Assembly (NCBI RefSeq): GCF_019798055.1
Contig: NZ_JAHOPH010000010.1
Location: 1-64,000 of the forward strand
Reading direction: 5' to 3'
Source of the DNA: Salsipaludibacter albus
GTDB lineage: Bacteria > Actinomycetota > Nitriliruptoria > Nitriliruptorales > Nitriliruptoraceae
DNA length: 64,000 nt
The notes beneath the pieces are model-generated. The model made no database searches, was not told where the DNA came from, and saw only the letters and a list, made by a program, of their open reading frames with translations. Both the position numbers and the translations under genes were made by a program. Positions 1 to 64,000 of the stretch are shown piece by piece (position 1 is the stretch's first letter; the number at the start of each line of letters is the position of its first letter).

Positions 1-193
1 GGTGGGGGTCGTGTGGTGGGCCGGGTGTGCGCTGTCGGGCCGCCGACCCGGCCCGGTCCCCGGACGGTCGCACCGGGTCGCTACGGTCACCCCCGGTGAT
101 CGCGTCCACCAGGGACCGACCACCTCTTCCCCGCCCAGCACCCGACCCGCGCCCTGCCGAGCGGCACCGCGTTCACCAGCCAGGAGTCGTGCC

Positions 194-1705
194 ATGGCGG
201 ACACCGAGACCGCGCCAGCCCCCCACGCCCGTCCCGACACCCCGCCCGTGCCCGACGAGGACTTCGACACGGGCGCCGGAGCACGTCGTGACGGCCCGGT
301 GGTCGCCCGGGGCTTCGACCGCATCCCTCCGCACTCGCTGGACGCCGAGGTGTCGGTGCTGGGGGCCGCGCTGCTGTCGCGCAGTGCCGCGATCGAGGTG
401 TCGGAGGTGCTCGAGGCCGAGGACTTCTACCGGACGGCGCACGGCACCGTCTTCGCGGCCATCGTGGAGTTGATGTCGCGTGGCGAGGCGGTCGACCCGG
501 TCACCCTGCTGGACCACCTGGCCGGCACGTCCCGCCTCGACGAGGTCGGCGGCGCCAACGCCATCCACGACCTGGTCAGCTCGACCCCGACCGCCGCCAA
601 CGCCGGCCACTACGCCCGGATCGTGCGGGACAAGGCGATGCTGCGTCGGCTGATCGACGCCGGGACCGACATCGTGCGGCTGGGCTTCGAGCCCACCGAC
701 GACCCGGTCGCGTCCGTCTCCGAGGCCGAGTCCATCATGTTCCGGGTCGCCGACGACGGCACCCGCGGCGAGGCGACCCCGTTGAAGGACCTCCTCAACG
801 AGTCCTTCCAGGCCATCGAGGAACTGGCCGAGCGTGGCGACGAGGTGACCGGGCTGCCGACCGGCTTCACCGACCTCGACCGGCTCACGGCCGGGTTCCA
901 GCCCCAGAACCTCATCATCCTCGCCGCCCGACCGGCCATGGGCAAGTCCAGCCTCGCCCTGTCGATCGCCCACTACGTCACGTCCGCGCTCCGCAAGCCG
1001 GCCGCGATCTTCTCGCTGGAGATGTCCAAGCAGGAGATCGTCACCCGCCTGCTGTCGTCGGAGGGGATGATCGACTCGCAGAAGCTCAAGACCGGACGGC
1101 TGGACGACAACGACTGGCGCCGGCTGGGCGACGCCCTGGGCGCGCTGTCCGAGGCCCCGCTCTACATCGACGACACGCCGTCGATCAACATGATGGAGAT
1201 CCTGGCCAAGTGCCGTCGCCTCAAGCAGCGCGAGGGCCTCGAACTGGTCATCGTGGACTACCTGCAGCTGATGCAGTCGCACCGCCGGGTCGACAACCGC
1301 CAACAGGAGGTCGCCGAGATCTCCCGTGGGCTCAAGATGATGGCCAAGGAACTCGACGTCCCGGTGATCGCCCTGTCCCAGCTGAACCGCTCGCCGGAGG
1401 CGCGCACCGACAAGCGGCCGATGCTGGCGGACCTGCGCGAGTCCGGCTCGGTCGAGCAGGACGCCGACATCGTGGGATTCATCTACCGCGACGAGGTCTA
1501 CAACGAGGACTCCGAGCACAAGGGCATCGCCGAGCTGATCATCGCCAAGCACCGCAACGGCGACACCCGGACGGTCCGCATGGCCTTCCTCGGCCACGTC
1601 ACGAAGTTCGCCAACCTCGCCCGTGGCTCGGCCCCCGCACCGGGCGGACCCGGGCCGACCCACGGTGGCGGTCCGGCGGCCGGCGGCGCACCCACCCCGG
1701 TGTGA
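194..1705 (+). CDS. dnaB: Replicative DNA helicase DnaB
   Basis: Hexameric 5'-3' helicase that unwinds DNA at the replication fork and interacts with primase. The 503-residue product has the DnaB N-terminal domain (SLDAEVSVLGAALL and onward, about residues 40-140) and the RecA-like C-terminal ATPase domain: Walker A ARPAMGKSS, the LEMSKQEI segment, Walker B VIVDYLQLM, and the LADLRESGSVEQDADIV and HRNGDT motifs. The ATG at 194 is chosen because AGGAG lies 7 nt upstream; the frame is open further 5' but looks non-coding. The length is that of an intein-free DnaB, although actinobacterial dnaB genes often carry inteins. The tail after about residue 480 is Gly/Pro-rich and probably disordered. 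A TACGGT near 81 could be part of its promoter, but this is weak. Confidence 0.97.
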   Translation: MADTETAPAPHARPDTPPVPDEDFDTGAGARRDGPVVARGFDRIPPHSLDAEVSVLGAALLSRSAAIEVSEVLEAEDFYRTAHGTVFAAIVELMSRGEAVDPVTLLDHLAGTSRLDEVGGANAIHDLVSSTPTAANAGHYARIVRDKAMLRRLIDAGTDIVRLGFEPTDDPVASVSEAESIMFRVADDGTRGEATPLKDLLNESFQAIEELAERGDEVTGLPTGFTDLDRLTAGFQPQNLIILAARPAMGKSSLALSIAHYVTSALRKPAAIFSLEMSKQEIVTRLLSSEGMIDSQKLKTGRLDDNDWRRLGDALGALSEAPLYIDDTPSINMMEILAKCRRLKQREGLELVIVDYLQLMQSHRRVDNRQQEVAEISRGLKMMAKELDVPVIALSQLNRSPEARTDKRPMLADLRESGSVEQDADIVGFIYRDEVYNEDSEHKGIAELIIAKHRNGDTRTVRMAFLGHVTKFANLARGSAPAPGGPGPTHGGGPAAGGAPTPV

Positions 1706-1742
1706 GCGGGCCCCGCACCCGGACCCATCGGACGGCTCCGTC

Positions 1743-2633
1743 GTGCTGACCGTGGTGCTGTTCCTGGCCCTGGGCGTCGGGGTGGCGCGGTGGCCCGGTC
1801 GACCCGCCGAGCTCGGTCGCGCGTTCGACTGGTTCGTGGTCCGGATCGCGTTCCCCGCCCGGATCATCACGCTGGTGCCCGAGCTCGAGCTGGGTGGGCG
1901 GGCCCTGGTCCCGGTGGCCGCGCAGTGGGGCGTGATGGGGGTGCTGATCGTCGCCATCCTGGTCATCGGACGGCTCCTGGGCTGGTCGCGTCGCACGACC
2001 GGGACGCTGCTGTGCGTCGTGCCGTTCGGCAACACCGCCTTCCTGGGCTTCCCGGTGGTGGAGCTGCTGCTGGGCGAGGACCAGCTCGGCTGGGCGCTGC
2101 TGTACGACCAACTGGGCTCGTTCCTCGCCCTGGCCACGGTCGGGACGGTGCTGCTGGGTGTCTACGGGCCCGGGGACCGTGCGACCGTGGGCGAGATCGT
2201 CCGCCGAACGGTGACCTTCCCGACGTTCGTCGCGCTGGTGGCCGGCTTCGTGCTGCGGCTGACGGGACTCCCGGGGCCGGTGGAGGCCGTGCTGGTGGCG
2301 CTCGGCGCGACGCTGGTCCCCCTGGCGATCATCTCGGTCGGGATGCGACTGCGGCTGCCGCGCACGGCCGCGGCGATCGGGCCGCTGGCGACCGGGATCG
2401 GGCTGCGGGTCGTGTTCGCACCCGTCGTGCTGCTGGCGGTCGGCGCGGCGCTGGGGCTCGGTGGCGACCCATGGGCGGTGTCGGTGCTCGAGGCAGGGAT
2501 GTCGTCGGGCGTGGTCGCGTCGATCCTCGCCGCCGACCATGGACTGGACGAGGATCTCGCGGCCGGGATGTCGGGACTGGGCGTGCTGCCCGCGGTCGCC
2601 CTGGCGCCGGTGTGGGCGGGGCTGGTGGCCTGA
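1743..2633 (+). CDS. AEC-family (auxin efflux carrier type) permease
   Basis: Predicted inner-membrane transporter of the bile/arsenite/riboflavin-AEC superfamily; bacterial members export small organic acids such as malate, or have unknown substrates. The roughly 296 residues form about nine to ten hydrophobic segments in the usual 5+5 arrangement, with the broken-helix signature region VVPFGNTAFLGFPVVELLLG (about residues 95-115) and a matching C-terminal half (VSVLEAGMSSGVVASILA). No ATG fits. The GTG at 1743 starts directly at the first transmembrane helix (MLTVVLFLALGVGVA). The gene follows dnaB after 37 nt and may be cotranscribed. The substrate cannot be read from the sequence. Confidence 0.88.
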   Translation: MLTVVLFLALGVGVARWPGRPAELGRAFDWFVVRIAFPARIITLVPELELGGRALVPVAAQWGVMGVLIVAILVIGRLLGWSRRTTGTLLCVVPFGNTAFLGFPVVELLLGEDQLGWALLYDQLGSFLALATVGTVLLGVYGPGDRATVGEIVRRTVTFPTFVALVAGFVLRLTGLPGPVEAVLVALGATLVPLAIISVGMRLRLPRTAAAIGPLATGIGLRVVFAPVVLLAVGAALGLGGDPWAVSVLEAGMSSGVVASILAADHGLDEDLAAGMSGLGVLPAVALAPVWAGLVA

Positions 2634-2657
2634 CGGCATCCTTCGCCCGGCGTCCGG

Positions 2658-3842
2658 TCAGCGGATCGGTTCGGCGCGGAAGGCGTCCCGCCAGGTCATC
2701 CGGCCCCCGGACAGGACGGCGGCCGAGTAGAGCCGGCCGGCCAGCCGCACCCCCAGCCAGGTGCCCAGCCCGGTCAGCACCGCGCCGACCACGACCTCCC
2801 ACACGGGCACGCCGGCGGCCGCACGGGCAGGCAGCGCGAACGGTGCACTGAGCGGGATGAAGCTCAGCACCTGGGCGAGGGTCCCGTCCGGGTTCGGGAC
2901 CACGCCGATGATCACGGTCCCGTACACCGCGGCGGCCACGAACCCGATCGGCCCGGCCGACGACTGCGCCTCCTCGGCGGAGGTGGCCAGCGAGCCGGCG
3001 ACGGCGTAGATCGCGCCCCACAGGCCGAAGCCCAGCAGGAACATCACGAGCGAGGTGACCACGACCATCGGCGAGCCGTCCGGCAGGGAGACGTCCCCGG
3101 TCAGCGAGAACGCGCCCAGCCCCGCGACCGCGTACAGCACCAGCTGGCCGACCGAGAGCAGGGTCATGGCCAGCAGCTTGCCGGACAGCATCTGCCACGG
3201 TCGCACGGTCGCCAGGAGCACCTCGACCACGCGGCTGGACTTCTCCTCCACGGTGGTCGTCAGCAGGGACGCACCGTTGATCTGGAGGGTGAGGAACAGC
3301 AGGATCGTGACGATGAAGCCCAGGCCGAGCGCCGTCTCGCGGGTCTGCTCGTCCTGGCCGTCGGGCGTGACGACCACCAGGTCGGGGTCCAGGAGGTCCA
3401 GCCCGCTCGGGTCCACGCCGGCCTCCTCGAGCGCGTCGGCGAGCCCGGCCGTCGCCAACGACTGCTCGATGGCGCGCTCCAGGCCACCCGGCAGGTCGTC
3501 GGCCAGCACGGTCTGGTCGTCGAGCACCACGGCGTCGAGGTCACCGTCGGTGATGGCCGTGTCGGCGTCGGCGCGGTCGTCCACCTCGGACACGGTGACC
3601 TCGGCGTCACTGGCGTCGCCGATGGTCACCAGGGTGTCGTCGAAGCCGTCGGGGAGGGCGGCACCGGCCAGCACGCCGACGTCCCACGTGGTGGGCCCGT
3701 CGTCGTCGAACAGCCCCGGCACGACGATGATCGCCACGATCGCCAGCACGCTGATGGCGGTGGTCACCAGGAAGGCGCGGTTGCCGAGGCGGTCGCCCAT
3801 CTCGCGGCGGACGACCAGGGCGATGACGTCGCGCGGCCTCAT
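2658..3842 (-). CDS. ABC-2 type exporter permease (NatB-like)
   Basis: Membrane subunit of an ABC-2 exporter, 394 residues. The first helix is at residues 23-42 (FLVTTAISVLAIVAIIVVPG). It is followed by a large acidic extracytoplasmic domain (about 45-170) and then five to six helices, the layout of the ABC-2_trans_3/NatB family, which pairs with NatA-type ATPases for export of Na+ or undetermined compounds. Segment VEEKSSRVVEVLLATVRPWQMLSGKLLAM is the conserved cytoplasmic coupling region. Its ATG overlaps the stop of the upstream ATPase gene by 4 nt (ATGA), so the two are translationally coupled. The substrate is unknown. It converges on the AEC transporter gene with only 24 nt between stops and no clear hairpin. 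Confidence 0.92.
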   Translation of the reverse strand: MRPRDVIALVVRREMGDRLGNRAFLVTTAISVLAIVAIIVVPGLFDDDGPTTWDVGVLAGAALPDGFDDTLVTIGDASDAEVTVSEVDDRADADTAITDGDLDAVVLDDQTVLADDLPGGLERAIEQSLATAGLADALEEAGVDPSGLDLLDPDLVVVTPDGQDEQTRETALGLGFIVTILLFLTLQINGASLLTTTVEEKSSRVVEVLLATVRPWQMLSGKLLAMTLLSVGQLVLYAVAGLGAFSLTGDVSLPDGSPMVVVTSLVMFLLGFGLWGAIYAVAGSLATSAEEAQSSAGPIGFVAAAVYGTVIIGVVPNPDGTLAQVLSFIPLSAPFALPARAAAGVPVWEVVVGAVLTGLGTWLGVRLAGRLYSAAVLSGGRMTWRDAFRAEPIR

Positions 3843-4837
3843 GCCTGCTCCTCGGCGTGGGTGGCCTCGACCTCGGCGACCGACATGCCGACGACGTCGC
3901 GGAACACCTCGGACAGGCTCGGCGGCTCGAACGAGAACCGTTCCAGCCGTCCGTGGCGCCGCACCGCCTCCATGACCGCGTCCGGCTGCACCCTGGTGTC
4001 CACGCGCAGCACACCCTGTCCGTCGCGGCCGGGCTCGACCGGCCAGCCGCGGGTGCCGGCGAGGTCGACCGTCGTGGCCTCGTCGGCATCGTGGGCCCCG
4101 GCGTCCACGGCCGCCGGGGCGACGACCCGGTCGGGGAGGTCGTCCTCGGCCAGTCGGAAGGTGACCGTGCGGGTCCCCGTCGACGAGCGCACCTCGTCCA
4201 GCGTGCCCGCCAGGCGGTCCCGGCCGTGGGCCACGATGACCACGTCGTCGACCAGGTCCTCGACCAGGTCGAGCTGGTGGCTGGAGAAGACCACCGTCGC
4301 GCCGTCCGCGGCGCGCCGGACCAGCACGTCACTCATCGCCGCGACGCCCAGGGGGTCCAGGCCCGAGAACGGCTCGTCGAGCACCAGCAGGTCCGGGTCG
4401 TGGACCAGGGCGGCGGCGAGCTGGACCCGCTGCTGGTTGCCGTGCGACAACGACGACACCGGGTCGTCGTGACGGTCGCCGAGCCCGAGCCGGTCGAGCC
4501 AGGACCGGGCGGCCTCGGTCGCCGTCGCGCGGGTCAGGCCGTGGAGCTGGGCGATGAAGACCAGTTGGCGCTCGGCGGTCATGCGTGGGTAGAGCCCTCG
4601 TTGTTCCGGCATGTAGCCGAACCGCAGTCGGCGACGTGCCGTGATCGCCTCGTCGTCGAACCGGACCTCGCCCCGGTCCAGTTCGACCAGGCCGAAGATC
4701 GATCGCATCGACGTGGTCTTGCCCGCGCCGTTGGGCCCGAGGAACCCCAGGATGCGTCCGGGGGAGGCGGACAGGGACAGGCCGTCGAGCGCCCGGACCT
4801 CGCCGTAGCGCTTGTGCAGGTCGTCGAGTCGCAGCAT
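3839..4837 (-). CDS. ABC exporter ATP-binding protein (NatA-like)
   Basis: ATPase subunit that energises the permease encoded just downstream. Of 332 residues, the first 230 are the nucleotide-binding domain: Walker A GPNGAGKTT (about 35-43), Q-loop MPEQRGLYP, an LSHGNQQRVQLA signature (degenerate form of LSGGQ, typical of NatA), Walker B LLVLDEPFSGLD, and switch His in VVFSSHQLD. The remaining 100 residues match the DUF4162-type C-terminal domain of drug/Na+ exporters (EPPSLSEVFRDVVG near the end). ATG at 4837 has AGGA 9 nt upstream. It is the first gene of a two-gene operon. Confidence 0.95.
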   Translation of the reverse strand: MLRLDDLHKRYGEVRALDGLSLSASPGRILGFLGPNGAGKTTSMRSIFGLVELDRGEVRFDDEAITARRRLRFGYMPEQRGLYPRMTAERQLVFIAQLHGLTRATATEAARSWLDRLGLGDRHDDPVSSLSHGNQQRVQLAAALVHDPDLLVLDEPFSGLDPLGVAAMSDVLVRRAADGATVVFSSHQLDLVEDLVDDVVIVAHGRDRLAGTLDEVRSSTGTRTVTFRLAEDDLPDRVVAPAAVDAGAHDADEATTVDLAGTRGWPVEPGRDGQGVLRVDTRVQPDAVMEAVRRHGRLERFSFEPPSLSEVFRDVVGMSVAEVEATHAEEQA

Positions 4838-5073
4838 GGCCGAATCCTGGCTGGTGGCGTGCGGCGGGCCCGATGTCGGCCTCGAGCCCGGGGACCGGCG
4901 CGGCCGGGGGCGGACCGGTTCGGCTGGCCGACGGCGAGCGTAACGAGGGCCGGGGTCTGCCCCGGGACGCCGGGCATCGGATCGCCCCGGCCACGCCGGG
5001 GCCCGCCTGCGTCGACCACCGGCTGGCTGCGATAGCGTCGGGCCGGAGCAGCGGGACGGGTTCGGAGGTGGTC

Positions 5074-5643
5074 GTGCAACCGGGAGCCGAGTTGGACCTC
5101 ACCGGGCGCCTGCTGGTCGCGACGCCCACGCTGACCGACCCGAACTTCGCGCGCACGGTGGTCCTGGTGTTCCAGCACGACCAGGTCGACGGCGCGATGG
5201 GCGTGGTCCTCAACCGTCCGTCGGGACAGCCGGTCGACGACCACCTCGATGGCTGGGGCGTGGTCGCGCCGGACCCGCCCGACGTGTTCGTGGGGGGTCC
5301 CGTCCAGACCGAGGTCGCCATCGCCGCCGCCACGACCCCGCTGCCCGGGCCACTCCCGGACGACGTCCAGGCGTTGACCGACTTCATGGGCGTGGTCGAC
5401 CTGCAACTGGACCCGTCCACGCTCCTGGACAGGGTCGTGGTCCGGGTCTTCGCCGGGTACGCCGGCTGGAGCCCGGGGCAGGTCGAGGACGAGATCGCCG
5501 AGGGCGCCTGGTGGATCGTCGAGGGTGACCGCGAGGACCTGGTGACACCGGATCCCTTCGGGCTGTGGCGCCAGGTCCTGCGTCGCCAGCGGGACCATCG
5601 TGCGCTCGCGTCCACATGGCTGGAGGACCCCTCCCTGAACTGA
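5074..5643 (+). CDS. YqgE/AlgH family protein (UPF0301)
   Basis: Member of the widespread YqgE/AlgH family; molecular function not established (AlgH was first linked to alginate regulation). The 189-residue product shows the family hallmarks: GRLLVATPTLTDPNFARTVVLVFQH at the N-terminus, GAMGVVLNRPS, the VFVGGPV segment, VRVFAGYAGWSPGQVEDEI, and a C-terminal region with WWIVEGD. The frame is open well upstream, but GTG at 5074 has GGAGG at 5-nt spacing and gives the usual family length. A TAGCGT hexamer at 5033-5038 is a candidate -10 box. It is divergent from the ABC exporter operon. Confidence 0.93.
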   Translation: MQPGAELDLTGRLLVATPTLTDPNFARTVVLVFQHDQVDGAMGVVLNRPSGQPVDDHLDGWGVVAPDPPDVFVGGPVQTEVAIAAATTPLPGPLPDDVQALTDFMGVVDLQLDPSTLLDRVVVRVFAGYAGWSPGQVEDEIAEGAWWIVEGDREDLVTPDPFGLWRQVLRRQRDHRALASTWLEDPSLN

Positions 5644-5681
5644 GGGGAACCGAGATAGCATGCAATGACAGGAAGACGTCA

Positions 5682-5921
5682 ATGGACGGCATGTGGCAGT
5701 TCATCGTGGTCGGCAGCGCCGGCGCGATCGGCGCGGCCCTGGCGCTGGGCACCCTGGCCGCCCTGGTCCGCTGGTATCGGACGGGCGAGTGGCCGGGCGA
5801 CACCGCCACCGAGGTCGGCACGGCACGACTCGTCGGGCTGTGGCTCCGGGTGATCGTCGGCGTCGTGGTCGCGGTCTGGGCGTTCGCGTCGTTGTCACGG
5901 GCGGGCCTCCTGGGGCTCTGA
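5682..5921 (+). CDS. Small two-helix membrane protein, function unknown
   Basis: I do not recognise a family. The 79-residue product has two hydrophobic segments: residues about 5-30 (FIVVGSAGAIGAALALGTLAALV) and about 52-70 (LVGLWLRVIVGVVVAVWAFA), separated by a short charged loop. It is therefore a likely integral membrane hairpin. Start ATG 5682 is supported by AGGAAG 7 nt upstream. It sits 38 nt after yqgE and 16 nt before the kinase gene on the same strand, so the three may form an operon. Confidence 0.75.
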   Translation: MDGMWQFIVVGSAGAIGAALALGTLAALVRWYRTGEWPGDTATEVGTARLVGLWLRVIVGVVVAVWAFASLSRAGLLGL

Positions 5922-5937
5922 CCGGGCGGGTCCCCCG

Positions 5938-7575
5938 GTGACCCGGCTGCAGGACTGGGAGGTGCTCGAACAGGTCGGTGTGGGGTCGACCGCGGTCGTC
6001 CACCGGGCGGTGCGGCGGGACCGACCGGGCCGGGTCGTGGCCCTGAAGCGCCTGCGCGACACCGGATCGGTCGCCGTTGACGACCTCGAGCGCGAGGCCG
6101 CCGTGCTTGCCGACCTGTCCCACCCCGCGATCGCGGTGCTCCACGAGGTGGTGGTCGAGCCCGACGAGGTGGTGTTGGTCCTGGCCTTGGCCACCGGTGG
6201 CTCGCTGGCCGAACGGCTCGCCCGTCGGGGGTCACTGCCCTGGCCCGAGGTCGTCGACCTGGGCGCTCGCCTGGCCGACGGGCTCGCCGCGGCCCACCAC
6301 GCGGGCGTGGTGCACCGCGACGTCAAGCCGTCCAACGTGCTCTACGGCCGCGAGGACGAGCCCCGACTGGCCGACTTCGGACTGGCGCGGGTGCGCGACG
6401 ACCACGACGACCGCGTGGCGGGGACGTCTGGCTACCTCGACCCCGACGTCGTGGCGGGCGGCGTGCCGGGACCGCGTGCGGACCAGTGGTCGCTGGGGGT
6501 CGTGCTGTGGGAGGCCCTGGCCGGCCACCACCCGTTCGCGGCGGCCGACGCGGCCGCGACGACCCGAGCAGCCGACCGGGGTGGGCACCTCCCGCTCGCC
6601 GACCTCGTGCCGGACGCCCCGCCGGACCTGGTGTCCGCGATCGAGCGCGCGATGGCCCGGGACCCGGCCGACCGGTTCGCCACGACGCGTGACCTGCACG
6701 GGGCGTTGGCCGCCGTCGACACCTCCGGCGGGGCCGGGTCGGGCGTGGTGGAGGAGCGGGGCAAGGACGTTGCCGGTGGCGCCCCCCGGAGCGAGGCACC
6801 GGGGTCGGACGAGGCGGGGTCGGACGAGGCGGGGTCGCACGCCGCGGGGTCGGTCCGGGGAGGCTCGGACGGGGTGGGGTCCACGGCGAGACCTGCGCCC
6901 ACGACGACCTGGGGGCCGCGACCACCACGCAGCGAACCCGGGCCAGCGCCACGGTCGCGGCGTTGGCCGGTGCGGATGGCCGTCTGCATCCTGCTCCTGG
7001 TCCCGCTGGTGGCGGCGGGCTGGGCCGTCGTGCGCACCCGCGGTGACGCGGCCGCGGCACGCACGGACCCGGGGGTCCGTCCGGTCCTGGACCCGCTCGA
7101 GGCCTGGCCGACCTGGCCGCCGCGCTCCGTGCCGCCGCCCTGCCCGACGTCGCGGCCGGGATCCCTCGACGGGCCCGTCGACGACCACGTCGGCGGGTCT
7201 CGTGCGGCCGATCACGTCGACGTCGACGCCCGTGGGTGCAGCGTCGCCGTGCACACCGTCCCGCCTGGTGCCGGCGGACGGGGCGTGGTGCTGGTCGTGG
7301 AGGGCACCGGGCCCGTGGCGGGCCGCTGGGAGGTCGACCTGGTCGCCCGGGAGGTCCTGTTCGGGGACTGGGACGGTGACGGCGACGACACCCCGGCAGT
7401 CGTGGACGACTCCGGGGCGGTGTGGGTGTTCCCCGAGTGGGCCGAGGTGCCCGCGCGTCGGACCGACGTGCGGGCGGACGAGGCGGTGGGGGTCGTCACC
7501 GACGGCCGTGGCCGCGACCACGTGGTGGCCGTCGGGACCGACCGGGCCGGTTCGTCTGCCGCGTCCGGAGGCTGA
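5938..7575 (+). CDS. Transmembrane serine/threonine protein kinase
   Basis: Receptor-type Hanks kinase, 545 residues. The cytoplasmic kinase domain (about 7-262) has a glycine loop VGVGSTAV, catalytic-site Lys37 (ALKRL), HRDVKPSN (Asp128) and DFG (Asp146). A Ser/Gly/Glu-rich linker follows, with repeated GSDEA units around 285-315. One membrane helix lies at about 347-365. The roughly 180-residue extracytoplasmic part contains DWDGDGDD at 477-484, a calcium-binding-loop-like motif of the sort found in FG-GAP/VCBS repeats. It lacks PASTA repeats, so it is not the cell-division kinase PknB. Start is GTG 5938. The acidic DxDxDG-like loop suggests ligand or Ca2+ sensing (inference). Confidence 0.93.
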   Translation: MTRLQDWEVLEQVGVGSTAVVHRAVRRDRPGRVVALKRLRDTGSVAVDDLEREAAVLADLSHPAIAVLHEVVVEPDEVVLVLALATGGSLAERLARRGSLPWPEVVDLGARLADGLAAAHHAGVVHRDVKPSNVLYGREDEPRLADFGLARVRDDHDDRVAGTSGYLDPDVVAGGVPGPRADQWSLGVVLWEALAGHHPFAAADAAATTRAADRGGHLPLADLVPDAPPDLVSAIERAMARDPADRFATTRDLHGALAAVDTSGGAGSGVVEERGKDVAGGAPRSEAPGSDEAGSDEAGSHAAGSVRGGSDGVGSTARPAPTTTWGPRPPRSEPGPAPRSRRWPVRMAVCILLLVPLVAAGWAVVRTRGDAAAARTDPGVRPVLDPLEAWPTWPPRSVPPPCPTSRPGSLDGPVDDHVGGSRAADHVDVDARGCSVAVHTVPPGAGGRGVVLVVEGTGPVAGRWEVDLVAREVLFGDWDGDGDDTPAVVDDSGAVWVFPEWAEVPARRTDVRADEAVGVVTDGRGRDHVVAVGTDRAGSSAASGG

Positions 7576-7581
7576 GCCCGG

Positions 7582-8130
7582 TCAGACCGCGTGCACCCAG
7601 GCCCCGGCCATCGCGCGGCCGATCCGGTCCAGGTCGCCGAGTCCGACGGACGGGTCGACCGCCCGGTCCGACCAGCGACGCAGTCGGACCGCGTCGGCGG
7701 CATGGTCGTGGGACTCGAACCGGAGCACCTTCGCCGACGACAGGCTCGTGCCGTGACGACGCAGTGCCGTCCGCTGCGGGCCGTTCAGACCGTCGACGTA
7801 GGACTCGTCCACGGTGGCCAGGTAGCGCTGGGCCACGACGTGCTGGGCGACCAGCCAGGCCGCGCGGTCCGAGAACCGCTCGGCCACGAAGCGTCGCGAC
7901 ACCTCCTCGTGCGGCACTCCCGGGGCGCCGCGTGACAGGTATCGCGCCCGCCCGATGTCGTGCAGCAGGGTCGCCGTCACCAGTTCGTCGTCACCGCCCT
8001 CGTCCAGCGCCAGGCCGGCAGCCCGCAGGGCAAGGGTGCGCAGGTCCGTGCGGGCGTGCTGGATCTCGTCGAGCTCGTCCACCAGGGCGAGGACTTCCTC
8101 GACGGTCGTCCCGATGGTCAACGTGGCCAT
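7582..8130 (-). CDS. HD-domain protein resembling PhnZ-type oxygenases, active site altered
   Basis: The 182-residue product matches the compact HD fold of mixed-valent di-iron oxygenases (PhnZ/TmpB, related to myo-inositol oxygenase). It has LLHDIGR (HD pair at about 57-58), GVPHEEVSRRF, QHVVAQRYL and an FESHDHAADAVRLRRW tail. Compared from memory with PhnZ, two key positions look changed. The first iron-ligand His (expected 24 residues before the HD pair) is Leu33, and the lysine in the HVxAKRYL motif is Gln. It may therefore be a degenerate enzyme or a phosphohydrolase-like relative. ATG 8130 has a strong SD (GAGGAGAGGAA). It converges on the kinase gene with a 6-nt gap. Confidence 0.85.
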   Translation of the reverse strand: MATLTIGTTVEEVLALVDELDEIQHARTDLRTLALRAAGLALDEGGDDELVTATLLHDIGRARYLSRGAPGVPHEEVSRRFVAERFSDRAAWLVAQHVVAQRYLATVDESYVDGLNGPQRTALRRHGTSLSSAKVLRFESHDHAADAVRLRRWSDRAVDPSVGLGDLDRIGRAMAGAWVHAV

Positions 8131-8444
8131 GTCCCGTTCCTCTCCTCACGTGCCGAGGATGGTCGGTGCCGGCGCGATCGGGGCCGGGGCCAGACGTCCT
8201 CGGTGCTGCCCGCACGACCGTCGTCGATCGTCGGGTCCGTGACCGGCATGGAATCCCGACTGTGTGACAGCAGGGTGAACAACGGGTCACGACTGGTCGA
8301 TCGTCACGGCCGCGCCGACGTCCCGGCCAGCGTGTCGGGGCCCTCGGGTGGCCCCCCAGCCTCCGGGAGCCGGCCGACGTCGTGTGGTTGACTCGGGGCG
8401 GCCCGCGACGGCGGGTCGCCCAGCCCCGACCCCGGAGTGACTGC
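8131..8444. other. Divergent intergenic region between HD gene and TPP enzyme gene
   Basis: About 310 bp without a convincing gene. It carries the SD of the HD gene on the minus strand. On the plus strand there is a TTGACT at 8388-8393, a possible -35 for the TPP-enzyme operon, but no good -10 hexamer lies at the right distance. Near 8263-8288 GTGTGACAG and GGGTCACGAC form a loose inverted GTGAC/GTCAC pair that could be a regulator site. Nothing else stands out. Confidence 0.4.
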
Positions 8445-10217
8445 ATGGCCGAGAAGGTGACCGGCGGGACCCTGATGGCGCGACTGCTCGCCGCCGAGGG
8501 TGTCGACACGATCTTCGGCATCATCGACGGCAGCTACTTCGGGCTCTACAACAGCCTCGAGGACGAGGGGATCACCCTCTACTCACCCCGCCACGAGTCC
8601 GCGGCGCTGCACATGGCCGGGACCTGGGCCCGCAGCACCAACCGGCTGGGGGTCGCGATGGCCTCCAACGGCCCCGGGGTCGCCAACGCGCTGCCGGGTG
8701 TCGCGGTCGAGAACGGCGAGGGCAACCGGATCCTGCTGGTCACGTCCTCGCGGCGGGTCGGGATCACCCATCCGGACCGCGGTGGCACCTACCAGTACTT
8801 CGACCAGACCGGGGTCACCCGTCCGATGACGAAGTGGTCGGCCCGGGTCGAGGCGGTCGGACGTGTGCCCGAGCTGCTCAGGCGCGCGCTGCGGGTCTCG
8901 TGGCAGGGCCGCCCGGGCGTGGTCCACCTCGACGTCCCCGAGTCGATCCTCAACGGGCCGGCCGAGATCGACGAGGCACAGGTGTGGCCGGCCGATCGCT
9001 ACCGGCGCACGAGCCGGCTCGTGCCGGCCCAGACCGACGTCCGCCGGGCGGCCAGGATGCTGGTCGATGCCCGACTGCCACTGGTGCACGCCGGCTCCGG
9101 GGTGCTCCACAGCGGGGCCGAGGAGTCGCTGGCGCGGCTGGCGACCCTCCTCGACGCCCCGGTGACGACCTCGTGGGGTGCACGTGGTGCCCTGCCCGAG
9201 TCCGACCCGCACGCCATCCCGATGACCCATCCGACCGTGGTGGACGACGTGCGCAACGACGCCGACGTGGCGCTGGTCGTGGGGTCACGGCTGGGCGAGA
9301 CCGACTGGTGGGGACGCCCGCCGAACTGGGCGCCGCCGGCCGACCAGCGACTGGTCCAGGTCGACGTCGACGAGCACAGCCTCGGGCTGAACCGGCCCGC
9401 CGACGTGGCGATGCTGGCGGACGCGCGCGAGGCGCTGGACGCGATCGCCGACGCCGTCGAGGCACTCGGGCGACGCGACACCACCGCGCGTCGACACATG
9501 ATCACCGACTTCCAGTCCGCGATCCGGCGCGAGCGGGACAAGCTCGCGAAGCCGTTGGAGCGCGAGGACGCGTCGCCGGTCCACCCGGCCAGGGTCCCGG
9601 CCGCCGCGCAGGACGCCATGCCGGAGGACACCGTCTGGGTGTTCGACGGGGGCAACACCGCCGTGTGGGCGAACTTCTACCACCGCGCCCTCGTGCCACG
9701 CTCGCTGCACGCCACGTTCAAGTTCGGGATGCTCGGCGCGGGCATGGGCCAGTCCCTGGGCGCAGCGGTCGCCCACCCGGGCCGACGTGTGTGCTGCATC
9801 ATCGGCGACGGCGCCTTCGGGATGCACCCCACCGAGGTCGAGACGGCCGTGCGACACGGCCTGCCGATCGTGTTCGTGGTGATGGCCGACGGCGCCTGGG
9901 GCATGGTCAAAATGAGCCAGCAGGTCGCGCGCAGCCCGGTCCGGTCCGTCGCGCGCAAGCTGCTGCGCAACGAGTCGCTGCCCGAGGAGGAGTTCGTCGG
10001 CACCGACTTCTCGCCCGTGCGCTACGACCGCCTGGCCGAGGCGATGGGCGCCGACGGGTTCTTCGTCGACCATTCTCGCGACCTGTTGCCCGCGCTGCGC
10101 GAGGCTGCGGCGCTGGACGGTCCCTCGGTCGTGCACGTGCAGGTCGACCGCGTCGAGCACCTGTGGGCACCCGAGCTGCGCACCTTCAAGCGCATGCACG
10201 AGGAGCCGGGCGGGTGA
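8445..10217 (+). CDS. Thiamine-pyrophosphate-dependent enzyme (acetolactate synthase large-subunit-like)
   Basis: Three-domain TPP enzyme of 590 residues with an N-terminal PYR domain, central nucleotide-fold domain and C-terminal PP domain. Glu51 in SPRHESAALHMA is the TPP N1'-activating glutamate. GDGAFGM (about residues 450-456) begins the metal/diphosphate motif, which ends in MADGAWG where many relatives have two Asn. The family includes acetolactate synthase, glyoxylate carboligase, oxalyl-CoA decarboxylase and others; the central domain does not look like a canonical IlvB with its regulatory partner, and no ilvN is nearby. ATG 8445 has GGAG 8 nt upstream. The stop overlaps the GTG of the next gene (GTGA), indicating coupled synthesis with an SDR epimerase. 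The substrate is unknown. Confidence 0.9.
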   Translation: MAEKVTGGTLMARLLAAEGVDTIFGIIDGSYFGLYNSLEDEGITLYSPRHESAALHMAGTWARSTNRLGVAMASNGPGVANALPGVAVENGEGNRILLVTSSRRVGITHPDRGGTYQYFDQTGVTRPMTKWSARVEAVGRVPELLRRALRVSWQGRPGVVHLDVPESILNGPAEIDEAQVWPADRYRRTSRLVPAQTDVRRAARMLVDARLPLVHAGSGVLHSGAEESLARLATLLDAPVTTSWGARGALPESDPHAIPMTHPTVVDDVRNDADVALVVGSRLGETDWWGRPPNWAPPADQRLVQVDVDEHSLGLNRPADVAMLADAREALDAIADAVEALGRRDTTARRHMITDFQSAIRRERDKLAKPLEREDASPVHPARVPAAAQDAMPEDTVWVFDGGNTAVWANFYHRALVPRSLHATFKFGMLGAGMGQSLGAAVAHPGRRVCCIIGDGAFGMHPTEVETAVRHGLPIVFVVMADGAWGMVKMSQQVARSPVRSVARKLLRNESLPEEEFVGTDFSPVRYDRLAEAMGADGFFVDHSRDLLPALREAAALDGPSVVHVQVDRVEHLWAPELRTFKRMHEEPGG

Positions 10218-12004
10218 GCGACGACGAGCTGTTCAGCAACCACCCGGCCAACGCGCGTGACGACGCCCCCGAGGACACGGCCGAGCCCGAGGAAGGCCCC
10301 GGGGAGGCCGACGACGGTGAGGTCGCCGACGAGCCGGTCCCGTCGGTCCCGCCCGAGCTGCCCGACGAGCCCGTCACCCCCGACGATCCGGGCCCGGTCG
10401 AGGTGCCCGACGACCCGCTCCCGCCGGAGGTTCCGGACGAGCCGCTCCCGCCGGAGGTTCCGGACGAGCCGGTCCCGCCGGAGGTTCCGGACGAGCCGCT
10501 CCCGCCGGAGGTTCCGGACGAGCCGGTCCCGTCGGAGGTTCCGGAGGAGCCGGTCCCGTCGGAGGTTCCGGACGAGCCGGTCCCGTCGGAGGTTCCGGAC
10601 GAGCCGGTCCCGTCGGAGGTTCCGGAGGAGCCGGTCCCGTCGGAGGTTCCGGAGGAGCCGGTCCCGTCGGAGGTTCCGGACGAGCCGGTCCCGCCGGAGG
10701 TTCCGGACGAGCCGGTCCCGCCCGAGGTGCCCGACGACCCGGACGACGAGCCGACCTGGTACGACGCCGTCGCGCAGGGCCTGGCCGACCCAGCGCCGAC
10801 CGTGGTCGACGACGGGGACGCGCCGGACGTCGAGGACGCCGACGACGAGCTCGTCGAGGAGGACCGGGACGCCCACGAGCCCGAGGGGGACATTGCCCAC
10901 CTCGACGACGGCGGTGACCTCGACGACGTGGCTGATGGCGGTGATGCCGGGACGGTCGACGGCGACGCGTCGCAGGTCGTCTCGACCGCGACGTCACCCG
11001 GCGAGGACGACCTCGACGTCGCACCCGGCGAGGCCCCTGCCCCCACGCGCGGGTCCCCGGGCCCGGTCGTGGTCGTCACCGGCGGCAGCGGCCACATCGG
11101 CAGCCTGGTCGTGGACGCCCTGGTCCGTGATGCGCGGGTCGGCCAGGTCGTGGCCGTGGACCGACGTGCCCCGTCCGTCCCGCGTCCGCGTGTCGTCGAG
11201 GTCACCGCGGACCTCGACGCGGTCGACCTCCCCGACCTCTTCGCCTCCCACGAGGTGGCGGTCGTGGTCCACCTGGCGGCGATCCTGGACCCGCCGTCGG
11301 ACATGGATGATGACGTGCTGCACGACCTCGAGGTCGGCGGCACCCAGCGGGTGGTGGACGCGGCCGTCGCCGCCGGCGTGACCCACCTGACCGTGGCGAG
11401 CTCCGGTGCGGCCTACGGCTACCACCAGTCCAACCGTGGCCGCCGACTGACCGAGGACGACCCGCTCCGCGGTCATCCCGACCACGCCTACGCCCGGCAC
11501 AAGGCCGAGGTCGAGCAGCTCCTCGCCACGGCGCGCCGCCTGCACCCCGAGCTCGGCCAGCTGGTGCTGCGGCTGTCGACGGTGCTCGGCCCGGCCACCG
11601 CCAACCCGGTGACCCGCCTGTTCCGCGCACCGGTCGTGCTCACCCTCCGGGACAGCCCGGTCCCGTTCTCGTTCGTCTGGGACGCCGACGTGGCCAGCGT
11701 CGTGACCACCGGGGTCGTCGAGCGACGCACCGGGATCTACAACGTGGCCGGGGACGGCGTCGTCACGATGCGCGAGGTCGCCGAGCTGTCGGGCAAGCGG
11801 GCCGTCGCCGTGCCCTCGGGCTGGGTCGAGCGCGGCCTGGGACTGTTGGCACGGCGAGATCTCGCACCGTTCGGGCCGGAGCAGGTCGACTTCCTCCGGC
11901 ACCGGCCGGTGCTGGCCAACGATCGCCTCCACCGTGACTTCCCGGGTGCGCTGACCAAGTCGTCGCGCGAGGCCTTCCTCGCCTGGGTCGCCCAGGATCG
12001 CTGA
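10214..12004 (+). CDS. SDR/NAD-dependent epimerase-dehydratase with repetitive acidic N-terminal extension
   Basis: A 596-residue protein in two parts. Residues 1 to about 285 are low-complexity, rich in Asp, Glu, Pro and Val, with at least 12 nonapeptides of the form EVPDEPVPS (residues 63-170), and should be disordered. Residues from about 288 form an extended-SDR domain: Rossmann motif TGGSGHIG, acidic residue in VAVDRRAP after strand 2 (NAD-type), HLAAILD, catalytic Ser in ASSGAAYG, YARHK (YxxxK), and RLSTVLGP. The product is probably an NAD-dependent nucleotide-sugar epimerase/dehydratase-like oxidoreductase; the substrate is not deducible. GTG start overlaps the TPP gene stop by 4 nt. 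An N-terminal tail of this kind is unusual for the family. Confidence 0.88.
   Translation: MSDDELFSNHPANARDDAPEDTAEPEEGPGEADDGEVADEPVPSVPPELPDEPVTPDDPGPVEVPDDPLPPEVPDEPLPPEVPDEPVPPEVPDEPLPPEVPDEPVPSEVPEEPVPSEVPDEPVPSEVPDEPVPSEVPEEPVPSEVPEEPVPSEVPDEPVPPEVPDEPVPPEVPDDPDDEPTWYDAVAQGLADPAPTVVDDGDAPDVEDADDELVEEDRDAHEPEGDIAHLDDGGDLDDVADGGDAGTVDGDASQVVSTATSPGEDDLDVAPGEAPAPTRGSPGPVVVVTGGSGHIGSLVVDALVRDARVGQVVAVDRRAPSVPRPRVVEVTADLDAVDLPDLFASHEVAVVVHLAAILDPPSDMDDDVLHDLEVGGTQRVVDAAVAAGVTHLTVASSGAAYGYHQSNRGRRLTEDDPLRGHPDHAYARHKAEVEQLLATARRLHPELGQLVLRLSTVLGPATANPVTRLFRAPVVLTLRDSPVPFSFVWDADVASVVTTGVVERRTGIYNVAGDGVVTMREVAELSGKRAVAVPSGWVERGLGLLARRDLAPFGPEQVDFLRHRPVLANDRLHRDFPGALTKSSREAFLAWVAQDR
10400..10723 (+). 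repeat. Twelve 27-bp in-frame tandem repeats inside the epimerase gene
   Basis: Twelve head-to-tail 27-bp units encode nonapeptides EVP(D/E)(E/D)P(V/L)P(S/P), followed by a degenerate thirteenth unit (10724-10750). Neighbouring units differ by single bases, so the array is recent and likely to vary in copy number between strains. The reverse strand is also free of stops here, which produces spurious Gly/Thr/Ser- or Arg-rich antisense frames. Confidence 0.95.
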
Positions 12005-12018
12005 CCGGGCCCGGGAGG

Positions 12019-12049
12019 GTCGCCCACGGCCAGCCTGGCCGTGGGCGAC
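12019..12049. terminator. Bidirectional hairpin between convergent genes
   Basis: A perfect 13-bp stem (GTCGCCCACGGCC and its complement) with a 5-nt loop, exactly between the epimerase stop (12004) and the histidine kinase stop (12061). No T tract follows on either side, as is common in GC-rich actinobacteria. A shared transcription terminator is the simplest reading. Confidence 0.8.
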
Positions 12050-12060
12050 GACGCGGCCCG

Positions 12061-13518
12061 TCAGCCGTCGGGCGCGGTGTGGGCGGGCGTGGGCGCGTCT
12101 TCCAGCAGGGGGAGCGTGAGGCGGAATCGTGCGCCCCCGCCGGGTGCGGCCAGCGCCTCGACGTGCCCCCCGTGCAGGGTCGCCGCCTGGGACACGATCG
12201 CCAGCCCCAGGCCGGAGCCCGGCGCGTCGCGGGTCTCGGGGGCGCGGTGGAACCGGTCGAACACCCGCAGGCGATGCTCGGGAGCCACGCCCGGGCCGTG
12301 GTCGTCGACCGTCACCACGGCCGTGTCCGTGTCGGTGCGGACCGCGACCTCGATGGGTCCGGTCCGGCCGTACTTGACGGCGTTGTCCATCAGGTTGCGC
12401 ACCGCCCGGGACAGCGAGTCCTCGTCGCCCGACACCACCGCGGGCACCGTCGAGACCTGCAGGGGCCGGTCTGCGGGGGCGAACCGACCCACGCTGTCGG
12501 CGACGTCGGCCACGAGCTCGTCGATCCGGACCGGTCGGAGGAGCAGGTCGGCACGGGCGTCCCTGGTCAGCGAGACGAGCGAGTCGATCAGGGTGCCGAA
12601 CTCCTCCAGCTGGGTCCGGACGTCACGCAGCAGGTCTCGCCGGTCGTCGGGGTCGAGACGCTCGAAGGCGTCCAGCACCTCGATGTTGGTGCGCAGGCTC
12701 GTCAGCGGCGTGCGCAGCTCGTGCGACGCGTCGGCCACCAGCCGGGTCTGGGAGTCCTGGATGCGTTCCAGCGCGGCGAGCATCGCGTTGAAGGTCCGTG
12801 CCAGCTGGGCGACCTCGTCGTCGCCCTCCACGGCCAGTCGTCGGCTGAGGTCACCGGTGGAGCGCACGTCCTCGGCCACCGTCGTGAGCTCGTGGACTGG
12901 CCGCACCATCCGGCGTCCCAACGCCAGGCCGGCCGCGCCGGCCAGCACGGTGCCGAGCAGTCCGCCGAAGACCAGCAGGGTGCGCAGCCGGGCCAGCGAG
13001 GCCACGACGTCGGTCATCGGCACGGCGACCTGCACCGCGCCGACGTCGGCGATCTGGAACAGTGCCGGACTGGCGACGGTCAGGATCCGCATCGGGATCA
13101 GGTCGTCGCCGCCGTCGCGGATCTCGGCAGTCTCGACGTGCTCCGCCGGCGACTGGCCGGTCGCCACGGCGCGCGCCTGGTCCGAGACCGGCAGCCGCGG
13201 GATCCCGTCGGTCGCCCGGGTCACCTCCCCGTCGCCCGACAGCACCTGGACCAGTCCGGCCCGCCCGCCGAAGGGGTCCTGGCGCGGGCCCCCGCGCGGG
13301 GTGACGTTCGTGACCTCCTGGGCGATGCCCTCGAGGGTGCGGTCGAGCTCGTCGTGGAGGGTCCGGGCGGTGACGAGGTAGACCAGGATCGAGGTGACGA
13401 CGATCGCGATGACCACGGCGCCGCCCGCAGCCAGGCCGACCCGACCCGACAGGCCCAGGCCACGCCGCCGCGTCGGCACGGGTGGTGCCGGCGGCGGGGG
13501 CCGGACGTCGGTGGGCAT
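12061..13518 (-). CDS. Sensor histidine kinase (MprB-like, OmpR-system partner)
   Basis: Membrane sensor kinase of 485 residues. Transmembrane helices at about 27-49 and 179-200 bracket a 130-residue extracytoplasmic sensor domain. Then come HAMP (about 201-253), HisKA with phospho-accepting His266 in DASHELRTPL, and HATPase_c with the N box NLMDNAVKYG, G1 DHGPGV and G2 GSGLGLAIV. ATG 13518 is chosen over an upstream in-frame GTG (13623), because GAGGAA lies about 8 nt upstream and it avoids overlap with the regulator gene. It follows its cognate response regulator by 67 nt. The general plan recalls mycobacterial MprB, but the stimulus cannot be told. Confidence 0.95.
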   Translation of the reverse strand: MPTDVRPPPPAPPVPTRRRGLGLSGRVGLAAGGAVVIAIVVTSILVYLVTARTLHDELDRTLEGIAQEVTNVTPRGGPRQDPFGGRAGLVQVLSGDGEVTRATDGIPRLPVSDQARAVATGQSPAEHVETAEIRDGGDDLIPMRILTVASPALFQIADVGAVQVAVPMTDVVASLARLRTLLVFGGLLGTVLAGAAGLALGRRMVRPVHELTTVAEDVRSTGDLSRRLAVEGDDEVAQLARTFNAMLAALERIQDSQTRLVADASHELRTPLTSLRTNIEVLDAFERLDPDDRRDLLRDVRTQLEEFGTLIDSLVSLTRDARADLLLRPVRIDELVADVADSVGRFAPADRPLQVSTVPAVVSGDEDSLSRAVRNLMDNAVKYGRTGPIEVAVRTDTDTAVVTVDDHGPGVAPEHRLRVFDRFHRAPETRDAPGSGLGLAIVSQAATLHGGHVEALAAPGGGARFRLTLPLLEDAPTPAHTAPDG

Positions 13519-13585
13519 CGTGGTTCCTCGCGACGACCCGGGGGCGGGTCGCGGTGGTGCCGGCCCGCGGGCCGTGGGGGACGGG

Positions 13586-14335
13586 TCAGTCGGTGGGCTC
13601 GTCGAGGCGGTAACCGAACCCACGCACGGTCTGCAGCAGGCGCGGCTCGCCCGCGGCCTCCAGCTTGCGTCGCAGGTAGCCGACGTACACCTCGACGTTG
13701 TTGCTGGTCTGCAGGTCGCTGCCCCAGACCAGCTCGCCGAGGACCTCGCGGGTCAGCACGCGCCGGGGGTTGTCCATGAATGCGGCCAGCAGGTCGTACT
13801 CGGTGCGGGTGAGGTCGATGTCGCGGCCCGCGCGGTGGGCTCGGAAGGTCGCGTGGTCGAGCACCAGGTCGTGGAAGTGCTGGCGCTCGACGTCGGCCGG
13901 CTGGTCGCCCCGGCGACGCAGCAGGGCGCGCAGGCGGGCCAGCAACTCGTCCAGGGCGAACGGCTTGGGCAGGTAGTCGTCGGCGCCGGCGTCCAGGCCG
14001 GCCACCCGGTCCTCGACGCCGTCACGGGCGGTCAGCATGAGGATCGGGACGTCGTCGCCGTCCTGGCGGAGTCGGCGGGCGACGCCGGTGCCCTCGATGC
14101 CGGGCATCGCGACGTCGAGCACGACCACGTCGACGTCGCCCGTGCCGACCGCTGCCAGTGCCTCGAGGCCGTCGGCCGCCAGGCTGACCCGGTAGTCGTG
14201 CAGGCGCAGGGCCCGGGACAGGGACTCGCGCACGGCCCGCTCGTCGTCGACGACCAGGACGTGCGGGAGCTCGTCGGGGCTGGTGGATGCGGGGGCCATG
14301 GCGTGGTCCGTGGAAGCCGGGGTCGAGGGAGGCAT
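13586..14335 (-). CDS. OmpR/PhoB-family response regulator (MprA-like)
   Basis: DNA-binding response regulator of 249 residues. The receiver domain (about 24-140) has acidic pocket VVDDE, phospho-acceptor Asp74 (VVLDVAMPG), the conserved Thr in MLTARDG and Lys in LPKPF. The winged-helix Trans_reg_C domain ends in [23 protein letters not shown]. The first 20 residues are a non-conserved extension. ATG at 14299 (residue 13) is an alternative start, and neither has a strong SD. It is expected to be phosphorylated by the kinase encoded directly downstream. It lies 57 nt after the glutaredoxin-like gene, so a three-gene operon is possible. Confidence 0.95.
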
Positions 14336-14392
14336 GGGGGATGCCGTGCGTCGACCCCCATGATGGCCGGTCGCCCTGAGAGGCGCCTGAGT

Positions 14393-14848
14393 TCACCCGG
14401 CGGGGGCATGCTCGAGCAGGGCAGCCCGCACCCGGCCGGGCGGCGGGTTGGTGACGGGCCGGCCGTCGATGACGACCGTCGGCACGGTCTCGTTGCCGTC
14501 GTTGACGGCACGGACGAACGCCGAGGCGTCCGGGTCGTCCCACACGTCGACCCACGTCGGCTGCGGTCGGTGGCCGAGCAGTGCGAGCCGCAGGCGCAGG
14601 CACCACGAGCACCCCGGCCGGGCGTAGACGACGACCGACCGCTGGTCGGCCGGCAGCGCGTCGACCTCTGCCTGGGTGAGGGTGGTGCGATCACCGACGG
14701 GGCAGGCCCACAGCCCGGCGGCGGCGTACAGCACCGGCACGACCACGCCCCACAGCACCGGTCCGCCCCGTCCCACCCACGCCATCGCGACGGCGAGGCC
14801 GAACAGGACGATCCCGTTGGTCCAGCGGGCGCGCACGGAACGACTCAT
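14393..14848 (-). CDS. Membrane-anchored glutaredoxin/mycoredoxin-like protein
   Basis: A 151-residue protein with two N-terminal membrane helices (about 10-26 and 29-47) and a C-terminal thioredoxin-fold domain. That domain has a redox CSWC motif in VVVYARPGCSWC (about 72-83), the cis-proline motif TVPTVVI and a C-terminal glycine-rich stretch. It should carry out dithiol-disulfide or mycothiol-mixed-disulfide exchange at the membrane face. Similar short glutaredoxins with membrane anchors occur in actinobacteria, but the specific partner is unknown. It is transcribed toward the two-component genes. Confidence 0.87.
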   Translation of the reverse strand: MSRSVRARWTNGIVLFGLAVAMAWVGRGGPVLWGVVVPVLYAAAGLWACPVGDRTTLTQAEVDALPADQRSVVVYARPGCSWCLRLRLALLGHRPQPTWVDVWDDPDASAFVRAVNDGNETVPTVVIDGRPVTNPPPGRVRAALLEHAPAG

Positions 14849-14934
14849 CGGGACAGGCTCACGGGTTCGCGGTCACCCCGAGGGTAGGACCCTCGCCCTC
14901 CCGGCCCTCGCCAGCACCTCCGACTGCTCCACCA

Positions 14935-14997
14935 CGCGATGTGGGTTCCGTGCACCGACGTGAGTTCGTGGCGAGGAGGCGAACAACCCACATCGCG
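14935..14997. repeat. 63-bp palindromic element with nested hairpin
   Basis: Outer arms are a perfect 13-bp inverted repeat (CGCGATGTGGGTT at 14935-14947 and its complement at 14985-14997). Inside, GTTCG and CGAAC (14964-14984) can form a second stem. It lies between yceI and the glutaredoxin-like gene, both on the minus strand. The design (about 50-60 bp, nested stems) recalls the 50-bp elements at 45979, 49295 and 53829, but the sequence differs. It may be a REP-like element or terminator. Confidence 0.75.
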
Positions 14998-15015
14998 ATG
15001 GCGAAGTCACATCGG

Positions 15016-15096
15016 GTGGGGTCATCGGCCGAGCTATCGGGCGTGGGGTCATCGGCCGAGCTGTCGGGCGTGGGGTCATCGGCCGAGCGGTCGGGC
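15016..15096. repeat. Three 27-bp direct repeats downstream of yceI
   Basis: Three tandem 27-bp units beginning GTGGGGTCATCGGCCGAGC, nearly identical (two variable positions). They abut the yceI stop codon. On the minus strand they are open as a nonapeptide repeat (TARPMTPRP-like) in a 77-codon frame that starts with a GTG overlapping the yceI stop (GTGA). I regard this frame as probably not a gene, but note the coupling. Confidence 0.9.
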
Positions 15097-15102
15097 GGAG
15101 GG

Positions 15103-15975
15103 TCACTCGATGGCCGTGGTCTCGCCGGGTTGGAGGTAGAGCTGCAGCTCGACGGTGGCGGTGTCGGCCACGCTGACGACGATCGGGGCGGACGGGGTGT
15201 CGATGCCCCAGTCGGCCAGGGCGACGTCGAAGGAGCCGGTGACCACCAGCAGTTCGGCCTCGGTCAGCGCGGCCTGCAGCGGGATGTCGACCGGGTTGGT
15301 CTCGCCCGCGATGGTCAAGTCACCCGTGACGGTGACCTCCACGACCTCGCCCACCGGGGGCACGGCGTCCAGCTCGGCCGGGTCGGTCTGCACGAAGGTG
15401 GCCTCGGGGAACTCGGCGGCCTCGACCGCACCCAGCATCGCCCGCGTGCGCTGGCCACGATCGGTGGTCAGCTGGCCGAGGTCGGCGGTGAACTCGCCGG
15501 ACGTGATGGTGGTGTCGTCAAGGACGAAGCGACCGGTGACGGCGGGCGTGCGCCCGACCGCCGTGGTGGCGCCGATGTTGCTGAGCTCCTCGTCGATCCG
15601 GAAGCCCACGAAGGTCCCGGCCGCGCTCGCGAAGTCGTAGGCGACCGCGTCGGTGGTGACGTCCCAGGCCTGGCCGGTCGCTGCCGGAGCCGCCGTCGGC
15701 GAGGCGGAGGGCTCGGGCGACGGGTCGGCGGTCGGGGTCGGGGAGGTGGTGGGGCTGGCCGACGGCGTCGGGCTGGGCGTGGGGGTGGGCGCGACGCTGG
15801 GCGTCGCCGTGGGCGAGGCCGTGGCCGCACCGAGTGCGTTGTCGATGTCGACGGTGGCCGCCTCCGGGCGGGTGAACCACCACACGGCCGCAGCGATGCC
15901 GGCCACCAGGACGACCCCCACCACGATCAGGACGGTGCGGCGGGTCGTGCTCGGAGCGGGGTCGGTACTGGCCAT
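15103..15975 (-). CDS. Membrane-anchored YceI-family lipid-binding protein
   Basis: YceI proteins form an extended lipocalin-like barrel that binds polyisoprenoids or other amphipathic molecules outside the membrane. The 290-residue product has a cytoplasmic N-tail, one membrane helix (about 14-33), a Ser/Thr/Pro/Ala-rich linker (about 50-100) that would span the cell wall, and a YceI domain from about 103. The domain includes VGFRIDEELSNIGATTAVGRTPAVTG, a TSGEFTADLGQLTTD region and EFPEATFVQT. No catalytic residues are expected. It is transcribed away from MOSC with a 96-nt gap. Confidence 0.92.
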   Translation of the reverse strand: MASTDPAPSTTRRTVLIVVGVVLVAGIAAAVWWFTRPEAATVDIDNALGAATASPTATPSVAPTPTPSPTPSASPTTSPTPTADPSPEPSASPTAAPAATGQAWDVTTDAVAYDFASAAGTFVGFRIDEELSNIGATTAVGRTPAVTGRFVLDDTTITSGEFTADLGQLTTDRGQRTRAMLGAVEAAEFPEATFVQTDPAELDAVPPVGEVVEVTVTGDLTIAGETNPVDIPLQAALTEAELLVVTGSFDVALADWGIDTPSAPIVVSVADTATVELQLYLQPGETTAIE

Positions 15976-16071
15976 CGCGATTCCTCGGTTGCAGTGGTCG
16001 TTCGTCGTGGCGGTCGTGTCGGATTGGCCGTCAGCCTGCCCGGCGTGCCTGAGGACTGCCTGAGCCGGTCG

Positions 16072-16572
16072 TCACGACGACTCGTCCGGCGGCACGACGT
16101 GGACGACGGCACCGACGGCGATCTCGCCGTCGGTGAGCACCCGCGCGGTCATGCCGCCGTGGCCACGCATCGCCTGGAACCCGCCCGGCCCCAGTGCCTC
16201 CTCCATCCGTGAGCACGGATGGCACGGACCGGTCACCTCCAGCACCGCGTCGCCGATCCGCAGTCGGCGACCCCGGACCGCCGACAGGTTCACGCCGGCG
16301 ACGACCAGGTTGCGACGCAGGTCGACCGGCGTGACGGACTCGACGCCGGCCAGGGAGGCGATGACCGGCAGGTGCTCGGCCTGGACCAGCGTGACCTGGC
16401 GGGACGAGCCGGGCGCGCGACGGGCATGGCGGTCGTCGGCCAGCCCTCGTCCGGCGAGCGCGCGGGAGGACGCCACGGTCCGGGCGGGGACGCGGCGGTC
16501 GGGGCGGACGACCACGGCCCGAACCTCGCCAGTGGCGTGATGGGTGGTGACGAGGTCACGGGTGCTGCGCAC
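16072..16572 (-). CDS. MOSC-domain protein
   Basis: A 166-residue single-domain MOSC protein, a fold that handles molybdenum-cofactor-bound sulfur, related to YiiM and the C-terminal domain of MOCOS. Visible family features are the QVTLVQAEHLPVI segment, LRRNLVVAGVNLSAVRGRRLRIGDAVLEV, and the conserved cysteine region GPCHPCSRME (about 114-123), followed by GHGGMTARVLTDGEIAVGA. It is likely a sulfur-carrier or molybdenum-dependent detoxification accessory factor; the substrate is unknown. It is separated from the MFS gene by 66 nt, on the same strand. Confidence 0.92.
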   Translation of the reverse strand: MRSTRDLVTTHHATGEVRAVVVRPDRRVPARTVASSRALAGRGLADDRHARRAPGSSRQVTLVQAEHLPVIASLAGVESVTPVDLRRNLVVAGVNLSAVRGRRLRIGDAVLEVTGPCHPCSRMEEALGPGGFQAMRGHGGMTARVLTDGEIAVGAVVHVVPPDESS

Positions 16573-16638
16573 GGGCGGTGTCTCCGACGGTTCGCGCCGG
16601 ACCCTACCCCCTGGCTGCCGACCCCATCCGGCCCGACC

Positions 16639-17955
16639 TCAGGCGCCGACCCGCTCGGCCGCGTCCTGGTCGTCGACCCGACGTGGGCCGCGGCCGCCCG
16701 TGGGGTCGTGACGGCGAGCGGCCACGTACCCCAGCGATCCCAGTGCGGTCACCGTGGCGCACACGGCCATGGCGACCGGGACCGACACCTGGTCGGCGAT
16801 GGCGCCGATGGCGATGCCGGAGGCGGAGAAGGCCGCGAAGGCGACCATGGAGTTGAGGGACAGGGCGGTGGCGCGGTGGTCCGCGTCGACCTGGCGGTGG
16901 ACAAGGTTGAGGTGGATCGGCCCCGACGCGCCGTGCACGAAGTAGGTCGCGACGAACGCCACCACGATCCCGACGGTGCCGGCCAGGACGCCCATGCCGA
17001 CGATGAAGGTGGCCTGGACGAGTCGCAGCAGTGCGCCGGTCCGATAGGGCCCGAGACGGCGCGACAGGCGTACCACCAGCCCGGCGCCGGCCCCGGAAGC
17101 GGCCCACGCGACGGCCGCGACCGGGCCGAGCAGGGCCGCGGCGTCGTCGGTCGAGCCCACCACGTCCGCCAGGCGGACCGGGAACAGGTTCTCGAAGGCG
17201 ACCATGCCGACCGACCACGTGGCCTCGACGACCAGCAGCAGGGCCAGCACCCTGCTCGTGCGCACCAGCGCCACCGTCTGGGCCATGACCGACGGGACCT
17301 GGCGGATCGACCCGGCCAGGACCGCGGGGCCGAGCGGCTCGCGCACCTCGGCCATCAGCAGGGCGATGGAGACGATCTGCACGACGACCAGTGTCCAGGA
17401 CACGCCGATGACGACCGCCATCGGGTCGACCCCGGCGACCGGGTCCCAGGCGATGATCCCACCCGCCAGCAGGCTGCCGGTCGCGATCGCGAACCCGGTG
17501 ACCGCGCCCTGCTTGCCCAGGCCGCCCTCGACGTCCGCGGTCGGGTCGATCGCGTGGACGGCGTCGACGTACCAGGAGGCCAGCGGGCCACTCTCGAGCG
17601 CCCGGTAGATGCCCATCGTCACCGACGCCAGGGTGATCAACAGCCACGACGGTCGGGTGTCCGACAGCGCGATGGTGAACATGGCGGCCTTGCTGACCAG
17701 CAGGAACCCACACGCGGTCACGAGCACGCGGCGCCGGCCGAGTGCGTCGGCCAGCCCGCCGGTGGGCAACTCGAGCAGGAACGTGGTCGTGGCCATGATC
17801 GTGCCGACGATGCCGAACTCGGTCAGGGACAGTCCACGCTCGGTGAACAGCAGCACCAGGATCGGGATGAACAGCCCGGTCGGCAGCCAGCGCAGGCCGT
17901 CGAGGACCAGCAGGCGCCGGGTCAGGCCGCGCACGGTCGTGGGGAGGGGACTCAT
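16639..17955 (-). CDS. MFS transporter (probable drug/metabolite efflux)
   Basis: Major facilitator of 438 residues with about 12 helices. Motif A-like GGLADALGRRRVLV follows helix 2 (about 66-79), and FLLELPTGGLAD precedes it, a pattern seen in exporters. Its ATG overlaps the stop of the ArsR-type regulator gene by 4 nt (ATGA), so regulator and transporter form one operon. Arginine- and aspartate-rich C-terminal tail. The regulator-exporter pairing suggests inducible efflux of a toxic compound, but the ligand is not identifiable. Confidence 0.93.
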   Translation of the reverse strand: MSPLPTTVRGLTRRLLVLDGLRWLPTGLFIPILVLLFTERGLSLTEFGIVGTIMATTTFLLELPTGGLADALGRRRVLVTACGFLLVSKAAMFTIALSDTRPSWLLITLASVTMGIYRALESGPLASWYVDAVHAIDPTADVEGGLGKQGAVTGFAIATGSLLAGGIIAWDPVAGVDPMAVVIGVSWTLVVVQIVSIALLMAEVREPLGPAVLAGSIRQVPSVMAQTVALVRTSRVLALLLVVEATWSVGMVAFENLFPVRLADVVGSTDDAAALLGPVAAVAWAASGAGAGLVVRLSRRLGPYRTGALLRLVQATFIVGMGVLAGTVGIVVAFVATYFVHGASGPIHLNLVHRQVDADHRATALSLNSMVAFAAFSASGIAIGAIADQVSVPVAMAVCATVTALGSLGYVAARRHDPTGGRGPRRVDDQDAAERVGA

Positions 17956-18557
17956 GGGCGGACGTGCTCCGAGGGGAAGGCGTGGCGGATGAAGGTGACC
18001 CGCGAGACGTCCGGGTCGTCGGGGTCGAGTTCGTTCCCGAGGTCCTGGTAGCGCTGCTGGAGGTCGTTGAGCTCGGCGTTGAACTCCTCGAGCAGCTCGG
18101 GTGTCGACAGCATGAAGCTGTCGCCGTTGACCGCCGCGTGGCGCCACTCGGGGGACCACTCCTGGCGCTGCTCGAACCACTCCGAGACCCACTGGGTGTA
18201 GAGCCGGTGGTAGTGACGCAGGAGCCAGTCGGCGGCGTGGCGGTCCTCGGGGTCGGCCTCGTCGGTCGGCTCGGACCAGGAGTGGCCCCGCTGGGCCGCC
18301 TTCCACCAGCGCTCACGAGCGGTGCCGCGATCGGCATCCTCGACGACCAGGCCGACGTCGGCCAGGGCACGCAGGTGGTAGCTGGTCTGGCCGGAGTTGG
18401 TGGCCAGTCGCGACGCCAGGATCGACGACGTCGCCGGGCCCTCCAGCCGCAGCGACGACACGATCCGGCTGCGGGTGGGGTGGGCGAGGGTGCGCAGCTT
18501 CTCGCTGTCGAGCTCGACGACGTCGAGGCCGTCGAGCCATTCGCGTGCGCTGCTCAT
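17952..18557 (-). CDS. ArsR-type winged-helix transcriptional regulator
   Basis: A 201-residue regulator. Residues about 15-85 form an HTH_20/ArsR-like winged helix: LRTLAHPTRSRIVSSLRLEGPATSSILASRLATNSGQTSYHLRALADVGLV. The C-terminal half (WLLRHYHRLYTQWVSEWFEQRQEW onward) is rich in Trp, Tyr and charged residues and probably binds an organic ligand, because no ArsR metal-binding cysteines are present. It is the first gene of an operon with the MFS exporter and probably represses it. The promoter just upstream contains paired TTGCAAAGA sites. Confidence 0.92.
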   Translation of the reverse strand: MSSAREWLDGLDVVELDSEKLRTLAHPTRSRIVSSLRLEGPATSSILASRLATNSGQTSYHLRALADVGLVVEDADRGTARERWWKAAQRGHSWSEPTDEADPEDRHAADWLLRHYHRLYTQWVSEWFEQRQEWSPEWRHAAVNGDSFMLSTPELLEEFNAELNDLQQRYQDLGNELDPDDPDVSRVTFIRHAFPSEHVRP

Positions 18558-18586
18558 GTCGAGGTCCTTGGTCCGCGTGGGTGCAG

Positions 18587-18632
18587 ACCCTATCGGCTTG
18601 CAAAGAGATTGTGCAAGCTATCTTTGCAAAGA
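18587..18632 (-). promoter_or_regulatory. Promoter and probable operator of the ArsR-MFS operon
   Basis: On the minus strand, -35 TTGCAC (18611-18616) and -10 TAGGGT (18587-18592) are separated by 18 bp. Two direct copies of TTGCAAAGA on the plus strand (18598-18606 and 18624-18632, 26 bp apart) flank the -35 box. The second lies in the palindrome CTTTGCAAAG (18622-18631). This stretch is strikingly AT-rich for the genome. Inference: it is the autoregulatory operator. Confidence 0.65.
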
Positions 18633-18723
18633 AGTCATGCACCTTCGGACAGGGCCGGCGGAGGGGAGTGTTCGTCGGACTCGACGGGCCGTCGGAGGTC
18701 GTCACGCCACCGTTCCGGCGGCG

Positions 18724-18753
18724 TTGGTGCACCTTCGACGGAGTTGGTACCGT
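18724..18753 (+). promoter_or_regulatory. Promoter of tRNA-Leu
   Basis: TTGGTG (18724-18729), 18-bp spacer, TACCGT (18748-18753), ending 14 nt before the tRNA. The tRNA-Gly gene near 38450 has the same -35 hexamer and the same spacer length. Confidence 0.55.
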
Positions 18754-18767
18754 GTGCCACCGCACTC

Positions 18768-18851
18768 GGGCGAGTGGCGGAATTGGTAGACGCGCACGGT
18801 TCAGGTCCGTGTCCTCGAAAGAGGGTGAAGGTTCAAGTCCTTTCTCGCCCA
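18768..18851 (+). tRNA. tRNA-Leu (anticodon CAG)
   Basis: An 84-nt cloverleaf. The acceptor stem GGGCGAG pairs with CTCGCCC (18844-18850), with discriminator A. The anticodon arm CACGG/CCGTG encloses loop TTCAGGT with anticodon CAG. The long variable arm (GTCCTCGAAAGAGGG region) is typical of class II tRNA, and the T arm contains GGTTCAAGTCC. The 3' CCA is not encoded. It reads CUG leucine codons, the dominant Leu codon in this window. Confidence 0.96.
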
Positions 18852-18897
18852 CCCACCTCGCAGGTCCGGCGGTCCGACCGCCGCACGCGACCACAGG

Positions 18898-18921
18898 AGC
18901 CCCGGCCACCGCGCCGGGGCT
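18898..18921 (+). terminator. Terminator after tRNA-Leu
   Basis: A perfect 9-bp stem, AGCCCCGGC (18898-18906) with GCCGGGGCT (18913-18921) and a 6-nt loop, followed by TCGTCGCG. It lies 46 nt after the tRNA, so it probably ends the tRNA transcript. Confidence 0.7.
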
Positions 18922-18961
18922 TCGTCGCGTCCGGCCCGGCGCGAGACCATGGCTCCGGCCG

Positions 18962-19393
18962 CTACAGGGCCGCGGATTCGTCCAGTTCGCGGGCCGCCCG
19001 GGCGTAGCCGGCGGCCTGGGCCGCCTCGGCCTCGTTCGCCTGTTGCATGGCCTCGACGGTGGCGCGCATCTCGGTGCCGATGTGGTCGTAGTGGCGCTCG
19101 ACCAGCTGCTCGAGGGCGGTCCGGAAGGTCTCGACGTCGGCCATCGCGCGGTCACGGAAGGCCGTGGCGTGGGCGCGGAGCTCCGCGAGACGCTCGCGTG
19201 CCGCCGCACCTGACCGACCCTGCCAGTTCGTCGCACCACCGACCGACTCGAGCCGGGCGGCCTCGGCCTGGACCTCCTCGGTGAAGTGCTCGAAGTCGGT
19301 GCGCAGCCGCGCGGTCATCTCCTGGATCTCGCCGGTCCACGCCGAGGTGCGCGAGTGCACCTGCTCGTAGACGGCGTGGGTCTGGTCGCCCAC
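18962..19393 (-). CDS. WXG100-like (ESX/type VII substrate-type) protein; start appears frameshifted
   Basis: A 143-residue, almost fully helical protein with a WXG motif (NWQG, about residues 57-60) between two long helices, as in WXG100 proteins exported by type VII systems. The listed start is GTG 19393, which has no SD. The same frame continues upstream without a start codon and reads RWLLADIEHLATTSRDVGDQ, which extends the first helix well. A strong SD (GGAGG, 5 nt) precedes an ATG at 19455 in a different frame (MVDLIGGSW), and a single-base shift near 19440 would join the two into a normal gene. So a sequencing error, a real frameshift or an odd start must be considered. Neighbouring DUF2752 and RDD membrane genes fit a secretion-related locus only loosely. 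Confidence 0.75.
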   Translation of the reverse strand: MGDQTHAVYEQVHSRTSAWTGEIQEMTARLRTDFEHFTEEVQAEAARLESVGGATNWQGRSGAAARERLAELRAHATAFRDRAMADVETFRTALEQLVERHYDHIGTEMRATVEAMQQANEAEAAQAAGYARAARELDESAAL

Positions 19394-19597
19394 GTCTCGA
19401 CTGGTCGTCGCCAGGTGCTCGATGTCGGCCAGGAGCCACCGATCAGGTCCACCATGATGTCCTCCGGGGATCGGGCCGCGCCGCTCGCGGCCGTCGATCG
19501 GAGCATAAACGTCGGGTGTTTTCGATGTTCTTCGTCGTCCACAGGTCCGGAACCGAGCCGTCCGTGATGGGCGTGGGCGCGCGCCCGCGACATCGGT

Positions 19598-20035
19598 TCA
19601 GGGGGCCAGCCACGCTCCGGCCGGCAGGTTGCGCACCACCGTGAACAGGGCGAGCAGGACGATCGCCCCGATCGACCATCGATTCGACAGGACGATCATC
19701 CGGTCCTCGACGCCCCGCCAGCGACGTCCCACCCAGGCAGCGAACGCCACGGCCAGCACGGCCACCAGCACCACCGCGAGCACGTTGCTGGACACGGCCG
19801 CGCCCACGTCACCGTGGGTCAGGTCGCCGATCGCCCGCAGGCCGCCACAGCCGGGACACCACAGCCCGGTGACGGCGTGGAACGGGCACAGCCCCCACGA
19901 GCCCACGACGTGGGGGTCGCGCAGGTGCAGGGCGGTGGCGATCCCGAGGCCGCCCAGGCCGACCAGGACAGGGTCGCGCAGGCCGGCCCACCTGCCCGGA
20001 CCGGACGTCGGCGACGGTCGCGAGGAGTGGCTCAC
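19598..20035 (-). CDS. DUF2752 membrane protein
   Basis: A 145-residue protein of the DUF2752 family, of unknown function. The family signature CPFHAVTGLWCPGCGGLRAIGDL (three Cys around a membrane-entry loop) is complete and is followed by two more hydrophobic segments (LAVVLVAVLAVAFAAWV and IGAIVLLALFTVVRNL). The N-terminal helix covers about 16-33. The GTG start overlaps the stop of the RDD gene (GTGA), so the two are translationally coupled. The Cys-rich loop could bind metal or form disulfides (inference). Confidence 0.9.
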   Translation of the reverse strand: MSHSSRPSPTSGPGRWAGLRDPVLVGLGGLGIATALHLRDPHVVGSWGLCPFHAVTGLWCPGCGGLRAIGDLTHGDVGAAVSSNVLAVVLVAVLAVAFAAWVGRRWRGVEDRMIVLSNRWSIGAIVLLALFTVVRNLPAGAWLAP

Positions 20036-20523
20036 GTCCGGACCACCGAGGTGTCCAGCACCATGTCGTGCCACGCGCGGTTGCGCTCGTCCCACAGTGG
20101 CCACAGGTAGTCCAACAGGCACAGGCCGCCCAGGAAGCCGGCGACCAGCCACCGCGCCACCCCCAGCCCGACGCCGATCGGCTGCCCGTCGTCGGCACCC
20201 ACGACCGCGATGTCGACCACGCCCTTGCCGATGCTCTGGCCCGTGGTCCCCTGGCGCCAGCCCAGGTTGAGCGCCGCGACCAGGATCGTCACGAGGTAGC
20301 CGACCAGCAGGATCCCGGCCCCCGAGCCGTCGCCGTCCAGCGAGGACGTCCCGCCCGCGACCAGGAGCGCGACAACGCTCGGGAGCGCCGCGACCAGCAT
20401 GTCGAGGATCCAGGCGAGGGCACGTGCCCCCCACGTGGCCAGTTCTCGCTGCGGCGTCGACGGTGCGTCGGGCCGGCCCGGTGCCGCCGGAGGTGGCGGG
20501 GGAGGTGGTGGACTGGTCGTCAT
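20032..20523 (-). CDS. RDD-family membrane protein
   Basis: A 163-residue protein with a proline-rich N-terminus (eight consecutive Pro) and an RDD domain. WGARALAWILDMLVAALPSVVALLVA holds the first helix with the conserved Arg and Asp. Helix 2 is GILLVGYLVTILVAALNL, followed by GQSIGKGVVDIAVVG, and the C-terminal helix carries WPLWDERNRAWHDMVLDTSVVR. RDD proteins are small multi-pass membrane proteins, some linked to ion exchange; the function here is unknown. It is coupled to the DUF2752 gene. Confidence 0.92.
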   Translation of the reverse strand: MTTSPPPPPPPPAAPGRPDAPSTPQRELATWGARALAWILDMLVAALPSVVALLVAGGTSSLDGDGSGAGILLVGYLVTILVAALNLGWRQGTTGQSIGKGVVDIAVVGADDGQPIGVGLGVARWLVAGFLGGLCLLDYLWPLWDERNRAWHDMVLDTSVVRT

Positions 20524-20559
20524 CGAGCGTGCTCCGTGACCTCGGGGACGCCGGGACCC

Positions 20560-21309
20560 CTACTCGCGACTGCGGAACACCAGGTGGCGGTCGTCGCTGC
20601 GCTCGGGCTGGACCCGGTAGCCCAGCGCGTCGAACTCGTGCAGGTCATCGACGGTCGCCGGGTCGTGTTCGGCGATCCAGCGGGCCAGGGCGCCCCGGGC
20701 CGCCTTGGCCAGCATGCCGAAGACGCGCCACGAGTCGTTGCGGAGGTTCTCGAACCGCACCTGCACCAGCGGCAGGCCGAGTTCGTCGGCGCGCAGCGCC
20801 GTCACGTACTCCTTGGAGGCGCCGTTGACGACGACCTCGCCCTCGTCGAGCTCGGCGGCCAGGGACTGGCCCAGCCGGTCGCCCCAGAACTCGTAGAGCG
20901 TGTCGCCCCGATCGGTGGACAGCTTGGTGCCCATCTCGAGCCGGTAGGGCCGCATCGCGTCGAGCGGGCGCAGGATCCCGTACAGGCCGGACAGGATCCG
21001 GACCCGGTCCTGGGCCCGCGCGATGGTGTCGACGTCCATGGAGGTGGCGTCGAGGCCGCGGTAGGTGTCGCCCGCGAACAGGAACATCGCGGGATGGGTG
21101 GGGGCGTCGTCGAAGGCACGGAAGCGCTCGACGTTGAGGATGGCCAGGTCCTCGGAGATGGACATCAGCGACGACAGGTCGGCGACGTCCATGCCACGGG
21201 CGATGTCCACCAGGGCGGCGGTCTCGTCCGGGAAGCGGGGCTCGGTGACCGCGTCGACGGGGTGGTCGCCCTCGTCGAGGCGCTTGGCGGGTGACAGCAC
21301 GATCTTCAT
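20560..21309 (-). CDS. yaaA: Peroxide-stress protein YaaA
   Basis: A 249-residue member of the YaaA/UPF0246 family, which in E. coli limits Fenton damage by lowering free intracellular iron during H2O2 stress and binds DNA. Hallmarks are MKIVLSPAKRLD at the N-terminus, AFDDAPTHPAMFLFAGDTYRGLDA, LYGILRPLDAMRPYRLEMGTKL, and the VNGASKEYVTAL and ENLRNDSWRVFGMLAKAARG regions. ATG 21309 gives the usual length. It is divergent from the dehydrogenase gene across 118 bp. Confidence 0.95.
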   Translation of the reverse strand: MKIVLSPAKRLDEGDHPVDAVTEPRFPDETAALVDIARGMDVADLSSLMSISEDLAILNVERFRAFDDAPTHPAMFLFAGDTYRGLDATSMDVDTIARAQDRVRILSGLYGILRPLDAMRPYRLEMGTKLSTDRGDTLYEFWGDRLGQSLAAELDEGEVVVNGASKEYVTALRADELGLPLVQVRFENLRNDSWRVFGMLAKAARGALARWIAEHDPATVDDLHEFDALGYRVQPERSDDRHLVFRSRE

Positions 21310-21427
21310 GCAGGGCATGGTAGGGGCCGCACGGCATGGTCGGGCCGGGCGAGGAACGTTTCGCCGAGGCAAGCGCGTGGCTGCCCGGGGCGGCACGCTG
21401 GTCGTCCAGCGACGACCGGGACCGACA

Positions 21428-22300
21428 ATGACGACCGTGGGCTTCATCGGACTGGGCGCCATGGGCCGCCCGATGGCGGCCAACCTCGCCGCCGAGCACG
21501 AGGTCTACGTCCACAACCGCACGGCGTCGGTCGCCACCGAGCACGCCGCGGCCCACGGGACGACCGCGGTCGACCTCGCCGGACTGGCCCCGGTCGAGGT
21601 GGTGATCACCTGCCTGCCCACCACCGCCGAGGTCCTCGAGGTCGCCGACGAACTCGTCGACCACCTCGCCGACGGCACGCGGTGGGTGGACTGCACGTCG
21701 GGCGATCCGGCCGCGTCCGTGGCCCTGGCCGACCGACTGGCCGAGGACGGGATCACCTACCTGGACGCACCGGTGTCGGGCGGGACCGACGGTGCCCGCC
21801 AGGGGACCCTGACGATGATGGTGGGCGGGCCGGCGGAGGTCATCGAGGAGCTCGACCACGTCCTGGACCGGCTGGCCGAGCGGATCGTCCATGTCGGTGA
21901 CGTCGGCGCCGGCCATGCCGTCAAGGCGGTCAACAACACCCTGCTCGCCGCGAACCTGTGGGCGGTCGGCGAGGGGTTGGTCACGCTCGCCCGCAGCGGG
22001 GTCGACGTCGGGCGTGCCCTCCAGGTCGTCAACCACTCGTCGGGTCGGTCGTTCGCCAGCGAGGTGCTGGTGCCGCAACGCGTGCTGACGCGCGAGTTCC
22101 CGGCCACGTTCGGGCTGGGCCTGCTCGCCAAGGACACGCGGCTCGGTCGCGACCTGGTCTCGGCGTCGGGCGCCCGGGCACCGGTCCTGCGACTGGTGAC
22201 GGAACTGTTCCAGGTGGCCGCGGACGAGCTGGGCGACGACGTCGACCACACGGCCGCCCTCCGCCTGATCGAACGCTGGGCCGACACCGAGCTCAGCTGA
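21428..22300 (+). CDS. NAD(P)-dependent beta-hydroxyacid dehydrogenase (3-hydroxyisobutyrate dehydrogenase family)
   Basis: A 290-residue two-domain oxidoreductase. The N-terminal Rossmann domain has GFIGLGAMGRPMAANL (dinucleotide motif) and VHNRT after strand 2, where Asn/Arg suggests a possible NADP preference. The substrate-binding signature is YLDAPVSGGTDGARQGTLTMMVGG (about 116-139). Catalytic Lys lies in GAGHAVKAVNNTLLAAN. The family includes 3-hydroxyisobutyrate, tartronate-semialdehyde and succinic-semialdehyde reductases, and exact substrate assignment is not safe. ATG 21428 has GGGA upstream. Confidence 0.93.
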   Translation: MTTVGFIGLGAMGRPMAANLAAEHEVYVHNRTASVATEHAAAHGTTAVDLAGLAPVEVVITCLPTTAEVLEVADELVDHLADGTRWVDCTSGDPAASVALADRLAEDGITYLDAPVSGGTDGARQGTLTMMVGGPAEVIEELDHVLDRLAERIVHVGDVGAGHAVKAVNNTLLAANLWAVGEGLVTLARSGVDVGRALQVVNHSSGRSFASEVLVPQRVLTREFPATFGLGLLAKDTRLGRDLVSASGARAPVLRLVTELFQVAADELGDDVDHTAALRLIERWADTELS

Positions 22301-22336
22301 CGCCTGTCGGACCGGGGTGCGGGTCGTGGCGAGCGG

Positions 22337-23260
22337 TCACGGGGTCGGCCCGAGGTCCTTGGCGAACCAGTGGTCGGCATGGGGCTCGTCGTTGAACGCC
22401 GACACCTCGACCCAGCCGGTCGCCCGGTACAGCGCGATGGCCTCGACCAGTGCGGCGTTGGTGTCCAGCAACAGCCGCGCCACGCCGGCAGCCCGGGCCC
22501 GGTCCTCGAGCTCGCGCAGCAACCGTCGTCCCAGTCCCAGTCCTCGGGCGTCGGGTGCGACCCACAGTCGCTTGAGCTCGGCGGGGTCCTCGCCGTGGAA
22601 CTTCAGTGCGCCGCACCCGACCGGTCGACCGCGCAGCCGCGCGACCAGCAGCAGCCCGTCCGGTGGCGTGAGCTGCTCGGGCGTGGTCGGCAGTGCGGCC
22701 GCCACGTCGAAGCCCCGCGGGAAGCGGGTGTCGAGGTCGGCGTAGTAGGAGGCCAGGCACCAGCGGGCGTCCTCGGAGTCCGGGTCCTCGACCGCCGTCG
22801 ACACGAGGCTGGAGGTCAGCAGGCGCTCCACCGACGCCATGGCCGTGGCGAGCCGCTCGCGCTGGGCCGGGTCCAGTGGCGTCAGCAGGTCCCGGGCGAG
22901 GTCGTCGCTGCCCGTGTCGAGCACCTCGCGCTCGGCCCGTCCCGCCGCGGTCGGCGTGAGCACGCGGCGTCGGCGGTCGGCCGGGTCGGCGACGACCGCG
23001 ACCAGGCCCTCGTCCTCCAGCATGCGCACCAGCCGACTGCAGTAGCCGGCGTCGAGGTCGAGCCGGGTCCGCAGGTCACGCAGGTCGGAGCCGTCGTCTG
23101 CGAGCTCCCACAGCAGTCGCGAGGCGCCGAGCGGGCGCCCTCGGGCGAGGTACTCGTCGTGCAGGGCGCCGACCCGCTGGGTCACGACCCGGTTGAACGA
23201 CCGCACACGGGCGACCTGCCCCGCGTCGACCGCCTCGGCCGTGCGTGCCTCCGTCGTCAT
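22337..23260 (-). CDS. MarR-GNAT fusion: regulator with acetyltransferase domain
   Basis: A 307-residue protein joining two families. Residues about 15-150 are a MarR winged helix (SRLLWELADDG, LDAGYCSRLVRMLEDEGLV, DRRRRVLTPTAAGRAE wing). Residues about 160-300 are a GNAT N-acetyltransferase with the acetyl-CoA loop APDARGLGLGRRLLRELEDRA (Q/RxxGxG/A) and a C-terminal ALYRATGWVEVSAFN. Such fusions are known in many bacteria but their substrates are mostly unknown. ATG 23260 has GGAGG 7 nt upstream, and a perfect palindrome directly 5' of that SD suggests autoregulation. Confidence 0.94.
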   Translation of the reverse strand: MTTEARTAEAVDAGQVARVRSFNRVVTQRVGALHDEYLARGRPLGASRLLWELADDGSDLRDLRTRLDLDAGYCSRLVRMLEDEGLVAVVADPADRRRRVLTPTAAGRAEREVLDTGSDDLARDLLTPLDPAQRERLATAMASVERLLTSSLVSTAVEDPDSEDARWCLASYYADLDTRFPRGFDVAAALPTTPEQLTPPDGLLLVARLRGRPVGCGALKFHGEDPAELKRLWVAPDARGLGLGRRLLRELEDRARAAGVARLLLDTNAALVEAIALYRATGWVEVSAFNDEPHADHWFAKDLGPTP

Positions 23261-23270
23261 GCCTGACCTC

Positions 23271-23285
23271 CGTCAATGGTTGACG
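23271..23285 (-). promoter_or_regulatory. Probable MarR operator
   Basis: The palindrome CGTCAA-TGG-TTGACG sits directly next to the ribosome binding site of the MarR-GNAT gene. MarR proteins bind palindromes of about this size, so the simplest reading is negative autoregulation. A minus-strand TACTGT at about 23294-23299 could be the -10 box. Confidence 0.6.
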
Positions 23286-23462
23286 AGGGTCAGACAGTAT
23301 CGCGCGCGGGTCTGGGCCACGGCGGGACGCGTGTGGCTGTTGTGTGTCGACCGACACGCTGGCTGTGTCAGCCCGGGCACGGACGACGGTGGTGGGGCCG
23401 GGCACCATGTCCTCACCGGCAAGGGGAAACGCCGGCGCAAGGGGCAAGGATGCGGGGAGCGG

Positions 23463-23497
23463 CCCCGGCCGGGACTCTTCAGGAGTCTCGGCCGGGG
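23463..23497 (-). terminator. Long hairpin downstream of the crp-like gene
   Basis: A 15-bp stem (CCCCGGCCGGGACTC with its complement, one G-U pair) and a 5-nt loop, 53 nt past the stop of the crp-like gene. It is likely that gene's terminator, with no T tract. The rest of the 289-bp gap (23261-23549) holds only the MarR-GNAT promoter. Confidence 0.7.
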
Positions 23498-23549
23498 ACT
23501 GGCGTCCCGGTCGATCAGGACCCGCAGGGGTCCACCGACCGCCGTGGGC

Positions 23550-24215
23550 TCAGCGGGCCGCCCGCTCGAGCGCGACCCGGTCCATGACCCGGATGCGGCC
23601 ACGGGCCAGGGCGACCACCCCGTCGTCCTCGAGTGCACGCAGGACCCGGTTCGTGGTCGGACGGGTCGTGCCGGCCATGGACGCGAGGTCCTCCTGGCGC
23701 AGCGGGATCTCGACCGGCTCCCCGTCGCCCCCGTCGCCCCCGTCGTACACGCCGACCAGTTCGTCGAGGCGTCGTGCCACCCGCCGGTCGACGTCGTCGT
23801 AGAGCGCCTCGAGGAGCCGGTTCGTCAGCCGGTGGACGTCGCGCGACAGGAACTGCACGAGCAGGCGGTCGACCGAGGGGTGCTCGGCCCGCAGGCGGGC
23901 GAAGTCGTGGCGGAACAGGCAACGGGTGGTGACCGGCTCCAGCGCGACCACGCTCGCGGTGCGGCGGGTGTCGTCACCGAGCAGGGCCTGCTCGCCGAAG
24001 CTCTCGCCGGGCCCGAGCACCGCGACGGTCACGACGTCGCCCAGCCGGGTCGTGACCCGGATCGCGACCCGTCCCCGGTCGACCAGGTGGAGCGAGTCGC
24101 CCGGGTCGCCCTCGTGGAACAGGGTGTCGTGGCGGGCGTAGCGACGGCGGACCATGGTTGCGAGCAGGGCACGACGATCGTCGTCTCCCAGCCCGCTGAA
24201 CACGCCGTGCTCCAC
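23550..24215 (-). CDS. Crp/Fnr-family transcriptional regulator
   Basis: A 221-residue regulator. The cyclic-nucleotide-binding jelly roll covers about 10-125, with phosphate-cassette-like FGEQALLGDDTRRTASV, which retains Glu and an Arg-Thr-Ala-Ser stretch compatible with cAMP binding. The dimerisation helix is followed by a C-terminal HTH_Crp domain (EDLASMAGTTRPTTNRVLRALEDDGVV). No Cys cluster for an Fe-S centre is visible, so it is Crp-like rather than Fnr-like. GTG 24215 is chosen because GAGGAGG lies 8 nt upstream and it gives the usual size. A GGD-rich insert sits just before the HTH. Confidence 0.93.
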   Translation of the reverse strand: MEHGVFSGLGDDDRRALLATMVRRRYARHDTLFHEGDPGDSLHLVDRGRVAIRVTTRLGDVVTVAVLGPGESFGEQALLGDDTRRTASVVALEPVTTRCLFRHDFARLRAEHPSVDRLLVQFLSRDVHRLTNRLLEALYDDVDRRVARRLDELVGVYDGGDGGDGEPVEIPLRQEDLASMAGTTRPTTNRVLRALEDDGVVALARGRIRVMDRVALERAAR

Positions 24216-24343
24216 GAGGTCGGCCTCCTCGCCCGTCGCCGACGTCCGGAATCCTATCCGCGGGACCCCGGCCCGATGCCGCCCGACCGGGGGTGGGACG
24301 CCCCGGTCGGCCCCCCCGAGACGGCCTCGCAGGGTCCGCAGCG

Positions 24344-25957
24344 TCAGACCCGGGCCAGCCAGTCGTCGGCGACGGTCAGTCGCCGCTGGAGGTCGCCCAG
24401 CGACGCCTCCCGGACCGAGGTGATCGCGGCCTCGCGGTTCAGGGCCATGTTGACGTCGCGGTGGGCCATGCCGGTCAGCCGCACCAGCAGCTCCACCCGG
24501 TCCGAGCAGGCCTGTCGCAGCTCGTCGCGTCGCACGGTCAACGGCACCTCGTAGGTCGTCCCGTCCGTCGTGAACCGCGGGGGTGGCAGCGGCAGCTCCA
24601 CCTCGATGCCGCCGGGCTCGTCGTCGACGATCAGGTCCTCGCCGGTGCGGTCGTCGAAGACCCCGTCGGCGTCCTCCGAGGAGGTGGTCGCCGTGGCCGA
24701 GATCGCCTGGAACAACGACAGCTGGTCGTCGGGATCGTCCCGGACGGCGTCCAGCTCGACGTCGTCCTGGCGTCCGTCGTCGATCCGTCGGCGCAGGTGG
24801 TGGGTGCGGTGCTCGGCCAGGGTCGCGGCGTGGGCGCGCAACCGCGGGTCGTCGGGGACGAACCAGAAGGCCTTCTGTCGACGCTGGCCCGGCGTCCAGC
24901 GGACGACCCGGCCGACGGCCTGGCGGAAGAACAGCTCGGTGACCGTGGTCGTGGCGTGCACCCCGACCCGCAGGCGCGGGATGTCGACGCCCTCGGAGAC
25001 CATCCGCACGGCCACGATCCAGGGGTCGTCGGTCCGGGCGAACGCCGCGATCCGGTCCGACGCCGTCGGGTCGTCCGAGGTGGCCACGACCACGTCGCGG
25101 CCGTGGCGGCGTCGCAGCACGCGCGCGATCCCGTGGGCGTGCTCGACGTCGATGGCGATGACCAGCCCGGCGGCCCGCGGGTCCGACCGGCGCATCCGGG
25201 CGAGCTGCTCGTCGGCCTGGCGCAGGACGTCGGGCAGCCACTCCGAGTCCAGGCTCAGTGCCGTGCGCAGCCGCTGGCTGGCCAGCGATCGGTCGAGCTC
25301 GTCGTCGAAGGTCGCGGCCAGGTCGACACCGTCGGGCGAGGTCCACTCCATGTGGCCGTTGATCCGGGGGAAGAACACGGGTCGCACGACCCCGCCCTCC
25401 TCCAGGGCGTCGCCGTAGTCGTAGGTGTGGTCCGCGACGGCCTGGTCGAAGTCGTAGGTGACGAACGGGATGGGGTTCTGGTCGGACCGGAACGGGGTCC
25501 CCGACAGGCTCAGCCGCCACGCGGCGTCCCCGAACGCCAGGGCCACGGCGTCCCCCCACGACCGGTCCGCCCCGGCGTGGTGGATCTCGTCGAAGACCAC
25601 GGCGGCGTCGTGCAGGTGGGGCCGCATCGCCGCGGCCGCGGACGCGACCTGCTGGTAGGTCACCACCACGCCGTGGAACTCGCTGGGCCAGCCGTCGGCG
25701 GGCTGCCAGTCCACGGCCAGCTGCACGCCCAGCCGGTGCGCGGCGGTCGACCACTGCTGCTTGAGGTGCGACGTCGGTGCCACCACCACGATCCGCCGGT
25801 GCGGATGGCGGGCCAGGTCGCGGACGACGGCCGCCAGGGCGAAGGTCGTCTTGCCGGCCCCGGGCGTGGCGACGGCGAGGAAGTCGCGCCGGTCCCGGGT
25901 CTCGAAGGCGTCGAGCGCCGCCTTCTGCCACGTCCGCAGGCGCAGGCTCGTGGGCAC
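24344..25957 (-). CDS. DEAD/DEAH-box (SF2) helicase
   Basis: ATP-dependent helicase or translocase of 537 residues. The N-terminal Q-like motif LRTWQKAALDAF is followed by Walker A TPGAGKTT (about 34-41), motif Ia VVVAPTSHLKQQW, motif II FDEIHHAG (DEIH), motif III LSGTPFRS, and in the second RecA domain motifs IV-VI with VRMVSEGVDIPRLRVGV and QAVGRVVRW. The C-terminal 110 residues are acidic then helical and not recognised. GTG 25957 is chosen because AAGGA lies about 9 nt upstream and the coding character begins there. It resembles the type III restriction/ComFA-like SF2 group, but there is no nuclease or methylase beside it. Confidence 0.93.
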   Translation of the reverse strand: MPTSLRLRTWQKAALDAFETRDRRDFLAVATPGAGKTTFALAAVVRDLARHPHRRIVVVAPTSHLKQQWSTAAHRLGVQLAVDWQPADGWPSEFHGVVVTYQQVASAAAAMRPHLHDAAVVFDEIHHAGADRSWGDAVALAFGDAAWRLSLSGTPFRSDQNPIPFVTYDFDQAVADHTYDYGDALEEGGVVRPVFFPRINGHMEWTSPDGVDLAATFDDELDRSLASQRLRTALSLDSEWLPDVLRQADEQLARMRRSDPRAAGLVIAIDVEHAHGIARVLRRRHGRDVVVATSDDPTASDRIAAFARTDDPWIVAVRMVSEGVDIPRLRVGVHATTTVTELFFRQAVGRVVRWTPGQRRQKAFWFVPDDPRLRAHAATLAEHRTHHLRRRIDDGRQDDVELDAVRDDPDDQLSLFQAISATATTSSEDADGVFDDRTGEDLIVDDEPGGIEVELPLPPPRFTTDGTTYEVPLTVRRDELRQACSDRVELLVRLTGMAHRDVNMALNREAAITSVREASLGDLQRRLTVADDWLARV

Positions 25958-26123
25958 GTCGTGGAGTCCTTCGGAAGCGGTGGGGTGGGGCGCGGCGGCC
26001 GATCGCCACCGCGGCGGGCCGCCGGCGACGGGTTGCCACGGCGGTGCATCGTGGTGGCCGGGTGCGACAGGGTGCCACCCCGACCCGACGCGTGCGGGAC
26101 ACGACGGTCCCCCCGGCACGACG

Positions 26124-26159
26124 GCGGGCGGGGCCACCGGATCCGGTGGCCCCGCCCGC
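26124..26159 (-). terminator. Perfect 36-bp palindrome after the ScyD-like gene
   Basis: Two 17-nt arms (26124-26140 and 26143-26159) around a central AT form a perfect GC-rich palindrome, 20 nt past the stop of the secreted-protein gene. It is almost certainly that gene's terminator and may also insulate the helicase gene downstream. Confidence 0.85.
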
Positions 26160-26178
26160 GGGTCGTGCGTCGATCAGG

Positions 26179-27258
26179 TCACGGCGTGATCGTCACCACC
26201 GCGCCGTCCTCGGTCAGCGCCAGGATGGTCGCGTACAGCGTGCCGTCGGGGCCGATGTCGATCGCCCCGGGCAGCGGCACCTCGACGAACGGCGTGACCG
26301 AGCCGTCGGCGACGATGCTGATGCGGCTCTCGAACAGCTCGGCGACGTACACCGTGCCGTCGTCGGCCACGGCGAGGTCGACCGCGCTGCTCAGGCCACC
26401 GGCCACCATCGTGGCGTCGCCCGTCGCCGGGTCGATCCGCCACACGGACCCCGACCCGGGCAGCTCGGGTCCGCCGGGCAGGCTGGTCACCCACAGGTCG
26501 CCGTCGGGGCCGATCTCGACGTCGGTCGGGACCGCCTCGCCGTAGTAGGTCGCACCCAGCAGGCAGTCCGGCAGGCCGAAGCCCGCCAGCACCTCCTCGG
26601 TGATCAGGTTGGCGACCGGCGGCAGCACGGCCACGGTCGACACGCGGCCACGACGGTCGACGTGCACGACGTCGTTGCCGGCCGCGTCGGCCACGTACCA
26701 GCCGTCGTCGGCGATCGCGACGGCGTACGGGTGGGACTCCACGATGCCGGTGTAGGGCGGCGGGATCCCGAACTCGGGCGGGATGGTGTCCAGGCAGGCC
26801 TGGTCGACCCCCTGGAAGCTGTATGCCGCGTCGGCGTCCGGGTTGTTTGCCTCCTCGTACGCCATCGTCGAAGCGATGGTGCGCGTGGTGCCGTTCGGGC
26901 GCACGCCGTTCAGGCTGGCGTCGAGCGGTGGCGCCTCCTCGCCGGCGTTGCCGTCGAACAGCGTCTGGGTGTAGACGACCGTGCCCTTGCCGGTTGCGTC
27001 GAGTCCGGCGATCTCGCTGCCGGCCTGGTCGACCAGCGTGTGGGTGCGGCCCTTCTCGTCGATGGTGGTGAGCTGGCCCGAGAAGGCCTCGCCCACGTAG
27101 ATGGTCCCGTCGTCACCGACCGCCAGTCCGAGCGGGCCGACGAGCCCGCCGGCGATCGGCTCCGAGACGACTGGGTCGGCGCTGGCGGGAAGTGCCCCCG
27201 CCAGCAGTGAGACCGCGACGAGTGACGTCACGGCCGTGGTGCGAATACGCGCATGCAT
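26179..27258 (-). CDS. Secreted ScyD/ScyE-family beta-propeller protein
   Basis: A 359-residue exported protein. A Sec signal peptide (TTAVTSLVAVSLLAGALPASA, cleavage near residue 27) is followed by NHL/SMP-30-like propeller repeats such as GPLGLAVGDDGTIYVGEAF, HPYAVAIADDGWYVADAAGNDVVHVD, PTDVEIGPDGDLWVTSLPG, AVDLAVADDGTVYVAELF and AIDIGPDGTLYATI. It matches the ScyD/ScyE family, named from cyanobacterial scytonemin clusters but widespread as secreted proteins in actinobacteria and of unknown role. ATG 27258 is chosen for the AGGAAA 5-6 nt upstream. It is a monocistronic unit with its own terminator. Confidence 0.92.
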   Translation of the reverse strand: MHARIRTTAVTSLVAVSLLAGALPASADPVVSEPIAGGLVGPLGLAVGDDGTIYVGEAFSGQLTTIDEKGRTHTLVDQAGSEIAGLDATGKGTVVYTQTLFDGNAGEEAPPLDASLNGVRPNGTTRTIASTMAYEEANNPDADAAYSFQGVDQACLDTIPPEFGIPPPYTGIVESHPYAVAIADDGWYVADAAGNDVVHVDRRGRVSTVAVLPPVANLITEEVLAGFGLPDCLLGATYYGEAVPTDVEIGPDGDLWVTSLPGGPELPGSGSVWRIDPATGDATMVAGGLSSAVDLAVADDGTVYVAELFESRISIVADGSVTPFVEVPLPGAIDIGPDGTLYATILALTEDGAVVTITP

Positions 27259-27476
27259 GGTGGTTTCCTGCATCCGGGCACGGCTCGACCGTGGGCATCT
27301 GGCGCCCCTCGATGGTCCCCGCGCAAGCCCCGTGGTCCCCCTTGGACCCCGGTCCGCCCCATGGCAGACGGAGGAATGCTAACCACACGATCGTCAAGTT
27401 TGCACCTGCGCCCGGCCGTTTCGTGCGCCTCGCGCCCGGCCCGGTCCGGTCGGTCGGCAGCGAGACGGCACGCGTC

Positions 27477-28715
27477 TCAGCCGGCCAGGATCGCCTCGGC
27501 GGTGCGCCGCCCCGACACCAGCGCGCCCTGCAGCGAGGCGGTGTCACGGTGGTCGCCACACACCCACGTCGTGGCGTCGACGCGGACCGGGCGACGAAGC
27601 GTCACGAGGTCCTGCGGCTGCATGCGGGGCTGGGCGTGGGGGATGCGGTCGATCCGCAGTCGCTCCCAGTCGTCGACCTCGCCACCCCACCAGCCCCGCA
27701 ACTGGGACCGGACCCGCTCGTCCAGGCGGTCGTCGCCGTCGTCGGGGATGCCGGTGACCGAGACCGACACCAGGTGGCGGCCGGGGGGTGCGTACTCCGG
27801 CGCGACGTCGCTCATCACGGCCGCGGTCGTGACCAGGCCACCCTCGCCGTCCAGCACCAGGTGTGGCGCACCGATCGGCGATCGGTCGGCCGCCCAGTAC
27901 AGGGTCACCCCGCCCCGGTCGGCCGTGAGCACCTCGGTGCGTCCGTCGAGCAGCGCCGCCGCCGCGGGTGCCTCGGTCGCGACCACGACGTGGTCGGCCG
28001 TGACCCGGTCGTCGTCGACCAGCACGGCCCGGTCCTCCACGGCGGTGACGGGGGTGGACAGTCGGACGGCCCCGGGTGGCAGGGCGGCCGCGACCTGCTC
28101 GGGCAGGCGCTGCATGCCGCCGGCGGGCACCGCGACCTCGCCGTCGAAGAAGGACCGGAAGACCAGTTCGACGAACCGGCTGGACGTGGTCATGTCCGGG
28201 TCGAAGAACGTGCCCGCCACGAACGGTGCCAGGAACGAGCGGACGAGGCGATCCGAGAACCGTCGACGCCGGAACAGCTCCGCGGCGGTGGTCTGGGGGT
28301 CGGTCGCGAGCGCGTGGCCCGCACGGTCCTGCAGGCGGACCCGCCAGGCCAGCAGGGCCAACGCGTCCAGTGGGGTCGCCACGCCCAGGGCGGCCAGTGC
28401 CGACCGGGGCTCGCGGGTCGGGTCCGCGAGTCGCCGGAACCGTCCGTCGCGCCACACGGTCACCCCGGGCGAGAACGTCCGCAGGTCCAGCGCGTCCAGG
28501 TCGATGTCGGACTGCAGCTCCGGGTAGCCGGTCAGCAGCACCTGGAAGCCACGGTCCAGTCGGAACCCGTCGACCTCGTCGGTGCGGACCCGGCCACCGA
28601 CGGCGTCGCCGGCCTCGAGCACCGTGACCGATCGCCCGGCCCGGACCAGGTGGCGGGCACAGTTGAGGCCGGCCAGCCCAGCCCCGACGACGACGACGTC
28701 GTGGTCGGCGCTCAC
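27477..28715 (-). CDS. FAD-dependent amine oxidase/phytoene-desaturase-like oxidoreductase
   Basis: A 412-residue flavoprotein of the NAD(P)-binding/amine oxidase fold. The FAD ADP-binding motif VVVVGAGLAGLNCARHL is at the extreme N-terminus, followed by the VLEAGDAVGGRVRTD segment typical of monoamine oxidase, phytoene desaturase and protoporphyrinogen oxidase. GGMQRLPEQVAAAL lies in the middle, and the C-terminal FAD site is WVCGDHRDTASLQGALVSGRRTA. The substrate is unknown. Start GTG 28715 puts the first beta strand at residue 6; no clear SD. It is divergent from the LLM oxidoreductase. Confidence 0.9.
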   Translation of the reverse strand: MSADHDVVVVGAGLAGLNCARHLVRAGRSVTVLEAGDAVGGRVRTDEVDGFRLDRGFQVLLTGYPELQSDIDLDALDLRTFSPGVTVWRDGRFRRLADPTREPRSALAALGVATPLDALALLAWRVRLQDRAGHALATDPQTTAAELFRRRRFSDRLVRSFLAPFVAGTFFDPDMTTSSRFVELVFRSFFDGEVAVPAGGMQRLPEQVAAALPPGAVRLSTPVTAVEDRAVLVDDDRVTADHVVVATEAPAAAALLDGRTEVLTADRGGVTLYWAADRSPIGAPHLVLDGEGGLVTTAAVMSDVAPEYAPPGRHLVSVSVTGIPDDGDDRLDERVRSQLRGWWGGEVDDWERLRIDRIPHAQPRMQPQDLVTLRRPVRVDATTWVCGDHRDTASLQGALVSGRRTAEAILAG

Positions 28716-28904
28716 GATGGGGTGCTCGACGTGGGGGAGTTCGGTGGGTGCGGCACGATCTCCTCGATCATCCGGTCGGTCGTCGCGGGGACGTCCCGGC
28801 AGGCTATGCCCCGGGCCCCCGGCCCGGCCGACCACCGGCCGGGGTCCTGCGTCGGTCGAGCCGGCGTGGTTGCATCGACGGCCCGACCGACGAGGAGCTC
28901 CCAC

Positions 28905-29831
28905 GTGCGCGTGAACCTGATGATCGAGGGCCAGGAGTCGGTCACGTGGGACCAGTGGCGGGCGCTGGCCACGGCCACCGAGGAGGCCGGCCTCGAGGGA
29001 CTGTTCCGCTCGGACCACTACCAGTCGGTCATGGGCGTCGACCAGCGCAGCTCCCTGGACGCCTGGGCGACCCTGGCAGCGCTTGGTCCGCTGACCGACG
29101 GCATCCGGCTGGGGACGATGGTCAGCCCGACCTCGTTCCGGCACCCGTCGGTGCTGGCGAAGCTGGCCGTGACCGCCGACCACACCTCCGGCGGTCGCGT
29201 CGAGCTGGGCCTGGGCGCTGGCTGGCACGAGATCGAGCACGTCACCCACGGGTTCCCCTTCCACGACGTCGGGACCCGGTTCGACGTCTTCGAGGAGCAG
29301 CTCGAGATCATCGCCCGTCAGCTGGGAGGTGAGTCGTTCGCGTTCTCGGGCGAGCACTACGAGCTGCACGACTCGCGGCCCCTCCCCGGCCCGGTCCAGG
29401 AGCGCCTGCCCATCATCATCGGTGGCAGTGCCAAGCCCCGCACCGTGCGCAATGCCGTTGCCTGGGCGGACGAGTACAACACGGTGGCGCCGACCCTCGA
29501 GCAGGTCCGTGAGCGGCGGGCGGCGATCACCGCGGCCAGCGAGGAGGCAGGACGTGACCCGCTGCCGTTGTCGGTCATGACCGGGTGCCTGCTCGGCGAG
29601 GACGAGTCCGAGGTGGCCGACCGTGCCGCCCGGTTGCTGGAGCGCGACGGCGGTGGCGACGACGTCGAGGCATGGCTGCAGGAGCGCCGCGCGACGTGGG
29701 TGGTCGGCACGGTCGAGCAGGCCGCCGAACGACTCGTGGACCTCGAGGAGGCCGGGGTCTCACGGGTCATGCTGCAGAACCTGCTGCACGACGACCTCGA
29801 CATGGTGGCCCTGATGGGGCGCCTGGGCTGA
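28905..29831 (+). CDS. LLM-class F420-dependent oxidoreductase (luciferase-like)
   Basis: A 308-residue TIM-barrel enzyme of the luciferase-like family, in the actinobacterial subgroup that usually uses coenzyme F420 (TIGR03560-like). Visible features are RVNLMIEGQESVTWDQW at the start, GLFRSDHYQS, GTMVSPTSFRHPSVLAKLAVTADHTSGGRVELGLGAGW, EEQLEIIARQL, and the RLPIIIGGSAKPRTVRNAVAWADEYN phosphate-binding region. It probably transfers hydride to or from a small organic substrate. GTG 28905 has GAGGAG 7 nt upstream. The 189-bp region to the divergent FAD gene must hold both promoters. Confidence 0.93.
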   Translation: MRVNLMIEGQESVTWDQWRALATATEEAGLEGLFRSDHYQSVMGVDQRSSLDAWATLAALGPLTDGIRLGTMVSPTSFRHPSVLAKLAVTADHTSGGRVELGLGAGWHEIEHVTHGFPFHDVGTRFDVFEEQLEIIARQLGGESFAFSGEHYELHDSRPLPGPVQERLPIIIGGSAKPRTVRNAVAWADEYNTVAPTLEQVRERRAAITAASEEAGRDPLPLSVMTGCLLGEDESEVADRAARLLERDGGGDDVEAWLQERRATWVVGTVEQAAERLVDLEEAGVSRVMLQNLLHDDLDMVALMGRLG

Positions 29832-29857
29832 TCCCGGGGCATCCGTGGCCGGAGTGG

Positions 29858-30388
29858 TCAGCCGCGTTGGCTCAGCAGCACGTTGAGCACGACCTCGGCC
29901 TCCTCGGGCCCCTCCTGGGTGACCAGCTGGAGCTCGAGCTCGTCCCGCACCCAGGTCGCCGCGGCGCCGTCGCCCCTGGGCTGCACGTCCTCGACCACGT
30001 CCCAGCCGGCGTCGGCCAACTCGGGGAGGAAGAAGCGCTCGAACACGGCCTCGGGGTCGTCGTCCTGGACCCGGAACGTCTGTTGGATCGTGGTGCCCTC
30101 GGTGACCGGCGGGCCGGAGGGAGCTGCCCCCGACGGCAGCGGCAGCTCGGCCAGCGTGTTGCTCAGGACGCTGTTGGGCAGCGGGCTCGCGGCCGACGCC
30201 TCGGGGTCCTCCGGGACGTCCTCGGTCGGCAGGGGCGTGGCGGGTGTCGTCGGTGCCGCACTGGTGGCGGCGTCCGTCGTCATGGGCGTCGGGGTGGCGT
30301 CCTCGTCGTCGGCGGAGGTGGAGCAGGCGGCGACCAGCACGGCGCAGGTCGCGACGCAGGCGATCCTGCGGATGGACGGAGCGGGCAT
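29858..30388 (-). CDS. Secreted lipoprotein, function unknown
   Basis: A 176-residue predicted lipoprotein. Signal peptide RRIACVATCAVLVAACSTS has lipobox VAAC, with the acylated Cys at about 22. A Thr/Pro/Ala/Asp-rich spacer (about 25-75) leads to a C-terminal globular domain (TIQQTFRVQDDDPEAVFERFFLPELADAGWDVVE and onward) with an alpha/beta pattern. I do not recognise the family. ATG 30388 is chosen because it begins directly before the signal peptide; an upstream in-frame ATG (30445) would bury it. It is tail-to-tail with the LLM gene. Confidence 0.82.
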   Translation of the reverse strand: MPAPSIRRIACVATCAVLVAACSTSADDEDATPTPMTTDAATSAAPTTPATPLPTEDVPEDPEASAASPLPNSVLSNTLAELPLPSGAAPSGPPVTEGTTIQQTFRVQDDDPEAVFERFFLPELADAGWDVVEDVQPRGDGAAATWVRDELELQLVTQEGPEEAEVVLNVLLSQRG

Positions 30389-30493
30389 GGATGGTCTCTC
30401 GGGTGGAGGCTCGGCTGGCTCCCCAACGACGGTATGGGCGTCCATGCGGCGCCCGGGGCCCGATCGTGGGGGTTCGCGCCATCCGGCGGGGCG

Positions 30494-31642
30494 TCAGCCA
30501 CCCAGGAAGGCCGTCAGCTCGGCCTCGTAGGCCGTCGGGTCCACGTTCCAGCCCCGGATGTGGCCCCCCGCGTAGGTCAGGACCGTCACCTGGTCGGGGT
30601 CCTCCAGCCCGAGCTGGCCGGTCGGTTCGTCCGGGACGGTGTGGTCGTCGTCGCCGTGCCAGGCAAGGATCGGCATGTCCATCTCGGCGAGCGCGTCGAC
30701 GTGCTCGAGGTTGTCGAAGTCGGGTCCGCCCCGCAGTTCCGAGATCAGCTTCGTCGACACCAGCAACGGCCCGATGACCGGCTCCGGGATGCCGCGCTCG
30801 GCCGCCTGCAGTTCCAGCGTCGCCTGGATCGACAGCAGCGGGGAGTCCAGCACCGTGCGGGTGACGACCTCCGTCCCCGTGCACCGGCGCAGGCACGCGG
30901 CCACCACGCTGCCACCCTGGCTGTAGCCGTACAGGGTCACGGTCTCGACCTCGCGGTTCGCGGTGAGCCAGTCCAGCCAGGCCTGCAGGTCCTCCCACTC
31001 GCTGTCCCCGTAGTGCCCGAAGCCGTCCGGCGATTCCATGGCCTCGTTGTCGTTGCGGTAGGTGATCGACAGTGCGGAGTGGCCGAGGTCGCCGACCACC
31101 GTCCCGACCGTGCGCAGCGCGGTGGTGGGGGAGCCGCCCCGTCCGTGCACGTAGACGACCCAGTCGTCGGCTGCCTCGCCCGTGCCGGTGAACTCCCAGC
31201 CGGGGAGGTCGCCGAGTGGTCCGGGCGCGGTCACCTCGGTGACCGGCAGGCCGGTCGTCGTCGGGTCGTCGGGCCAGGCGTAGCTGTCCATGCTCCCGCG
31301 CTCGCCGGCCCCGGGCCAGCCGCCGGTCACCAGCTCACCGGTGCGCTCGACCTCGTCGCCGTCGATGGCCACCGGGGGGCCGGACAGGCGCACGTACCCC
31401 TCGGCGCCGTCGAAGCCCACGACCTCGTCGGCGCGCAGGTCGTCGACGGCCCAGTCCGGCGCCTCGTCGGTCGGTCGCAGGGTCAGGGTGTCCTCGCCGC
31501 TGTCGACCACCTCGATCGTGCGCGGCTCGGGATCGTCGCTGACCGCCGGCAGCAGTTGCGTGCTGTAGTACCAGCCACCCACGACCAGCAGGAGCAGGGC
31601 GATCACGGCGAGGTTGAGCACCAGCTTGAGCAGGGTTCGCAT
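30494..31642 (-). CDS. Membrane-anchored alpha/beta hydrolase
   Basis: A 382-residue protein with one N-terminal membrane helix (about 5-24) and an extracytoplasmic alpha/beta-hydrolase domain. The oxyanion region is VVYVHGRGGSP, the nucleophile elbow GYSQGGS, the acid Asp in LAWHGDDDHTVP, and the catalytic His in YAGGHIRGW. All parts of the Ser-Asp-His triad are thus visible. It is probably a cell-surface esterase, lipase or peptidase. ATG 31642 begins just before the anchor. It is divergent from a MarR gene, with a 13-bp inverted repeat in the shared upstream region. Confidence 0.92.
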   Translation of the reverse strand: MRTLLKLVLNLAVIALLLLVVGGWYYSTQLLPAVSDDPEPRTIEVVDSGEDTLTLRPTDEAPDWAVDDLRADEVVGFDGAEGYVRLSGPPVAIDGDEVERTGELVTGGWPGAGERGSMDSYAWPDDPTTTGLPVTEVTAPGPLGDLPGWEFTGTGEAADDWVVYVHGRGGSPTTALRTVGTVVGDLGHSALSITYRNDNEAMESPDGFGHYGDSEWEDLQAWLDWLTANREVETVTLYGYSQGGSVVAACLRRCTGTEVVTRTVLDSPLLSIQATLELQAAERGIPEPVIGPLLVSTKLISELRGGPDFDNLEHVDALAEMDMPILAWHGDDDHTVPDEPTGQLGLEDPDQVTVLTYAGGHIRGWNVDPTAYEAELTAFLGG

Positions 31643-31730
31643 GCCAGGTCCCGACCGGTCGCGGCCCGGTCGGTTCGTGGTGCCCCCCCGGGTGTGATGG
31701 AGGATGCCCGCACGACGGCCCGCTGGCAAC

Positions 31731-31790
31731 GCGATCGCCCGTGCCGACTGCCCGGGTCCGCGGCGACCTGTCCCTGTCACGGGCGATCGC
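31731..31790. promoter_or_regulatory. 13-bp inverted repeat upstream of the MarR gene
   Basis: Perfect arms GCGATCGCCCGTG (31731-31743) and its complement (31778-31790), 34 nt apart, in the divergent region between the hydrolase and marR-like genes. Each arm contains GCGATCGC. TAGGGT at 31799-31804 is a plausible -10 for marR, placing the transcript start within 1-2 nt of its ATG. The repeat could be the regulator's operator or a mobile palindromic element. Confidence 0.55.
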
Positions 31791-31812
31791 GCGACGGCTA
31801 GGGTCGGTCGGC

Positions 31813-32298
31813 ATGGACGATCCTCGGTGGCTCAGTGGGGAGCAGCTGCGTGCGTGGCGGCTGCTCGCCTCCGTGCTCGCCCTGCTCCCGGGTGAGCTCG
31901 AGGGGCCGCTCGCGCGTCATGGCCTGAACTACTACGAGTACTCGGTGATGGCCGGGCTGTCGGACCAGCCGGACCGGTCCCTGCGGATGTCGCAGCTGGC
32001 CGAGTGGTCCAACGGATCGCTGTCGCGGTTGTCCCACGTCGTGTCACGGCTGGAGAAGCGCGGGCTGGTCTGTCGTCGCCCCTGTCCCGAGGACGGCCGG
32101 GTGACCCTGGCGCAGTTGACCGACGACGGCATGGCGTTGATGGAGCAGGCCGCGCCCGACCACGTCGCGTCGGTCCGCCACCTGGTCTTCGACGTGCTCG
32201 ACGACGACCAGGTCGCCGAGCTCGACCGGATCTGCTCGGCGATCACCCACCGGATCGGATTCGACGAGCCGCCACCGTGGGCGACGGATCGCAGCTGA
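31813..32298 (+). CDS. MarR-family transcriptional regulator
   Basis: A 161-residue winged-helix regulator with the MarR order: N-terminal dimerisation helix, LNYYEYSVMAGLSDQPDRSLRMSQLAEWSNGSLSRLSHVVSRLEKRGLVCRRPCPEDGRVTLAQLTDDG (about 40-115, HTH plus wing), and a C-terminal helix. ATG 31813 lies 9 nt after a TAGGGT hexamer with no SD, so translation from a leaderless mRNA is plausible. Likely targets are itself or the divergent hydrolase gene (inference). Confidence 0.92.
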   Translation: MDDPRWLSGEQLRAWRLLASVLALLPGELEGPLARHGLNYYEYSVMAGLSDQPDRSLRMSQLAEWSNGSLSRLSHVVSRLEKRGLVCRRPCPEDGRVTLAQLTDDGMALMEQAAPDHVASVRHLVFDVLDDDQVAELDRICSAITHRIGFDEPPPWATDRS

Positions 32299-32316
32299 CC
32301 CCCGTGCCGACGTCGG

Positions 32317-33684
32317 TCAGGCCGCCACGGACGGGCGGGCCGGCGCTCGCAAGTCCTCGACGGCGGTGGGGAGGTCCGTCGGTGGTTCGAGCAACGGACC
32401 GTGCCGCCACCGTCGCAGCCAGTCGCCGATCGTGGCGACCGCCCGTCGTCGCGACGGCATGAACCAGTGGAAGAACCCCCATCGGGCCAGCCACCCGACC
32501 CAGCCGGTCAAGGTGACCCCGTACAGCTCGACCGCACCACGTCCGACCCCCAGGCTCGCAGCCTGCCCGAGCCCGGGGAAGCGGAACCGGCGGACGCGGC
32601 GGCCGAGGATCGTGCGGGCGATGTTGTCGCCCACCCGCACCCCGTGCTTGATCGCCCACAGGGCGTTGGGAGGGCACGGCCGGCCGTGCAGGACGTGCGG
32701 GACGGCCGCGGCGTCGCCGCCGGCCCACACGCCCGCGACCGAGGTCCGGAGCCACGCGTCGGTGACCATCCGCCCCCGGGTGTCACGCACGACGGACTCC
32801 GTCCCGGCCAGGGGGACCATCACCTGCCCGACCGTGGACAGCACGGTCCCGGCCGGCACGAGCTCGTCCCCGAGCAGCGCGCCGGTGCGCGTGACCCGCT
32901 CCAGGCGCGTGTCCGGACGGACCTCCACCCCCAGGTCGACCAGCTGGCGGGCGGCGTAGTCCGCGAGTCGGTCGAAGCGCGGGCGGACCTCCGGCAGCAG
33001 CGTGGGTCCGGCATGGGCGAGGACGACCCGGGCGGGCGTGGTCGCCAGCACCGGGTGGTCGGCCTCCGCCGCCCGGAACCGGGCGGCGACCGCCGCGGCC
33101 ATCTCGACACCGGCGAACCCGCCCCCGGCGACGACCACCGTCAGCAGTCGGCGTCGTTCCTCCTCGTCGGTCGTGTCGGCCGCGCGCGCCACCACGTCGT
33201 GGAGGTGGAGGTCGGTCGCCCGCAGTGCGTGCTCGCCCTTGACCGAGTGACCGTGCTCGACCAGTCCCGGAAGGCTGGTGGCGTCGACCGACCCGACGCC
33301 GACCAGCAGGTGGTCGAAGGCCAGCGTGCGACGTCCGTGCCCAGTCGCGACCGTGACGGTGCGCGCCGCGAGGTCGACCCCTCGAGCGGTGCCGTGGACC
33401 AGCCGGGCGCCCGGCACGAGCTCGGCCAGCGGGGTACGGGTCCGGTCGTGGGAGACCAGGCCGGCCAGCACCTCGCCGGTCCAGCCGTGGAAGGCGTGGG
33501 TCGTGCTGGCCGACACGACGGTGATCCGCACCCGTCCCGCCCGCAGGTGGCGTCGGAGTCGACGCGCGAGCGCACGATGGCCCCACACGGCGGTGTAGCC
33601 GCCGCCGAGCACGACCACTTCGACCGGGTCCCCGGGGGTGGGGGCGGGGACGGGGACCGGTCGGGACGCGAGGCTGGCGGTCAT
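32317..33684 (-). CDS. NADH dehydrogenase type II-like FAD oxidoreductase
   Basis: A 455-residue two-dinucleotide-fold flavoprotein similar to NDH-2/sulfide:quinone reductase. The FAD motif VVLGGGYTAVWGHRAL is at the start, NAD motif VVVAGGGFAGVEMAAAVA is in the middle, and the second FAD motif VWAGGDAAAVPH follows. The C-terminal region (VGWLARWGFFHWFMPSRRR) is amphipathic and could attach to the membrane. It lacks an SQR-type redox-active Cys pair, favouring NAD(P)H:acceptor activity. Its ATG overlaps the stop of the acyl-ACP-reductase-like gene by 1 nt (TGATG), so the two are coupled and may share a pathway. Confidence 0.9.
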   Translation of the reverse strand: MTASLASRPVPVPAPTPGDPVEVVVLGGGYTAVWGHRALARRLRRHLRAGRVRITVVSASTTHAFHGWTGEVLAGLVSHDRTRTPLAELVPGARLVHGTARGVDLAARTVTVATGHGRRTLAFDHLLVGVGSVDATSLPGLVEHGHSVKGEHALRATDLHLHDVVARAADTTDEEERRRLLTVVVAGGGFAGVEMAAAVAARFRAAEADHPVLATTPARVVLAHAGPTLLPEVRPRFDRLADYAARQLVDLGVEVRPDTRLERVTRTGALLGDELVPAGTVLSTVGQVMVPLAGTESVVRDTRGRMVTDAWLRTSVAGVWAGGDAAAVPHVLHGRPCPPNALWAIKHGVRVGDNIARTILGRRVRRFRFPGLGQAASLGVGRGAVELYGVTLTGWVGWLARWGFFHWFMPSRRRAVATIGDWLRRWRHGPLLEPPTDLPTAVEDLRAPARPSVAA

Positions 33685-34823
33685 CACGCCACCCCCGCGA
33701 GGGCCGGGGCCGAGGTCTGGGCCGGGGCCGGGCGCAGGGCGCGGTCGTGGCCGATCGACGGCTCGACGTGGTGCCCGAGTCGGGCGTGCGTGGCCGGCGC
33801 GCCGAAGGACAGGAAGTCACCGAGCCGGAACCCCAGGTGTCCGAAGTCCGCCGCGAGCCCCTGCATCGTGCGGGCCTGCGCCGGGGTCGCCCGGCCCACG
33901 CAGAAGTCGCCGTCGTGGTCGGCGAAGGCCAGCAGCATGGTCTCGCACAGGCAGGCGTAGGCATAGCCCTCCGGGACCCCGATGTCCGCGCGGATGTCGA
34001 TCCCGTCGATCCTCGCCATGCCACCGTCGACGACCAGCACGTCGGGTCGCTCGTGCGCCAGGGCCGGGTCGGTGTTGCGGGGCTGGGTGTCGTCGAGGAC
34101 CACGGCCCCGGGCTTGAGGTGCTCGGAGCGCACGACCGCGCTGGCCGCGCTGGTCAGGACGACCACCAGGTCGGCCGACCGGATCGCGGCGACGTCGGTG
34201 CTGGTGTCGACCCGCGCACCCGGGGCGGCCACGCGGACGCGGTCGGCGAGGTCGGCCAGGCGACCGCGGTTGCGGGCCACGAGGGTGTAGCGGGCCGCGA
34301 GGTCGTCGTGGGCGAGCAGTTCGGTGACGCAGTCGCCGACGCTCCCGGTCGCCCCGACCAGGGCGACGTGCGGCGATCGGAGGCCGGTCGTCGCGAGCAG
34401 GCGGACGATCCCCTCGTGGGTCATCGCCGCGGTGAAGGCGTTGCCGTTGGTCACCCCGACACCGGGCCGGGGTCGCAGCCTCGCCCCACCGCCGGTGACC
34501 GGGGAGGTGAGCGCGCCCAGGCCGACCACCTCGGCGCCCAGCGCCACGGCCCGGTCCATGGCCTGCTCGACCTTCGTGATCGTCCATGCCCGTCGTTGCG
34601 ACAGCATCTGGCGCGCGCCGACCGGCACGGTCAGGACGTGTCCGACGAGTCGGTCGTCGAGGTCGCGGCGGTGCACGGTCCCCAAGGGCAGCGGGGGCAG
34701 CGGCAGGCGTCGCATCGCCCACTCCCACGCCGGGTCGGGGACCCGTCCCAGCGGTCGCCAGATCCGGGCCATGTCGGTGGCGACTTCGGCACGCGGATGG
34801 ACGAGGAAGGCGAACGTCTTCAT
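33684..34823 (-). CDS. Long-chain acyl-ACP reductase-like protein (cyanobacterial AAR type)
   Basis: A 379-residue protein whose segments match fatty acyl-ACP reductase, the enzyme that makes fatty aldehydes in cyanobacterial alkane synthesis. These are GLGALTSPVT (AAR: ALGGFSS), VTNGNAFTA (AAR: TTGNTHTA, about 124-131), the NADP-binding ALVGATGSVG (155-164) with LVARNRGRL, VVLTSAAS, VVDGGMARIDGIDI, and YACLCETMLLAF, where Cys291 aligns with the catalytic Cys of AAR. FCVGR aligns with the FSWGR segment and the tail with KHGFRPL. The alignment is from memory. No aldehyde-deformylating oxygenase is in the window. It is coupled to a NDH-2-like flavoprotein. The alternative is a general shikimate-dehydrogenase-fold semialdehyde reductase. 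Confidence 0.8.
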   Translation of the reverse strand: MKTFAFLVHPRAEVATDMARIWRPLGRVPDPAWEWAMRRLPLPPLPLGTVHRRDLDDRLVGHVLTVPVGARQMLSQRRAWTITKVEQAMDRAVALGAEVVGLGALTSPVTGGGARLRPRPGVGVTNGNAFTAAMTHEGIVRLLATTGLRSPHVALVGATGSVGDCVTELLAHDDLAARYTLVARNRGRLADLADRVRVAAPGARVDTSTDVAAIRSADLVVVLTSAASAVVRSEHLKPGAVVLDDTQPRNTDPALAHERPDVLVVDGGMARIDGIDIRADIGVPEGYAYACLCETMLLAFADHDGDFCVGRATPAQARTMQGLAADFGHLGFRLGDFLSFGAPATHARLGHHVEPSIGHDRALRPAPAQTSAPALAGVA

Positions 34824-34913
34824 GATGGAGCCCGATGGGATGCAGGTGGGAGGGGGAGGTCAGCCATCGGGAGCAGCCTCGTCGCCTGCAGATACGTCAC
34901 CGCGAACAGTCGT

Positions 34914-34940
34914 GCGGCCGCCCCGACGTGGGGCGGCCGC
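34914..34940 (-). terminator. Hairpin after the small secreted protein gene
   Basis: Perfect 11-bp stem GCGGCCGCCCC / GGGGCGGCCGC with a 5-nt loop, 20 nt beyond the stop of the upstream minus-strand gene. Probable terminator separating it from the acyl-ACP-reductase-like operon. Confidence 0.75.
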
Positions 34941-34960
34941 GGTCGTGCGAGCGGGGTGCG

Positions 34961-35416
34961 TCAGCGCCCCCCGCGCGGCAGGGGGATGACCGGACAGACG
35001 AACTCGCGCACGACCCCCGCGTCCACCGCGGTCCCGGCGTCCATCGCGGCCTGCAGTTCGGCGTCCGAGTCCAGCGCCCCGTCCCCGTCGAGGTCGCCTG
35101 CGGCCAGGGCGGCGTCGTAGCCGGACGGGAACTCGACTGCGTGGACCATCCAGCGGCCACCGGTGTAGTCGGTGTCGCCCGGTGCGGCGGTGGCGATGTT
35201 CATCTGGTGGCCACCGAGGTCGTAGATCGTGTCGTGGGCGTGGTCGGGTGCCCCCGTGTCGGACAGGTCGGTGGGCGTCCCCACGGTGCGGTAGGCCGTC
35301 CCGTCGACGTAGAAGGCCGGTCCGGGTGACACCCCGGCGACCGCGGTCCCTGCCCCGGCGAGCACGGCGACGGCCGTCGCCGCCCCGGCGATCATCGTGC
35401 GGATGCTCGTGTTCAT
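34961..35416 (-). CDS. Small secreted protein with EF-hand-like segment, function unknown
   Basis: A 151-residue exported protein. The signal peptide SIRTMIAGAATAVAVLAGAGTAVAG is followed by a globular domain I do not recognise (AFYVDGTAYRTVGTPTDLSDTGAPDHAHDTIYDLGGHQMNIATAAPGDTDYTGGRWMVHAV). It ends with LAAGDLDGDGALDSDAEL (DxDxDGxxD, a calcium-binding-loop-like motif at about 112-124) and a Cys near the C-terminus. GGRWMVHAV and the IYDLGGHQMNIA segment look like a conserved actinobacterial secreted-protein pattern. ATG 35416 has AGGAG 8 nt upstream. Confidence 0.83.
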   Translation of the reverse strand: MNTSIRTMIAGAATAVAVLAGAGTAVAGVSPGPAFYVDGTAYRTVGTPTDLSDTGAPDHAHDTIYDLGGHQMNIATAAPGDTDYTGGRWMVHAVEFPSGYDAALAAGDLDGDGALDSDAELQAAMDAGTAVDAGVVREFVCPVIPLPRGGR

Positions 35417-35716
35417 GCGTGGCTCCTGCCAGTCGGTCCGACCGTGGTCGATCGGCTCGTCCACGAGTGAACGGACGGCCACCGCGGGAGTCGATGACGA
35501 GGTCCTTGCCCGATCCTTGCCGGTTCCTTTCCCGGCTGGCAGGGAAGGGGGTTCGCACCGTTTGGTGACCACCCGGACGACCCACCGACACTCCGGTGCC
35601 CTACGGTCGATCGTCCGGTCCGGCCACGTGCCGGACGCGACCTGTTCCATCACCCCATCCCATCACCCCGTCCCATCACCCCGTCCCATCACCCCGTCCC
35701 ATCACCAGGAGGAAGC
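35417..35716. other. 300-bp divergent intergenic region
   Basis: Region between the secreted-protein gene and the sulfurtransferase gene. It contains the SD of the former and the tandem 13-bp array described separately next to the latter. No convincing ORF or -35/-10 pair was found, although CCTACGGTCG near 35601 offers a TACGGT -10-like hexamer. Confidence 0.4.
35648..35706 (+). repeat. 13-bp tandem repeats in the leader of the sulfurtransferase gene
   Basis: Four units of CATCACCCCGTCC (the first with A instead of G) plus a partial fifth run right up to the AGGAGGAAG ribosome binding site. The leader is thus C-rich and largely unstructured. Copy-number change would alter the 5' leader length. 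Confidence 0.9.
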
Positions 35717-36556
35717 ATGGCTGCCAACGACGTGCTGATCGACACCGAGGAACTCGCCGGTCGTCTCGACGACGACACCATCGCCGTCGTGGAGGTCGAC
35801 GAGGACACTGACGCCTACGCCGCCGGGCACATCCCCGGCGCCGTCATGCTGCACTGGGTCGACGACCTCCAGTCCGAGTCGGGCCGCGACTTCGTGACCG
35901 GCGACGAGCTCGCCGAGCTGCTGGCGTCCCACGGGATCTCCGACGACCAGACCATCGTCCTGTACGGCGGCAACAACAACTGGTTCGCCGCCTACGCCTA
36001 CTGGCTGCTCGCCTACCGCGGGGTGTCGAACGTGCGCCTGCTCGACGGTGGCCGCACCAAGTGGGAGCTGGAGGAGCGCGAGACGACCACCGACGTGCCG
36101 GACCCGTCGCCGGGCTCGTTCGCGGTCGGCGAGCCACGGCCCGAGCTGCGGGTGTTCCGCGACGAGGTCATCGCGGTCGCCGAGGCCGGTGACGGCTCGC
36201 TGGTCGACGTGCGCTCGCCCGGGGAGTTCTCCGGCGAGGTCATGGCCCCGCCGCACCTGCCCCAGGAGCAGCCCTACGTCGCGGGCCACGTTCCGGGCGC
36301 CAGCAACATCCCGTGGTCGACCGCAGCGAACGAGGATGGCAGTTTCAAGTCGGTCGACGAACTGCGCGAGATCTACGAGGGCGCGGGCATCGGGGCCGAC
36401 GACGACGTGATCGCCTACTGCCGGATCGGCGAGCGCTCGTCCCACACCTGGTTCGTGCTGCACGAGCTGCTGGGCAACGACAACGCCCGCAACTACGACG
36501 GCTCGTGGACCGAGTACGGCAGCCTGGTCGGCGTGCCCGTCGAACTGGGCAGCTGA
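35717..36556 (+). CDS. Thiosulfate sulfurtransferase (tandem rhodanese)
   Basis: A 279-residue, two-domain rhodanese that moves sulfane sulfur from thiosulfate or 3-mercaptopyruvate to acceptors. The first, inactive domain has AAGHIPGAVMLHWVDDLQ and VLYGGNNNWFAAYAYWLLAYRGVSNVRLLDGG. The second has the active-site loop YCRIGERSSHTWFVL with catalytic Cys235. CRIGERS corresponds to the CRxGxR(S/T) type of thiosulfate sulfurtransferases such as CysA/SseC of mycobacteria. The start is fixed by AGGAGGAAG 1-8 nt upstream. It converges on the multicopper oxidase gene with a 44-bp gap containing a small GC-rich inverted repeat. Confidence 0.95.
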   Translation: MAANDVLIDTEELAGRLDDDTIAVVEVDEDTDAYAAGHIPGAVMLHWVDDLQSESGRDFVTGDELAELLASHGISDDQTIVLYGGNNNWFAAYAYWLLAYRGVSNVRLLDGGRTKWELEERETTTDVPDPSPGSFAVGEPRPELRVFRDEVIAVAEAGDGSLVDVRSPGEFSGEVMAPPHLPQEQPYVAGHVPGASNIPWSTAANEDGSFKSVDELREIYEGAGIGADDDVIAYCRIGERSSHTWFVLHELLGNDNARNYDGSWTEYGSLVGVPVELGS

Positions 36557-36600
36557 CCCCCGCCAGGTCCCGGGGACCAGCCCGGCCGGGCGGTGGCGGT

Positions 36601-38136
36601 TCAGACCGCGCCGTCCACGCCGGGCACCGGGACCGTCCCCTCCGGCGGCGTGATCGTGCACGACCACGGCCCGGTCGGGTCGATGTCGGTGGGCACGGGC
36701 AGCGCCGGGTCCACCACCTCGGCGATGCCCATCATGCCGAGCTCGGCGTGCGTGACGAAGTGGCAGTGGTAGATCGCCGTTCCCGTGAAGTCCTCGAACC
36801 GGGTCCGGAAGGTGATGCTCCCCCCGTTCTTGTCCACGATGACGGTGTCCTCCCGGGAGGGTGAGTCCACCGGGATGCCGTTGACGTGGGTCACCTGGAA
36901 CGGGTTGACGTGGATGTGGAAGGGATGGACCAGCCCCGTGGGGTTGTGGACCGTCCACTCCTCCACCGCGTCGAGCTCGCAGAGCTGGTCGACCCGCTCC
37001 GGGTCGAAGCGCTTGCCGTCGATCCCGAACCCGCCCGCCATGGTCATCGCGAGCTCGCGGCGGACGTCGACCGCGTGGTCCCGCAGGTCCTCCAGCGGTG
37101 ACAGCAGGGGGTCCAGCCGCAGGGGACGACGGGCCGTGGTCGGACGGCCGCTGCACACGAGCGTGGCGAGACGCGCCTCCGGCACCACGACACCGAACCC
37201 GATGTCGTAGGGCAGGACCCGCAGGGCGGAGGAGCCGGGGTCCCCACCCCGGACCAGGACGTCGGCCCGCTGGCCCGACGCCAGCACCACCTCGTCGACC
37301 TCGACCGCCTGGCGGTAGGGGTTGCCGTCGGCGGCGACGCGGGTCATCGTGTGTCCGTCCAGCGCGACCCGGATCACGTTGTTGACCGACGTGTTGACGA
37401 GTCGCCAGCGCTGGACCTCGCCGGGCCGGATGTCGATCGTCGGGTCCAGTTGGCCGTTGACCAGGCGCACCTGGGCCGCCTGGCCGGAGGACAGCGCCGG
37501 CACGACCTCGCCGGAGTCGTCGAACTGGGTGGCGGTCAGGGCGAGCACGCGGTCGCGGTCGATGCCGATCGACCGCGGCTGCTGCTCACGCCCCTCCACC
37601 ACCAGGACGCCGGCGAGTCCGGCGAAGACCTGCTGCGCCCCGGTGCCGTGGAAGTGGGGGTGGTACCAGTTGGTCCCGGTGTGGTGGTCATGCCGGATCG
37701 GGATCTCGTAGTCGAACGACTCGCCGGGGTCCACGCGGACGAACACGTTGTCGGCGTTGCCCTCGCCGGAGACGTGCAGACCGTGCGTGTGCAGGTTGGT
37801 CGGGGCGTCGAGCTCGTTGACCAGCCGCACCCGCAGCACGTCCCCGGGGTGCACGACCAGGGTGGGGCCGGGGAGCTGACCGTTGTAGGTCATCATCCGG
37901 TACCGGCGGTCACCGACCTGGACGCTGGTCTCCTGGGCCCGCAGGGTGACGTCGAGCACCCCGCCCCGGCTGCGCAACACCTCGGGTTCGTGCAGCGGGG
38001 TGGCGACGGCCGCGTGCGCGCGCCCGGGGTGCAGCGCGCTGCCGAGGGCGGCGCCGCCGGCCAGGCCGCCCGCGAGGCGCAGGAGGTCACGACGTGACAG
38101 CGTCGGGAGGTTCGATGGGCGCGCAGGGGTGGTCAT
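36601..38136 (-). CDS. Tat-exported multicopper oxidase
   Basis: A 511-residue laccase/CueO-type enzyme that oxidises phenols or Cu(I)/metal ions and reduces O2 to water outside the membrane. Tat signal LSRRDLLRLAGGLAGGAALG at the N-terminus (Arg15-Arg16). All copper motifs are present: HTHGLH and HPHFHG (type 2/3 sites), HPFHIHVNPF, and HCHFVTHAELGMM with the type-1 Cys-His and axial Met. Three cupredoxin domains are recognisable. CueO-type methionine-rich insert is absent. A strong promoter lies about 100 bp upstream. Confidence 0.95.
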   Translation of the reverse strand: MTTPARPSNLPTLSRRDLLRLAGGLAGGAALGSALHPGRAHAAVATPLHEPEVLRSRGGVLDVTLRAQETSVQVGDRRYRMMTYNGQLPGPTLVVHPGDVLRVRLVNELDAPTNLHTHGLHVSGEGNADNVFVRVDPGESFDYEIPIRHDHHTGTNWYHPHFHGTGAQQVFAGLAGVLVVEGREQQPRSIGIDRDRVLALTATQFDDSGEVVPALSSGQAAQVRLVNGQLDPTIDIRPGEVQRWRLVNTSVNNVIRVALDGHTMTRVAADGNPYRQAVEVDEVVLASGQRADVLVRGGDPGSSALRVLPYDIGFGVVVPEARLATLVCSGRPTTARRPLRLDPLLSPLEDLRDHAVDVRRELAMTMAGGFGIDGKRFDPERVDQLCELDAVEEWTVHNPTGLVHPFHIHVNPFQVTHVNGIPVDSPSREDTVIVDKNGGSITFRTRFEDFTGTAIYHCHFVTHAELGMMGIAEVVDPALPVPTDIDPTGPWSCTITPPEGTVPVPGVDGAV

Positions 38137-38232
38137 CCATGGTCCGATCGGGCTGGTCGTCGTTCGACGGCCCTGGGATCCGGGGGTCCTCCCTGCACGC
38201 GCGGACCACCCCCAGCACCGCCCCGCGGCACG

Positions 38233-38261
38233 ACCATAGGGGACTTCCGGGAGGACGTCTA
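38233..38261 (-). promoter_or_regulatory. Promoter of the multicopper oxidase gene
   Basis: On the minus strand, -35 TAGACG (38256-38261), exact 17-bp spacer, -10 TATGGT (38233-38238). This implies a leader of about 90 nt. The plus-strand motif GGACTTC occurs twice (38241-38247 and 38263-38269), flanking the -35 box, and could be a regulator (for example copper-responsive) site; that part is speculation. Confidence 0.6.
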
Positions 38262-38367
38262 CGGACTTCTTGCAGATGCGCCCCGGAAGGTGTCACGGAG
38301 ACGGGTCGGGGAGGAATGGCGTGCGGCACGTAGGCGGTGCCGGCGTTCGGGCTCCCGACGGAGCAAG

Positions 38368-38438
38368 AGCGGGTGAGGGGAATCGAACCCCCGTCACCAG
38401 CTTGGGAAGCTGGGGCTCTACCATTGAGCTACACCCGC
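38368..38438 (-). tRNA. tRNA-Gly (anticodon CCC)
   Basis: A 71-nt tRNA. Acceptor GCGGGTG/CACCCGC, D arm GTAGCTCAATGGTAGAGC, anticodon arm CCAGC-TTCCCAA-GCTGG giving anticodon CCC, T arm with GGTTCGATTCC. CCA is not encoded. It decodes GGG. Confidence 0.96.
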
Positions 38439-38449
38439 GGTGGTCGCCG

Positions 38450-38479
38450 AGCCTATCGGGGTCGCTGCAGGCCCACCAA
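38450..38479 (-). promoter_or_regulatory. Promoter of tRNA-Gly
   Basis: Minus-strand TTGGTG (38474-38479), 18-bp spacer, TAGGCT (38450-38455), ending 11 nt before the mature tRNA 5' end. Same -35 and spacing as the tRNA-Leu promoter. Confidence 0.6.
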
Positions 38480-38575
38480 CCGTCCCGGAGGCCACGGAGC
38501 GGTCCCGTCGGCCGCACCGACCGGACCACCTCCGTCCGAGCTTGCCTCCGCCCCTGACCAGCCCGAGGACCGCGC

Positions 38576-39145
38576 GTGATCCTGTCCGACCGCTCCATCC
38601 GGGCCGCCCTCGAGGCCGGCCACGTCGGCATCGATCCCCTGGGTGAGGACGCGATCCAGCCCTCGTCGGTGGACGTCCGGGTGGGTGGCTCGTTCCGGGT
38701 GTTCGCCAACCACCGCGTGCCCCACATCGACCCGCGTGAGGAGCAGCCCGAGCTGACCGACCTGGTCGAGGTCGACGACGACGAGCCGTTCATGCTCCAT
38801 CCGGGCGAGTTCGTGCTGGGCTCCACGCTGGAGCGGATCACGTTGCCCGACGACCTCGTCGCCCGGTTGGAGGGCAAGTCCTCGCTCGGCCGACTGGGCC
38901 TGCTGATCCACTCGACCGCGGGCTTCATCGACGCCGGCTTCTCGGGCCACGTCACGCTGGAGCTGTCCAACGTCGCCACCCTGCCCATCGCCATCCACCC
39001 GGGCATGAAGATCGGCCAGTTCGCCTTCTTCCGCCTCGACGGACCCGCCGAGCACCCCTACGGCTCCGCGGGCACCACCTCGAAGTACCAGGGCCAGGAA
39101 GGCCCCACGGCGTCGCGCTCCCACCTCAACTTCCGGGCCGACTGA
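38576..39145 (+). CDS. dcd: dCTP deaminase (possibly bifunctional, dUMP-forming)
   Basis: Converts dCTP to dUTP for dTMP synthesis; mycobacterial orthologues also hydrolyse dUTP to dUMP. The 189-residue product follows M. tuberculosis Dcd almost segment by segment: [90 protein letters not shown] with the catalytic Glu, and C-terminal [18 protein letters not shown]. Full length; start GTG 38576. No dUTPase gene is visible nearby, which fits bifunctionality but does not prove it. Confidence 0.96.
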
Positions 39146-39253
39146 GTCGACCCACCGGGCGGGCCGCGCCACGCGTGGCCGCACGGACGGGGGTGAACCG
39201 GCCGGGTGGGGCGGGTTATCGTGTCCACACCCGACCAGGACATCCCGACCACC

Positions 39254-39994
39254 ATGGCCGACTTCGACTTCGACGCGCACCGTGCCGTCCTGTTCGACCT
39301 CGACGGGGTGCTCACCGACACGGCCTCGCTGCACGCCGCGGCGTGGAAGCTGATGTTCGACGAGTTCCTGATGCGCTGGTCGGCCGACCACGGCCACCCC
39401 TTCGAGCCGTTCGAGGTGGACCCGGACTACCTCACCCACGTGGACGGGCTGCCGCGCTACGACGGGGTCGCCGCCTTCCTGGAGTCGCGCCGGATCGTGC
39501 TGCCCGAGGGCTCGGCCGACGATCCGCCGGACGCCGACACGATCCACGGACTGGGCACGCGCAAGAACGACCTGGTGCTGCGCCTGATGCACGAGCGCGG
39601 CGTCGAGCCCTTCCCCGGTGCCGTGCGCTTCGTCGACGCCGCCCGCGACGCGGGCCTGGAGACCGCGGTCGTGTCGTCGTCGCGCAACGCCGTCGCGTCG
39701 TTGAAGTCGGCCGGGATCTTCGACAGGTTCTCGGTGATCGTCGACGGCGTGGTCGCTGCCGGCCAGGGGCTGCCCGGCAAGCCGTCGCCCGACACCTACC
39801 TCGAGGGTGCCCGGCGCCTGGGCGTCGAGGCGGGCGAGGCCGCGGTCGTCGAGGACGCCGTGTCCGGGATCGAGGCGGGGCGCCTCGGTGGCTTCCGGAC
39901 GGTCATCGGCATCGGTGAGGGGGACCAGGCCGGTCGACTCACCGAGGCCGGTGCCGACCCGGTCGTCGCGGACCTGGCCGACCTGCTGGACTGA
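39254..39994 (+). CDS. Beta-phosphoglucomutase family HAD hydrolase
   Basis: A 246-residue HAD enzyme expected to interconvert beta-glucose 1-phosphate and glucose 6-phosphate. Motif I FDLDGVLTDTASLH (nucleophile Asp and acid/base Asp) lies near the N-terminus. The cap domain includes FEPFEVDPDYLTHVDGLPRYDGVAAFL, the conserved HVDGxxRxxG substrate pocket of beta-PGM. Motif II is VVSSSRN, motif III GKPSPDTY, motif IV VVEDAVSGIEAG. The family match is strong. ATG 39254 is chosen, but in-frame GTGs at 39206 and 39221 are alternatives. The gene lies 67 nt before the GH65 phosphorylase gene, whose beta-glucose 1-phosphate product it would use. Confidence 0.92.
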   Translation: MADFDFDAHRAVLFDLDGVLTDTASLHAAAWKLMFDEFLMRWSADHGHPFEPFEVDPDYLTHVDGLPRYDGVAAFLESRRIVLPEGSADDPPDADTIHGLGTRKNDLVLRLMHERGVEPFPGAVRFVDAARDAGLETAVVSSSRNAVASLKSAGIFDRFSVIVDGVVAAGQGLPGKPSPDTYLEGARRLGVEAGEAAVVEDAVSGIEAGRLGGFRTVIGIGEGDQAGRLTEAGADPVVADLADLLD

Positions 39995-40061
39995 ACGACA
40001 CGGACGTGGCGGCGGCCCGACGGGGGCATCGACCACCGCCTGACACAGCGAGGACACCCGC

Positions 40062-42491
40062 ATGCTGCACCGCGAGATCGTCGGCCTGCCGACCACGGTC
40101 TACCCCGTGGACGAGTGGGCGCTGGTCGAGTGTGGCACCGACCCCGAGTACCTCGCCCGTGCCGAGACGATCTTCTCGCTGTCCAACGGCTACGTCGGGC
40201 TGCGTGGCGCGCCCGACGAGGGGCGCCCCCAGCACGACCTGGGCACCTTCGTCAACGGCTTCCACGAGACCTGGCCGATCAAGCACGCCGAGGAGGCCTT
40301 CGGCTTCGCGCGCACCGGCCAGACCATCGTCGCCGTGCCCGACGCCCGGCGCTTCCACCTCTACGTCGACGACGAGCCACTCCAGGTGGTCACCGCCGAC
40401 ATCGAGTCCTACGAGCGCCGGCTGGACATGCGCACCGGCGAGCTGGTGCGTGACCTGGTGTGGCGGACGCCGTCCGGCAAGCGGGTCCGGGTGCGCTCCC
40501 GGCGGCTGGTGTCGATGGCCCAGCGCCACCTGGTCGCGTTCCGCTACGAGGTCACCATGCTCAACGGCTCCGCGCCGGTCGTGATCTCGTCGCAGCTGCG
40601 CCACGAGGCCGCCACCGACGACTCGGGCCGGATGGTCGGCGACGTGTTCGACCCCTCGACCGACGTCGAGGTGGTCGGCACCGACGTGGAGGCGATCGTC
40701 GACCCGCGTCGGGCCGAGGCGCTCGGCGACGTGCTGGTCTGCGAGGGCCACGGCGTCGACGGTCGTCGCGGGGTGCTGCGCTACCGCGTGGCCGACTCGG
40801 GGATGACCCTGGCGTGCGGGATCGACCACCACCTGTCCGCCAGCGTGGCGATCGACGAGGAGTCGTTCAGCGACCGGGCCCGCGCCAAGACCGTGTTCTC
40901 GGGCGACCTCGGCCGGGGCGAGTCGTTGGTGCTGGAGAAGTTCGGGGCCTACGTCACCTCCCATTCGGCGCCCTCCAAGCGCCTCGCCGACCGGGTCCAC
41001 CGCGTGCTGGACCGGGCCATGGACCGCGGCTACGACGACCTCGCCCGCGAGCAGGCCGCGTGGTACGACGAGTTCTGGGCCGCGGCCGACGTCGTCATCG
41101 AGGACAACCCGGTCGTCCAGCAGGCGGTGCGCTGGTCGCTGTTCCAGATCGTGCAGGCCGCCGCCCGGGCCGAGGGCACCGGGATCCCGGCCAAGGGACT
41201 GACCGGTTCGGGCTACGAGGGCCACTACTTCTGGGACACCGAGATCTACGTCCTGCCGTTCCTGACCTACACCCTGCCACGAGCCGCCCGCAACCTGCTG
41301 CGGTTCCGCTACACGCTGCTGGACGCGGCCCGGCGCCGGGCCCGGGAGGTCAACCAGGAGGGGGCGCTGTTCCCGTGGCGGACCATCAACGGCGAGGAGG
41401 CCTCGGCCTACTACGAGGCGGGCACCGCGCAGTACCACATCAACGCCGACATCGTCTACGCGATCCGCAAGTACGTCCGGGCCACCGACGACCACGAGTT
41501 CCTGATGGACGAGGGCGCCGAGATCCTGGTCGAGACCGCCCGGTTGTGGGTCGACCTGGGGTTCTTCCGCAACGGCGACCGGGAGTCGTTCCACATCCAC
41601 GGTGTCACCGGCCCCGACGAGTACACCACGGTCGTCAACGACAACGCCTACACCAACCTGATGGCCCGGCTCAACCTCGACTACGCGGCCGAGGTGGTGG
41701 ACCTGCTGCGCGAGGAGCGACCCGACCTGTTCGCCCGGCTGTCGCACCGGACGGGGCTGCGACCCGGCGAGGTCCAGACCTGGCGACGGGCCGCCGAGGC
41801 GATGCACGTGCCGCACGACGACCGGCTCGGGATCACCCCCCAGGACGTGCACTTCCTCGAGAAGGAGGTCTGGGACTTCGCGGCCACGCCACGCGAGAAG
41901 TACCCCCTGCTCCTGCACTTCCATCCACTGGTGATCTACCGACACCAGGTCCTCAAGCAGGCCGACATCGTGCTGGCGATGTTCCTCCTGCCGGGCGAGT
42001 TCGACCCGGAGCTGAAACGCGCCAACTTCGACCACTACGACCCCCTGACCACCGGGGACTCGTCGTTGTCGGCGTCGGTGCAGTCGGTGGTCGCGGCCGA
42101 GCTGGGCGACGACGCCCGGGCCCTGGAGTACTTCCGCTTCGGGCTGTTCGTCGACCTCGCCGACGTGGCCGGCAACGTCGCCGACGGCGTGCACGTCGCC
42201 GCGGCCGGTGGCGTGTGGCAGTCACTGGTGTACGGCTTCGCCGGCTTCCGCGACGACGGTGACGTGCTCGCGTTCAACCCGCGGCTGCCGTCGAACTGGC
42301 GTCGGATGTCGTTCGCGATCACCACCCAGGCCGGTCGGGTGCGGGTGGCCATCGGGCGGCTGGAGGTCACCTACACGCTGGAGGTCGGCGACCGGATGAC
42401 GATCCGGCACCGTCACGAGGTGGTCGAGCTGGTGCCGGACGAGCCGGCCGTGCGCGACCTGACCGCGGGCGCACCCGACGCGCCGTCCTGA
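40062..42491 (+). CDS. GH65 disaccharide phosphorylase (trehalose/maltose/kojibiose phosphorylase type)
   Basis: An 809-residue glycoside hydrolase family 65 protein. The N-terminal beta-sandwich contains ETIFSLSNGYVGLRGAPDEG and FVNGFHETWPI, typical of the family. The (alpha/alpha)6 barrel has GYEGHYFWDTEIYVLPF, the catalytic Glu520 in GVTGPDEYTTVVNDNAYTN, and FLLPGEFDPELKRANFDHYDPLTTGDSSLSASVQS, where KRANFxHY helps bind phosphate. A C-terminal beta domain follows. Inverting phosphorolysis of an alpha-glucosyl disaccharide would give beta-glucose 1-phosphate for the neighbouring beta-PGM. Trehalose or maltose is likely given the nearby GlgE/TreS pathway, but kojibiose and nigerose cannot be excluded. 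Confidence 0.95.
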   Translation: MLHREIVGLPTTVYPVDEWALVECGTDPEYLARAETIFSLSNGYVGLRGAPDEGRPQHDLGTFVNGFHETWPIKHAEEAFGFARTGQTIVAVPDARRFHLYVDDEPLQVVTADIESYERRLDMRTGELVRDLVWRTPSGKRVRVRSRRLVSMAQRHLVAFRYEVTMLNGSAPVVISSQLRHEAATDDSGRMVGDVFDPSTDVEVVGTDVEAIVDPRRAEALGDVLVCEGHGVDGRRGVLRYRVADSGMTLACGIDHHLSASVAIDEESFSDRARAKTVFSGDLGRGESLVLEKFGAYVTSHSAPSKRLADRVHRVLDRAMDRGYDDLAREQAAWYDEFWAAADVVIEDNPVVQQAVRWSLFQIVQAAARAEGTGIPAKGLTGSGYEGHYFWDTEIYVLPFLTYTLPRAARNLLRFRYTLLDAARRRAREVNQEGALFPWRTINGEEASAYYEAGTAQYHINADIVYAIRKYVRATDDHEFLMDEGAEILVETARLWVDLGFFRNGDRESFHIHGVTGPDEYTTVVNDNAYTNLMARLNLDYAAEVVDLLREERPDLFARLSHRTGLRPGEVQTWRRAAEAMHVPHDDRLGITPQDVHFLEKEVWDFAATPREKYPLLLHFHPLVIYRHQVLKQADIVLAMFLLPGEFDPELKRANFDHYDPLTTGDSSLSASVQSVVAAELGDDARALEYFRFGLFVDLADVAGNVADGVHVAAAGGVWQSLVYGFAGFRDDGDVLAFNPRLPSNWRRMSFAITTQAGRVRVAIGRLEVTYTLEVGDRMTIRHRHEVVELVPDEPAVRDLTAGAPDAPS

Positions 42492-42530
42492 TCGAGCGTC
42501 CCGGTCGAGCGCCCTGGTCGAGCGTCCTGG
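42492..42530. repeat. Three 13-bp tandem repeats after the GH65 gene
   Basis: Three imperfect units of TCGAGCG(T/C)CC(C/T)GG begin immediately after the GH65 stop codon and fill the gap to the convergent transglutaminase gene. No hairpin is seen here. Confidence 0.85.
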
Positions 42531-42550
42531 TTGGCGGTCGCCCGGCCGGG

Positions 42551-43366
42551 TCAGCGCAGCAGGGCCAACGACGCGGGGTCGTCGATCGGCAGGTCCCCGT
42601 CGAGCACGGCCCGCACCTCGACCGCGCCCATGTCGACCCGGCCACGCTGGACGGTCAGGAACGCCGTGTCGGCCGCGTCACGCCCGGTCGCGATCCGCAC
42701 CATCGACGCCCGCGGGGCCAGCCGGGTCGCGTCGACCACGTGCCACTGGTCGTCGACGAACGCCTCCGCCACGGCGTGGAAGTCCATCGGTGACAGGCCC
42801 GGCGCGTAGGCCGAGGCCAGCCGGGCCGGGACGCCGAGGGCCCGCAGGAACGTGATGGTCACGTGGGCGTAGTCCCGGCACACGCCCGCCCGGCGCAGCC
42901 AGGTCTCCAGGGCGGAGTCGGTCGGCCGGGTCTCGGCCCCGTCGTAGTTCAGTGCCTCGTTGACCCGTGCGGCCACCGCGGCCGGCAGGTCCACGACGTC
43001 GTGGCCGGCGAACTCGGAGCCGGCGATCGCGGCCATCGCGTCCGACGGGCAGTAGCGGCTCGGGCGCAGCCCGACGACCCGGTCGAGCGGGCCAGCGTCC
43101 GGGAGCTCGCCGGGACCGGTCGTGGTCGCGTCGTAGACGACCGAGAGGTCGCCCGGTGGCACGGCCGAGACCAGGTGGAGGCGGGAGCCCAGCCAGTCGT
43201 GCTGCTCGACGACCTCGACCGGGGCGTCGTCGACGGTGACGACCAGGTCCTCGTCGGTGACCGGGACCCCGGCGGCCACGGCGACCGACACGACGAGGTC
43301 CGCCTCCTCGTGCACGGTGGCCGTGAAGGAGGAGTGGACGTGGCGAGGCGAGTCGATGGTGGGCAT
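42551..43366 (-). CDS. Transglutaminase-like cysteine peptidase-fold protein
   Basis: A 271-residue cytoplasmic protein of the bacterial transglutaminase-like superfamily. The N-terminal beta-sandwich domain (about 10-95) precedes the catalytic core with Cys163 (RRAGVCRDYAHVTITFLRALGVPARLASAY), His197 (DFHAVAEAF) and Asp212 (WHVVDATRLAP), a complete triad. The family includes predicted proteases and amidases; the substrate is unknown. No signal peptide. ATG 43366. It converges on the GH65 gene. Confidence 0.93.
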   Translation of the reverse strand: MPTIDSPRHVHSSFTATVHEEADLVVSVAVAAGVPVTDEDLVVTVDDAPVEVVEQHDWLGSRLHLVSAVPPGDLSVVYDATTTGPGELPDAGPLDRVVGLRPSRYCPSDAMAAIAGSEFAGHDVVDLPAAVAARVNEALNYDGAETRPTDSALETWLRRAGVCRDYAHVTITFLRALGVPARLASAYAPGLSPMDFHAVAEAFVDDQWHVVDATRLAPRASMVRIATGRDAADTAFLTVQRGRVDMGAVEVRAVLDGDLPIDDPASLALLR

Positions 43367-43472
43367 CGCGCAAGGATACGACGTCGGTCCGGGGCACCGA
43401 TCCACGTCGATGGTGGTCATGCGCACGCGCCGTCGGGAAGGGACTCGCCTCACGACCGGTCGGGACACGAAA

Positions 43473-43499
43473 CGACCCCCGCCGCAGGGGCGAGGGTCG
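43473..43499 (-). terminator. Rho-independent-like terminator of the small secreted protein gene
   Basis: An 11-bp stem (one mismatch) around GCAG. On the minus strand it is followed by GTTTCGTGT, the most T-rich tail of any hairpin in the window. It lies 44 nt past the stop at 43543 and upstream of the transglutaminase gene. Confidence 0.75.
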
Positions 43500-43542
43500 C
43501 GTCCCAGCCGAGTCCCGGCCGGTCGAATGGGTGACCTGCGGC

Positions 43543-43770
43543 TCAGCGCCCGCCGCTGCGAGCCTGCTCCTCGCACGAGCTCCAGCCCTGGTGCTCGCCC
43601 TCGTTGTGGCCCTGTCCGGCGTTGGCCCGGACGTGGCTGGCGAAGTCGGAGTTTCCCGGCTCGCCGAGGTCGGAACAGTGGGCGGCGGCGGCGGGACCAG
43701 CGGCCAGGGCCAGCGTGCCGACGGTGACGGCGGCGGTCAGGAACGAGCGGACGGCAGTGGTGCGTGTCAT
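43543..43770 (-). CDS. Small secreted protein, function unknown
   Basis: A 75-residue product with signal peptide RSFLTAAVTVGTLALAAGPAAAA (cleavage near 30) leaving a 45-residue mature peptide with two cysteines (HCSDLGEPG and SSCEEQ) and an Asn/Gly/His-rich middle. The spacing of the two Cys suggests one disulfide. I do not recognise a family. ATG 43770 has GGGGAG 6 nt upstream, and a good terminator follows, so this is a stand-alone expressed unit. Confidence 0.8.
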   Translation of the reverse strand: MTRTTAVRSFLTAAVTVGTLALAAGPAAAAHCSDLGEPGNSDFASHVRANAGQGHNEGEHQGWSSCEEQARSGGR

Positions 43771-43951
43771 GTGGATCTCCCCTTCGAAGGGCGTCGAGCG
43801 GTTCGGCGCCATGGGTGGTTCGGAGCCGCCACGGGCCGGGATTGGTCGGCATGACCGTCCGTTCGGGCCGTTGGCCCCTGCGGCCCCGGCCGGTCGGGCA
43901 CCATGGGGTGGCACGACCCTGTCACCCGTCGAGTCGCCCGAAGGCCCCACC

Positions 43952-45967
43952 GTGTCCCCAGCCGTGTCCTCCACCGGGTCCCCCGACACGCGACGTGGCT
44001 CCTCGCCGCCGCTGCCCGACCAGCCACGTCGCCGGGTCGTGGTCCGCGACGTGCGCCCCCGCATCGACGGCGGCCGGTTCCCGATCAAGCGCGTGGTGGG
44101 CGAGTCGGTCCACCTCACCGCCGACCTGTACGCCGATGGCCACGACCGCGTCTCGGCGATCGTGCGGTACCGCCCGGTGGGTCACACCGAGTGGCTCGAG
44201 TCCCCGCTGCACGTCACCAATGCCGGCCAGGACGCCTGGGCCGGCTCGTTCACGGTGACGTCGATGGGACGCTGGGAGTACCGGGTGCTGGCCTGGGTCG
44301 ACCACTTCACGACCTGGCGCGAGGACCTCGCCAAGAAGGCTGCCGCGGACGTCGACGTCGAGTCGCACCTGGCTGCCGGCGCGCTGCTGCTGCGCGGGAT
44401 GATCGGGCGACGCCGGTCCCAGCCCGCCAGCGCGATCCGGGCGACCACGAAGCTGCTCGAGGACACCTCGCTGGACCGGGGGACCCGGGTCGGCCACGGC
44501 ATGGACGACGCACTGGCCGACGCCGTGCGACAGGTCGACCCACGCGCCAACGCCACCTCGTCCGAGCTGCTCGAGATCGACGTCGACCGGATCCGGGCGC
44601 GGTTCTCGAGCTGGTACGAGCTGTTCCCCCGCTCGCTCGGCGAGCCGGGCGAGCACGGCACGCTCCGGGACGTCGTCGGCCAGCTCCCCCGGGTCGCCGA
44701 CATGGGCTTCGACGTCCTGTACCTCCCCCCGATCCACCCGATCGGACGCACCAAGCGCAAGGGACGCAACAACGCGGTCACCGCCGGCCCCGACGACATC
44801 GGCTCGCCGTGGGCGATCGGTGCCGAGGAGGGCGGGCATCGCAGCGTGCACCCGCAGCTCGGCACGGTCGAGGACCTGGCGGACCTGGTCAGCACGGCCC
44901 GGGACGACTTCGGCATCGACGTCGCGCTGGACATCGCGTTCCAGTGCTCGCCCGACCACCCGTGGGTCACCGAGCACCCGGAGTGGTTCCGCACCCGCCC
45001 CGACGGCTCGATCCAGTACGCCGAGAACCCTCCCAAGAAGTACGAGGACATCTACCCGATCAACTTCGAGACCTCCGACCCCGAGGGGCTGTGGCAGGCG
45101 CTGCTCGACGTGATGCGGTTCTGGGCCGACCAGGGCGTGCGGGTGTTCCGGGTGGACAACCCGCACACCAAGTCGTTCCGGTTCTGGGAGTGGGCGATCT
45201 CGACGCTGAAGGACGAGCACCCGGACATGATCTTCCTGGCCGAGGCCTTCACCCGACCGCGGGTCATGGAGGAGTTGGCGCGGCGCGGGTTCAACCAGTC
45301 CTACAGCTACTTCACGTGGCGCGAGGCCAAGTGGGAGCTCGAGGAGTACATCCGCTACCTGGTCGACACCGAGGTGGCCGAGTTCTACCGCCCGAACTTC
45401 TGGCCGAACACGCCCGACATCCTCCCGTCCCACCTCCAGTACGGCGGGCGGGCGATGTTCGTCCAACGACTGCTGCTGGCCGCCACGATCTCGTCGTCGT
45501 GGGGCATCTACGGCCCGACCTTCGAGCTGATGCAGAACCTCGCCCGCCCGGACCATGACGAGTACCTCGACAACGAGAAGTACCAGCTGCGGGACTGGGA
45601 CCTGGACGACCCGGAGTCCCTGGCACCGCTGATCAGCCGGGTGAACCGGATCCGCCGGGAGCACCGCGCCCTGCAGGACACCCGCAACCTGGTGCTGCAC
45701 GCCGCGGAGTCCGACCAGGTCCTGTGCTTCTCCAAGCGCGATGCCGAGACCGGTGACACCGTGCTCGTCGTGATCAGCCTCGACACCCAGTGGCGTCACG
45801 GCACGTACCTGCACCTGGACATGGACGCGCTGGGGATGGATGGCGACCAGTGGTTCCTGGTCGACGACCGCCTGACCGACAACCGCTTCCACTGGCGCGG
45901 CGGCGACCAGTACGTCGAGCTCGACCCCGGCCTGCCCGCCCACGTCTTCGCCGTCCACCCCCAGTAG
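43952..45967 (+). CDS. glgE: Alpha-1,4-glucan:maltose-1-phosphate maltosyltransferase GlgE
   Basis: GH13_3 enzyme that adds maltosyl units from alpha-maltose 1-phosphate to glucans, the key step of the trehalose-to-glucan pathway. The 671 residues include an N-terminal domain (VVGESVHLTADLYADGHDRVSA, WEYRVLAWVDHFTTWREDLAKK), the RFSSWYELFPRSLG and DVLYLPPIHPIGRTKRKGRNN motifs specific to GlgE, catalytic Asp402 in FRVDNPHTKSF and Glu431 in FLAEAFTRP, and FNQSYSYFTWR. GTG 43952 gives a length near mycobacterial GlgE (about 700); the frame is open further 5'. Its usual partners treS-mak and glgB lie about 13.7 kb downstream rather than adjacent. Confidence 0.95.
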   Translation: MSPAVSSTGSPDTRRGSSPPLPDQPRRRVVVRDVRPRIDGGRFPIKRVVGESVHLTADLYADGHDRVSAIVRYRPVGHTEWLESPLHVTNAGQDAWAGSFTVTSMGRWEYRVLAWVDHFTTWREDLAKKAAADVDVESHLAAGALLLRGMIGRRRSQPASAIRATTKLLEDTSLDRGTRVGHGMDDALADAVRQVDPRANATSSELLEIDVDRIRARFSSWYELFPRSLGEPGEHGTLRDVVGQLPRVADMGFDVLYLPPIHPIGRTKRKGRNNAVTAGPDDIGSPWAIGAEEGGHRSVHPQLGTVEDLADLVSTARDDFGIDVALDIAFQCSPDHPWVTEHPEWFRTRPDGSIQYAENPPKKYEDIYPINFETSDPEGLWQALLDVMRFWADQGVRVFRVDNPHTKSFRFWEWAISTLKDEHPDMIFLAEAFTRPRVMEELARRGFNQSYSYFTWREAKWELEEYIRYLVDTEVAEFYRPNFWPNTPDILPSHLQYGGRAMFVQRLLLAATISSSWGIYGPTFELMQNLARPDHDEYLDNEKYQLRDWDLDDPESLAPLISRVNRIRREHRALQDTRNLVLHAAESDQVLCFSKRDAETGDTVLVVISLDTQWRHGTYLHLDMDALGMDGDQWFLVDDRLTDNRFHWRGGDQYVELDPGLPAHVFAVHPQ

Positions 45968-45978
45968 CCCCAGATCCC

Positions 45979-46028
45979 GTCGAGTGTGCTCTTCGCGGCC
46001 ACCCAGGGCCGTGATCCGCACACTCGAC
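45979..46028. repeat. 50-bp palindromic element, copy A
   Basis: Arms GTCGAGTGTGC (45979-45989) and its exact complement (46018-46028) enclose a 28-nt core with its own CGGCC/GGCCG stem. It lies 12 nt after the glgE stop, between convergent genes. 44 of 50 positions match copy B at 49295. Confidence 0.9.
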
Positions 46029-46060
46029 CCCCCACGCGATCCCCCACGCGATCCCCCACA
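46029..46060. repeat. 12-bp tandem repeats beside element A
   Basis: Two exact units of CCCCCACGCGAT plus a partial third, adjoining palindromic element A and ending just before the stop of the glycosyltransferase gene. Confidence 0.85.
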
Positions 46061-46079
46061 TGACCGTGTGCGCGCTGGT

Positions 46080-46784
46080 TCAGTCGCCCGGGGTGTCGAG
46101 CTGGCGGGCCAGTCCGGCGAGGTCGCGGGCGAAGCCGCGCGGTGCGCGCCCGACCAGGCGGGGCGACGTCTCCACGACCAGTTCGGGGTCGGCCAGGACC
46201 CGGGCGTCTTCGGGCAGGCGGGCCCACAGCGCGTGCTCCTCGCCGCGGTCATGGAGAGGCCACGACCCGGCCGCGTGGAGCGTGGCGAACCGGATGCCCA
46301 GGTTCGCCGCATGGAGGTGGGGATGGGGATGGCCGGGCGCGAACTGGCCGTAGTGCGTGGCGAAGGCGCGACCGAGGCCGGGCGGGCCGCCGGCCCGCAG
46401 TCGGACCAGCCCGGCGACGGCGTCGACGCCCGATCGCGCGTGGGTGACCTGTCGGACGAGCCAGTCCGCCCGCACGACCGTGTCGGCGTCCGTGCTGGCC
46501 ACCCAGGTGCCGGACCGGTCCGGGTGATCGCCGCACGCGACCGCCACCCCGCGGCGACGTGCGGCCCCGACCCCCAGGCCCGGGCCCTCCACCACCAGGT
46601 GCGGGGGGTCCAGCAGCGACGCGGCGACGCGTCGCGTGTCGTCCCGGCTGCCGTCGTCGACGACCACGATCCGGGTCGGGACGTCGACCGCCTCGGCGGC
46701 GATGCACAGGGCCCGCAGGCAGGTGGCCAGGTCCGCCTCCTCGTCGCGTGCGGGGACCACGACCACCACGCGGGACACCCTCAC
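46080..46784 (-). CDS. Family 2 glycosyltransferase
   Basis: A 234-residue GT-A-fold enzyme. VVVVVPARDEEADLATCL starts the nucleotide-sugar site, IVVVDDGSRDDTRRVA follows, and the metal-binding DxD is in VASTDADTVVRADWL (about 98-100). HLHAANLGIRF and GEEHALW (likely the catalytic base region) come later. No transmembrane helices, so it is a soluble or peripheral enzyme. It is the last gene of a four-gene operon (ACAD-like, methyltransferase, PIG-L, GT2); its GTG overlaps the PIG-L stop by 4 nt. The expected donor is an NDP-sugar; the acceptor is unknown. Confidence 0.92.
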   Translation of the reverse strand: MRVSRVVVVVPARDEEADLATCLRALCIAAEAVDVPTRIVVVDDGSRDDTRRVAASLLDPPHLVVEGPGLGVGAARRRGVAVACGDHPDRSGTWVASTDADTVVRADWLVRQVTHARSGVDAVAGLVRLRAGGPPGLGRAFATHYGQFAPGHPHPHLHAANLGIRFATLHAAGSWPLHDRGEEHALWARLPEDARVLADPELVVETSPRLVGRAPRGFARDLAGLARQLDTPGD

Positions 46785-47485
46785 CACACCACCTCCCGTG
46801 GTCCGAGGTGGTGATCGAGGAAGCGCCGGGGCAGGATCGGCGGGCCGTCGACGGCGGTGACCTGGCTGGCGTGCGCGGAGATGGCGCGGGCCTTGCGCGC
46901 ACGCGACTCGTCGTCCAGGTCCAGTCCGGTGGCGCCGGCCAGGCGCGCGGTCGTGTCGGCGTCCCAGTTCCACGCCCACACGCCGAACCGCACGATGCGG
47001 CGTCCGGCGAGGTCGAGCTGGTCGACCGCCCACCCGGTGGCGTCGTGGTCGGGGTGTCCGTCGTCGGGCAGGACCACCGCGACCGTCTCGACCCCGTCCA
47101 GCAGCTCCGCCAGTCGGTCGACCAGCTCGTCGGCACGCGACGCGACCGCCCCGTCCGGCAGGCCCAGGAAGGTCCGCGTCGGCTGCACGCCCAGGGCGCG
47201 GTCGGCCGCGACCGCCTCCGCCCGACGACGCGTCGCGAGGGCCTCCCGGGCAACCCGGTCCGCGTCGGGGCGGGCCGCCTCCCCGTCGGTGACCGTGACG
47301 ACGTGGACCTCGCCACGCCGCCGTCCCGACTGTGCGAGTGCCCCGCCCACGCCCAGCACCTCGTCGTCGGGGTGCGGCGCGACCACCGTCCAGGGGTGGT
47401 CCGGGGGCCAGTCCGCGGCCGGGGGGAGGCCCGCGATCGCGTCCGACCAACTGCGTGCCGACCGACCGCCGGCCGGCTCGATCAC
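46781..47485 (-). CDS. PIG-L family N-acetylglucosaminyl deacetylase
   Basis: A 234-residue zinc hydrolase of the LmbE/PIG-L family, which removes N-acetyl groups from GlcNAc conjugates (as MshB and Mca do in mycothiol metabolism). Zinc motif APHPDDEVLGVGG (His38, Asp41) and the second motif PDDGHPDHDATG. Unlike MshB, it sits inside an operon with a methyltransferase and a glycosyltransferase, pointing to a dedicated sugar conjugate. GTG 47485 overlaps the methyltransferase stop (GTGA). Confidence 0.93.
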   Translation of the reverse strand: MIEPAGGRSARSWSDAIAGLPPAADWPPDHPWTVVAPHPDDEVLGVGGALAQSGRRRGEVHVVTVTDGEAARPDADRVAREALATRRRAEAVAADRALGVQPTRTFLGLPDGAVASRADELVDRLAELLDGVETVAVVLPDDGHPDHDATGWAVDQLDLAGRRIVRFGVWAWNWDADTTARLAGATGLDLDDESRARKARAISAHASQVTAVDGPPILPRRFLDHHLGPREVVW

Positions 47486-48084
47486 GTGCGCACCCACGTG
47501 TCGAGCAGGAACTCGTCCTGCTCGGCGTGGAGTGTTCGGGCGAGCCAGTCGACGGCCCCCAGTCGCTCGTGGACCTCGTCGCCGGTCTGGGGGTAGTCGG
47601 TCGGACCCCGCCAGTGCACGGCGACGACGGCGCCCCCGACGTCGAGGGCCGCGTCGAGCCGCTCGACGAACACCTCCATGCCGGCGGGCGAGAGGTAGTA
47701 GAGGACCTCGCTGGCCACGACCAGGTCGACGGGGTCCTCGGGCCAGTCGTCGGGCAGGGCGCCGACCCGGACCTCGACGTCGACGTCGGCGCGCACGCGC
47801 TCCCGGGCCCGCGCGGCGACCTCGGGCACCGGGTCGATCGCCGTCACCCGGTCGCACCGGGCGGCCAGCCGTGCGGTCAGGATCCCCTGGGCGCACCCGG
47901 GCTCGAAGGCGTGCGCCACCCGCTGGTCGGGCAGCGCGGCCAGGGTGAGGTCGCGCTTGCGCGCCTCGTACCAGGAGTCCTCGAAGTCCCACGGGTCCGG
48001 TTCCTGCCACACCTCGTGGAAGTAGGCGTCCGCGAGGCGGGTCGGGCCGGCGTGGGACGACACGGTGCGCCCAGTCGACGTCAC
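47482..48084 (-). CDS. SAM-dependent methyltransferase (NodS-like)
   Basis: A 200-residue class I methyltransferase. An N-terminal YFHEVWQEPDPWDFEDSWYEARKRDLTLAALP segment, typical of NodS/SAM methyltransferases that modify a deacetylated aminosugar nitrogen, precedes motif I FEPGCAQGILTARLA, acidic loop AIDPVPEVA, and VVASEVLYYLSP (motif IV/post-I). NodS N-methylates the free amine made by NodB; a PIG-L deacetylase in the same operon suggests a parallel logic (inference). GTG start overlaps the stop of the ACAD-like gene by 4 nt. Confidence 0.9.
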   Translation of the reverse strand: MTSTGRTVSSHAGPTRLADAYFHEVWQEPDPWDFEDSWYEARKRDLTLAALPDQRVAHAFEPGCAQGILTARLAARCDRVTAIDPVPEVAARARERVRADVDVEVRVGALPDDWPEDPVDLVVASEVLYYLSPAGMEVFVERLDAALDVGGAVVAVHWRGPTDYPQTGDEVHERLGAVDWLARTLHAEQDEFLLDTWVRT

Positions 48085-49133
48085 GGCGCCGAGCCCGGCA
48101 GTCCGGCCACCAGGCGGCGTGGATCGACGACGTCGAGCGTGGCCGATCCGCCGAACTGGGTGAGGTAGGTCGCGAGGTCGACCAGGCGGGCCGCATGGGC
48201 GCCGTCCACGGCCACGACGGCGGTGCCGCCGGCCGCCCAGGCGTGCGACAGGATCTCCTGGCACCGCTGCTCGGTCGTCCACCGGACGCGGCAGGCACGC
48301 TCGTGCGCCCGTTCGGCGTCGCCGGGATCCGCGTCCAGGTCCCGTGCGGCAGCACGCAGGACCGTGCCGAGGTCACGCACGGCCAGGGCTGCGGCCACCG
48401 CGTGGGACCGGCGCTCCCCACCGGCGCGGTCCGCGGCACCGTCGACCAGCGCTCGCACGATGCCCAGTGCGCCGCCCCACCAGCACGCCGCCACGCCCGC
48501 CCCGCCATGGCCGAAGCCGGGTCGCTGGGTGTAGAACCCCGGGCCGCCGACCCGGGCGTCGGACGGGACCGCGACGTCGTGAAAGGTCAGCGTGATGGTG
48601 TCGGTGGCGGCCATCCCCACGGCCTGCCAGCTGTCCGGGACGACCCGGATCCCCTCGGCGCGCAGGTCCACCTCGAACAGCTGCGAGCCCTCCGGCGACT
48701 CGGTGTCGACCAGCGCGCGGTCGAGCACCCGGGCCCCGGATGCGTACCGGCGCGTGCCGGACAGGGTCCAGCCGTCCGCGGTGGGGACCGCCTCGACGGT
48801 GCTGCCGGGTCCTCGCGCCGCGAACACCCCGGACAGGCCGCTGCCCGTCGTCAGTCCGGCCTCGCGCCGGATCGCGACGGCGTCGAGGTGGCCCTCGACG
48901 AGCCGGCCGAGGCTGAGGTCCGTGGCGGCGACCTCGGCCAGTCGGCACCACCGCTCCCACGTCCCGCCGGAGCCGGGGAGCGGCACGTCGAGGTCGCCGG
49001 CGCGGTGGAGCGCGGCGAGCCGCTCGCCCAGTCGCCGCGTGGCGTCGGGCGCGTCGCTCGGCGCCGCCACCCGGACACGCGGAGTCGTCGCGCCGGAGGG
49101 TGCTGGCGCGTGGGTGTCCGGGGTCGTGGCCAC
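48081..49133 (-). CDS. Acyl-CoA dehydrogenase-like flavoprotein
   Basis: A 350-residue member of the acyl-CoA dehydrogenase superfamily, slightly short for the family (about 380). The N-terminal helical part with RLGERLAALHRAGDLDVPLPGSGGTWERWCRLAEVAATDLSLGRLVEGHLDAVA is followed by the beta domain (GWTLSGTRRYASGARVLDRALV, DSWQAVGMAATDTITLTFHDVAVP) and the C-terminal helical bundle (YLTQFGGSATLDVVDPRRLV). I cannot identify the usual catalytic Glu, and the protein may act as an N- or C-hydroxylating flavin monooxygenase (DszC/KijD3-like) rather than a beta-oxidation enzyme. It is the first gene of the four-gene operon; GTG 49133 has GGAG 8-9 nt upstream. Confidence 0.87.
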   Translation of the reverse strand: MATTPDTHAPAPSGATTPRVRVAAPSDAPDATRRLGERLAALHRAGDLDVPLPGSGGTWERWCRLAEVAATDLSLGRLVEGHLDAVAIRREAGLTTGSGLSGVFAARGPGSTVEAVPTADGWTLSGTRRYASGARVLDRALVDTESPEGSQLFEVDLRAEGIRVVPDSWQAVGMAATDTITLTFHDVAVPSDARVGGPGFYTQRPGFGHGGAGVAACWWGGALGIVRALVDGAADRAGGERRSHAVAAALAVRDLGTVLRAAARDLDADPGDAERAHERACRVRWTTEQRCQEILSHAWAAGGTAVVAVDGAHAARLVDLATYLTQFGGSATLDVVDPRRLVAGLPGSAP

Positions 49134-49294
49134 GGTGGGGCTCCATTTCCTGGACCGGGTCGCGCCCGCCACGTCGTGCGCGTCGGGGAGCGGGGGAACG
49201 CCGACTCGCTGCCGACGCCGGGTCCCGATCGGAAGGAGGATGGTGCCGACCCGCGGCGGCCCCGGTCGACCGTTCGGGGGGGACCGGCAAGGCC

Positions 49295-49344
49295 GTCGAG
49301 TGTGCTCCTCGCGGCCACGGGCGGCCGGGATCCGCACACTCGAC
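49295..49344. repeat. 50-bp palindromic element, copy B
   Basis: Same 11-bp arms as copy A (49295-49305 and 49334-49344) and the same core layout, differing at six core positions. It is placed between the 3' end of the DrrB-like permease gene and the 5' end of the acyl-CoA-dehydrogenase-like gene. Confidence 0.9.
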
Positions 49345-49373
49345 GGGGGGTTCGGGGTCGGGAGGGGTCGGGG

Positions 49374-50162
49374 TCAGGTGGGGTCGCGGTGGAAGAGGTG
49401 GCGGGCCCACCGCCAGCTGGCGACGGTGATCACCAGGCACCACGCGACGGCGACGACGCCCTGCCAGCCGATCGCGGTGCCCAGCAGCAGGCCACGCACG
49501 GTCTCGATGATCGGCGTGAAGGGCTGGTACTCGGCGAACCAGCGCAGCCCGGTGGGCAGCGACTCGGTCGGGACGAACCCACTGCCGAGGAACGGCAGCA
49601 GCACCAACGGCATCGCCAGGTTGCTGGCGGTCTCGACGCTGTCGGCGACCAGCCCGAGGGCGACCGCGAACCAGATCAGCGCGAACGTCGCGAGTGCGAG
49701 CAGGCCGGCCGTGACCAGCCACTCGACGGGGGTTGCCGTCGGGCTGAAGCCCAGGAGCAGGGCGATCCCGACCAGGACGGCCATCCCCACCATGGCCTGG
49801 GCCACGTTGGCGAGGACGTGCCCGGCCAGCACCGAGGACCGGGCGATGGCCATGGTCCGGAACCGGTCCATGATCCCGGCGGTCCGGTCGATGGCCACCG
49901 TGACGGGCGTGACCGACGTGGCACTGGCGATCGTCAGCACGAGCATGCCGGGGACCAGGTAGTCGAGGTAGTCGTCGCGACCCGCGCCGGGGCCGGCCAG
50001 GCCGGCCCCGAGCGTGTCGCCGAGCACGTACACGAACAGCAGCAGGAAGACGATCGGCAACCCGACCGTGACCGAGGGGCCGACCGGGTAGCGCAGCGTG
50101 CGGCGGAACTCGCGACGCAGCATCGTGGAGGTGTCGCGGAGCGCGAACGTGGTGGTGGTCAT
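49374..50162 (-). CDS. ABC-2 exporter permease (DrrB-like)
   Basis: A 262-residue ABC-2 permease with six helices. Residues 13-25 (TMLRREFRRTLRYP) form the cytoplasmic amphipathic start, then VTVGLPIVFLLLFVYVL. The conserved coupling/signature region is AIDRTAGIMDRFRTMAIARSSVLAGHVLANV, as in daunorubicin-resistance permease DrrB, followed by FVPTESLPTGLRWFAEYQPFTPIIETVRGLL. Its ATG overlaps the ATPase stop (ATGA). It is the last gene of an RHH-DUF4097-ATPase-permease operon. Probably lipid- or drug-like substrate export. Confidence 0.94.
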   Translation of the reverse strand: MTTTTFALRDTSTMLRREFRRTLRYPVGPSVTVGLPIVFLLLFVYVLGDTLGAGLAGPGAGRDDYLDYLVPGMLVLTIASATSVTPVTVAIDRTAGIMDRFRTMAIARSSVLAGHVLANVAQAMVGMAVLVGIALLLGFSPTATPVEWLVTAGLLALATFALIWFAVALGLVADSVETASNLAMPLVLLPFLGSGFVPTESLPTGLRWFAEYQPFTPIIETVRGLLLGTAIGWQGVVAVAWCLVITVASWRWARHLFHRDPT

Positions 50163-51229
50163 CGGACGGCCTCCGGTGCGGTGGCGTGGTCGGGGTCGGC
50201 CCGGCCGGTGCCGGTCGCGCCCTCCGGGTCGGCCGCGTCGTGGTCGGTGCCTCGGCCGGTCAGGGCCAGGAAGACGTCGTCGAGGTCGGGTCGGTGGACC
50301 GACAGGTGCTCGACGTCCAGCCGGTCCCGGTCGATCCGGTCCAGGAGTGCCCGCAGCGAGTCGGGGCTGCCGTCGCCGGGCACCTGGAGGGTCAGCGAGC
50401 GGTCGTCACGCCCGACCACGCGCCCGTCGTCGCGCCACGTGGCGGCCGCGGTGTCCAACTGGACCGTGGAGGGGAACTGCAGCCGCACGTGGCCGCCCGG
50501 GACACGTCGCTTGAGCTCGTCGACGGTGCCGTCGGCCACGATCGTCCCGCGGTCGAGGACGGCCACCCGATCGGCGAGTCGGTCGGCCTCCTCGAGGTAC
50601 TGGGTGGTGAGGAAGACGGTGGTGCCGTCATCGACGAGCTCGGTGACGGCCTCCCACATCGTGCGGCGGCTGCGGGGGTCCAGCCCGGTGGTCGGCTCGT
50701 CGAGGAAGATCACCTGCGGGTCGCCCACCAGGGTCATGGCGAGGTCGAGTCGGCGGCGCATGCCGCCGGAGTACGTCGTGGCGGGTCGGTCGGCCGCGTC
50801 CACGAGGTCGAAGCGTTCCAGCAGCTCGGACACGCGCCGGGACCCCTCGAGCCGGTCGAGGTGGTGCAGGTCGGCCATCAGGCGCAGGTTCTCGGCGCCC
50901 GTGAAGAGGTCGTCGATGGCCGAGAACTGGCCGGTGACGCCGATGGACCGGCGCACGAGGTCGGGTTCGGTGGCGACGTCGTGTCCGGCGACCCGGACCG
51001 TGCCGCCATGGGCGTCCACCAGGGTCGTCAGGATGTTGACGACCGTCGTCTTGCCGGCCCCGTTCGGGCCGAGCAGGGCGAACACCGTGCCGGGCGTGAC
51101 CGTGAGGTCCACCCCGTCCAGGACCAGCAGGTCGCCGTATGAGCGCCGCAGTCCGGTGACCTCGATCGCGGGCGCGACCCGGCCGGGTGTCGTCGTGGGG
51201 TCGGTGGTGGCAGCTCGGAGGTCACGCAT
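50159..51229 (-). CDS. ABC exporter ATPase (DrrA-like)
   Basis: A 356-residue ATP-binding subunit. Walker A GPNGAGKTT (about 53-61), Q-loop GVTGQFSAID, signature YSGGMRRRLDLA, Walker B VIFLDEPTTGLD, switch FLTTQYLEEAD: the DrrA pattern. The C-terminal DUF4162-type domain ends in SVHRPDLDDVFLALTGRG. ATG 51229 overlaps the end of the DUF4097 gene by 8 nt. It pairs with the permease downstream. Confidence 0.95.
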   Translation of the reverse strand: MRDLRAATTDPTTTPGRVAPAIEVTGLRRSYGDLLVLDGVDLTVTPGTVFALLGPNGAGKTTVVNILTTLVDAHGGTVRVAGHDVATEPDLVRRSIGVTGQFSAIDDLFTGAENLRLMADLHHLDRLEGSRRVSELLERFDLVDAADRPATTYSGGMRRRLDLAMTLVGDPQVIFLDEPTTGLDPRSRRTMWEAVTELVDDGTTVFLTTQYLEEADRLADRVAVLDRGTIVADGTVDELKRRVPGGHVRLQFPSTVQLDTAAATWRDDGRVVGRDDRSLTLQVPGDGSPDSLRALLDRIDRDRLDVEHLSVHRPDLDDVFLALTGRGTDHDAADPEGATGTGRADPDHATAPEAVR

Positions 51230-52103
51230 GGTCGACCGCCCGGGGACGACGCACGAGGACCTGGCCCAGGGTGGTGCGGGCGCGGACCTCGACCCGGGCG
51301 CCGTCCTCGGTCGGGGCGTCGGCCGCGGCCAGGTCATTGCGGACGGTCCCGGCCGTGGCGTCCAGGTCGAGCCATGCCGCGGTTCCCACGGGGATCCCGA
51401 CCTCGACGTCGCCCACGTGGGTCTCGAGCACGACGTTGCCAGAGGCGACCTCGTCGACGACCACGTCCCCGTTGGCCGACTTCGCCACGATGCTGCCCGT
51501 GGCGACACCGACCTCGATCGGTCCGTTGGCGGCCTTGACCCGCAGGTGGCCGTCGACGCGCCCGAGCCGGGTCGCGCCGTTGGAGTTGCGCACCACCGCG
51601 TCGCCCGTGACCGAGGCCAGCTCGACCCGTCCGGACGCCGTCGTGACGTCGGCTCCACCGGTGACCCGATCGACCATGATGCCACCGGCACCGCTCTTGC
51701 AGTCCAGGGCGTCCGTGGCCTCGAGCCGGATCGACCCGAGCCCGGTCCGGATGCGGCAGTTGCCGAGCCGCCCGGTCGCGTCGACGTCGCCGGACCCCGC
51801 GCTCAGCTCGAGCGCGGAGCCCTCCGGCAGGTCGATCGTGACGTCGATCGACCCGCCCCAGCCTCGCCGGACCCACGAGCGGACCAGCGGCAGGCCCTGG
51901 CGGTCGGGGCCACGCACGACCAGTTGGTCGCCGTCGAGCTCGACCGTGGTCCGTGCGGCCGCGTCGACGTCGTCGGGCTCGGACGGGTCGCTGGGACGGA
52001 CCTCCACCGTCGTCGTGGTGGACTGCCCGGCATGCAGGTGCAGGGCGCCCAGGCCGAGGTCGATGCGGGCCCGGACCGGCCCCGTGGTGTCGAAGGTGGT
52101 CAT
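51222..52103 (-). CDS. DUF4097-family beta-helix protein
   Basis: A 293-residue protein of the DUF4097/DUF4098 putative-adhesin family. After an N-terminal beta domain, short repeats predict a right-handed beta-helix: ELSAGSGDVDATG, IRTGLGSIRLEA, CKSGAGGIMVDRVTGGADVTTASGRVELASVTGDAVVRNSNGATRLGRV, VKAANGPIEVGVATGSIVAKSANGDVVVD. No signal peptide is present. Such proteins often accompany ABC exporters and small regulators in actinobacteria; the role is unknown. ATG 52103 has AGGAG 8 nt upstream. An alternative ATG at 52130 overlaps the stop of the upstream gene as ATGA. Confidence 0.9.
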   Translation of the reverse strand: MTTFDTTGPVRARIDLGLGALHLHAGQSTTTTVEVRPSDPSEPDDVDAAARTTVELDGDQLVVRGPDRQGLPLVRSWVRRGWGGSIDVTIDLPEGSALELSAGSGDVDATGRLGNCRIRTGLGSIRLEATDALDCKSGAGGIMVDRVTGGADVTTASGRVELASVTGDAVVRNSNGATRLGRVDGHLRVKAANGPIEVGVATGSIVAKSANGDVVVDEVASGNVVLETHVGDVEVGIPVGTAAWLDLDATAGTVRNDLAAADAPTEDGARVEVRARTTLGQVLVRRPRAVDHA

Positions 52104-52126
52104 GAGGACGTGCTCCTGTGTGGTGG

Positions 52127-52630
52127 TCATCGGGCCCATCCCGTCCACGACTGGCCGACCCGGCCGCCGCGAGGTCGCGGGCCGGAGTCGACGTCGTCGG
52201 GCGAGAGCGCGGCCGCGACCAGGCGGACGAGCCAGGCGTTGATCGAGACGTGCTCGGCGTTGGCCGCCTGCTCGATGCCGGTCTTGAGGTGCTCGGGCAG
52301 ACGCAGGTTGATGCGCGCGGTGCCCTCGCCCTCCTCGGGCTCGGGTGGCGGCGGGAGGCTGCTGCGCGGAGCGGCCGGTTCGTCGGCCGGTGGCAGGGTC
52401 ACCACCAGTTCGGCGTCGCCGCCACGCAGGCGGACGTCCACGGAGCCGGGCGCGAGTTCGCGAGTGATCTCGTCGGCGGCCGTGGACAGCGCCTCGAGAA
52501 GGGTCAGTCGCAGGGGGGACTCAAGGGCGGCGACCAACCGGTCGATGGCCGGTTGGTCGTCTGCCCCGGCGCCGTCGGCGAGCACGGCGAGCTGGTGTCG
52601 GAGGTGGTCGACATGCGGGGTGAGGTCCAT
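52127..52630 (-). CDS. Ribbon-helix-helix (HicB/CopG-like) DNA-binding protein
   Basis: A 167-residue protein. The C-terminal part has a ribbon-helix-helix motif (ARINLRLPEHLKTGIEQAANAEHVSINAWLVRLVAAAL, about 105-142). The N-terminal 100 residues are helical then beta and may sense a ligand or partner. It is annotated in many actinobacteria as HicB-like antitoxin, but no toxin gene is adjacent. It lies first in an operon with DUF4097 and a DrrAB-like exporter, so a transcriptional regulator of that operon is more likely. The promoter carries a 13-bp inverted repeat and the mRNA looks leaderless. Confidence 0.88.
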   Translation of the reverse strand: MDLTPHVDHLRHQLAVLADGAGADDQPAIDRLVAALESPLRLTLLEALSTAADEITRELAPGSVDVRLRGGDAELVVTLPPADEPAAPRSSLPPPPEPEEGEGTARINLRLPEHLKTGIEQAANAEHVSINAWLVRLVAAALSPDDVDSGPRPRGGRVGQSWTGWAR

Positions 52631-52637
52631 GCGGCAC

Positions 52638-52679
52638 AGTATGGCATCACTTTGGCACCATTGCAAGTGCCACAGTGAT
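52638..52679 (-). promoter_or_regulatory. Leaderless promoter and operator of the RHH-DUF4097-exporter operon
   Basis: On the minus strand, -35 TTGCAA (52661-52666), 17-bp spacer, -10 CATACT (52638-52643), then 7 nt to the A of ATG 52630: transcription should start at or next to the start codon, with no SD. An inverted repeat (arms 52646-52658 and 52667-52679, one mismatch, ATCACT..GGCAC type) covers the spacer and -35 box, where a bound repressor would block RNA polymerase. Confidence 0.65.
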
Positions 52680-52810
52680 CCCAGCGGACGAGGGCCCTGC
52701 CGGCGTCGGCCTGCAGGCGTCCAGGATCGCGGGACTCGGGCGAGCACAGGATGGAGGTCAGGAGGCCCGGGCTCGCCACCGACAGGCACCGCGAGGGCCG
52801 CTGGGAGGAG

Positions 52811-52848
52811 ATCCACTGCCGGAGCCCCCCAGGTCTCCGGCAGTGGAT
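52811..52848. other. Perfect 14-bp hairpin in a 445-bp divergent region
   Basis: The stretch 52631-53075 between two divergent genes has no credible protein gene. At 52811-52848 it holds a perfect inverted repeat (ATCCACTGCCGGAG and complement) around a 10-nt C-rich loop. A terminator between divergent genes is unexpected, so this might end a small RNA or be a stray palindromic element. The upstream open frame 52675-53043 lacks coding character. Confidence 0.5.
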
Positions 52849-53039
52849 GCCCCGCGCCTCCCGTTCGTGCGTCGGCCACCGTGCCGGTCGTCCCGCCTGG
52901 CACGCGTCGAGGCGGGTCCACCACGTGCGCAGGTCCAGGGCGGCGTCCTCCGACCGTACACCCCTGTGTCAGTAGCCGTTGACACGAGCGCGCACGCGAG
53001 GTCGCTCGCCGTGGTCGTGGCCCTCGCCTGCCCGCGGTC

Positions 53040-53088
53040 TTGACGGCGACTGAACGCATGTTTAGGATGCTGAACATGAGTTCAGCAT
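53040..53088 (+). promoter_or_regulatory. Consensus promoter with operator centred on the TetR start codon
   Basis: -35 TTGACG (53040-53045), 17-bp spacer, -10 TAGGAT (53063-53068), then 7 nt to the A of ATG 53076: the mRNA should be leaderless. A perfect palindrome, arms ATGCTGAAC (53067-53075) and GTTCAGCAT (53080-53088) with 4-nt centre ATGA, begins inside the -10 box and has the start codon at its middle. TetR binding here would block its own transcription start. Confidence 0.75.
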
Positions 53089-53837
53089 CTGCCTCTGCGA
53101 CACGGTCCGACCGGTCCGACCCGGGCGCCGGGGATCCGGCCGGTCCCGCCTCGACGGGCACGGACGAGGACCGGACCGCCCGCGCCCGGATCCGCGATGC
53201 CGCGCTGCACCTGTTCGGGGAACGGGGGGTCAAGGCCACGACGGTCCGTGCCATCGCCCGGGACGCCGGGGTGTCGCCGGCCCTGGTCGTGCACCACTTC
53301 GGCTCCAAGCAGGGGCTGCGCGACGCGGTCGACGAGTACGTCCTGGCCGAGATCCGGGCGGGCAAGTACGCCGCCATGACCGAGGGGATGGCGCCGACCG
53401 ACACCGCCTACGAGGACCTGGCCCGCGACAAGGCGTCGGAGATGGCCTACCTCGTCCGGGCACTGACCGACGACAGCGAGGTCGGTCGCCAGCTCTACCA
53501 GCGCCTGTTCGACGACGCGGTCGACTACCTCGCCGCCGGGATGGAGGCCGGCGTGCTGCACCCGAGCGACGACCCGGAGGCGCATGCCGCGGTCCTGCTC
53601 AATGCCGGCCTCGCCCAGATGCTGCTCCAGCCCCACACGCAGCGTGCCCTGGGCGCCGACGACCACGTCGACATGCTGATGCGGATCGCGCCGGTGATGC
53701 TCGACCTCTACACCGACGGCCTGTTCACCGACGACCGGTTCCGGGTCGCGTGGCGGACCGAGGCCGACCACGCGGCCCGCACGACGGATCCGGACCCGCC
53801 GCAGACGCCAGCCCCCCACTCCCCACGCGTCGAGTGA
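53076..53837 (+). CDS. TetR-family regulator
   Basis: A 253-residue regulator. After a Ser/Ala/Asp-rich N-terminal tail of about 35 residues, the HTH lies at about 38-85 (RIRDAALHLFGERGVKATTVRAIARDAGVSPALVVHHFGSKQGLRDAV). The ligand domain extends to about 225, with a Pro-rich tail. ATG 53076 is preferred over an in-frame TTG at 53040 because that TTG belongs to a near-consensus -35 box. It probably controls itself and the ABC exporter downstream. The last codons and stop lie inside palindromic element C. Confidence 0.94.
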   Translation: MSSASASATRSDRSDPGAGDPAGPASTGTDEDRTARARIRDAALHLFGERGVKATTVRAIARDAGVSPALVVHHFGSKQGLRDAVDEYVLAEIRAGKYAAMTEGMAPTDTAYEDLARDKASEMAYLVRALTDDSEVGRQLYQRLFDDAVDYLAAGMEAGVLHPSDDPEAHAAVLLNAGLAQMLLQPHTQRALGADDHVDMLMRIAPVMLDLYTDGLFTDDRFRVAWRTEADHAARTTDPDPPQTPAPHSPRVE

Positions 53838-53878
53838 GCCGATCCCTCCAGCGGGCTGGAACGGGGCGCACACTCGAC
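53829..53878. repeat. 50-bp palindromic element, copy C (divergent core)
   Basis: Arms GTCGAGTG (53829-53836) and its complement (53871-53878) give exactly the same overall length as copies A and B. The core differs and has its own TCCAG/CTGGA stem. The TetR stop codon is in the left arm, and the exporter ATPase starts 20 nt past the right arm. Confidence 0.75.
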
Positions 53879-53898
53879 CCGACGTGACAGGCACCGTC

Positions 53899-54837
53899 AT
53901 GACCAGCACGACCCACCCGGCGATCCACACGACCGGGCTGACCAAGCACTACGACGACGTCCCGGCCCTGGTCGACCTCGACCTCGAGGTCCGCCGCGGC
54001 GAGGTGTTCGGCTTCCTGGGCCCCAACGGGGCGGGCAAGACCACCACGATCCGCACCCTCCTCGACCTGATCCGACCGACCGCCGGCTCGGCGTCGATCC
54101 TCGGCCTGGACACCCGTGCCGACGCGGTCGAGATCCGCCGCCACATCGGCTACCTGCCGTCGGACCTGGCGATGTATCCCAACCTGACCGGCAAGGACCT
54201 GCTGACCTACTTCGCGAACCTGCGCGGTGGGGTCGACTGGGGCCACGTCGACGCCCTGGCCACGCGTCTCAAGGCCGACCTGGGCAAGAAGGTCGGCGAC
54301 CTGTCCAGCGGGAACCGCCAGAAGGTCGGGATCATCCAGGCCTTCATGAGCCGGCCCGACCTGGTCCTCATGGACGAGCCCAGCACCGGCCTGGACCCGC
54401 TGGTCCAGCAGGAGTTCCAGACCATGATGCGGGAGGTCGCCGACGACGGGCGGTCGGTGTTCCTGTCCAGCCACACGCTGTCGGAGGTCCAGCGGGTCGC
54501 CGACCGGGTCGGGATCATCCGCCAGGGCCGCCTGGTCGACGTCGAGGGTGTCCACGACCTGCGCTCCAAGGCGATCCGTCGGGTCGAGTTGGTCTTCGAC
54601 GCCCCGGTGACGGCCGAGGAGTTCGCCGGCGTCGCCGGCGTTCGCGACACCCAGGTGCGCGACAACGCGATCATGCTGTCCTTCGACGGGCACATGGAGG
54701 AGTTGCTCGCCGTGGCGACCGGGCGCCACCACCTCGTGGACATCAACAGCGAGGAGGCCGACCTCGAGGAGATCTTCCTGGCCTACTACCGCGAGGACGC
54801 CGTCGATGGGGAGTCCCGCGAGGAGGCGATGGCCTGA
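53899..54837 (+). CDS. ABC exporter ATPase
   Basis: A 312-residue ATPase. Walker A GPNGAGKTT, Q-loop-like YLPSDLAMYPNLTGKDLL, signature LSSGNRQKVGIIQAF (degenerate LSGGQ), Walker B LVLMDEPSTGLDP, switch FLSSHTLSEVQ; C-terminal domain ends with SEEADLEEIFLAYYRED. ATG 53899 is chosen over an in-frame GTG 15 nt upstream. The stop overlaps the permease ATG by 1 nt (TGATG). Together with the preceding TetR gene it forms a regulator-exporter unit; substrate unknown. Confidence 0.94.
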   Translation: MTSTTHPAIHTTGLTKHYDDVPALVDLDLEVRRGEVFGFLGPNGAGKTTTIRTLLDLIRPTAGSASILGLDTRADAVEIRRHIGYLPSDLAMYPNLTGKDLLTYFANLRGGVDWGHVDALATRLKADLGKKVGDLSSGNRQKVGIIQAFMSRPDLVLMDEPSTGLDPLVQQEFQTMMREVADDGRSVFLSSHTLSEVQRVADRVGIIRQGRLVDVEGVHDLRSKAIRRVELVFDAPVTAEEFAGVAGVRDTQVRDNAIMLSFDGHMEELLAVATGRHHLVDINSEEADLEEIFLAYYREDAVDGESREEAMA

Positions 54838-56492
54838 TGCTCCTGTCGTCGATCTTCGCCAAGTCCGTCCGCGACCGCTGGACCGGCGAGCTGGTCGCCG
54901 GGATCGCCATGGCAGTGCTGCTGTGGATGACCATGGCCATCTACGCCGACTTCGACGTGTCCTTCTACTACGACCTGCCCGAGGCCGCCCAGCAGCTGGC
55001 CGGGATCGACCCGGCCGTCGGGGGACTGGCCGGGCTCGCCTACGGGTCGATCTACAACCTGCTCGGGGCACTGACCCTGGCCGGGATCGCGATCTCGATC
55101 GGGGCGAGCGGCGTCGCCGGCGAGGAGCGTGACGGGACGATCAGCCTGCTGTTGGGCAACCCGCGCAGCCGCAGCCGGCTCCTGGGGGCCAAGACGACGG
55201 CCATGGTCGTCCTGAGCGTGTTCGGCCTGGTGCTGCTGTGGATCGGTGGCCTCGCGTCGCCCGCCGTCCTGGACCAGGACGTCAGCGGGGTGAACCTGGT
55301 GGCCCTGCTCGTGCACCTGGGGGCCAACGCCGTCCTGTGGGGCCTGCTGGCCACCGCCATCGGGGCCTGGACGGGCAACCGCACGGCCGCGTCCGGCGCC
55401 GCGGCTGGCCTGATGGTCGGTTCCTACCTGGCCGCGTCGATCGTGCCGCTGTTCCCCGACGTCGCCGACTGGGCCGCCGTGTCCCCGTGGTACTGGTTCT
55501 CGGGTGCCAACCCCGCGGCCAACGGCATCGACGCTGGCTACCTCGCGCTCCAGTTGGGGACGGCCGCGTTGCTGGCGGCAGTTGCCTTCGTCGGCGTCAA
55601 CCGACGAGACCTGCGGGAGCGACGGGGGCGCACGACCCTGGTCGACCGCTTGCGCAGCCACCCGATGACCCAGCGCTACGCCGACCGCGTCGCGGGGTCG
55701 GCCCGGGTGTCGTCCCTGGTCGCCAAGGCGTCGTCGGACCACCAGGCGCTGCTGGTCGTGGTCGGTGGCATCGTGGCGATGCTCGGCCTGTACTACGGAC
55801 CGATGTACAACCTCATCCCGGAGGCCTTCGCCGACGCGATGAACCAGTTCCCCGATGCCCTGATGTCGATGATCGGCCAGGCAGACATCTCCACGGGTGC
55901 GGGTTGGCTGCAGGCCGAGTTGTTCTCGCTGGTCGTGCCGATCGGGTTCATCACGGTCCTGGTCAGCGTGGGCGCCAAGTCGCTGGCCGGCGAGGAGGCG
56001 GACCGCACGATGGGGTTGCTGCTCGCCAACCCGGTGTCGCGCTCCCGGGTGCTGTTCGCCAAGGCAGCCGTGCTCGTGCTGTACGCGGTCGCGCTGGTGG
56101 TCATCGCGTCGATCGGCGCACTTGCCGGGGCGCTGCTCGGGGGGCTGGACGTGTCGCTGCCGAACGTCGTCGTCACCATGTCCCTCGGCGGCCTGCTGGG
56201 GCTGGTCATGGGTGCCGTGGCGTTCCTGGTCGGCGCCGCGACGGGCCGGGTCCGGTGGGCGACGTCCACGGCCACCGGCGTGGCCCTGCTGGCCTACTTC
56301 GCCTGGTCGTTCCTGCCCCTGTCGCAGGACCTGGCGGGGTGGGCCGACTGGTCCCCGTTCGACTGGTACCTGGGCAGCGACCCGCTGCTGACCGGGGTCG
56401 ACTGGACCGACGTCGGGCTGTTCGTCGTGACGATCACGATCCTGGTCGTGCTCGCCGTGCCCATGTTCGCCCGACGCGACCTTCGTGGTTGA
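54837..56492 (+). CDS. ABC exporter permease with two homologous halves
   Basis: A 551-residue ABC-2-type permease with about 12 helices. It contains two copies of the same cytoplasmic motif, GEERDGTISLLLGNPRSRSRLLGAK (about 98-122) and GEEADRTMGLLLANPVSRSRVLFAK (about 384-408), each after a helix and before another, so the protein is an internal duplication equivalent to a permease dimer in one chain. FDVSFYYDLPEAAQQLAG and YNLIPEAFADAMNQFPDALMSM are corresponding extracytoplasmic segments. Coupled to the ATPase gene; the AraC gene begins 3 nt after its stop. Confidence 0.94.
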   Translation: MLLSSIFAKSVRDRWTGELVAGIAMAVLLWMTMAIYADFDVSFYYDLPEAAQQLAGIDPAVGGLAGLAYGSIYNLLGALTLAGIAISIGASGVAGEERDGTISLLLGNPRSRSRLLGAKTTAMVVLSVFGLVLLWIGGLASPAVLDQDVSGVNLVALLVHLGANAVLWGLLATAIGAWTGNRTAASGAAAGLMVGSYLAASIVPLFPDVADWAAVSPWYWFSGANPAANGIDAGYLALQLGTAALLAAVAFVGVNRRDLRERRGRTTLVDRLRSHPMTQRYADRVAGSARVSSLVAKASSDHQALLVVVGGIVAMLGLYYGPMYNLIPEAFADAMNQFPDALMSMIGQADISTGAGWLQAELFSLVVPIGFITVLVSVGAKSLAGEEADRTMGLLLANPVSRSRVLFAKAAVLVLYAVALVVIASIGALAGALLGGLDVSLPNVVVTMSLGGLLGLVMGAVAFLVGAATGRVRWATSTATGVALLAYFAWSFLPLSQDLAGWADWSPFDWYLGSDPLLTGVDWTDVGLFVVTITILVVLAVPMFARRDLRG

Positions 56493-56495
56493 GGG

Positions 56496-57320
56496 ATGGA
56501 GGTCGAGCAGTTGGACGAGGATGCCCGGGGCATCGTGGCGCCGGACCGGGCGACCCGGGAGTGGTCCCTGGTCCGCTTCGCCCCGTCACCACGGGCCGCG
56601 CGCGTGCTGGATCGCACCTGGGTGGCCGCCTGGTCGCTGCCTCCCGGTTTCGTGCACGAGCAGCGGGTCCTGACCCACCCGGTCGCCAACCTGGTGATCG
56701 AGGACGCAGCGGCGACGCTCGGCGGCGTGGCCACGCGGACGTTCGCGCGTCGACTGGAGGGGACCGGCTGGGCCCTGGGCGCGATGTTCCGGCCCGCTGG
56801 CCTGCGCGTGCTGGTGGACCTGCCGGCCGACGAGCTCACCGACCGCAGTGGCCCCGCCCGGGCCCTCCTCGGCGGGACCGTCGACGACCTCGCGGACGCC
56901 GTGGCCCGTGCCGCGGATCCCGACCAGGCCCACCGCCTGGTCGACGACTGGATCGCCGCGCGCGTGCCGGACGAGCACCATCCGTGCGAGGACACGTCCC
57001 GGCTGGTCGAGCGGGCGGCGGCGGACCCCGACCTCGTGCGGGTCGACGACCTCGCCGAGCGCGCCGGGGTGAGCGTCCGGACCCTGCAACGTCGCTTCCG
57101 GGACCACGTCGGGGTCCCACCGAAATGGGTCCTGCGGCGCTACCGGCTGTACGAGGCCGGCGAGCGGGCCAGGGGCGGCACCGACGTCGACTGGTCGGCG
57201 GTCGCGCACGACCTGGGCTACAGCGACCAGGCGCACCTCGTGCGTGACTTCCACGAGGCGTTCGGGATGCCCCCGGCCGCCTACGCCAGCCACAACCGGC
57301 CAGACGAATCACCCGACTGA
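56496..57320 (+). CDS. AraC-family transcriptional regulator
   Basis: A 274-residue regulator. The N-terminal DUF6597-like sensory domain (WSLPPGFVHEQRVLTHPVANLVIED, RLEGTGWALGAMFRPAGLRVLV) is followed by a C-terminal AraC HTH (VRVDDLAERAGVSVRTLQRRFRDHVGVPPKWVLRRYRLYEAGERA and DWSAVAHDLGYSDQAHLVRDFHEAFGMPPAAYA). The start lies 3 nt after the permease stop, so it is cotranscribed with the exporter and could regulate it or respond to its substrate. Confidence 0.94.
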   Translation: MEVEQLDEDARGIVAPDRATREWSLVRFAPSPRAARVLDRTWVAAWSLPPGFVHEQRVLTHPVANLVIEDAAATLGGVATRTFARRLEGTGWALGAMFRPAGLRVLVDLPADELTDRSGPARALLGGTVDDLADAVARAADPDQAHRLVDDWIAARVPDEHHPCEDTSRLVERAAADPDLVRVDDLAERAGVSVRTLQRRFRDHVGVPPKWVLRRYRLYEAGERARGGTDVDWSAVAHDLGYSDQAHLVRDFHEAFGMPPAAYASHNRPDESPD

Positions 57321-57430
57321 CCTCGGACGACGTCGACCGCAAGGCGTGGCGTGTTCCTTCAAGGCCGCGCCCAGGTCGTCCGCCACCGTGGCTGCCGCCA
57401 CGTTCGCTCCGACCAACGGGAGACCGCACG

Positions 57431-57784
57431 ATGACCCACCCCACCCTGTCCGCCATCTGCATCGACTGCCAGGACGCCTCGTCGACGGCCGCCTTCTGGG
57501 CCGCCCTGCTGGACGGCGAGGTGACCCACGACGCCGACGGGGTCGCGGCGGTCGAGGCCCCCGGAGCCACGCTGTACTTCGACGAGGTGGAGGGGTTCAC
57601 GTCGCCGGGGTGGCCGGCCGACACCAAGCAGTTCCACCTCGACCTGCAGGGTCCCGACCCGTCGTCGTTCGCCGACCGCGTCGTCGAGCTCGGCGGGAGC
57701 GTCCCGGACTTCCAGCCCGGCGAGGAACGCTGGACGGTCTACCTCGACCCGGCCGGGCACCCGTTCTGCATCTCCGCCGGCTGA
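57431..57784 (+). CDS. VOC-family (glyoxalase-like) protein
   Basis: A 117-residue single VOC domain of the actinobacterial glyoxalase_6 subtype. ICIDCQDASSTAAFWAALLDGEVT at the start, FDEVEG, KQFHLDLQ, and PGEERWTVYLDPAGHPFCISAG at the end. Possible metal ligands are the His in FHLDL and the Asp/His residues in the C-terminal half. Function (isomerase, resistance or binding protein) not deducible. It may be cotranscribed with the AraC gene (110-nt gap). Confidence 0.9.
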   Translation: MTHPTLSAICIDCQDASSTAAFWAALLDGEVTHDADGVAAVEAPGATLYFDEVEGFTSPGWPADTKQFHLDLQGPDPSSFADRVVELGGSVPDFQPGEERWTVYLDPAGHPFCISAG

Positions 57785-57842
57785 CCGGCCCGGGCCGAAC
57801 CTCGCACGGGTCGGACCACGCCCAGGTCGGACGTTGGCCGAT

Positions 57843-57909
57843 GTTGACCCAGCCTTCACCCGCGCGTGTGGTCACCGTCACCGGCCCGTGTGGGGGGCCT
57901 CCGTAGCGT
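57843..57909 (+). promoter_or_regulatory. PHO-box-like direct repeats and -10 box upstream of phoX
   Basis: Four 11-bp-phased units start at 57843, 57854, 57865 and 57876. GTTGACC, CTTCACC and CGTCACC (units 1, 2 and 4) resemble the Streptomyces PhoP unit GTTCACC; unit 3 is poor. TAGCGT (57904-57909) lies 21 nt after the last unit, so the repeats cover the -35 region, as in PhoP-activated promoters. Combined with the phosphatase gene downstream, phosphate-starvation control is likely. Confidence 0.6.
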
Positions 57910-57965
57910 GCGGAGCGCACCCGGACAGACCCGTCCGGACGTCCGCTCCCACAGGAGATCCCCCC

Positions 57966-59342
57966 GTGTCCGACATCACCCTCGACCGGCGCTCGTTCCT
58001 GCGCTCCGCCGTCGCCGCCGCGGCGGTCGGCACCGCCTCCGGCACCCTGCTCAACCTGTCCGCGACGATGGCGTCGGCCAACCCCGGCGTCGGCAACAAC
58101 CGCGGTGGGACCTCGCCCGACAACGGTGGCTACGGGCCCCTGGTGCCCGACACCCGCACCGACAACCCCTGGGGCGCGCCCCTGCTGTCGCTGCCGGCGG
58201 GGTTCACCTACACGGCCTTCGGCCTGACCGGCGAGGTCATGTCGGACGGCAACCCGACCCCGGGCAACCACGACGGCATGGCCGCCTTCCCGGTCGCCGG
58301 CGACCCCGATCGCGTCCGCCTGGTCCGCAACCACGAGCTCAGCCCCAACGCCAGCCCCGACACCCGCGCCGACGGCGTCCCGCTGTACGACGAGGGCTCC
58401 TCGGGCGGCACCACCAACCTCCTCTACGACCTGCGTGCCAACGTCGTCGAGGAGGCGTTCATCAGCCTCGGTGGGACGACGCGCAACTGCGCCGGCGGAC
58501 CGACCCCGTGGGGCTCGTGGCTGTCCTGCGAGGAGGACTACGGCACCGGCTTCCCGACCATCGACCACGGCTACGTCTTCGAGGTGCCGGCGGACGCGAC
58601 CGGCCCGGTCGACCCCGTGCCACTGCGCGACATGGGTCGGTTCGTCCACGAGGCCGTCGCCGTCGACCCGGCCACCGGGTACGTCTACGAGACCGAGGAC
58701 CGCGGGACGTCCGGGTTCTACCGCTTCGTGCCCACCACCCCCGGTGTGCTCGCCGACGGGGGCACGCTGCAGATGTTGGCCATCGAGGACCAGCCCAACT
58801 ACGACACGCGGGGTGGGCAGCGGGTCGGCAAGCCGTTGCCGGTCCGCTGGGTGGACATCGCCGACCCGGACCCGTCCGGCAACGACGCCCTCGGGGTGTA
58901 CCGCCAGGGCATCGCCGGCGGGGCCGCGACCTTCGACCGCCTGGAGGGCGCCTGGTACGGCGACGGCGCGATCTACTTCGTGTCGACCAGTGGCGGCGAC
59001 GCCGGGGTCGGCCAGGTCTGGGAGTACCGCCCGCGTGGCACCAGCGGTGGCCAGCTGGTCCTGGTCTTCGAGTCGCCCGACTCGGACCTGCTCGAGGCCC
59101 CCGACAACGTCTGCGTCTCGCCCGGCGGTGGCCTGATGCTGTGCGAGGACGGCTCGGGACCGGACTTCCTGCGGGGGATCGACCAGAAGGGTCGGATCTT
59201 CGACTTCGGGCGCAACGACCTCAACGGCAGCGAGTGGTGCGGGTCGTGCTTCAGCCCGGACGGCTCGACGATGTTCGTGAACATGCAGAGCCCCGGGATC
59301 ACGTTCGCCATCCAGGGTCCGTGGGACCACGGCGTCCTGTGA
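57966..59342 (+). CDS. Tat-exported PhoX-type (DUF839) phosphatase
   Basis: A 458-residue exported protein of the PhoX/DUF839 family, calcium- and iron-dependent phosphomonoesterases or phosphodiesterases. Tat signal DRRSFLRSAVAAAAVGTASG with twin Arg at about 8-9. Family features are VRLVRNHELSPNAS, SSGGTTNLLYDL, TRNCAGGPTPWGSWLSCEEDYG, the GRFVHEAVAVDPATGYVYETEDRGTSGFYRF block, LEAPDNVCVSPGGGLMLCEDGSG and NGSEWCGSCFSPDGSTMFVNMQSPG, which hold the Glu, Asp and Cys used for metal binding. GTG 57966 has AGGAG 8 nt upstream. The upstream PHO-box-like repeats support a phosphate-scavenging role. Confidence 0.93.
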   Translation: MSDITLDRRSFLRSAVAAAAVGTASGTLLNLSATMASANPGVGNNRGGTSPDNGGYGPLVPDTRTDNPWGAPLLSLPAGFTYTAFGLTGEVMSDGNPTPGNHDGMAAFPVAGDPDRVRLVRNHELSPNASPDTRADGVPLYDEGSSGGTTNLLYDLRANVVEEAFISLGGTTRNCAGGPTPWGSWLSCEEDYGTGFPTIDHGYVFEVPADATGPVDPVPLRDMGRFVHEAVAVDPATGYVYETEDRGTSGFYRFVPTTPGVLADGGTLQMLAIEDQPNYDTRGGQRVGKPLPVRWVDIADPDPSGNDALGVYRQGIAGGAATFDRLEGAWYGDGAIYFVSTSGGDAGVGQVWEYRPRGTSGGQLVLVFESPDSDLLEAPDNVCVSPGGGLMLCEDGSGPDFLRGIDQKGRIFDFGRNDLNGSEWCGSCFSPDGSTMFVNMQSPGITFAIQGPWDHGVL

Positions 59343-59383
59343 CCGACCGGCGCGTGTCGGGGGCACCCCGCGCGGACCGTCCG

Positions 59384-59472
59384 TCAGTCCCGTCCCGACG
59401 GGTCGGGCAGGGCGAACGTCCAGCAGGCGGCGGTGCCCTCGACCGCCACGGTCCCGTCGCCCGGTCGCACGG
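59384..59472 (-). pseudogene. Possible gene remnant or very small ORF
   Basis: Minus-strand frame ending at 59384 reads VRPGDGTVAVEGTAACWTFALPDPSGRD, which looks protein-like (Trp, Cys, Phe spacing) against the Arg/Pro-rich noise of non-coding frames. The only usable start, a GTG, leaves about 28 codons and has no SD. It may be the 3' remnant of a decayed gene. Low confidence. Confidence 0.2.
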
Positions 59473-59630
59473 GTGCACGGAAGTCCAGGCATCCTACTCC
59501 CGGACACCGATCGGATGGCCGGGGAATCGGCCGGATTCGACCGGATGGCCGGTCGTCCGGGGGTCGCCGGCATGGGGCGAGCCACTAGCGTCGTTGGTGA
59601 CGCGCGTCCCGACCCGCCGGAGTCCCACCC

Positions 59631-62999
<3,369 letters not shown>

Positions 63000-63006
63000 G
63001 CCCGAC

Positions 63007-63030
63007 CGACCTCCCGACCTCCCGACCTCC
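63007..63030. repeat. Three 8-bp tandem repeats between treS-mak and glgB
   Basis: CGACCTCC three times in the 53-bp gap, next to the glgB ribosome binding region. Too short for independent function to be argued. Confidence 0.8.
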
Positions 63031-63052
63031 CGCGACGACAAGGCCCGACACC

Positions 63053-64000
63053 ATGGCCGACGACTCCACCTCCGTTCGCAGTGGCGGCTCGCTGCTGGGT
63101 GACCAGGACCTCTACCTGTTCAACGAGGGCACCCACCTGCGCCTGTACGACAAGCTCGGTGCCCACCTGACCGAGGTGGACGGTGACCCCGGCGTGCACT
63201 TCGCCGTGTGGGCGCCCAACGCCACCCGGGTGGCCGTCGTGGGTGACTTCAACGGCTGGGACGGCCGCAGCCACCCCCTGGAGGTCCGGGGCGACTCGGG
63301 CATCTGGGAGGGGTTCGTCCCCGGCGTCGAGCAGGGGACGACCTACAAGTACCGGATCACCCGCAAGGACGGCTCCGACAAGGACAAGTTCGACCCCTAC
63401 GCCGTCCACACCGAGACGCCACCCAAGACCGGCTCGAAGGTCTGGGACCTGGACTACGACTGGGACGACGACGAGTGGATGGCCGGCCGCGGCGAGCGCC
63501 AGACCCAGGACAGCGCCTTCACCATCTACGAGGTCCACATGGGCTCGTGGCAGCGCGGTGACGACGACCGGGTGCTGACCTACCGCGAACTCGCGCCGCG
63601 CCTGGCCGAGCACGCCACGAACATGGGCTTCACCCACGTCGAGTTCCTGCCGATCATGGAGTTCCCCTTCGAGGGCTCGTGGGGCTACCAGACGACGGGC
63701 TACTTCGCGCCGTCGTCGCGCTACGGCACGCCCCAGGACTTCATGTTCCTGGTCGACACGCTGCACCAGGCCGGGGTCGGCGTGATCCTGGACTGGGTGC
63801 CGTCGCACTTCCCGACCGACGACTACGCCCTGCAGGAGTACGACGGGACCCACCTGTACGAGCACGCCGACCAGCGCAAGGGCTTCCACCCCGACTGGAA
63901 GTCGTCGATCTTCAACTACGGCCGTCACGAGGTGCGCTCGTTCCTGCTGAGCTCGGCGATCTCGTGGCTGGACCGCTACCACGTCGATGGCCTCCGGGTC
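63053..64000 (+). CDS. glgB: 1,4-alpha-glucan branching enzyme GlgB (5' part, cut by window end)
   Basis: The first 316 residues of a GH13_9 branching enzyme, open to the window edge. CBM48 (about 20-120): LGAHLTEVDGDPGVHFAVWAPNATRVAVVGDFNGWDGRSHPLEV and TYKYRI. The catalytic barrel begins with FTIYEVHMGSWQRGDDDRVLTYRELAPRL, then FTHVEFLPIMEFPFEGSWGYQTTGYFAPSSRYGTPQDF, VILDWVPSHFPTDDYALQEYDGTHLYEHADQRKGFHPDW and FNYGRHEVRSFLLSSAISWLDRYHVDGLRV, just before the catalytic Asp. It works after GlgE, introducing alpha-1,6 branches. ATG 63053 lies 53 nt after the TreS-Mak stop; likely one operon. Confidence 0.96.
   Translation, partial: MADDSTSVRSGGSLLGDQDLYLFNEGTHLRLYDKLGAHLTEVDGDPGVHFAVWAPNATRVAVVGDFNGWDGRSHPLEVRGDSGIWEGFVPGVEQGTTYKYRITRKDGSDKDKFDPYAVHTETPPKTGSKVWDLDYDWDDDEWMAGRGERQTQDSAFTIYEVHMGSWQRGDDDRVLTYRELAPRLAEHATNMGFTHVEFLPIMEFPFEGSWGYQTTGYFAPSSRYGTPQDFMFLVDTLHQAGVGVILDWVPSHFPTDDYALQEYDGTHLYEHADQRKGFHPDWKSSIFNYGRHEVRSFLLSSAISWLDRYHVDGLRV

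What the first reader, a model, noticed from the sequence alone, without database searches (positions are those of the whole stretch)
49374..52679. RHH regulator, DUF4097 protein and DrrAB-like exporter in one leaderless operon
Four overlapping or adjacent genes begin with a ribbon-helix-helix protein usually labelled as an antitoxin, yet no toxin exists here. The promoter is leaderless and carries an inverted repeat over the -35/spacer. This suggests that the HicB-like label is wrong for this family and that it is an exporter regulator, with DUF4097 as an uncharacterised third component.
Basis: partly seen in the sequence, partly recalled or inferred. Interest (0 to 1): 0.5.

Follow-up and report, generated by a model that had tools for sequence, protein, structure and literature searches.

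The report
Self-regulating exporter operon with DUF4097 partner
A small DNA-binding protein that databases sometimes call an antitoxin appears instead to be the private switch of its own operon, together with a beta-helix partner protein and often a drug-type exporter, and its DNA target and a possible docking tail can be read from many related genomes.

Summary
The four genes, leaderless promoter and inverted repeat are real. In 286 distinct loci, mostly actinobacterial, the gene after this RHH is nearly always DUF4097/Toastrack. The repeat is one view of a conserved operator: 8-bp boxes TGRYRYCA about 11 bp apart, typically at -29, -18 and -7, the last ending in the A of the ATG. A tandem pair lies in -70..+3 of 212 of 286 loci (at most 1 in shuffles) and the spaced pair occurs once in the window's genome, here. 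Box position 3/6 follows the central residue of the RHH strand: Asn with G (499/608 half-sites), Thr/Ser with A (253 G of 1020), which ties the RHH to the boxes, though few switches sit on well-supported branches. No toxin gene was found beside it, and HicA is never near this RHH in 30 genomes. A C-terminal tail accompanies DUF4097 (263/272) and is missing where that gene is absent or fused (0/9), so DUF4097 is probably the RHH's docking partner. Exporter genes follow in 57 of 96 loci with room. The gene set was already mentioned in one published sentence; operator, base pattern and tail were not found in ten literature searches. Nothing is tested at the bench.

The parts
52127..52630 (-). RHH regulator, 167 aa: N-terminal helical hairpin plus beta-hairpin, variable linker, Arc-like RHH (about 104-142), C-terminal tail
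   Evidence: Pfam hits with E below 0.1 all lie at 104-143 and all are below curated cut-offs; AF2 model mean pLDDT 77.8; Foldseek aligns the RHH part to Arc 1bdv, rmsd 1.3 over 41 columns, E 1.1, prob 0.97; start matches the family start
52295..52315 (-). codons of the DNA-recognition beta-strand R106-I-N108-L-R110-L-P
   Evidence: R106 and R110 invariant in the 37 rows of A2; residue 108 co-varies with operator base
52130..52156 (-). codons of the conserved C-terminal tail GQSWTGWAR
   Evidence: tail pattern in 263 of 272 loci with DUF4097 adjacent, 0 of 9 without a separate DUF4097 gene
52676..52683 (-). upstream operator box TGGGATCA (-53), one mismatch to TGRYRYCA
   Evidence: position; exact boxes start at -50, -51 or -52 in many relatives
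52653..52660 (-). operator box 1, TGGTGCCA (-30)
   Evidence: exact match; spaced pair unique in the 4.25-Mb genome
52642..52649 (-). operator box 2, TGATGCCA (-19)
   Evidence: exact match; same unique site
52631..52638 (-). degenerate third box, TGTGCCGC (-8); in many relatives this box is good and ends in the A of the ATG
   Evidence: sequence; family profile
52661..52666 (-). -35 element TTGCAA, in the centre of the inverted repeat and just before box 1
52638..52643 (-). -10 element CATACT, spanning the end of box 2, the 3-bp gap and the first base of box 3
51222..52103 (-). DUF4097/Toastrack protein (alternative start 52130); no hydrophobic segment, so probably cytoplasmic
   Evidence: PF13349 44.9 bits, cut-off 22.9; hydropathy; an AF2 model of a relative gives a beta-helix-like run of strands and Foldseek finds Toastrack structures for it
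50159..51229 (-). DrrA-type ABC ATPase
   Evidence: TIGR01188 330 bits, cut-off 312.45
49374..50162 (-). ABC-2 membrane protein, DrrB-like in context only
   Evidence: PF01061 83.2 bits, cut-off 26.9; below the DrrB cut-offs; 5 hydrophobic segments
49295..49344 (.). 50-bp palindromic hairpin behind the operon, possible transcript end
   Evidence: one of 28 perfect copies in the genome; RNA fold z -4.75

Best explanation
The RHH protein is a dedicated autorepressor of its own operon. Its dimers sit side by side on 8-bp boxes about 11 bp (one DNA turn) apart, covering the promoter from the -35 to the leaderless start codon, so bound repressor excludes RNA polymerase. Each beta-strand reads half a box: R106 is placed to read the conserved G at position 2, and residue 108 sets the base at position 3 (Asn: G, Thr/Ser: A). 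The flexible C-terminal tail ending in TGW.R docks as an extra strand on the cytoplasmic beta-helix protein DUF4097, made from the same transcript. DUF4097 thereby modulates the repressor in response to an envelope or exporter-linked signal; the DrrA-type ABC exporter, where present, is the output. Shown by sequence comparison: the operator, its register with the start codon, its near-uniqueness in the genomes searched, the residue-base pattern, the adjacency with DUF4097 and the tail association. Inferred: binding itself, repression as the sign of control, which residue reads which base, tail-DUF4097 binding, the direction of DUF4097's effect, the signal and the exported substrate.
For: Tandem boxes in -70..+3 of 212 of 286 distinct loci; 20 dinucleotide shuffles of the 288-locus set gave mean 0.05 and maximum 1, and other 73-bp stretches of the same loci 37 of 21319. 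210 of 286 loci are in the -18/-7 register with up to two mismatches per box, 209 of them with ATG, with -35 and -10 inside the array. The exact spaced pair occurs once in the window's genome, at this promoter; reversed control 0. In 30 other genomes it occurs at 51 sites against 4 for the reversed control; 47 lie at RHH starts found earlier, two more proved to be RHH starts, one lies at another leaderless-looking start and one is a TGGTACCA repeat. Residue 108 and box position 3/6: Asn 499 G of 608 half-sites, Thr 178/788, Ser 75/232, Ala 0/6. On best trees, in the median of 300 random pairings, all 11 (RHH tree) and all 12 (DUF4097 tree) independent pairs have more G in the Asn member; as a yes/no trait 7 of 11 and 8 of 12 pairs differ, none the wrong way. 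DUF4097 directly downstream in 272 of 281 loci that can be judged. Tail pattern in 263 of 272 with DUF4097, 0 of 9 without a separate DUF4097 gene. L135 is a single-gene fusion of RHH and DUF4097. In an AF2 model of relative L142's RHH read through into its DUF4097, the tail (161-168) is a strand, block pLDDT 68 between neighbouring blocks of 34-45; in the window RHH alone the tail is below 50 and without a strand.
Against: No binding or expression data. On strongly supported branches only 3-4 independent Asn versus Thr/Ser pairs remain (on average 1.8 the same way, 0.0 the other, the rest no difference), too few for significance. 74 of 286 loci lack an exact tandem pair; ten distant relatives (L122-L127, L129-L131, L133) have no exact box within 120 bp of the start. 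Two of the 30 genomes, G289 and G097, have no exact spaced pair although they hold this RHH, and their RHHs are the nearest to the window's in the tree. In the window itself box 3 is degenerate. Nine loci with DUF4097 lack the tail pattern, and the pattern was defined after looking at the data. The two AF2 models are of different proteins, the read-through one is a single chain with a short linker, which favours contact, and no coordinates or inter-domain error were available. Fusion L228 may be a frameshift.
Confidence: 0.7

Rival explanations
1. DUF4097 serves the exporter (an adaptor or regulator of the ATPase/permease at the membrane) and does not touch the RHH; the RHH merely represses the operon.
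For: 57 of 96 loci with room carry the exporter behind DUF4097. A Toastrack-ABC association with another regulator type (GntR) is described in PMC11237479 section 27 (passages).
Against: 33 of 96 loci have RHH+DUF4097 without such an exporter directly downstream; in 23 of 34 exporter-less loci listed the longest nearby ORF is on the other strand. The tail association and the RHH-DUF4097 fusion point to the RHH. L078 keeps the exporter but lacks DUF4097 and the tail together.
Confidence: 0.2
2. The RHH is a true HicB-type antitoxin whose toxin is elsewhere or unrecognised.
For: PF05534 HicB is the best Pfam hit, 19.9 bits, just under its cut-off of 21; 7 of 40 listed plasmid homologues carry the label.
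Against: The hit covers only the RHH core (106-136). The N-terminal part is predicted as a helical hairpin plus beta-hairpin, and its sequence is unlike the real HicB L139 that turned up by chance. HicA: 0 copies in the window's genome, one each in 4 of 30 genomes, none near the RHH. Neighbours of the relatives were not scanned for other toxin families.
Confidence: 0.03
3. The Asn/G versus Thr-Ser/A pattern is inherited by descent and not a recognition rule; the RHH still binds the boxes.
For: Many Asn loci are Streptomyces; on starred branches only 3-4 independent pairs exist.
Against: On the best trees the independent pairs go the same way, 11 of 11 and 12 of 12 in the median pairing; the Actinomadura/Actinoallomurus switch (Asn, G-type versus Ser, A-type) sits on starred branches.
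Confidence: 0.2
4. The RHH activates, or both activates and represses, the operon, or another protein also binds the boxes.
For: Extra boxes lie upstream at about -50 and beyond in many loci, and some RHH proteins are described as both activator and repressor (AmrZ, PMC3325190: start of abstract seen in the listing).
Against: The core boxes overlap -35, -10 and +1, a position typical of repression (general knowledge).
Confidence: 0.1

Closest known systems
Actinobacterial RHH-Toastrack-ABC ATPase-permease operon noted by the PSP/Toastrack survey (PMC11237479, section 27; passages read)
   Same: Same gene content; those authors also propose that Toastrack contexts couple transcriptional regulation, membrane-proximal sensing and transport.
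   Different: They speak of a membrane-anchored Toastrack protein for the related GntR operon; the window's DUF4097 has no hydrophobic segment. The word 'operator' is absent from the main text, and the passages read give no specificity pattern, docking tail or exporter-less form; their supplementary text could not be read.
Arc repressor of phage P22 (PDB 1bdv, 1par)
   Same: RHH fold; strand pattern polar-x-N-x-R and side-by-side dimers about 11 bp apart (these Arc details are recalled, from no call).
   Different: Extra N-terminal domain and C-terminal tail; three or more boxes over a leaderless promoter.
MetJ methionine repressor
   Same: 8-bp pseudo-palindromic boxes of very similar sequence (AGACGTCT, with strand contacts to G2 and A3; recalled, one search found no paper and none listed was opened).
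   Different: MetJ boxes abut at 8 bp (recalled); no relation beyond the RHH was tested.
HicAB toxin-antitoxin
   Same: Generic RHH domain.
   Different: No HicA nearby, no HicB-type N-terminal domain, neighbour is DUF4097.
RHH antitoxins with a disordered toxin-binding tail (e.g. ParD, AtaR)
   Same: Layout: RHH for DNA and a flexible C-terminal tail for a co-encoded partner (ParD2: start of abstract seen; AtaT-AtaR-DNA entry; the rest recalled).
   Different: The co-encoded partner is a Toastrack beta-helix, not a toxin; the output is often an exporter.
lun cluster of Streptomyces lunaelactis (PMC9866976, Table 1 passages read)
   Same: Lun1 (177 aa, 'Unknown') next to Lun2 DUF4097; Lun25-27 are permease, DrrA-type ATPase and another DUF4097. 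Plasmid hit H21 in S. lunaelactis is a relative of the RHH and also spans 177 codons; that it is Lun1 itself is an inference.
   Different: There the exporter genes lie apart from the Lun1-Lun2 pair, and no function is proposed for Lun1 or Lun2.

Membership tests
HicB antitoxin / HicAB | HicA toxin gene adjacent | tested here: not met
   0 HicA in the window's genome; 4 of 30 genomes have one, none near the RHH
HicB antitoxin / HicAB | HicB-type N-terminal domain (partial RNase H-like fold, recalled) | tested here: not met
   AF2: helical hairpin plus beta-hairpin; no entry titled HicB among the 50 Foldseek rows shown of 180; sequence unlike true HicB L139
HicB antitoxin / HicAB | Pfam PF05534 above its cut-off | tested here: not met
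   19.9 bits against 21; the fusion L135 does pass, 22.7 bits, so this feature alone says little
RHH DNA-binding superfamily, Arc-like | strand-helix-helix with R-x-polar-x-R strand and S-x-N helix start | tested here: met
   invariant R106, R110, S129, N131 in 37 rows; alignment to Arc at rmsd 1.3 over 41 columns, though the Foldseek E-value is 1.1
RHH DNA-binding superfamily, Arc-like | binds its own promoter | not testable with these tools
   supported indirectly by boxes and co-variation
DUF4097/Toastrack (PF13349) | profile score above cut-off and beta-helix fold | tested here: met
   44.9 bits against 22.9; fold seen in a relative's model only, with 4qrk and 4opw among its Foldseek hits
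DrrA family (TIGR01188) | score above cut-off | tested here: met
   330 against 312.45 bits
DrrB family (TIGR01247, TIGR00025) | score above cut-off | tested here: not met
   63.3 against 223.05 and 64 against 146.9 bits; ABC-2 PF01061 is met
RHH-Toastrack-ABC operon of PMC11237479 | RHH, Toastrack, ABC ATPase and permease in one operon in Actinobacteria | tested here: met
   gene order here and in 57 of 96 loci with room; their own example loci were not seen

The most novel reading that the evidence does not exclude
This widespread RHH family uses the layout of a toxin-antitoxin antitoxin (DNA-binding RHH plus a disordered partner-binding tail) with a cytoplasmic Toastrack beta-helix in place of the toxin: DUF4097, made from the same message, takes the RHH tail as an extra strand and so sets how firmly the repressor array holds the leaderless promoter, turning an addiction-type circuit into an envelope or exporter sensor with a readable one-residue DNA code.
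Probability: 0.35. Interest if true: 0.72.

Novelty: new variant of a known kind. Interest (0 to 1): 0.56.

Why it matters
The family occurs in 58 of 396 sampled genomes of the phylum and in more than half of sampled genomes of two orders that were picked because they held it (156 of 249 and 134 of 245). It often stands before exporters and, by inference, in the lun antibiotic cluster. A clear operator, a testable base code and a candidate docking peptide make an uncharacterised and sometimes mislabelled regulator directly testable, and suggest what one kind of DUF4097 protein does: hold a repressor's tail. It also corrects an antitoxin label that can inflate toxin-antitoxin counts.

Tried and rejected
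Considered a hidden toxin beside the genes: the upstream ORF has no Pfam match and HicA is unlinked; relatives' neighbours were not scanned for other toxin families. Considered the inverted repeat alone as proof: rejected, since 3 of 526 other stretches of the window do as well. Considered anti-phage defence: no PADLOC hit for RHH, DUF4097 or permease; the ATPase gives 35 hits, which look like generic ATPase matches. A first pattern search used the wrong spacer length and missed the repeat; corrected. Looked for one gene type replacing the exporter in exporter-less loci: 34 next ORFs listed, 30 of them scanned; no family matches more than 3 of 30. First trees on 96-101 loci gave 5-6 switches; enlarged to 231-240 rows, which still hold two pairs of identical loci found later. 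Literature searches; only PMC11237479 holds both 'ribbon-helix-helix' and 'Toastrack'. Two papers were opened, by passages only. No paper on the operator was found in these searches; subscription journals are mostly not held.

Rows dropped: 24 locus records before (records of the same place, two unrelated hits L003 and L009, the true HicB L139 and the unrelated RHH L140); two identical loci; L137 and L138 (fragmentary ORFs) left out of the tail and neighbour counts; 28 loci with a tied base fraction (23 Thr/Ser, 5 Asn) and loci without exact boxes left out of the tree tests. Loci were chosen by RHH similarity, so fractions with DUF4097 or exporter are not population estimates.
Full report
WHAT IS THERE. 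The window lies in a 4.25-Mb, high-GC genome of 79 contigs. On the minus strand an RHH gene (52630-52127), a DUF4097 gene (to 51222), a DrrA-type ATPase (51229-50159) and an ABC-2 permease (50162-49374) follow each other. The RHH ATG sits 7 bp behind a CATACT -10 that is 17 bp from TTGCAA, and a 17+8+17 inverted repeat covers this promoter. The repeat alone is not extraordinary: 3 of 526 other stretches in the window have one as good.

RELATIVES. A family-level search finds a match in 7 of 35 genomes at E <= 0.001, though at least one of these (L009) is not an RHH. A phylum sample gives 58 of 396 genomes, and two orders, picked because they held the RHH, give 156 of 249 and 134 of 245. A scan of named genomes gave 72 loci, from Streptomyces, Kitasatospora, Kibdelosporangium, Rhodococcus, Frankia, Sinomonas, Actinoallomurus and others. 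With fetched stretches and after dropping duplicates and non-members, 286 distinct loci remain, the window included. DUF4097 follows directly in 272 of 281 that can be judged (3 are cut by a contig end, 2 are fragmentary). Of 96 loci with at least 3.3 kb downstream, 57 have DUF4097, ATPase and permease, 33 have DUF4097 and neither of the two directly downstream, and 6 are other arrangements. The loci were chosen by RHH similarity, so these are not population frequencies.

THE OPERATOR. Upstream DNA of most of these loci carries 8-bp boxes TGRYRYCA: 265 of 288 have at least one exact box in -70..+3. They peak at -29/-30, -18/-19 and -7, with further boxes near -50. A tandem pair 10-12 bp apart lies in -70..+3 of 212 of 286 loci. 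Twenty shuffles of the 288-locus set gave a mean of 0.05 and a maximum of 1; other 73-bp stretches in the same loci gave 37 of 21319. In 210 loci the boxes at -18 and -7 are in register (two mismatches allowed per box), 209 with ATG: the last box ends in the A of the start codon, the -35 sits just before the first box and the -10 bridges the second and third. The window fits: boxes at -30 and -19 are exact, one at -53 has one mismatch, and the third is degenerate. In the whole genome the spaced exact pair occurs once, here. In 30 other genomes it occurs 51 times, 49 of them at starts of this RHH family; the reversed pattern gives 4. Two of the 30, G289 and G097, have none although they hold the RHH, and these two RHHs are the nearest to the window's in the tree. 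In these genomes the RHH looks like a nearly private autoregulator.

PROTEIN-DNA CO-VARIATION. The strand reads R-x-N-x-R in the window and R-x-T/S-x-R in many relatives. With Asn, box position 3 (and its mirror 6) is G/C in 499 of 608 half-sites; with Thr 178 of 788; with Ser 75 of 232; with Ala 0 of 6. By locus, Asn: 95 above half, 5 tied, 2 below; Thr, Ser and Ala together: 6, 23 and 135. Phylogeny is a real concern. On well-supported branches only 3-4 independent pairs remain, on average 1.8 in the expected direction and 0.0 against, which cannot reach significance. Counting all branches of the best trees, in the median of 300 random pairings 11 of 11 (RHH tree without the strand) and 12 of 12 (DUF4097 tree) pairs have more G in the Asn member, sign test p about 0.001 and 0.0005; as a yes/no trait 7 of 11 and 8 of 12 differ, none the wrong way. 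I take this as good but not final evidence that this protein reads these boxes. It also agrees with what I recall of MetJ (Thr to A3) and Arc (11-bp dimer spacing); neither comes from a call.

NOT AN ANTITOXIN. HicB is the best Pfam hit but below cut-off and confined to the RHH core. The predicted N-terminal half is a helical hairpin and a beta-hairpin, with no significant Foldseek match (best E-value 0.45), and its sequence differs from a true HicB met by chance in L139. HicA is absent from the window's genome and unlinked in the 4 of 30 genomes that have it. Other toxin families were looked for only among the 13 window ORFs scanned. The label is in use but not general: 7 of 40 listed plasmid homologues.

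DUF4097 AS PARTNER. After a variable linker most of these RHH proteins end in a short conserved tail...G-x-x-F/Y-T-G-W-x-R in many. The tail pattern, defined after seeing the data, is present in 263 of 272 loci with DUF4097 next door and in 0 of 9 without a separate DUF4097 gene. Those nine comprise L078, L134, L136, four loci of one family (L290, L292, L294, L295) and two fusions (L135, L228), so perhaps five independent events; all seven unfused ones keep at least one exact box upstream. L135 is one protein of RHH plus Toastrack, while its same-genus relative L124 has two genes and a tail. L228 is also fused but may be a frameshift. AF2 leaves the tail of the window RHH disordered, whereas in a read-through model of a class relative (L142) the tail is a strand of moderate confidence beside a very confident beta-helix. 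I judge tail-DUF4097 docking likely (about 0.6) and its sign open.

KNOWN OR NEW. A 2024 survey states in one sentence that Actinobacteria have a similar Toastrack-ABC operon with an RHH factor (PMC11237479 section 27, passages read). The lunaemycin cluster table lists a 177-aa protein and a DUF4097 protein side by side as unknown (PMC9866976, passages read); that the first is this RHH is my inference. The gene set is thus known; the operator, the residue-base pattern, the tail and the exporter-less core were not found in the ten literature searches made.

CONFIDENCE. RHH binds these boxes and autoregulates: about 0.9. Repression: about 0.85. DUF4097 binds the RHH tail: about 0.6. DUF4097 relieves repression on an envelope or exporter signal: about 0.35. 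Substrate: unknown.

Noticed in passing
window 45979-46028, 49295-49344, and a one-mismatch copy at 53829-53878: A genome-wide family of 50-bp palindromes GTCGAGTGTGC-N28-GCACACTCGAC: 28 perfect copies in the 4.25-Mb genome, all 50 bp long though 28-62 was allowed, with an inner stem that varies but looks self-complementary by eye; reversed-pattern control 0; strong RNA hairpin at 49285-49350, z -4.75. One copy lies just behind the operon; possible terminator or REP-like element.
   Followed up: partly
window 53040-56492, plus strand: A second ABC exporter module, TetR regulator, ATPase and a 551-aa double ABC-2 permease, stands divergently next to this operon.
   Followed up: no
L135 (G241), minus strand 3539-4399: Natural single-gene fusion of the RHH with a shortened Toastrack domain; the same-genus relative L124 has two separate genes.
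   Followed up: partly
L290, L292, L294, L295: RHH relatives of one family with a long Gly/Arg/Pro-rich C-terminus in place of the tail, no DUF4097 gene found within reach, but operator boxes kept.
   Followed up: no
L312 (G420:C1:285441): Operator-type boxes in front of a leaderless-looking ATG that gave no RHH or DUF4097 match: a possible second target.
   Followed up: partly
L107 and L120 (G395); L152, L226, L227 (G420); L256-L258 (G613): Several genomes carry two or three copies of this RHH; in G395 and G420 the copies have different box sequences, a natural setting for testing orthogonal specificities.
   Followed up: no
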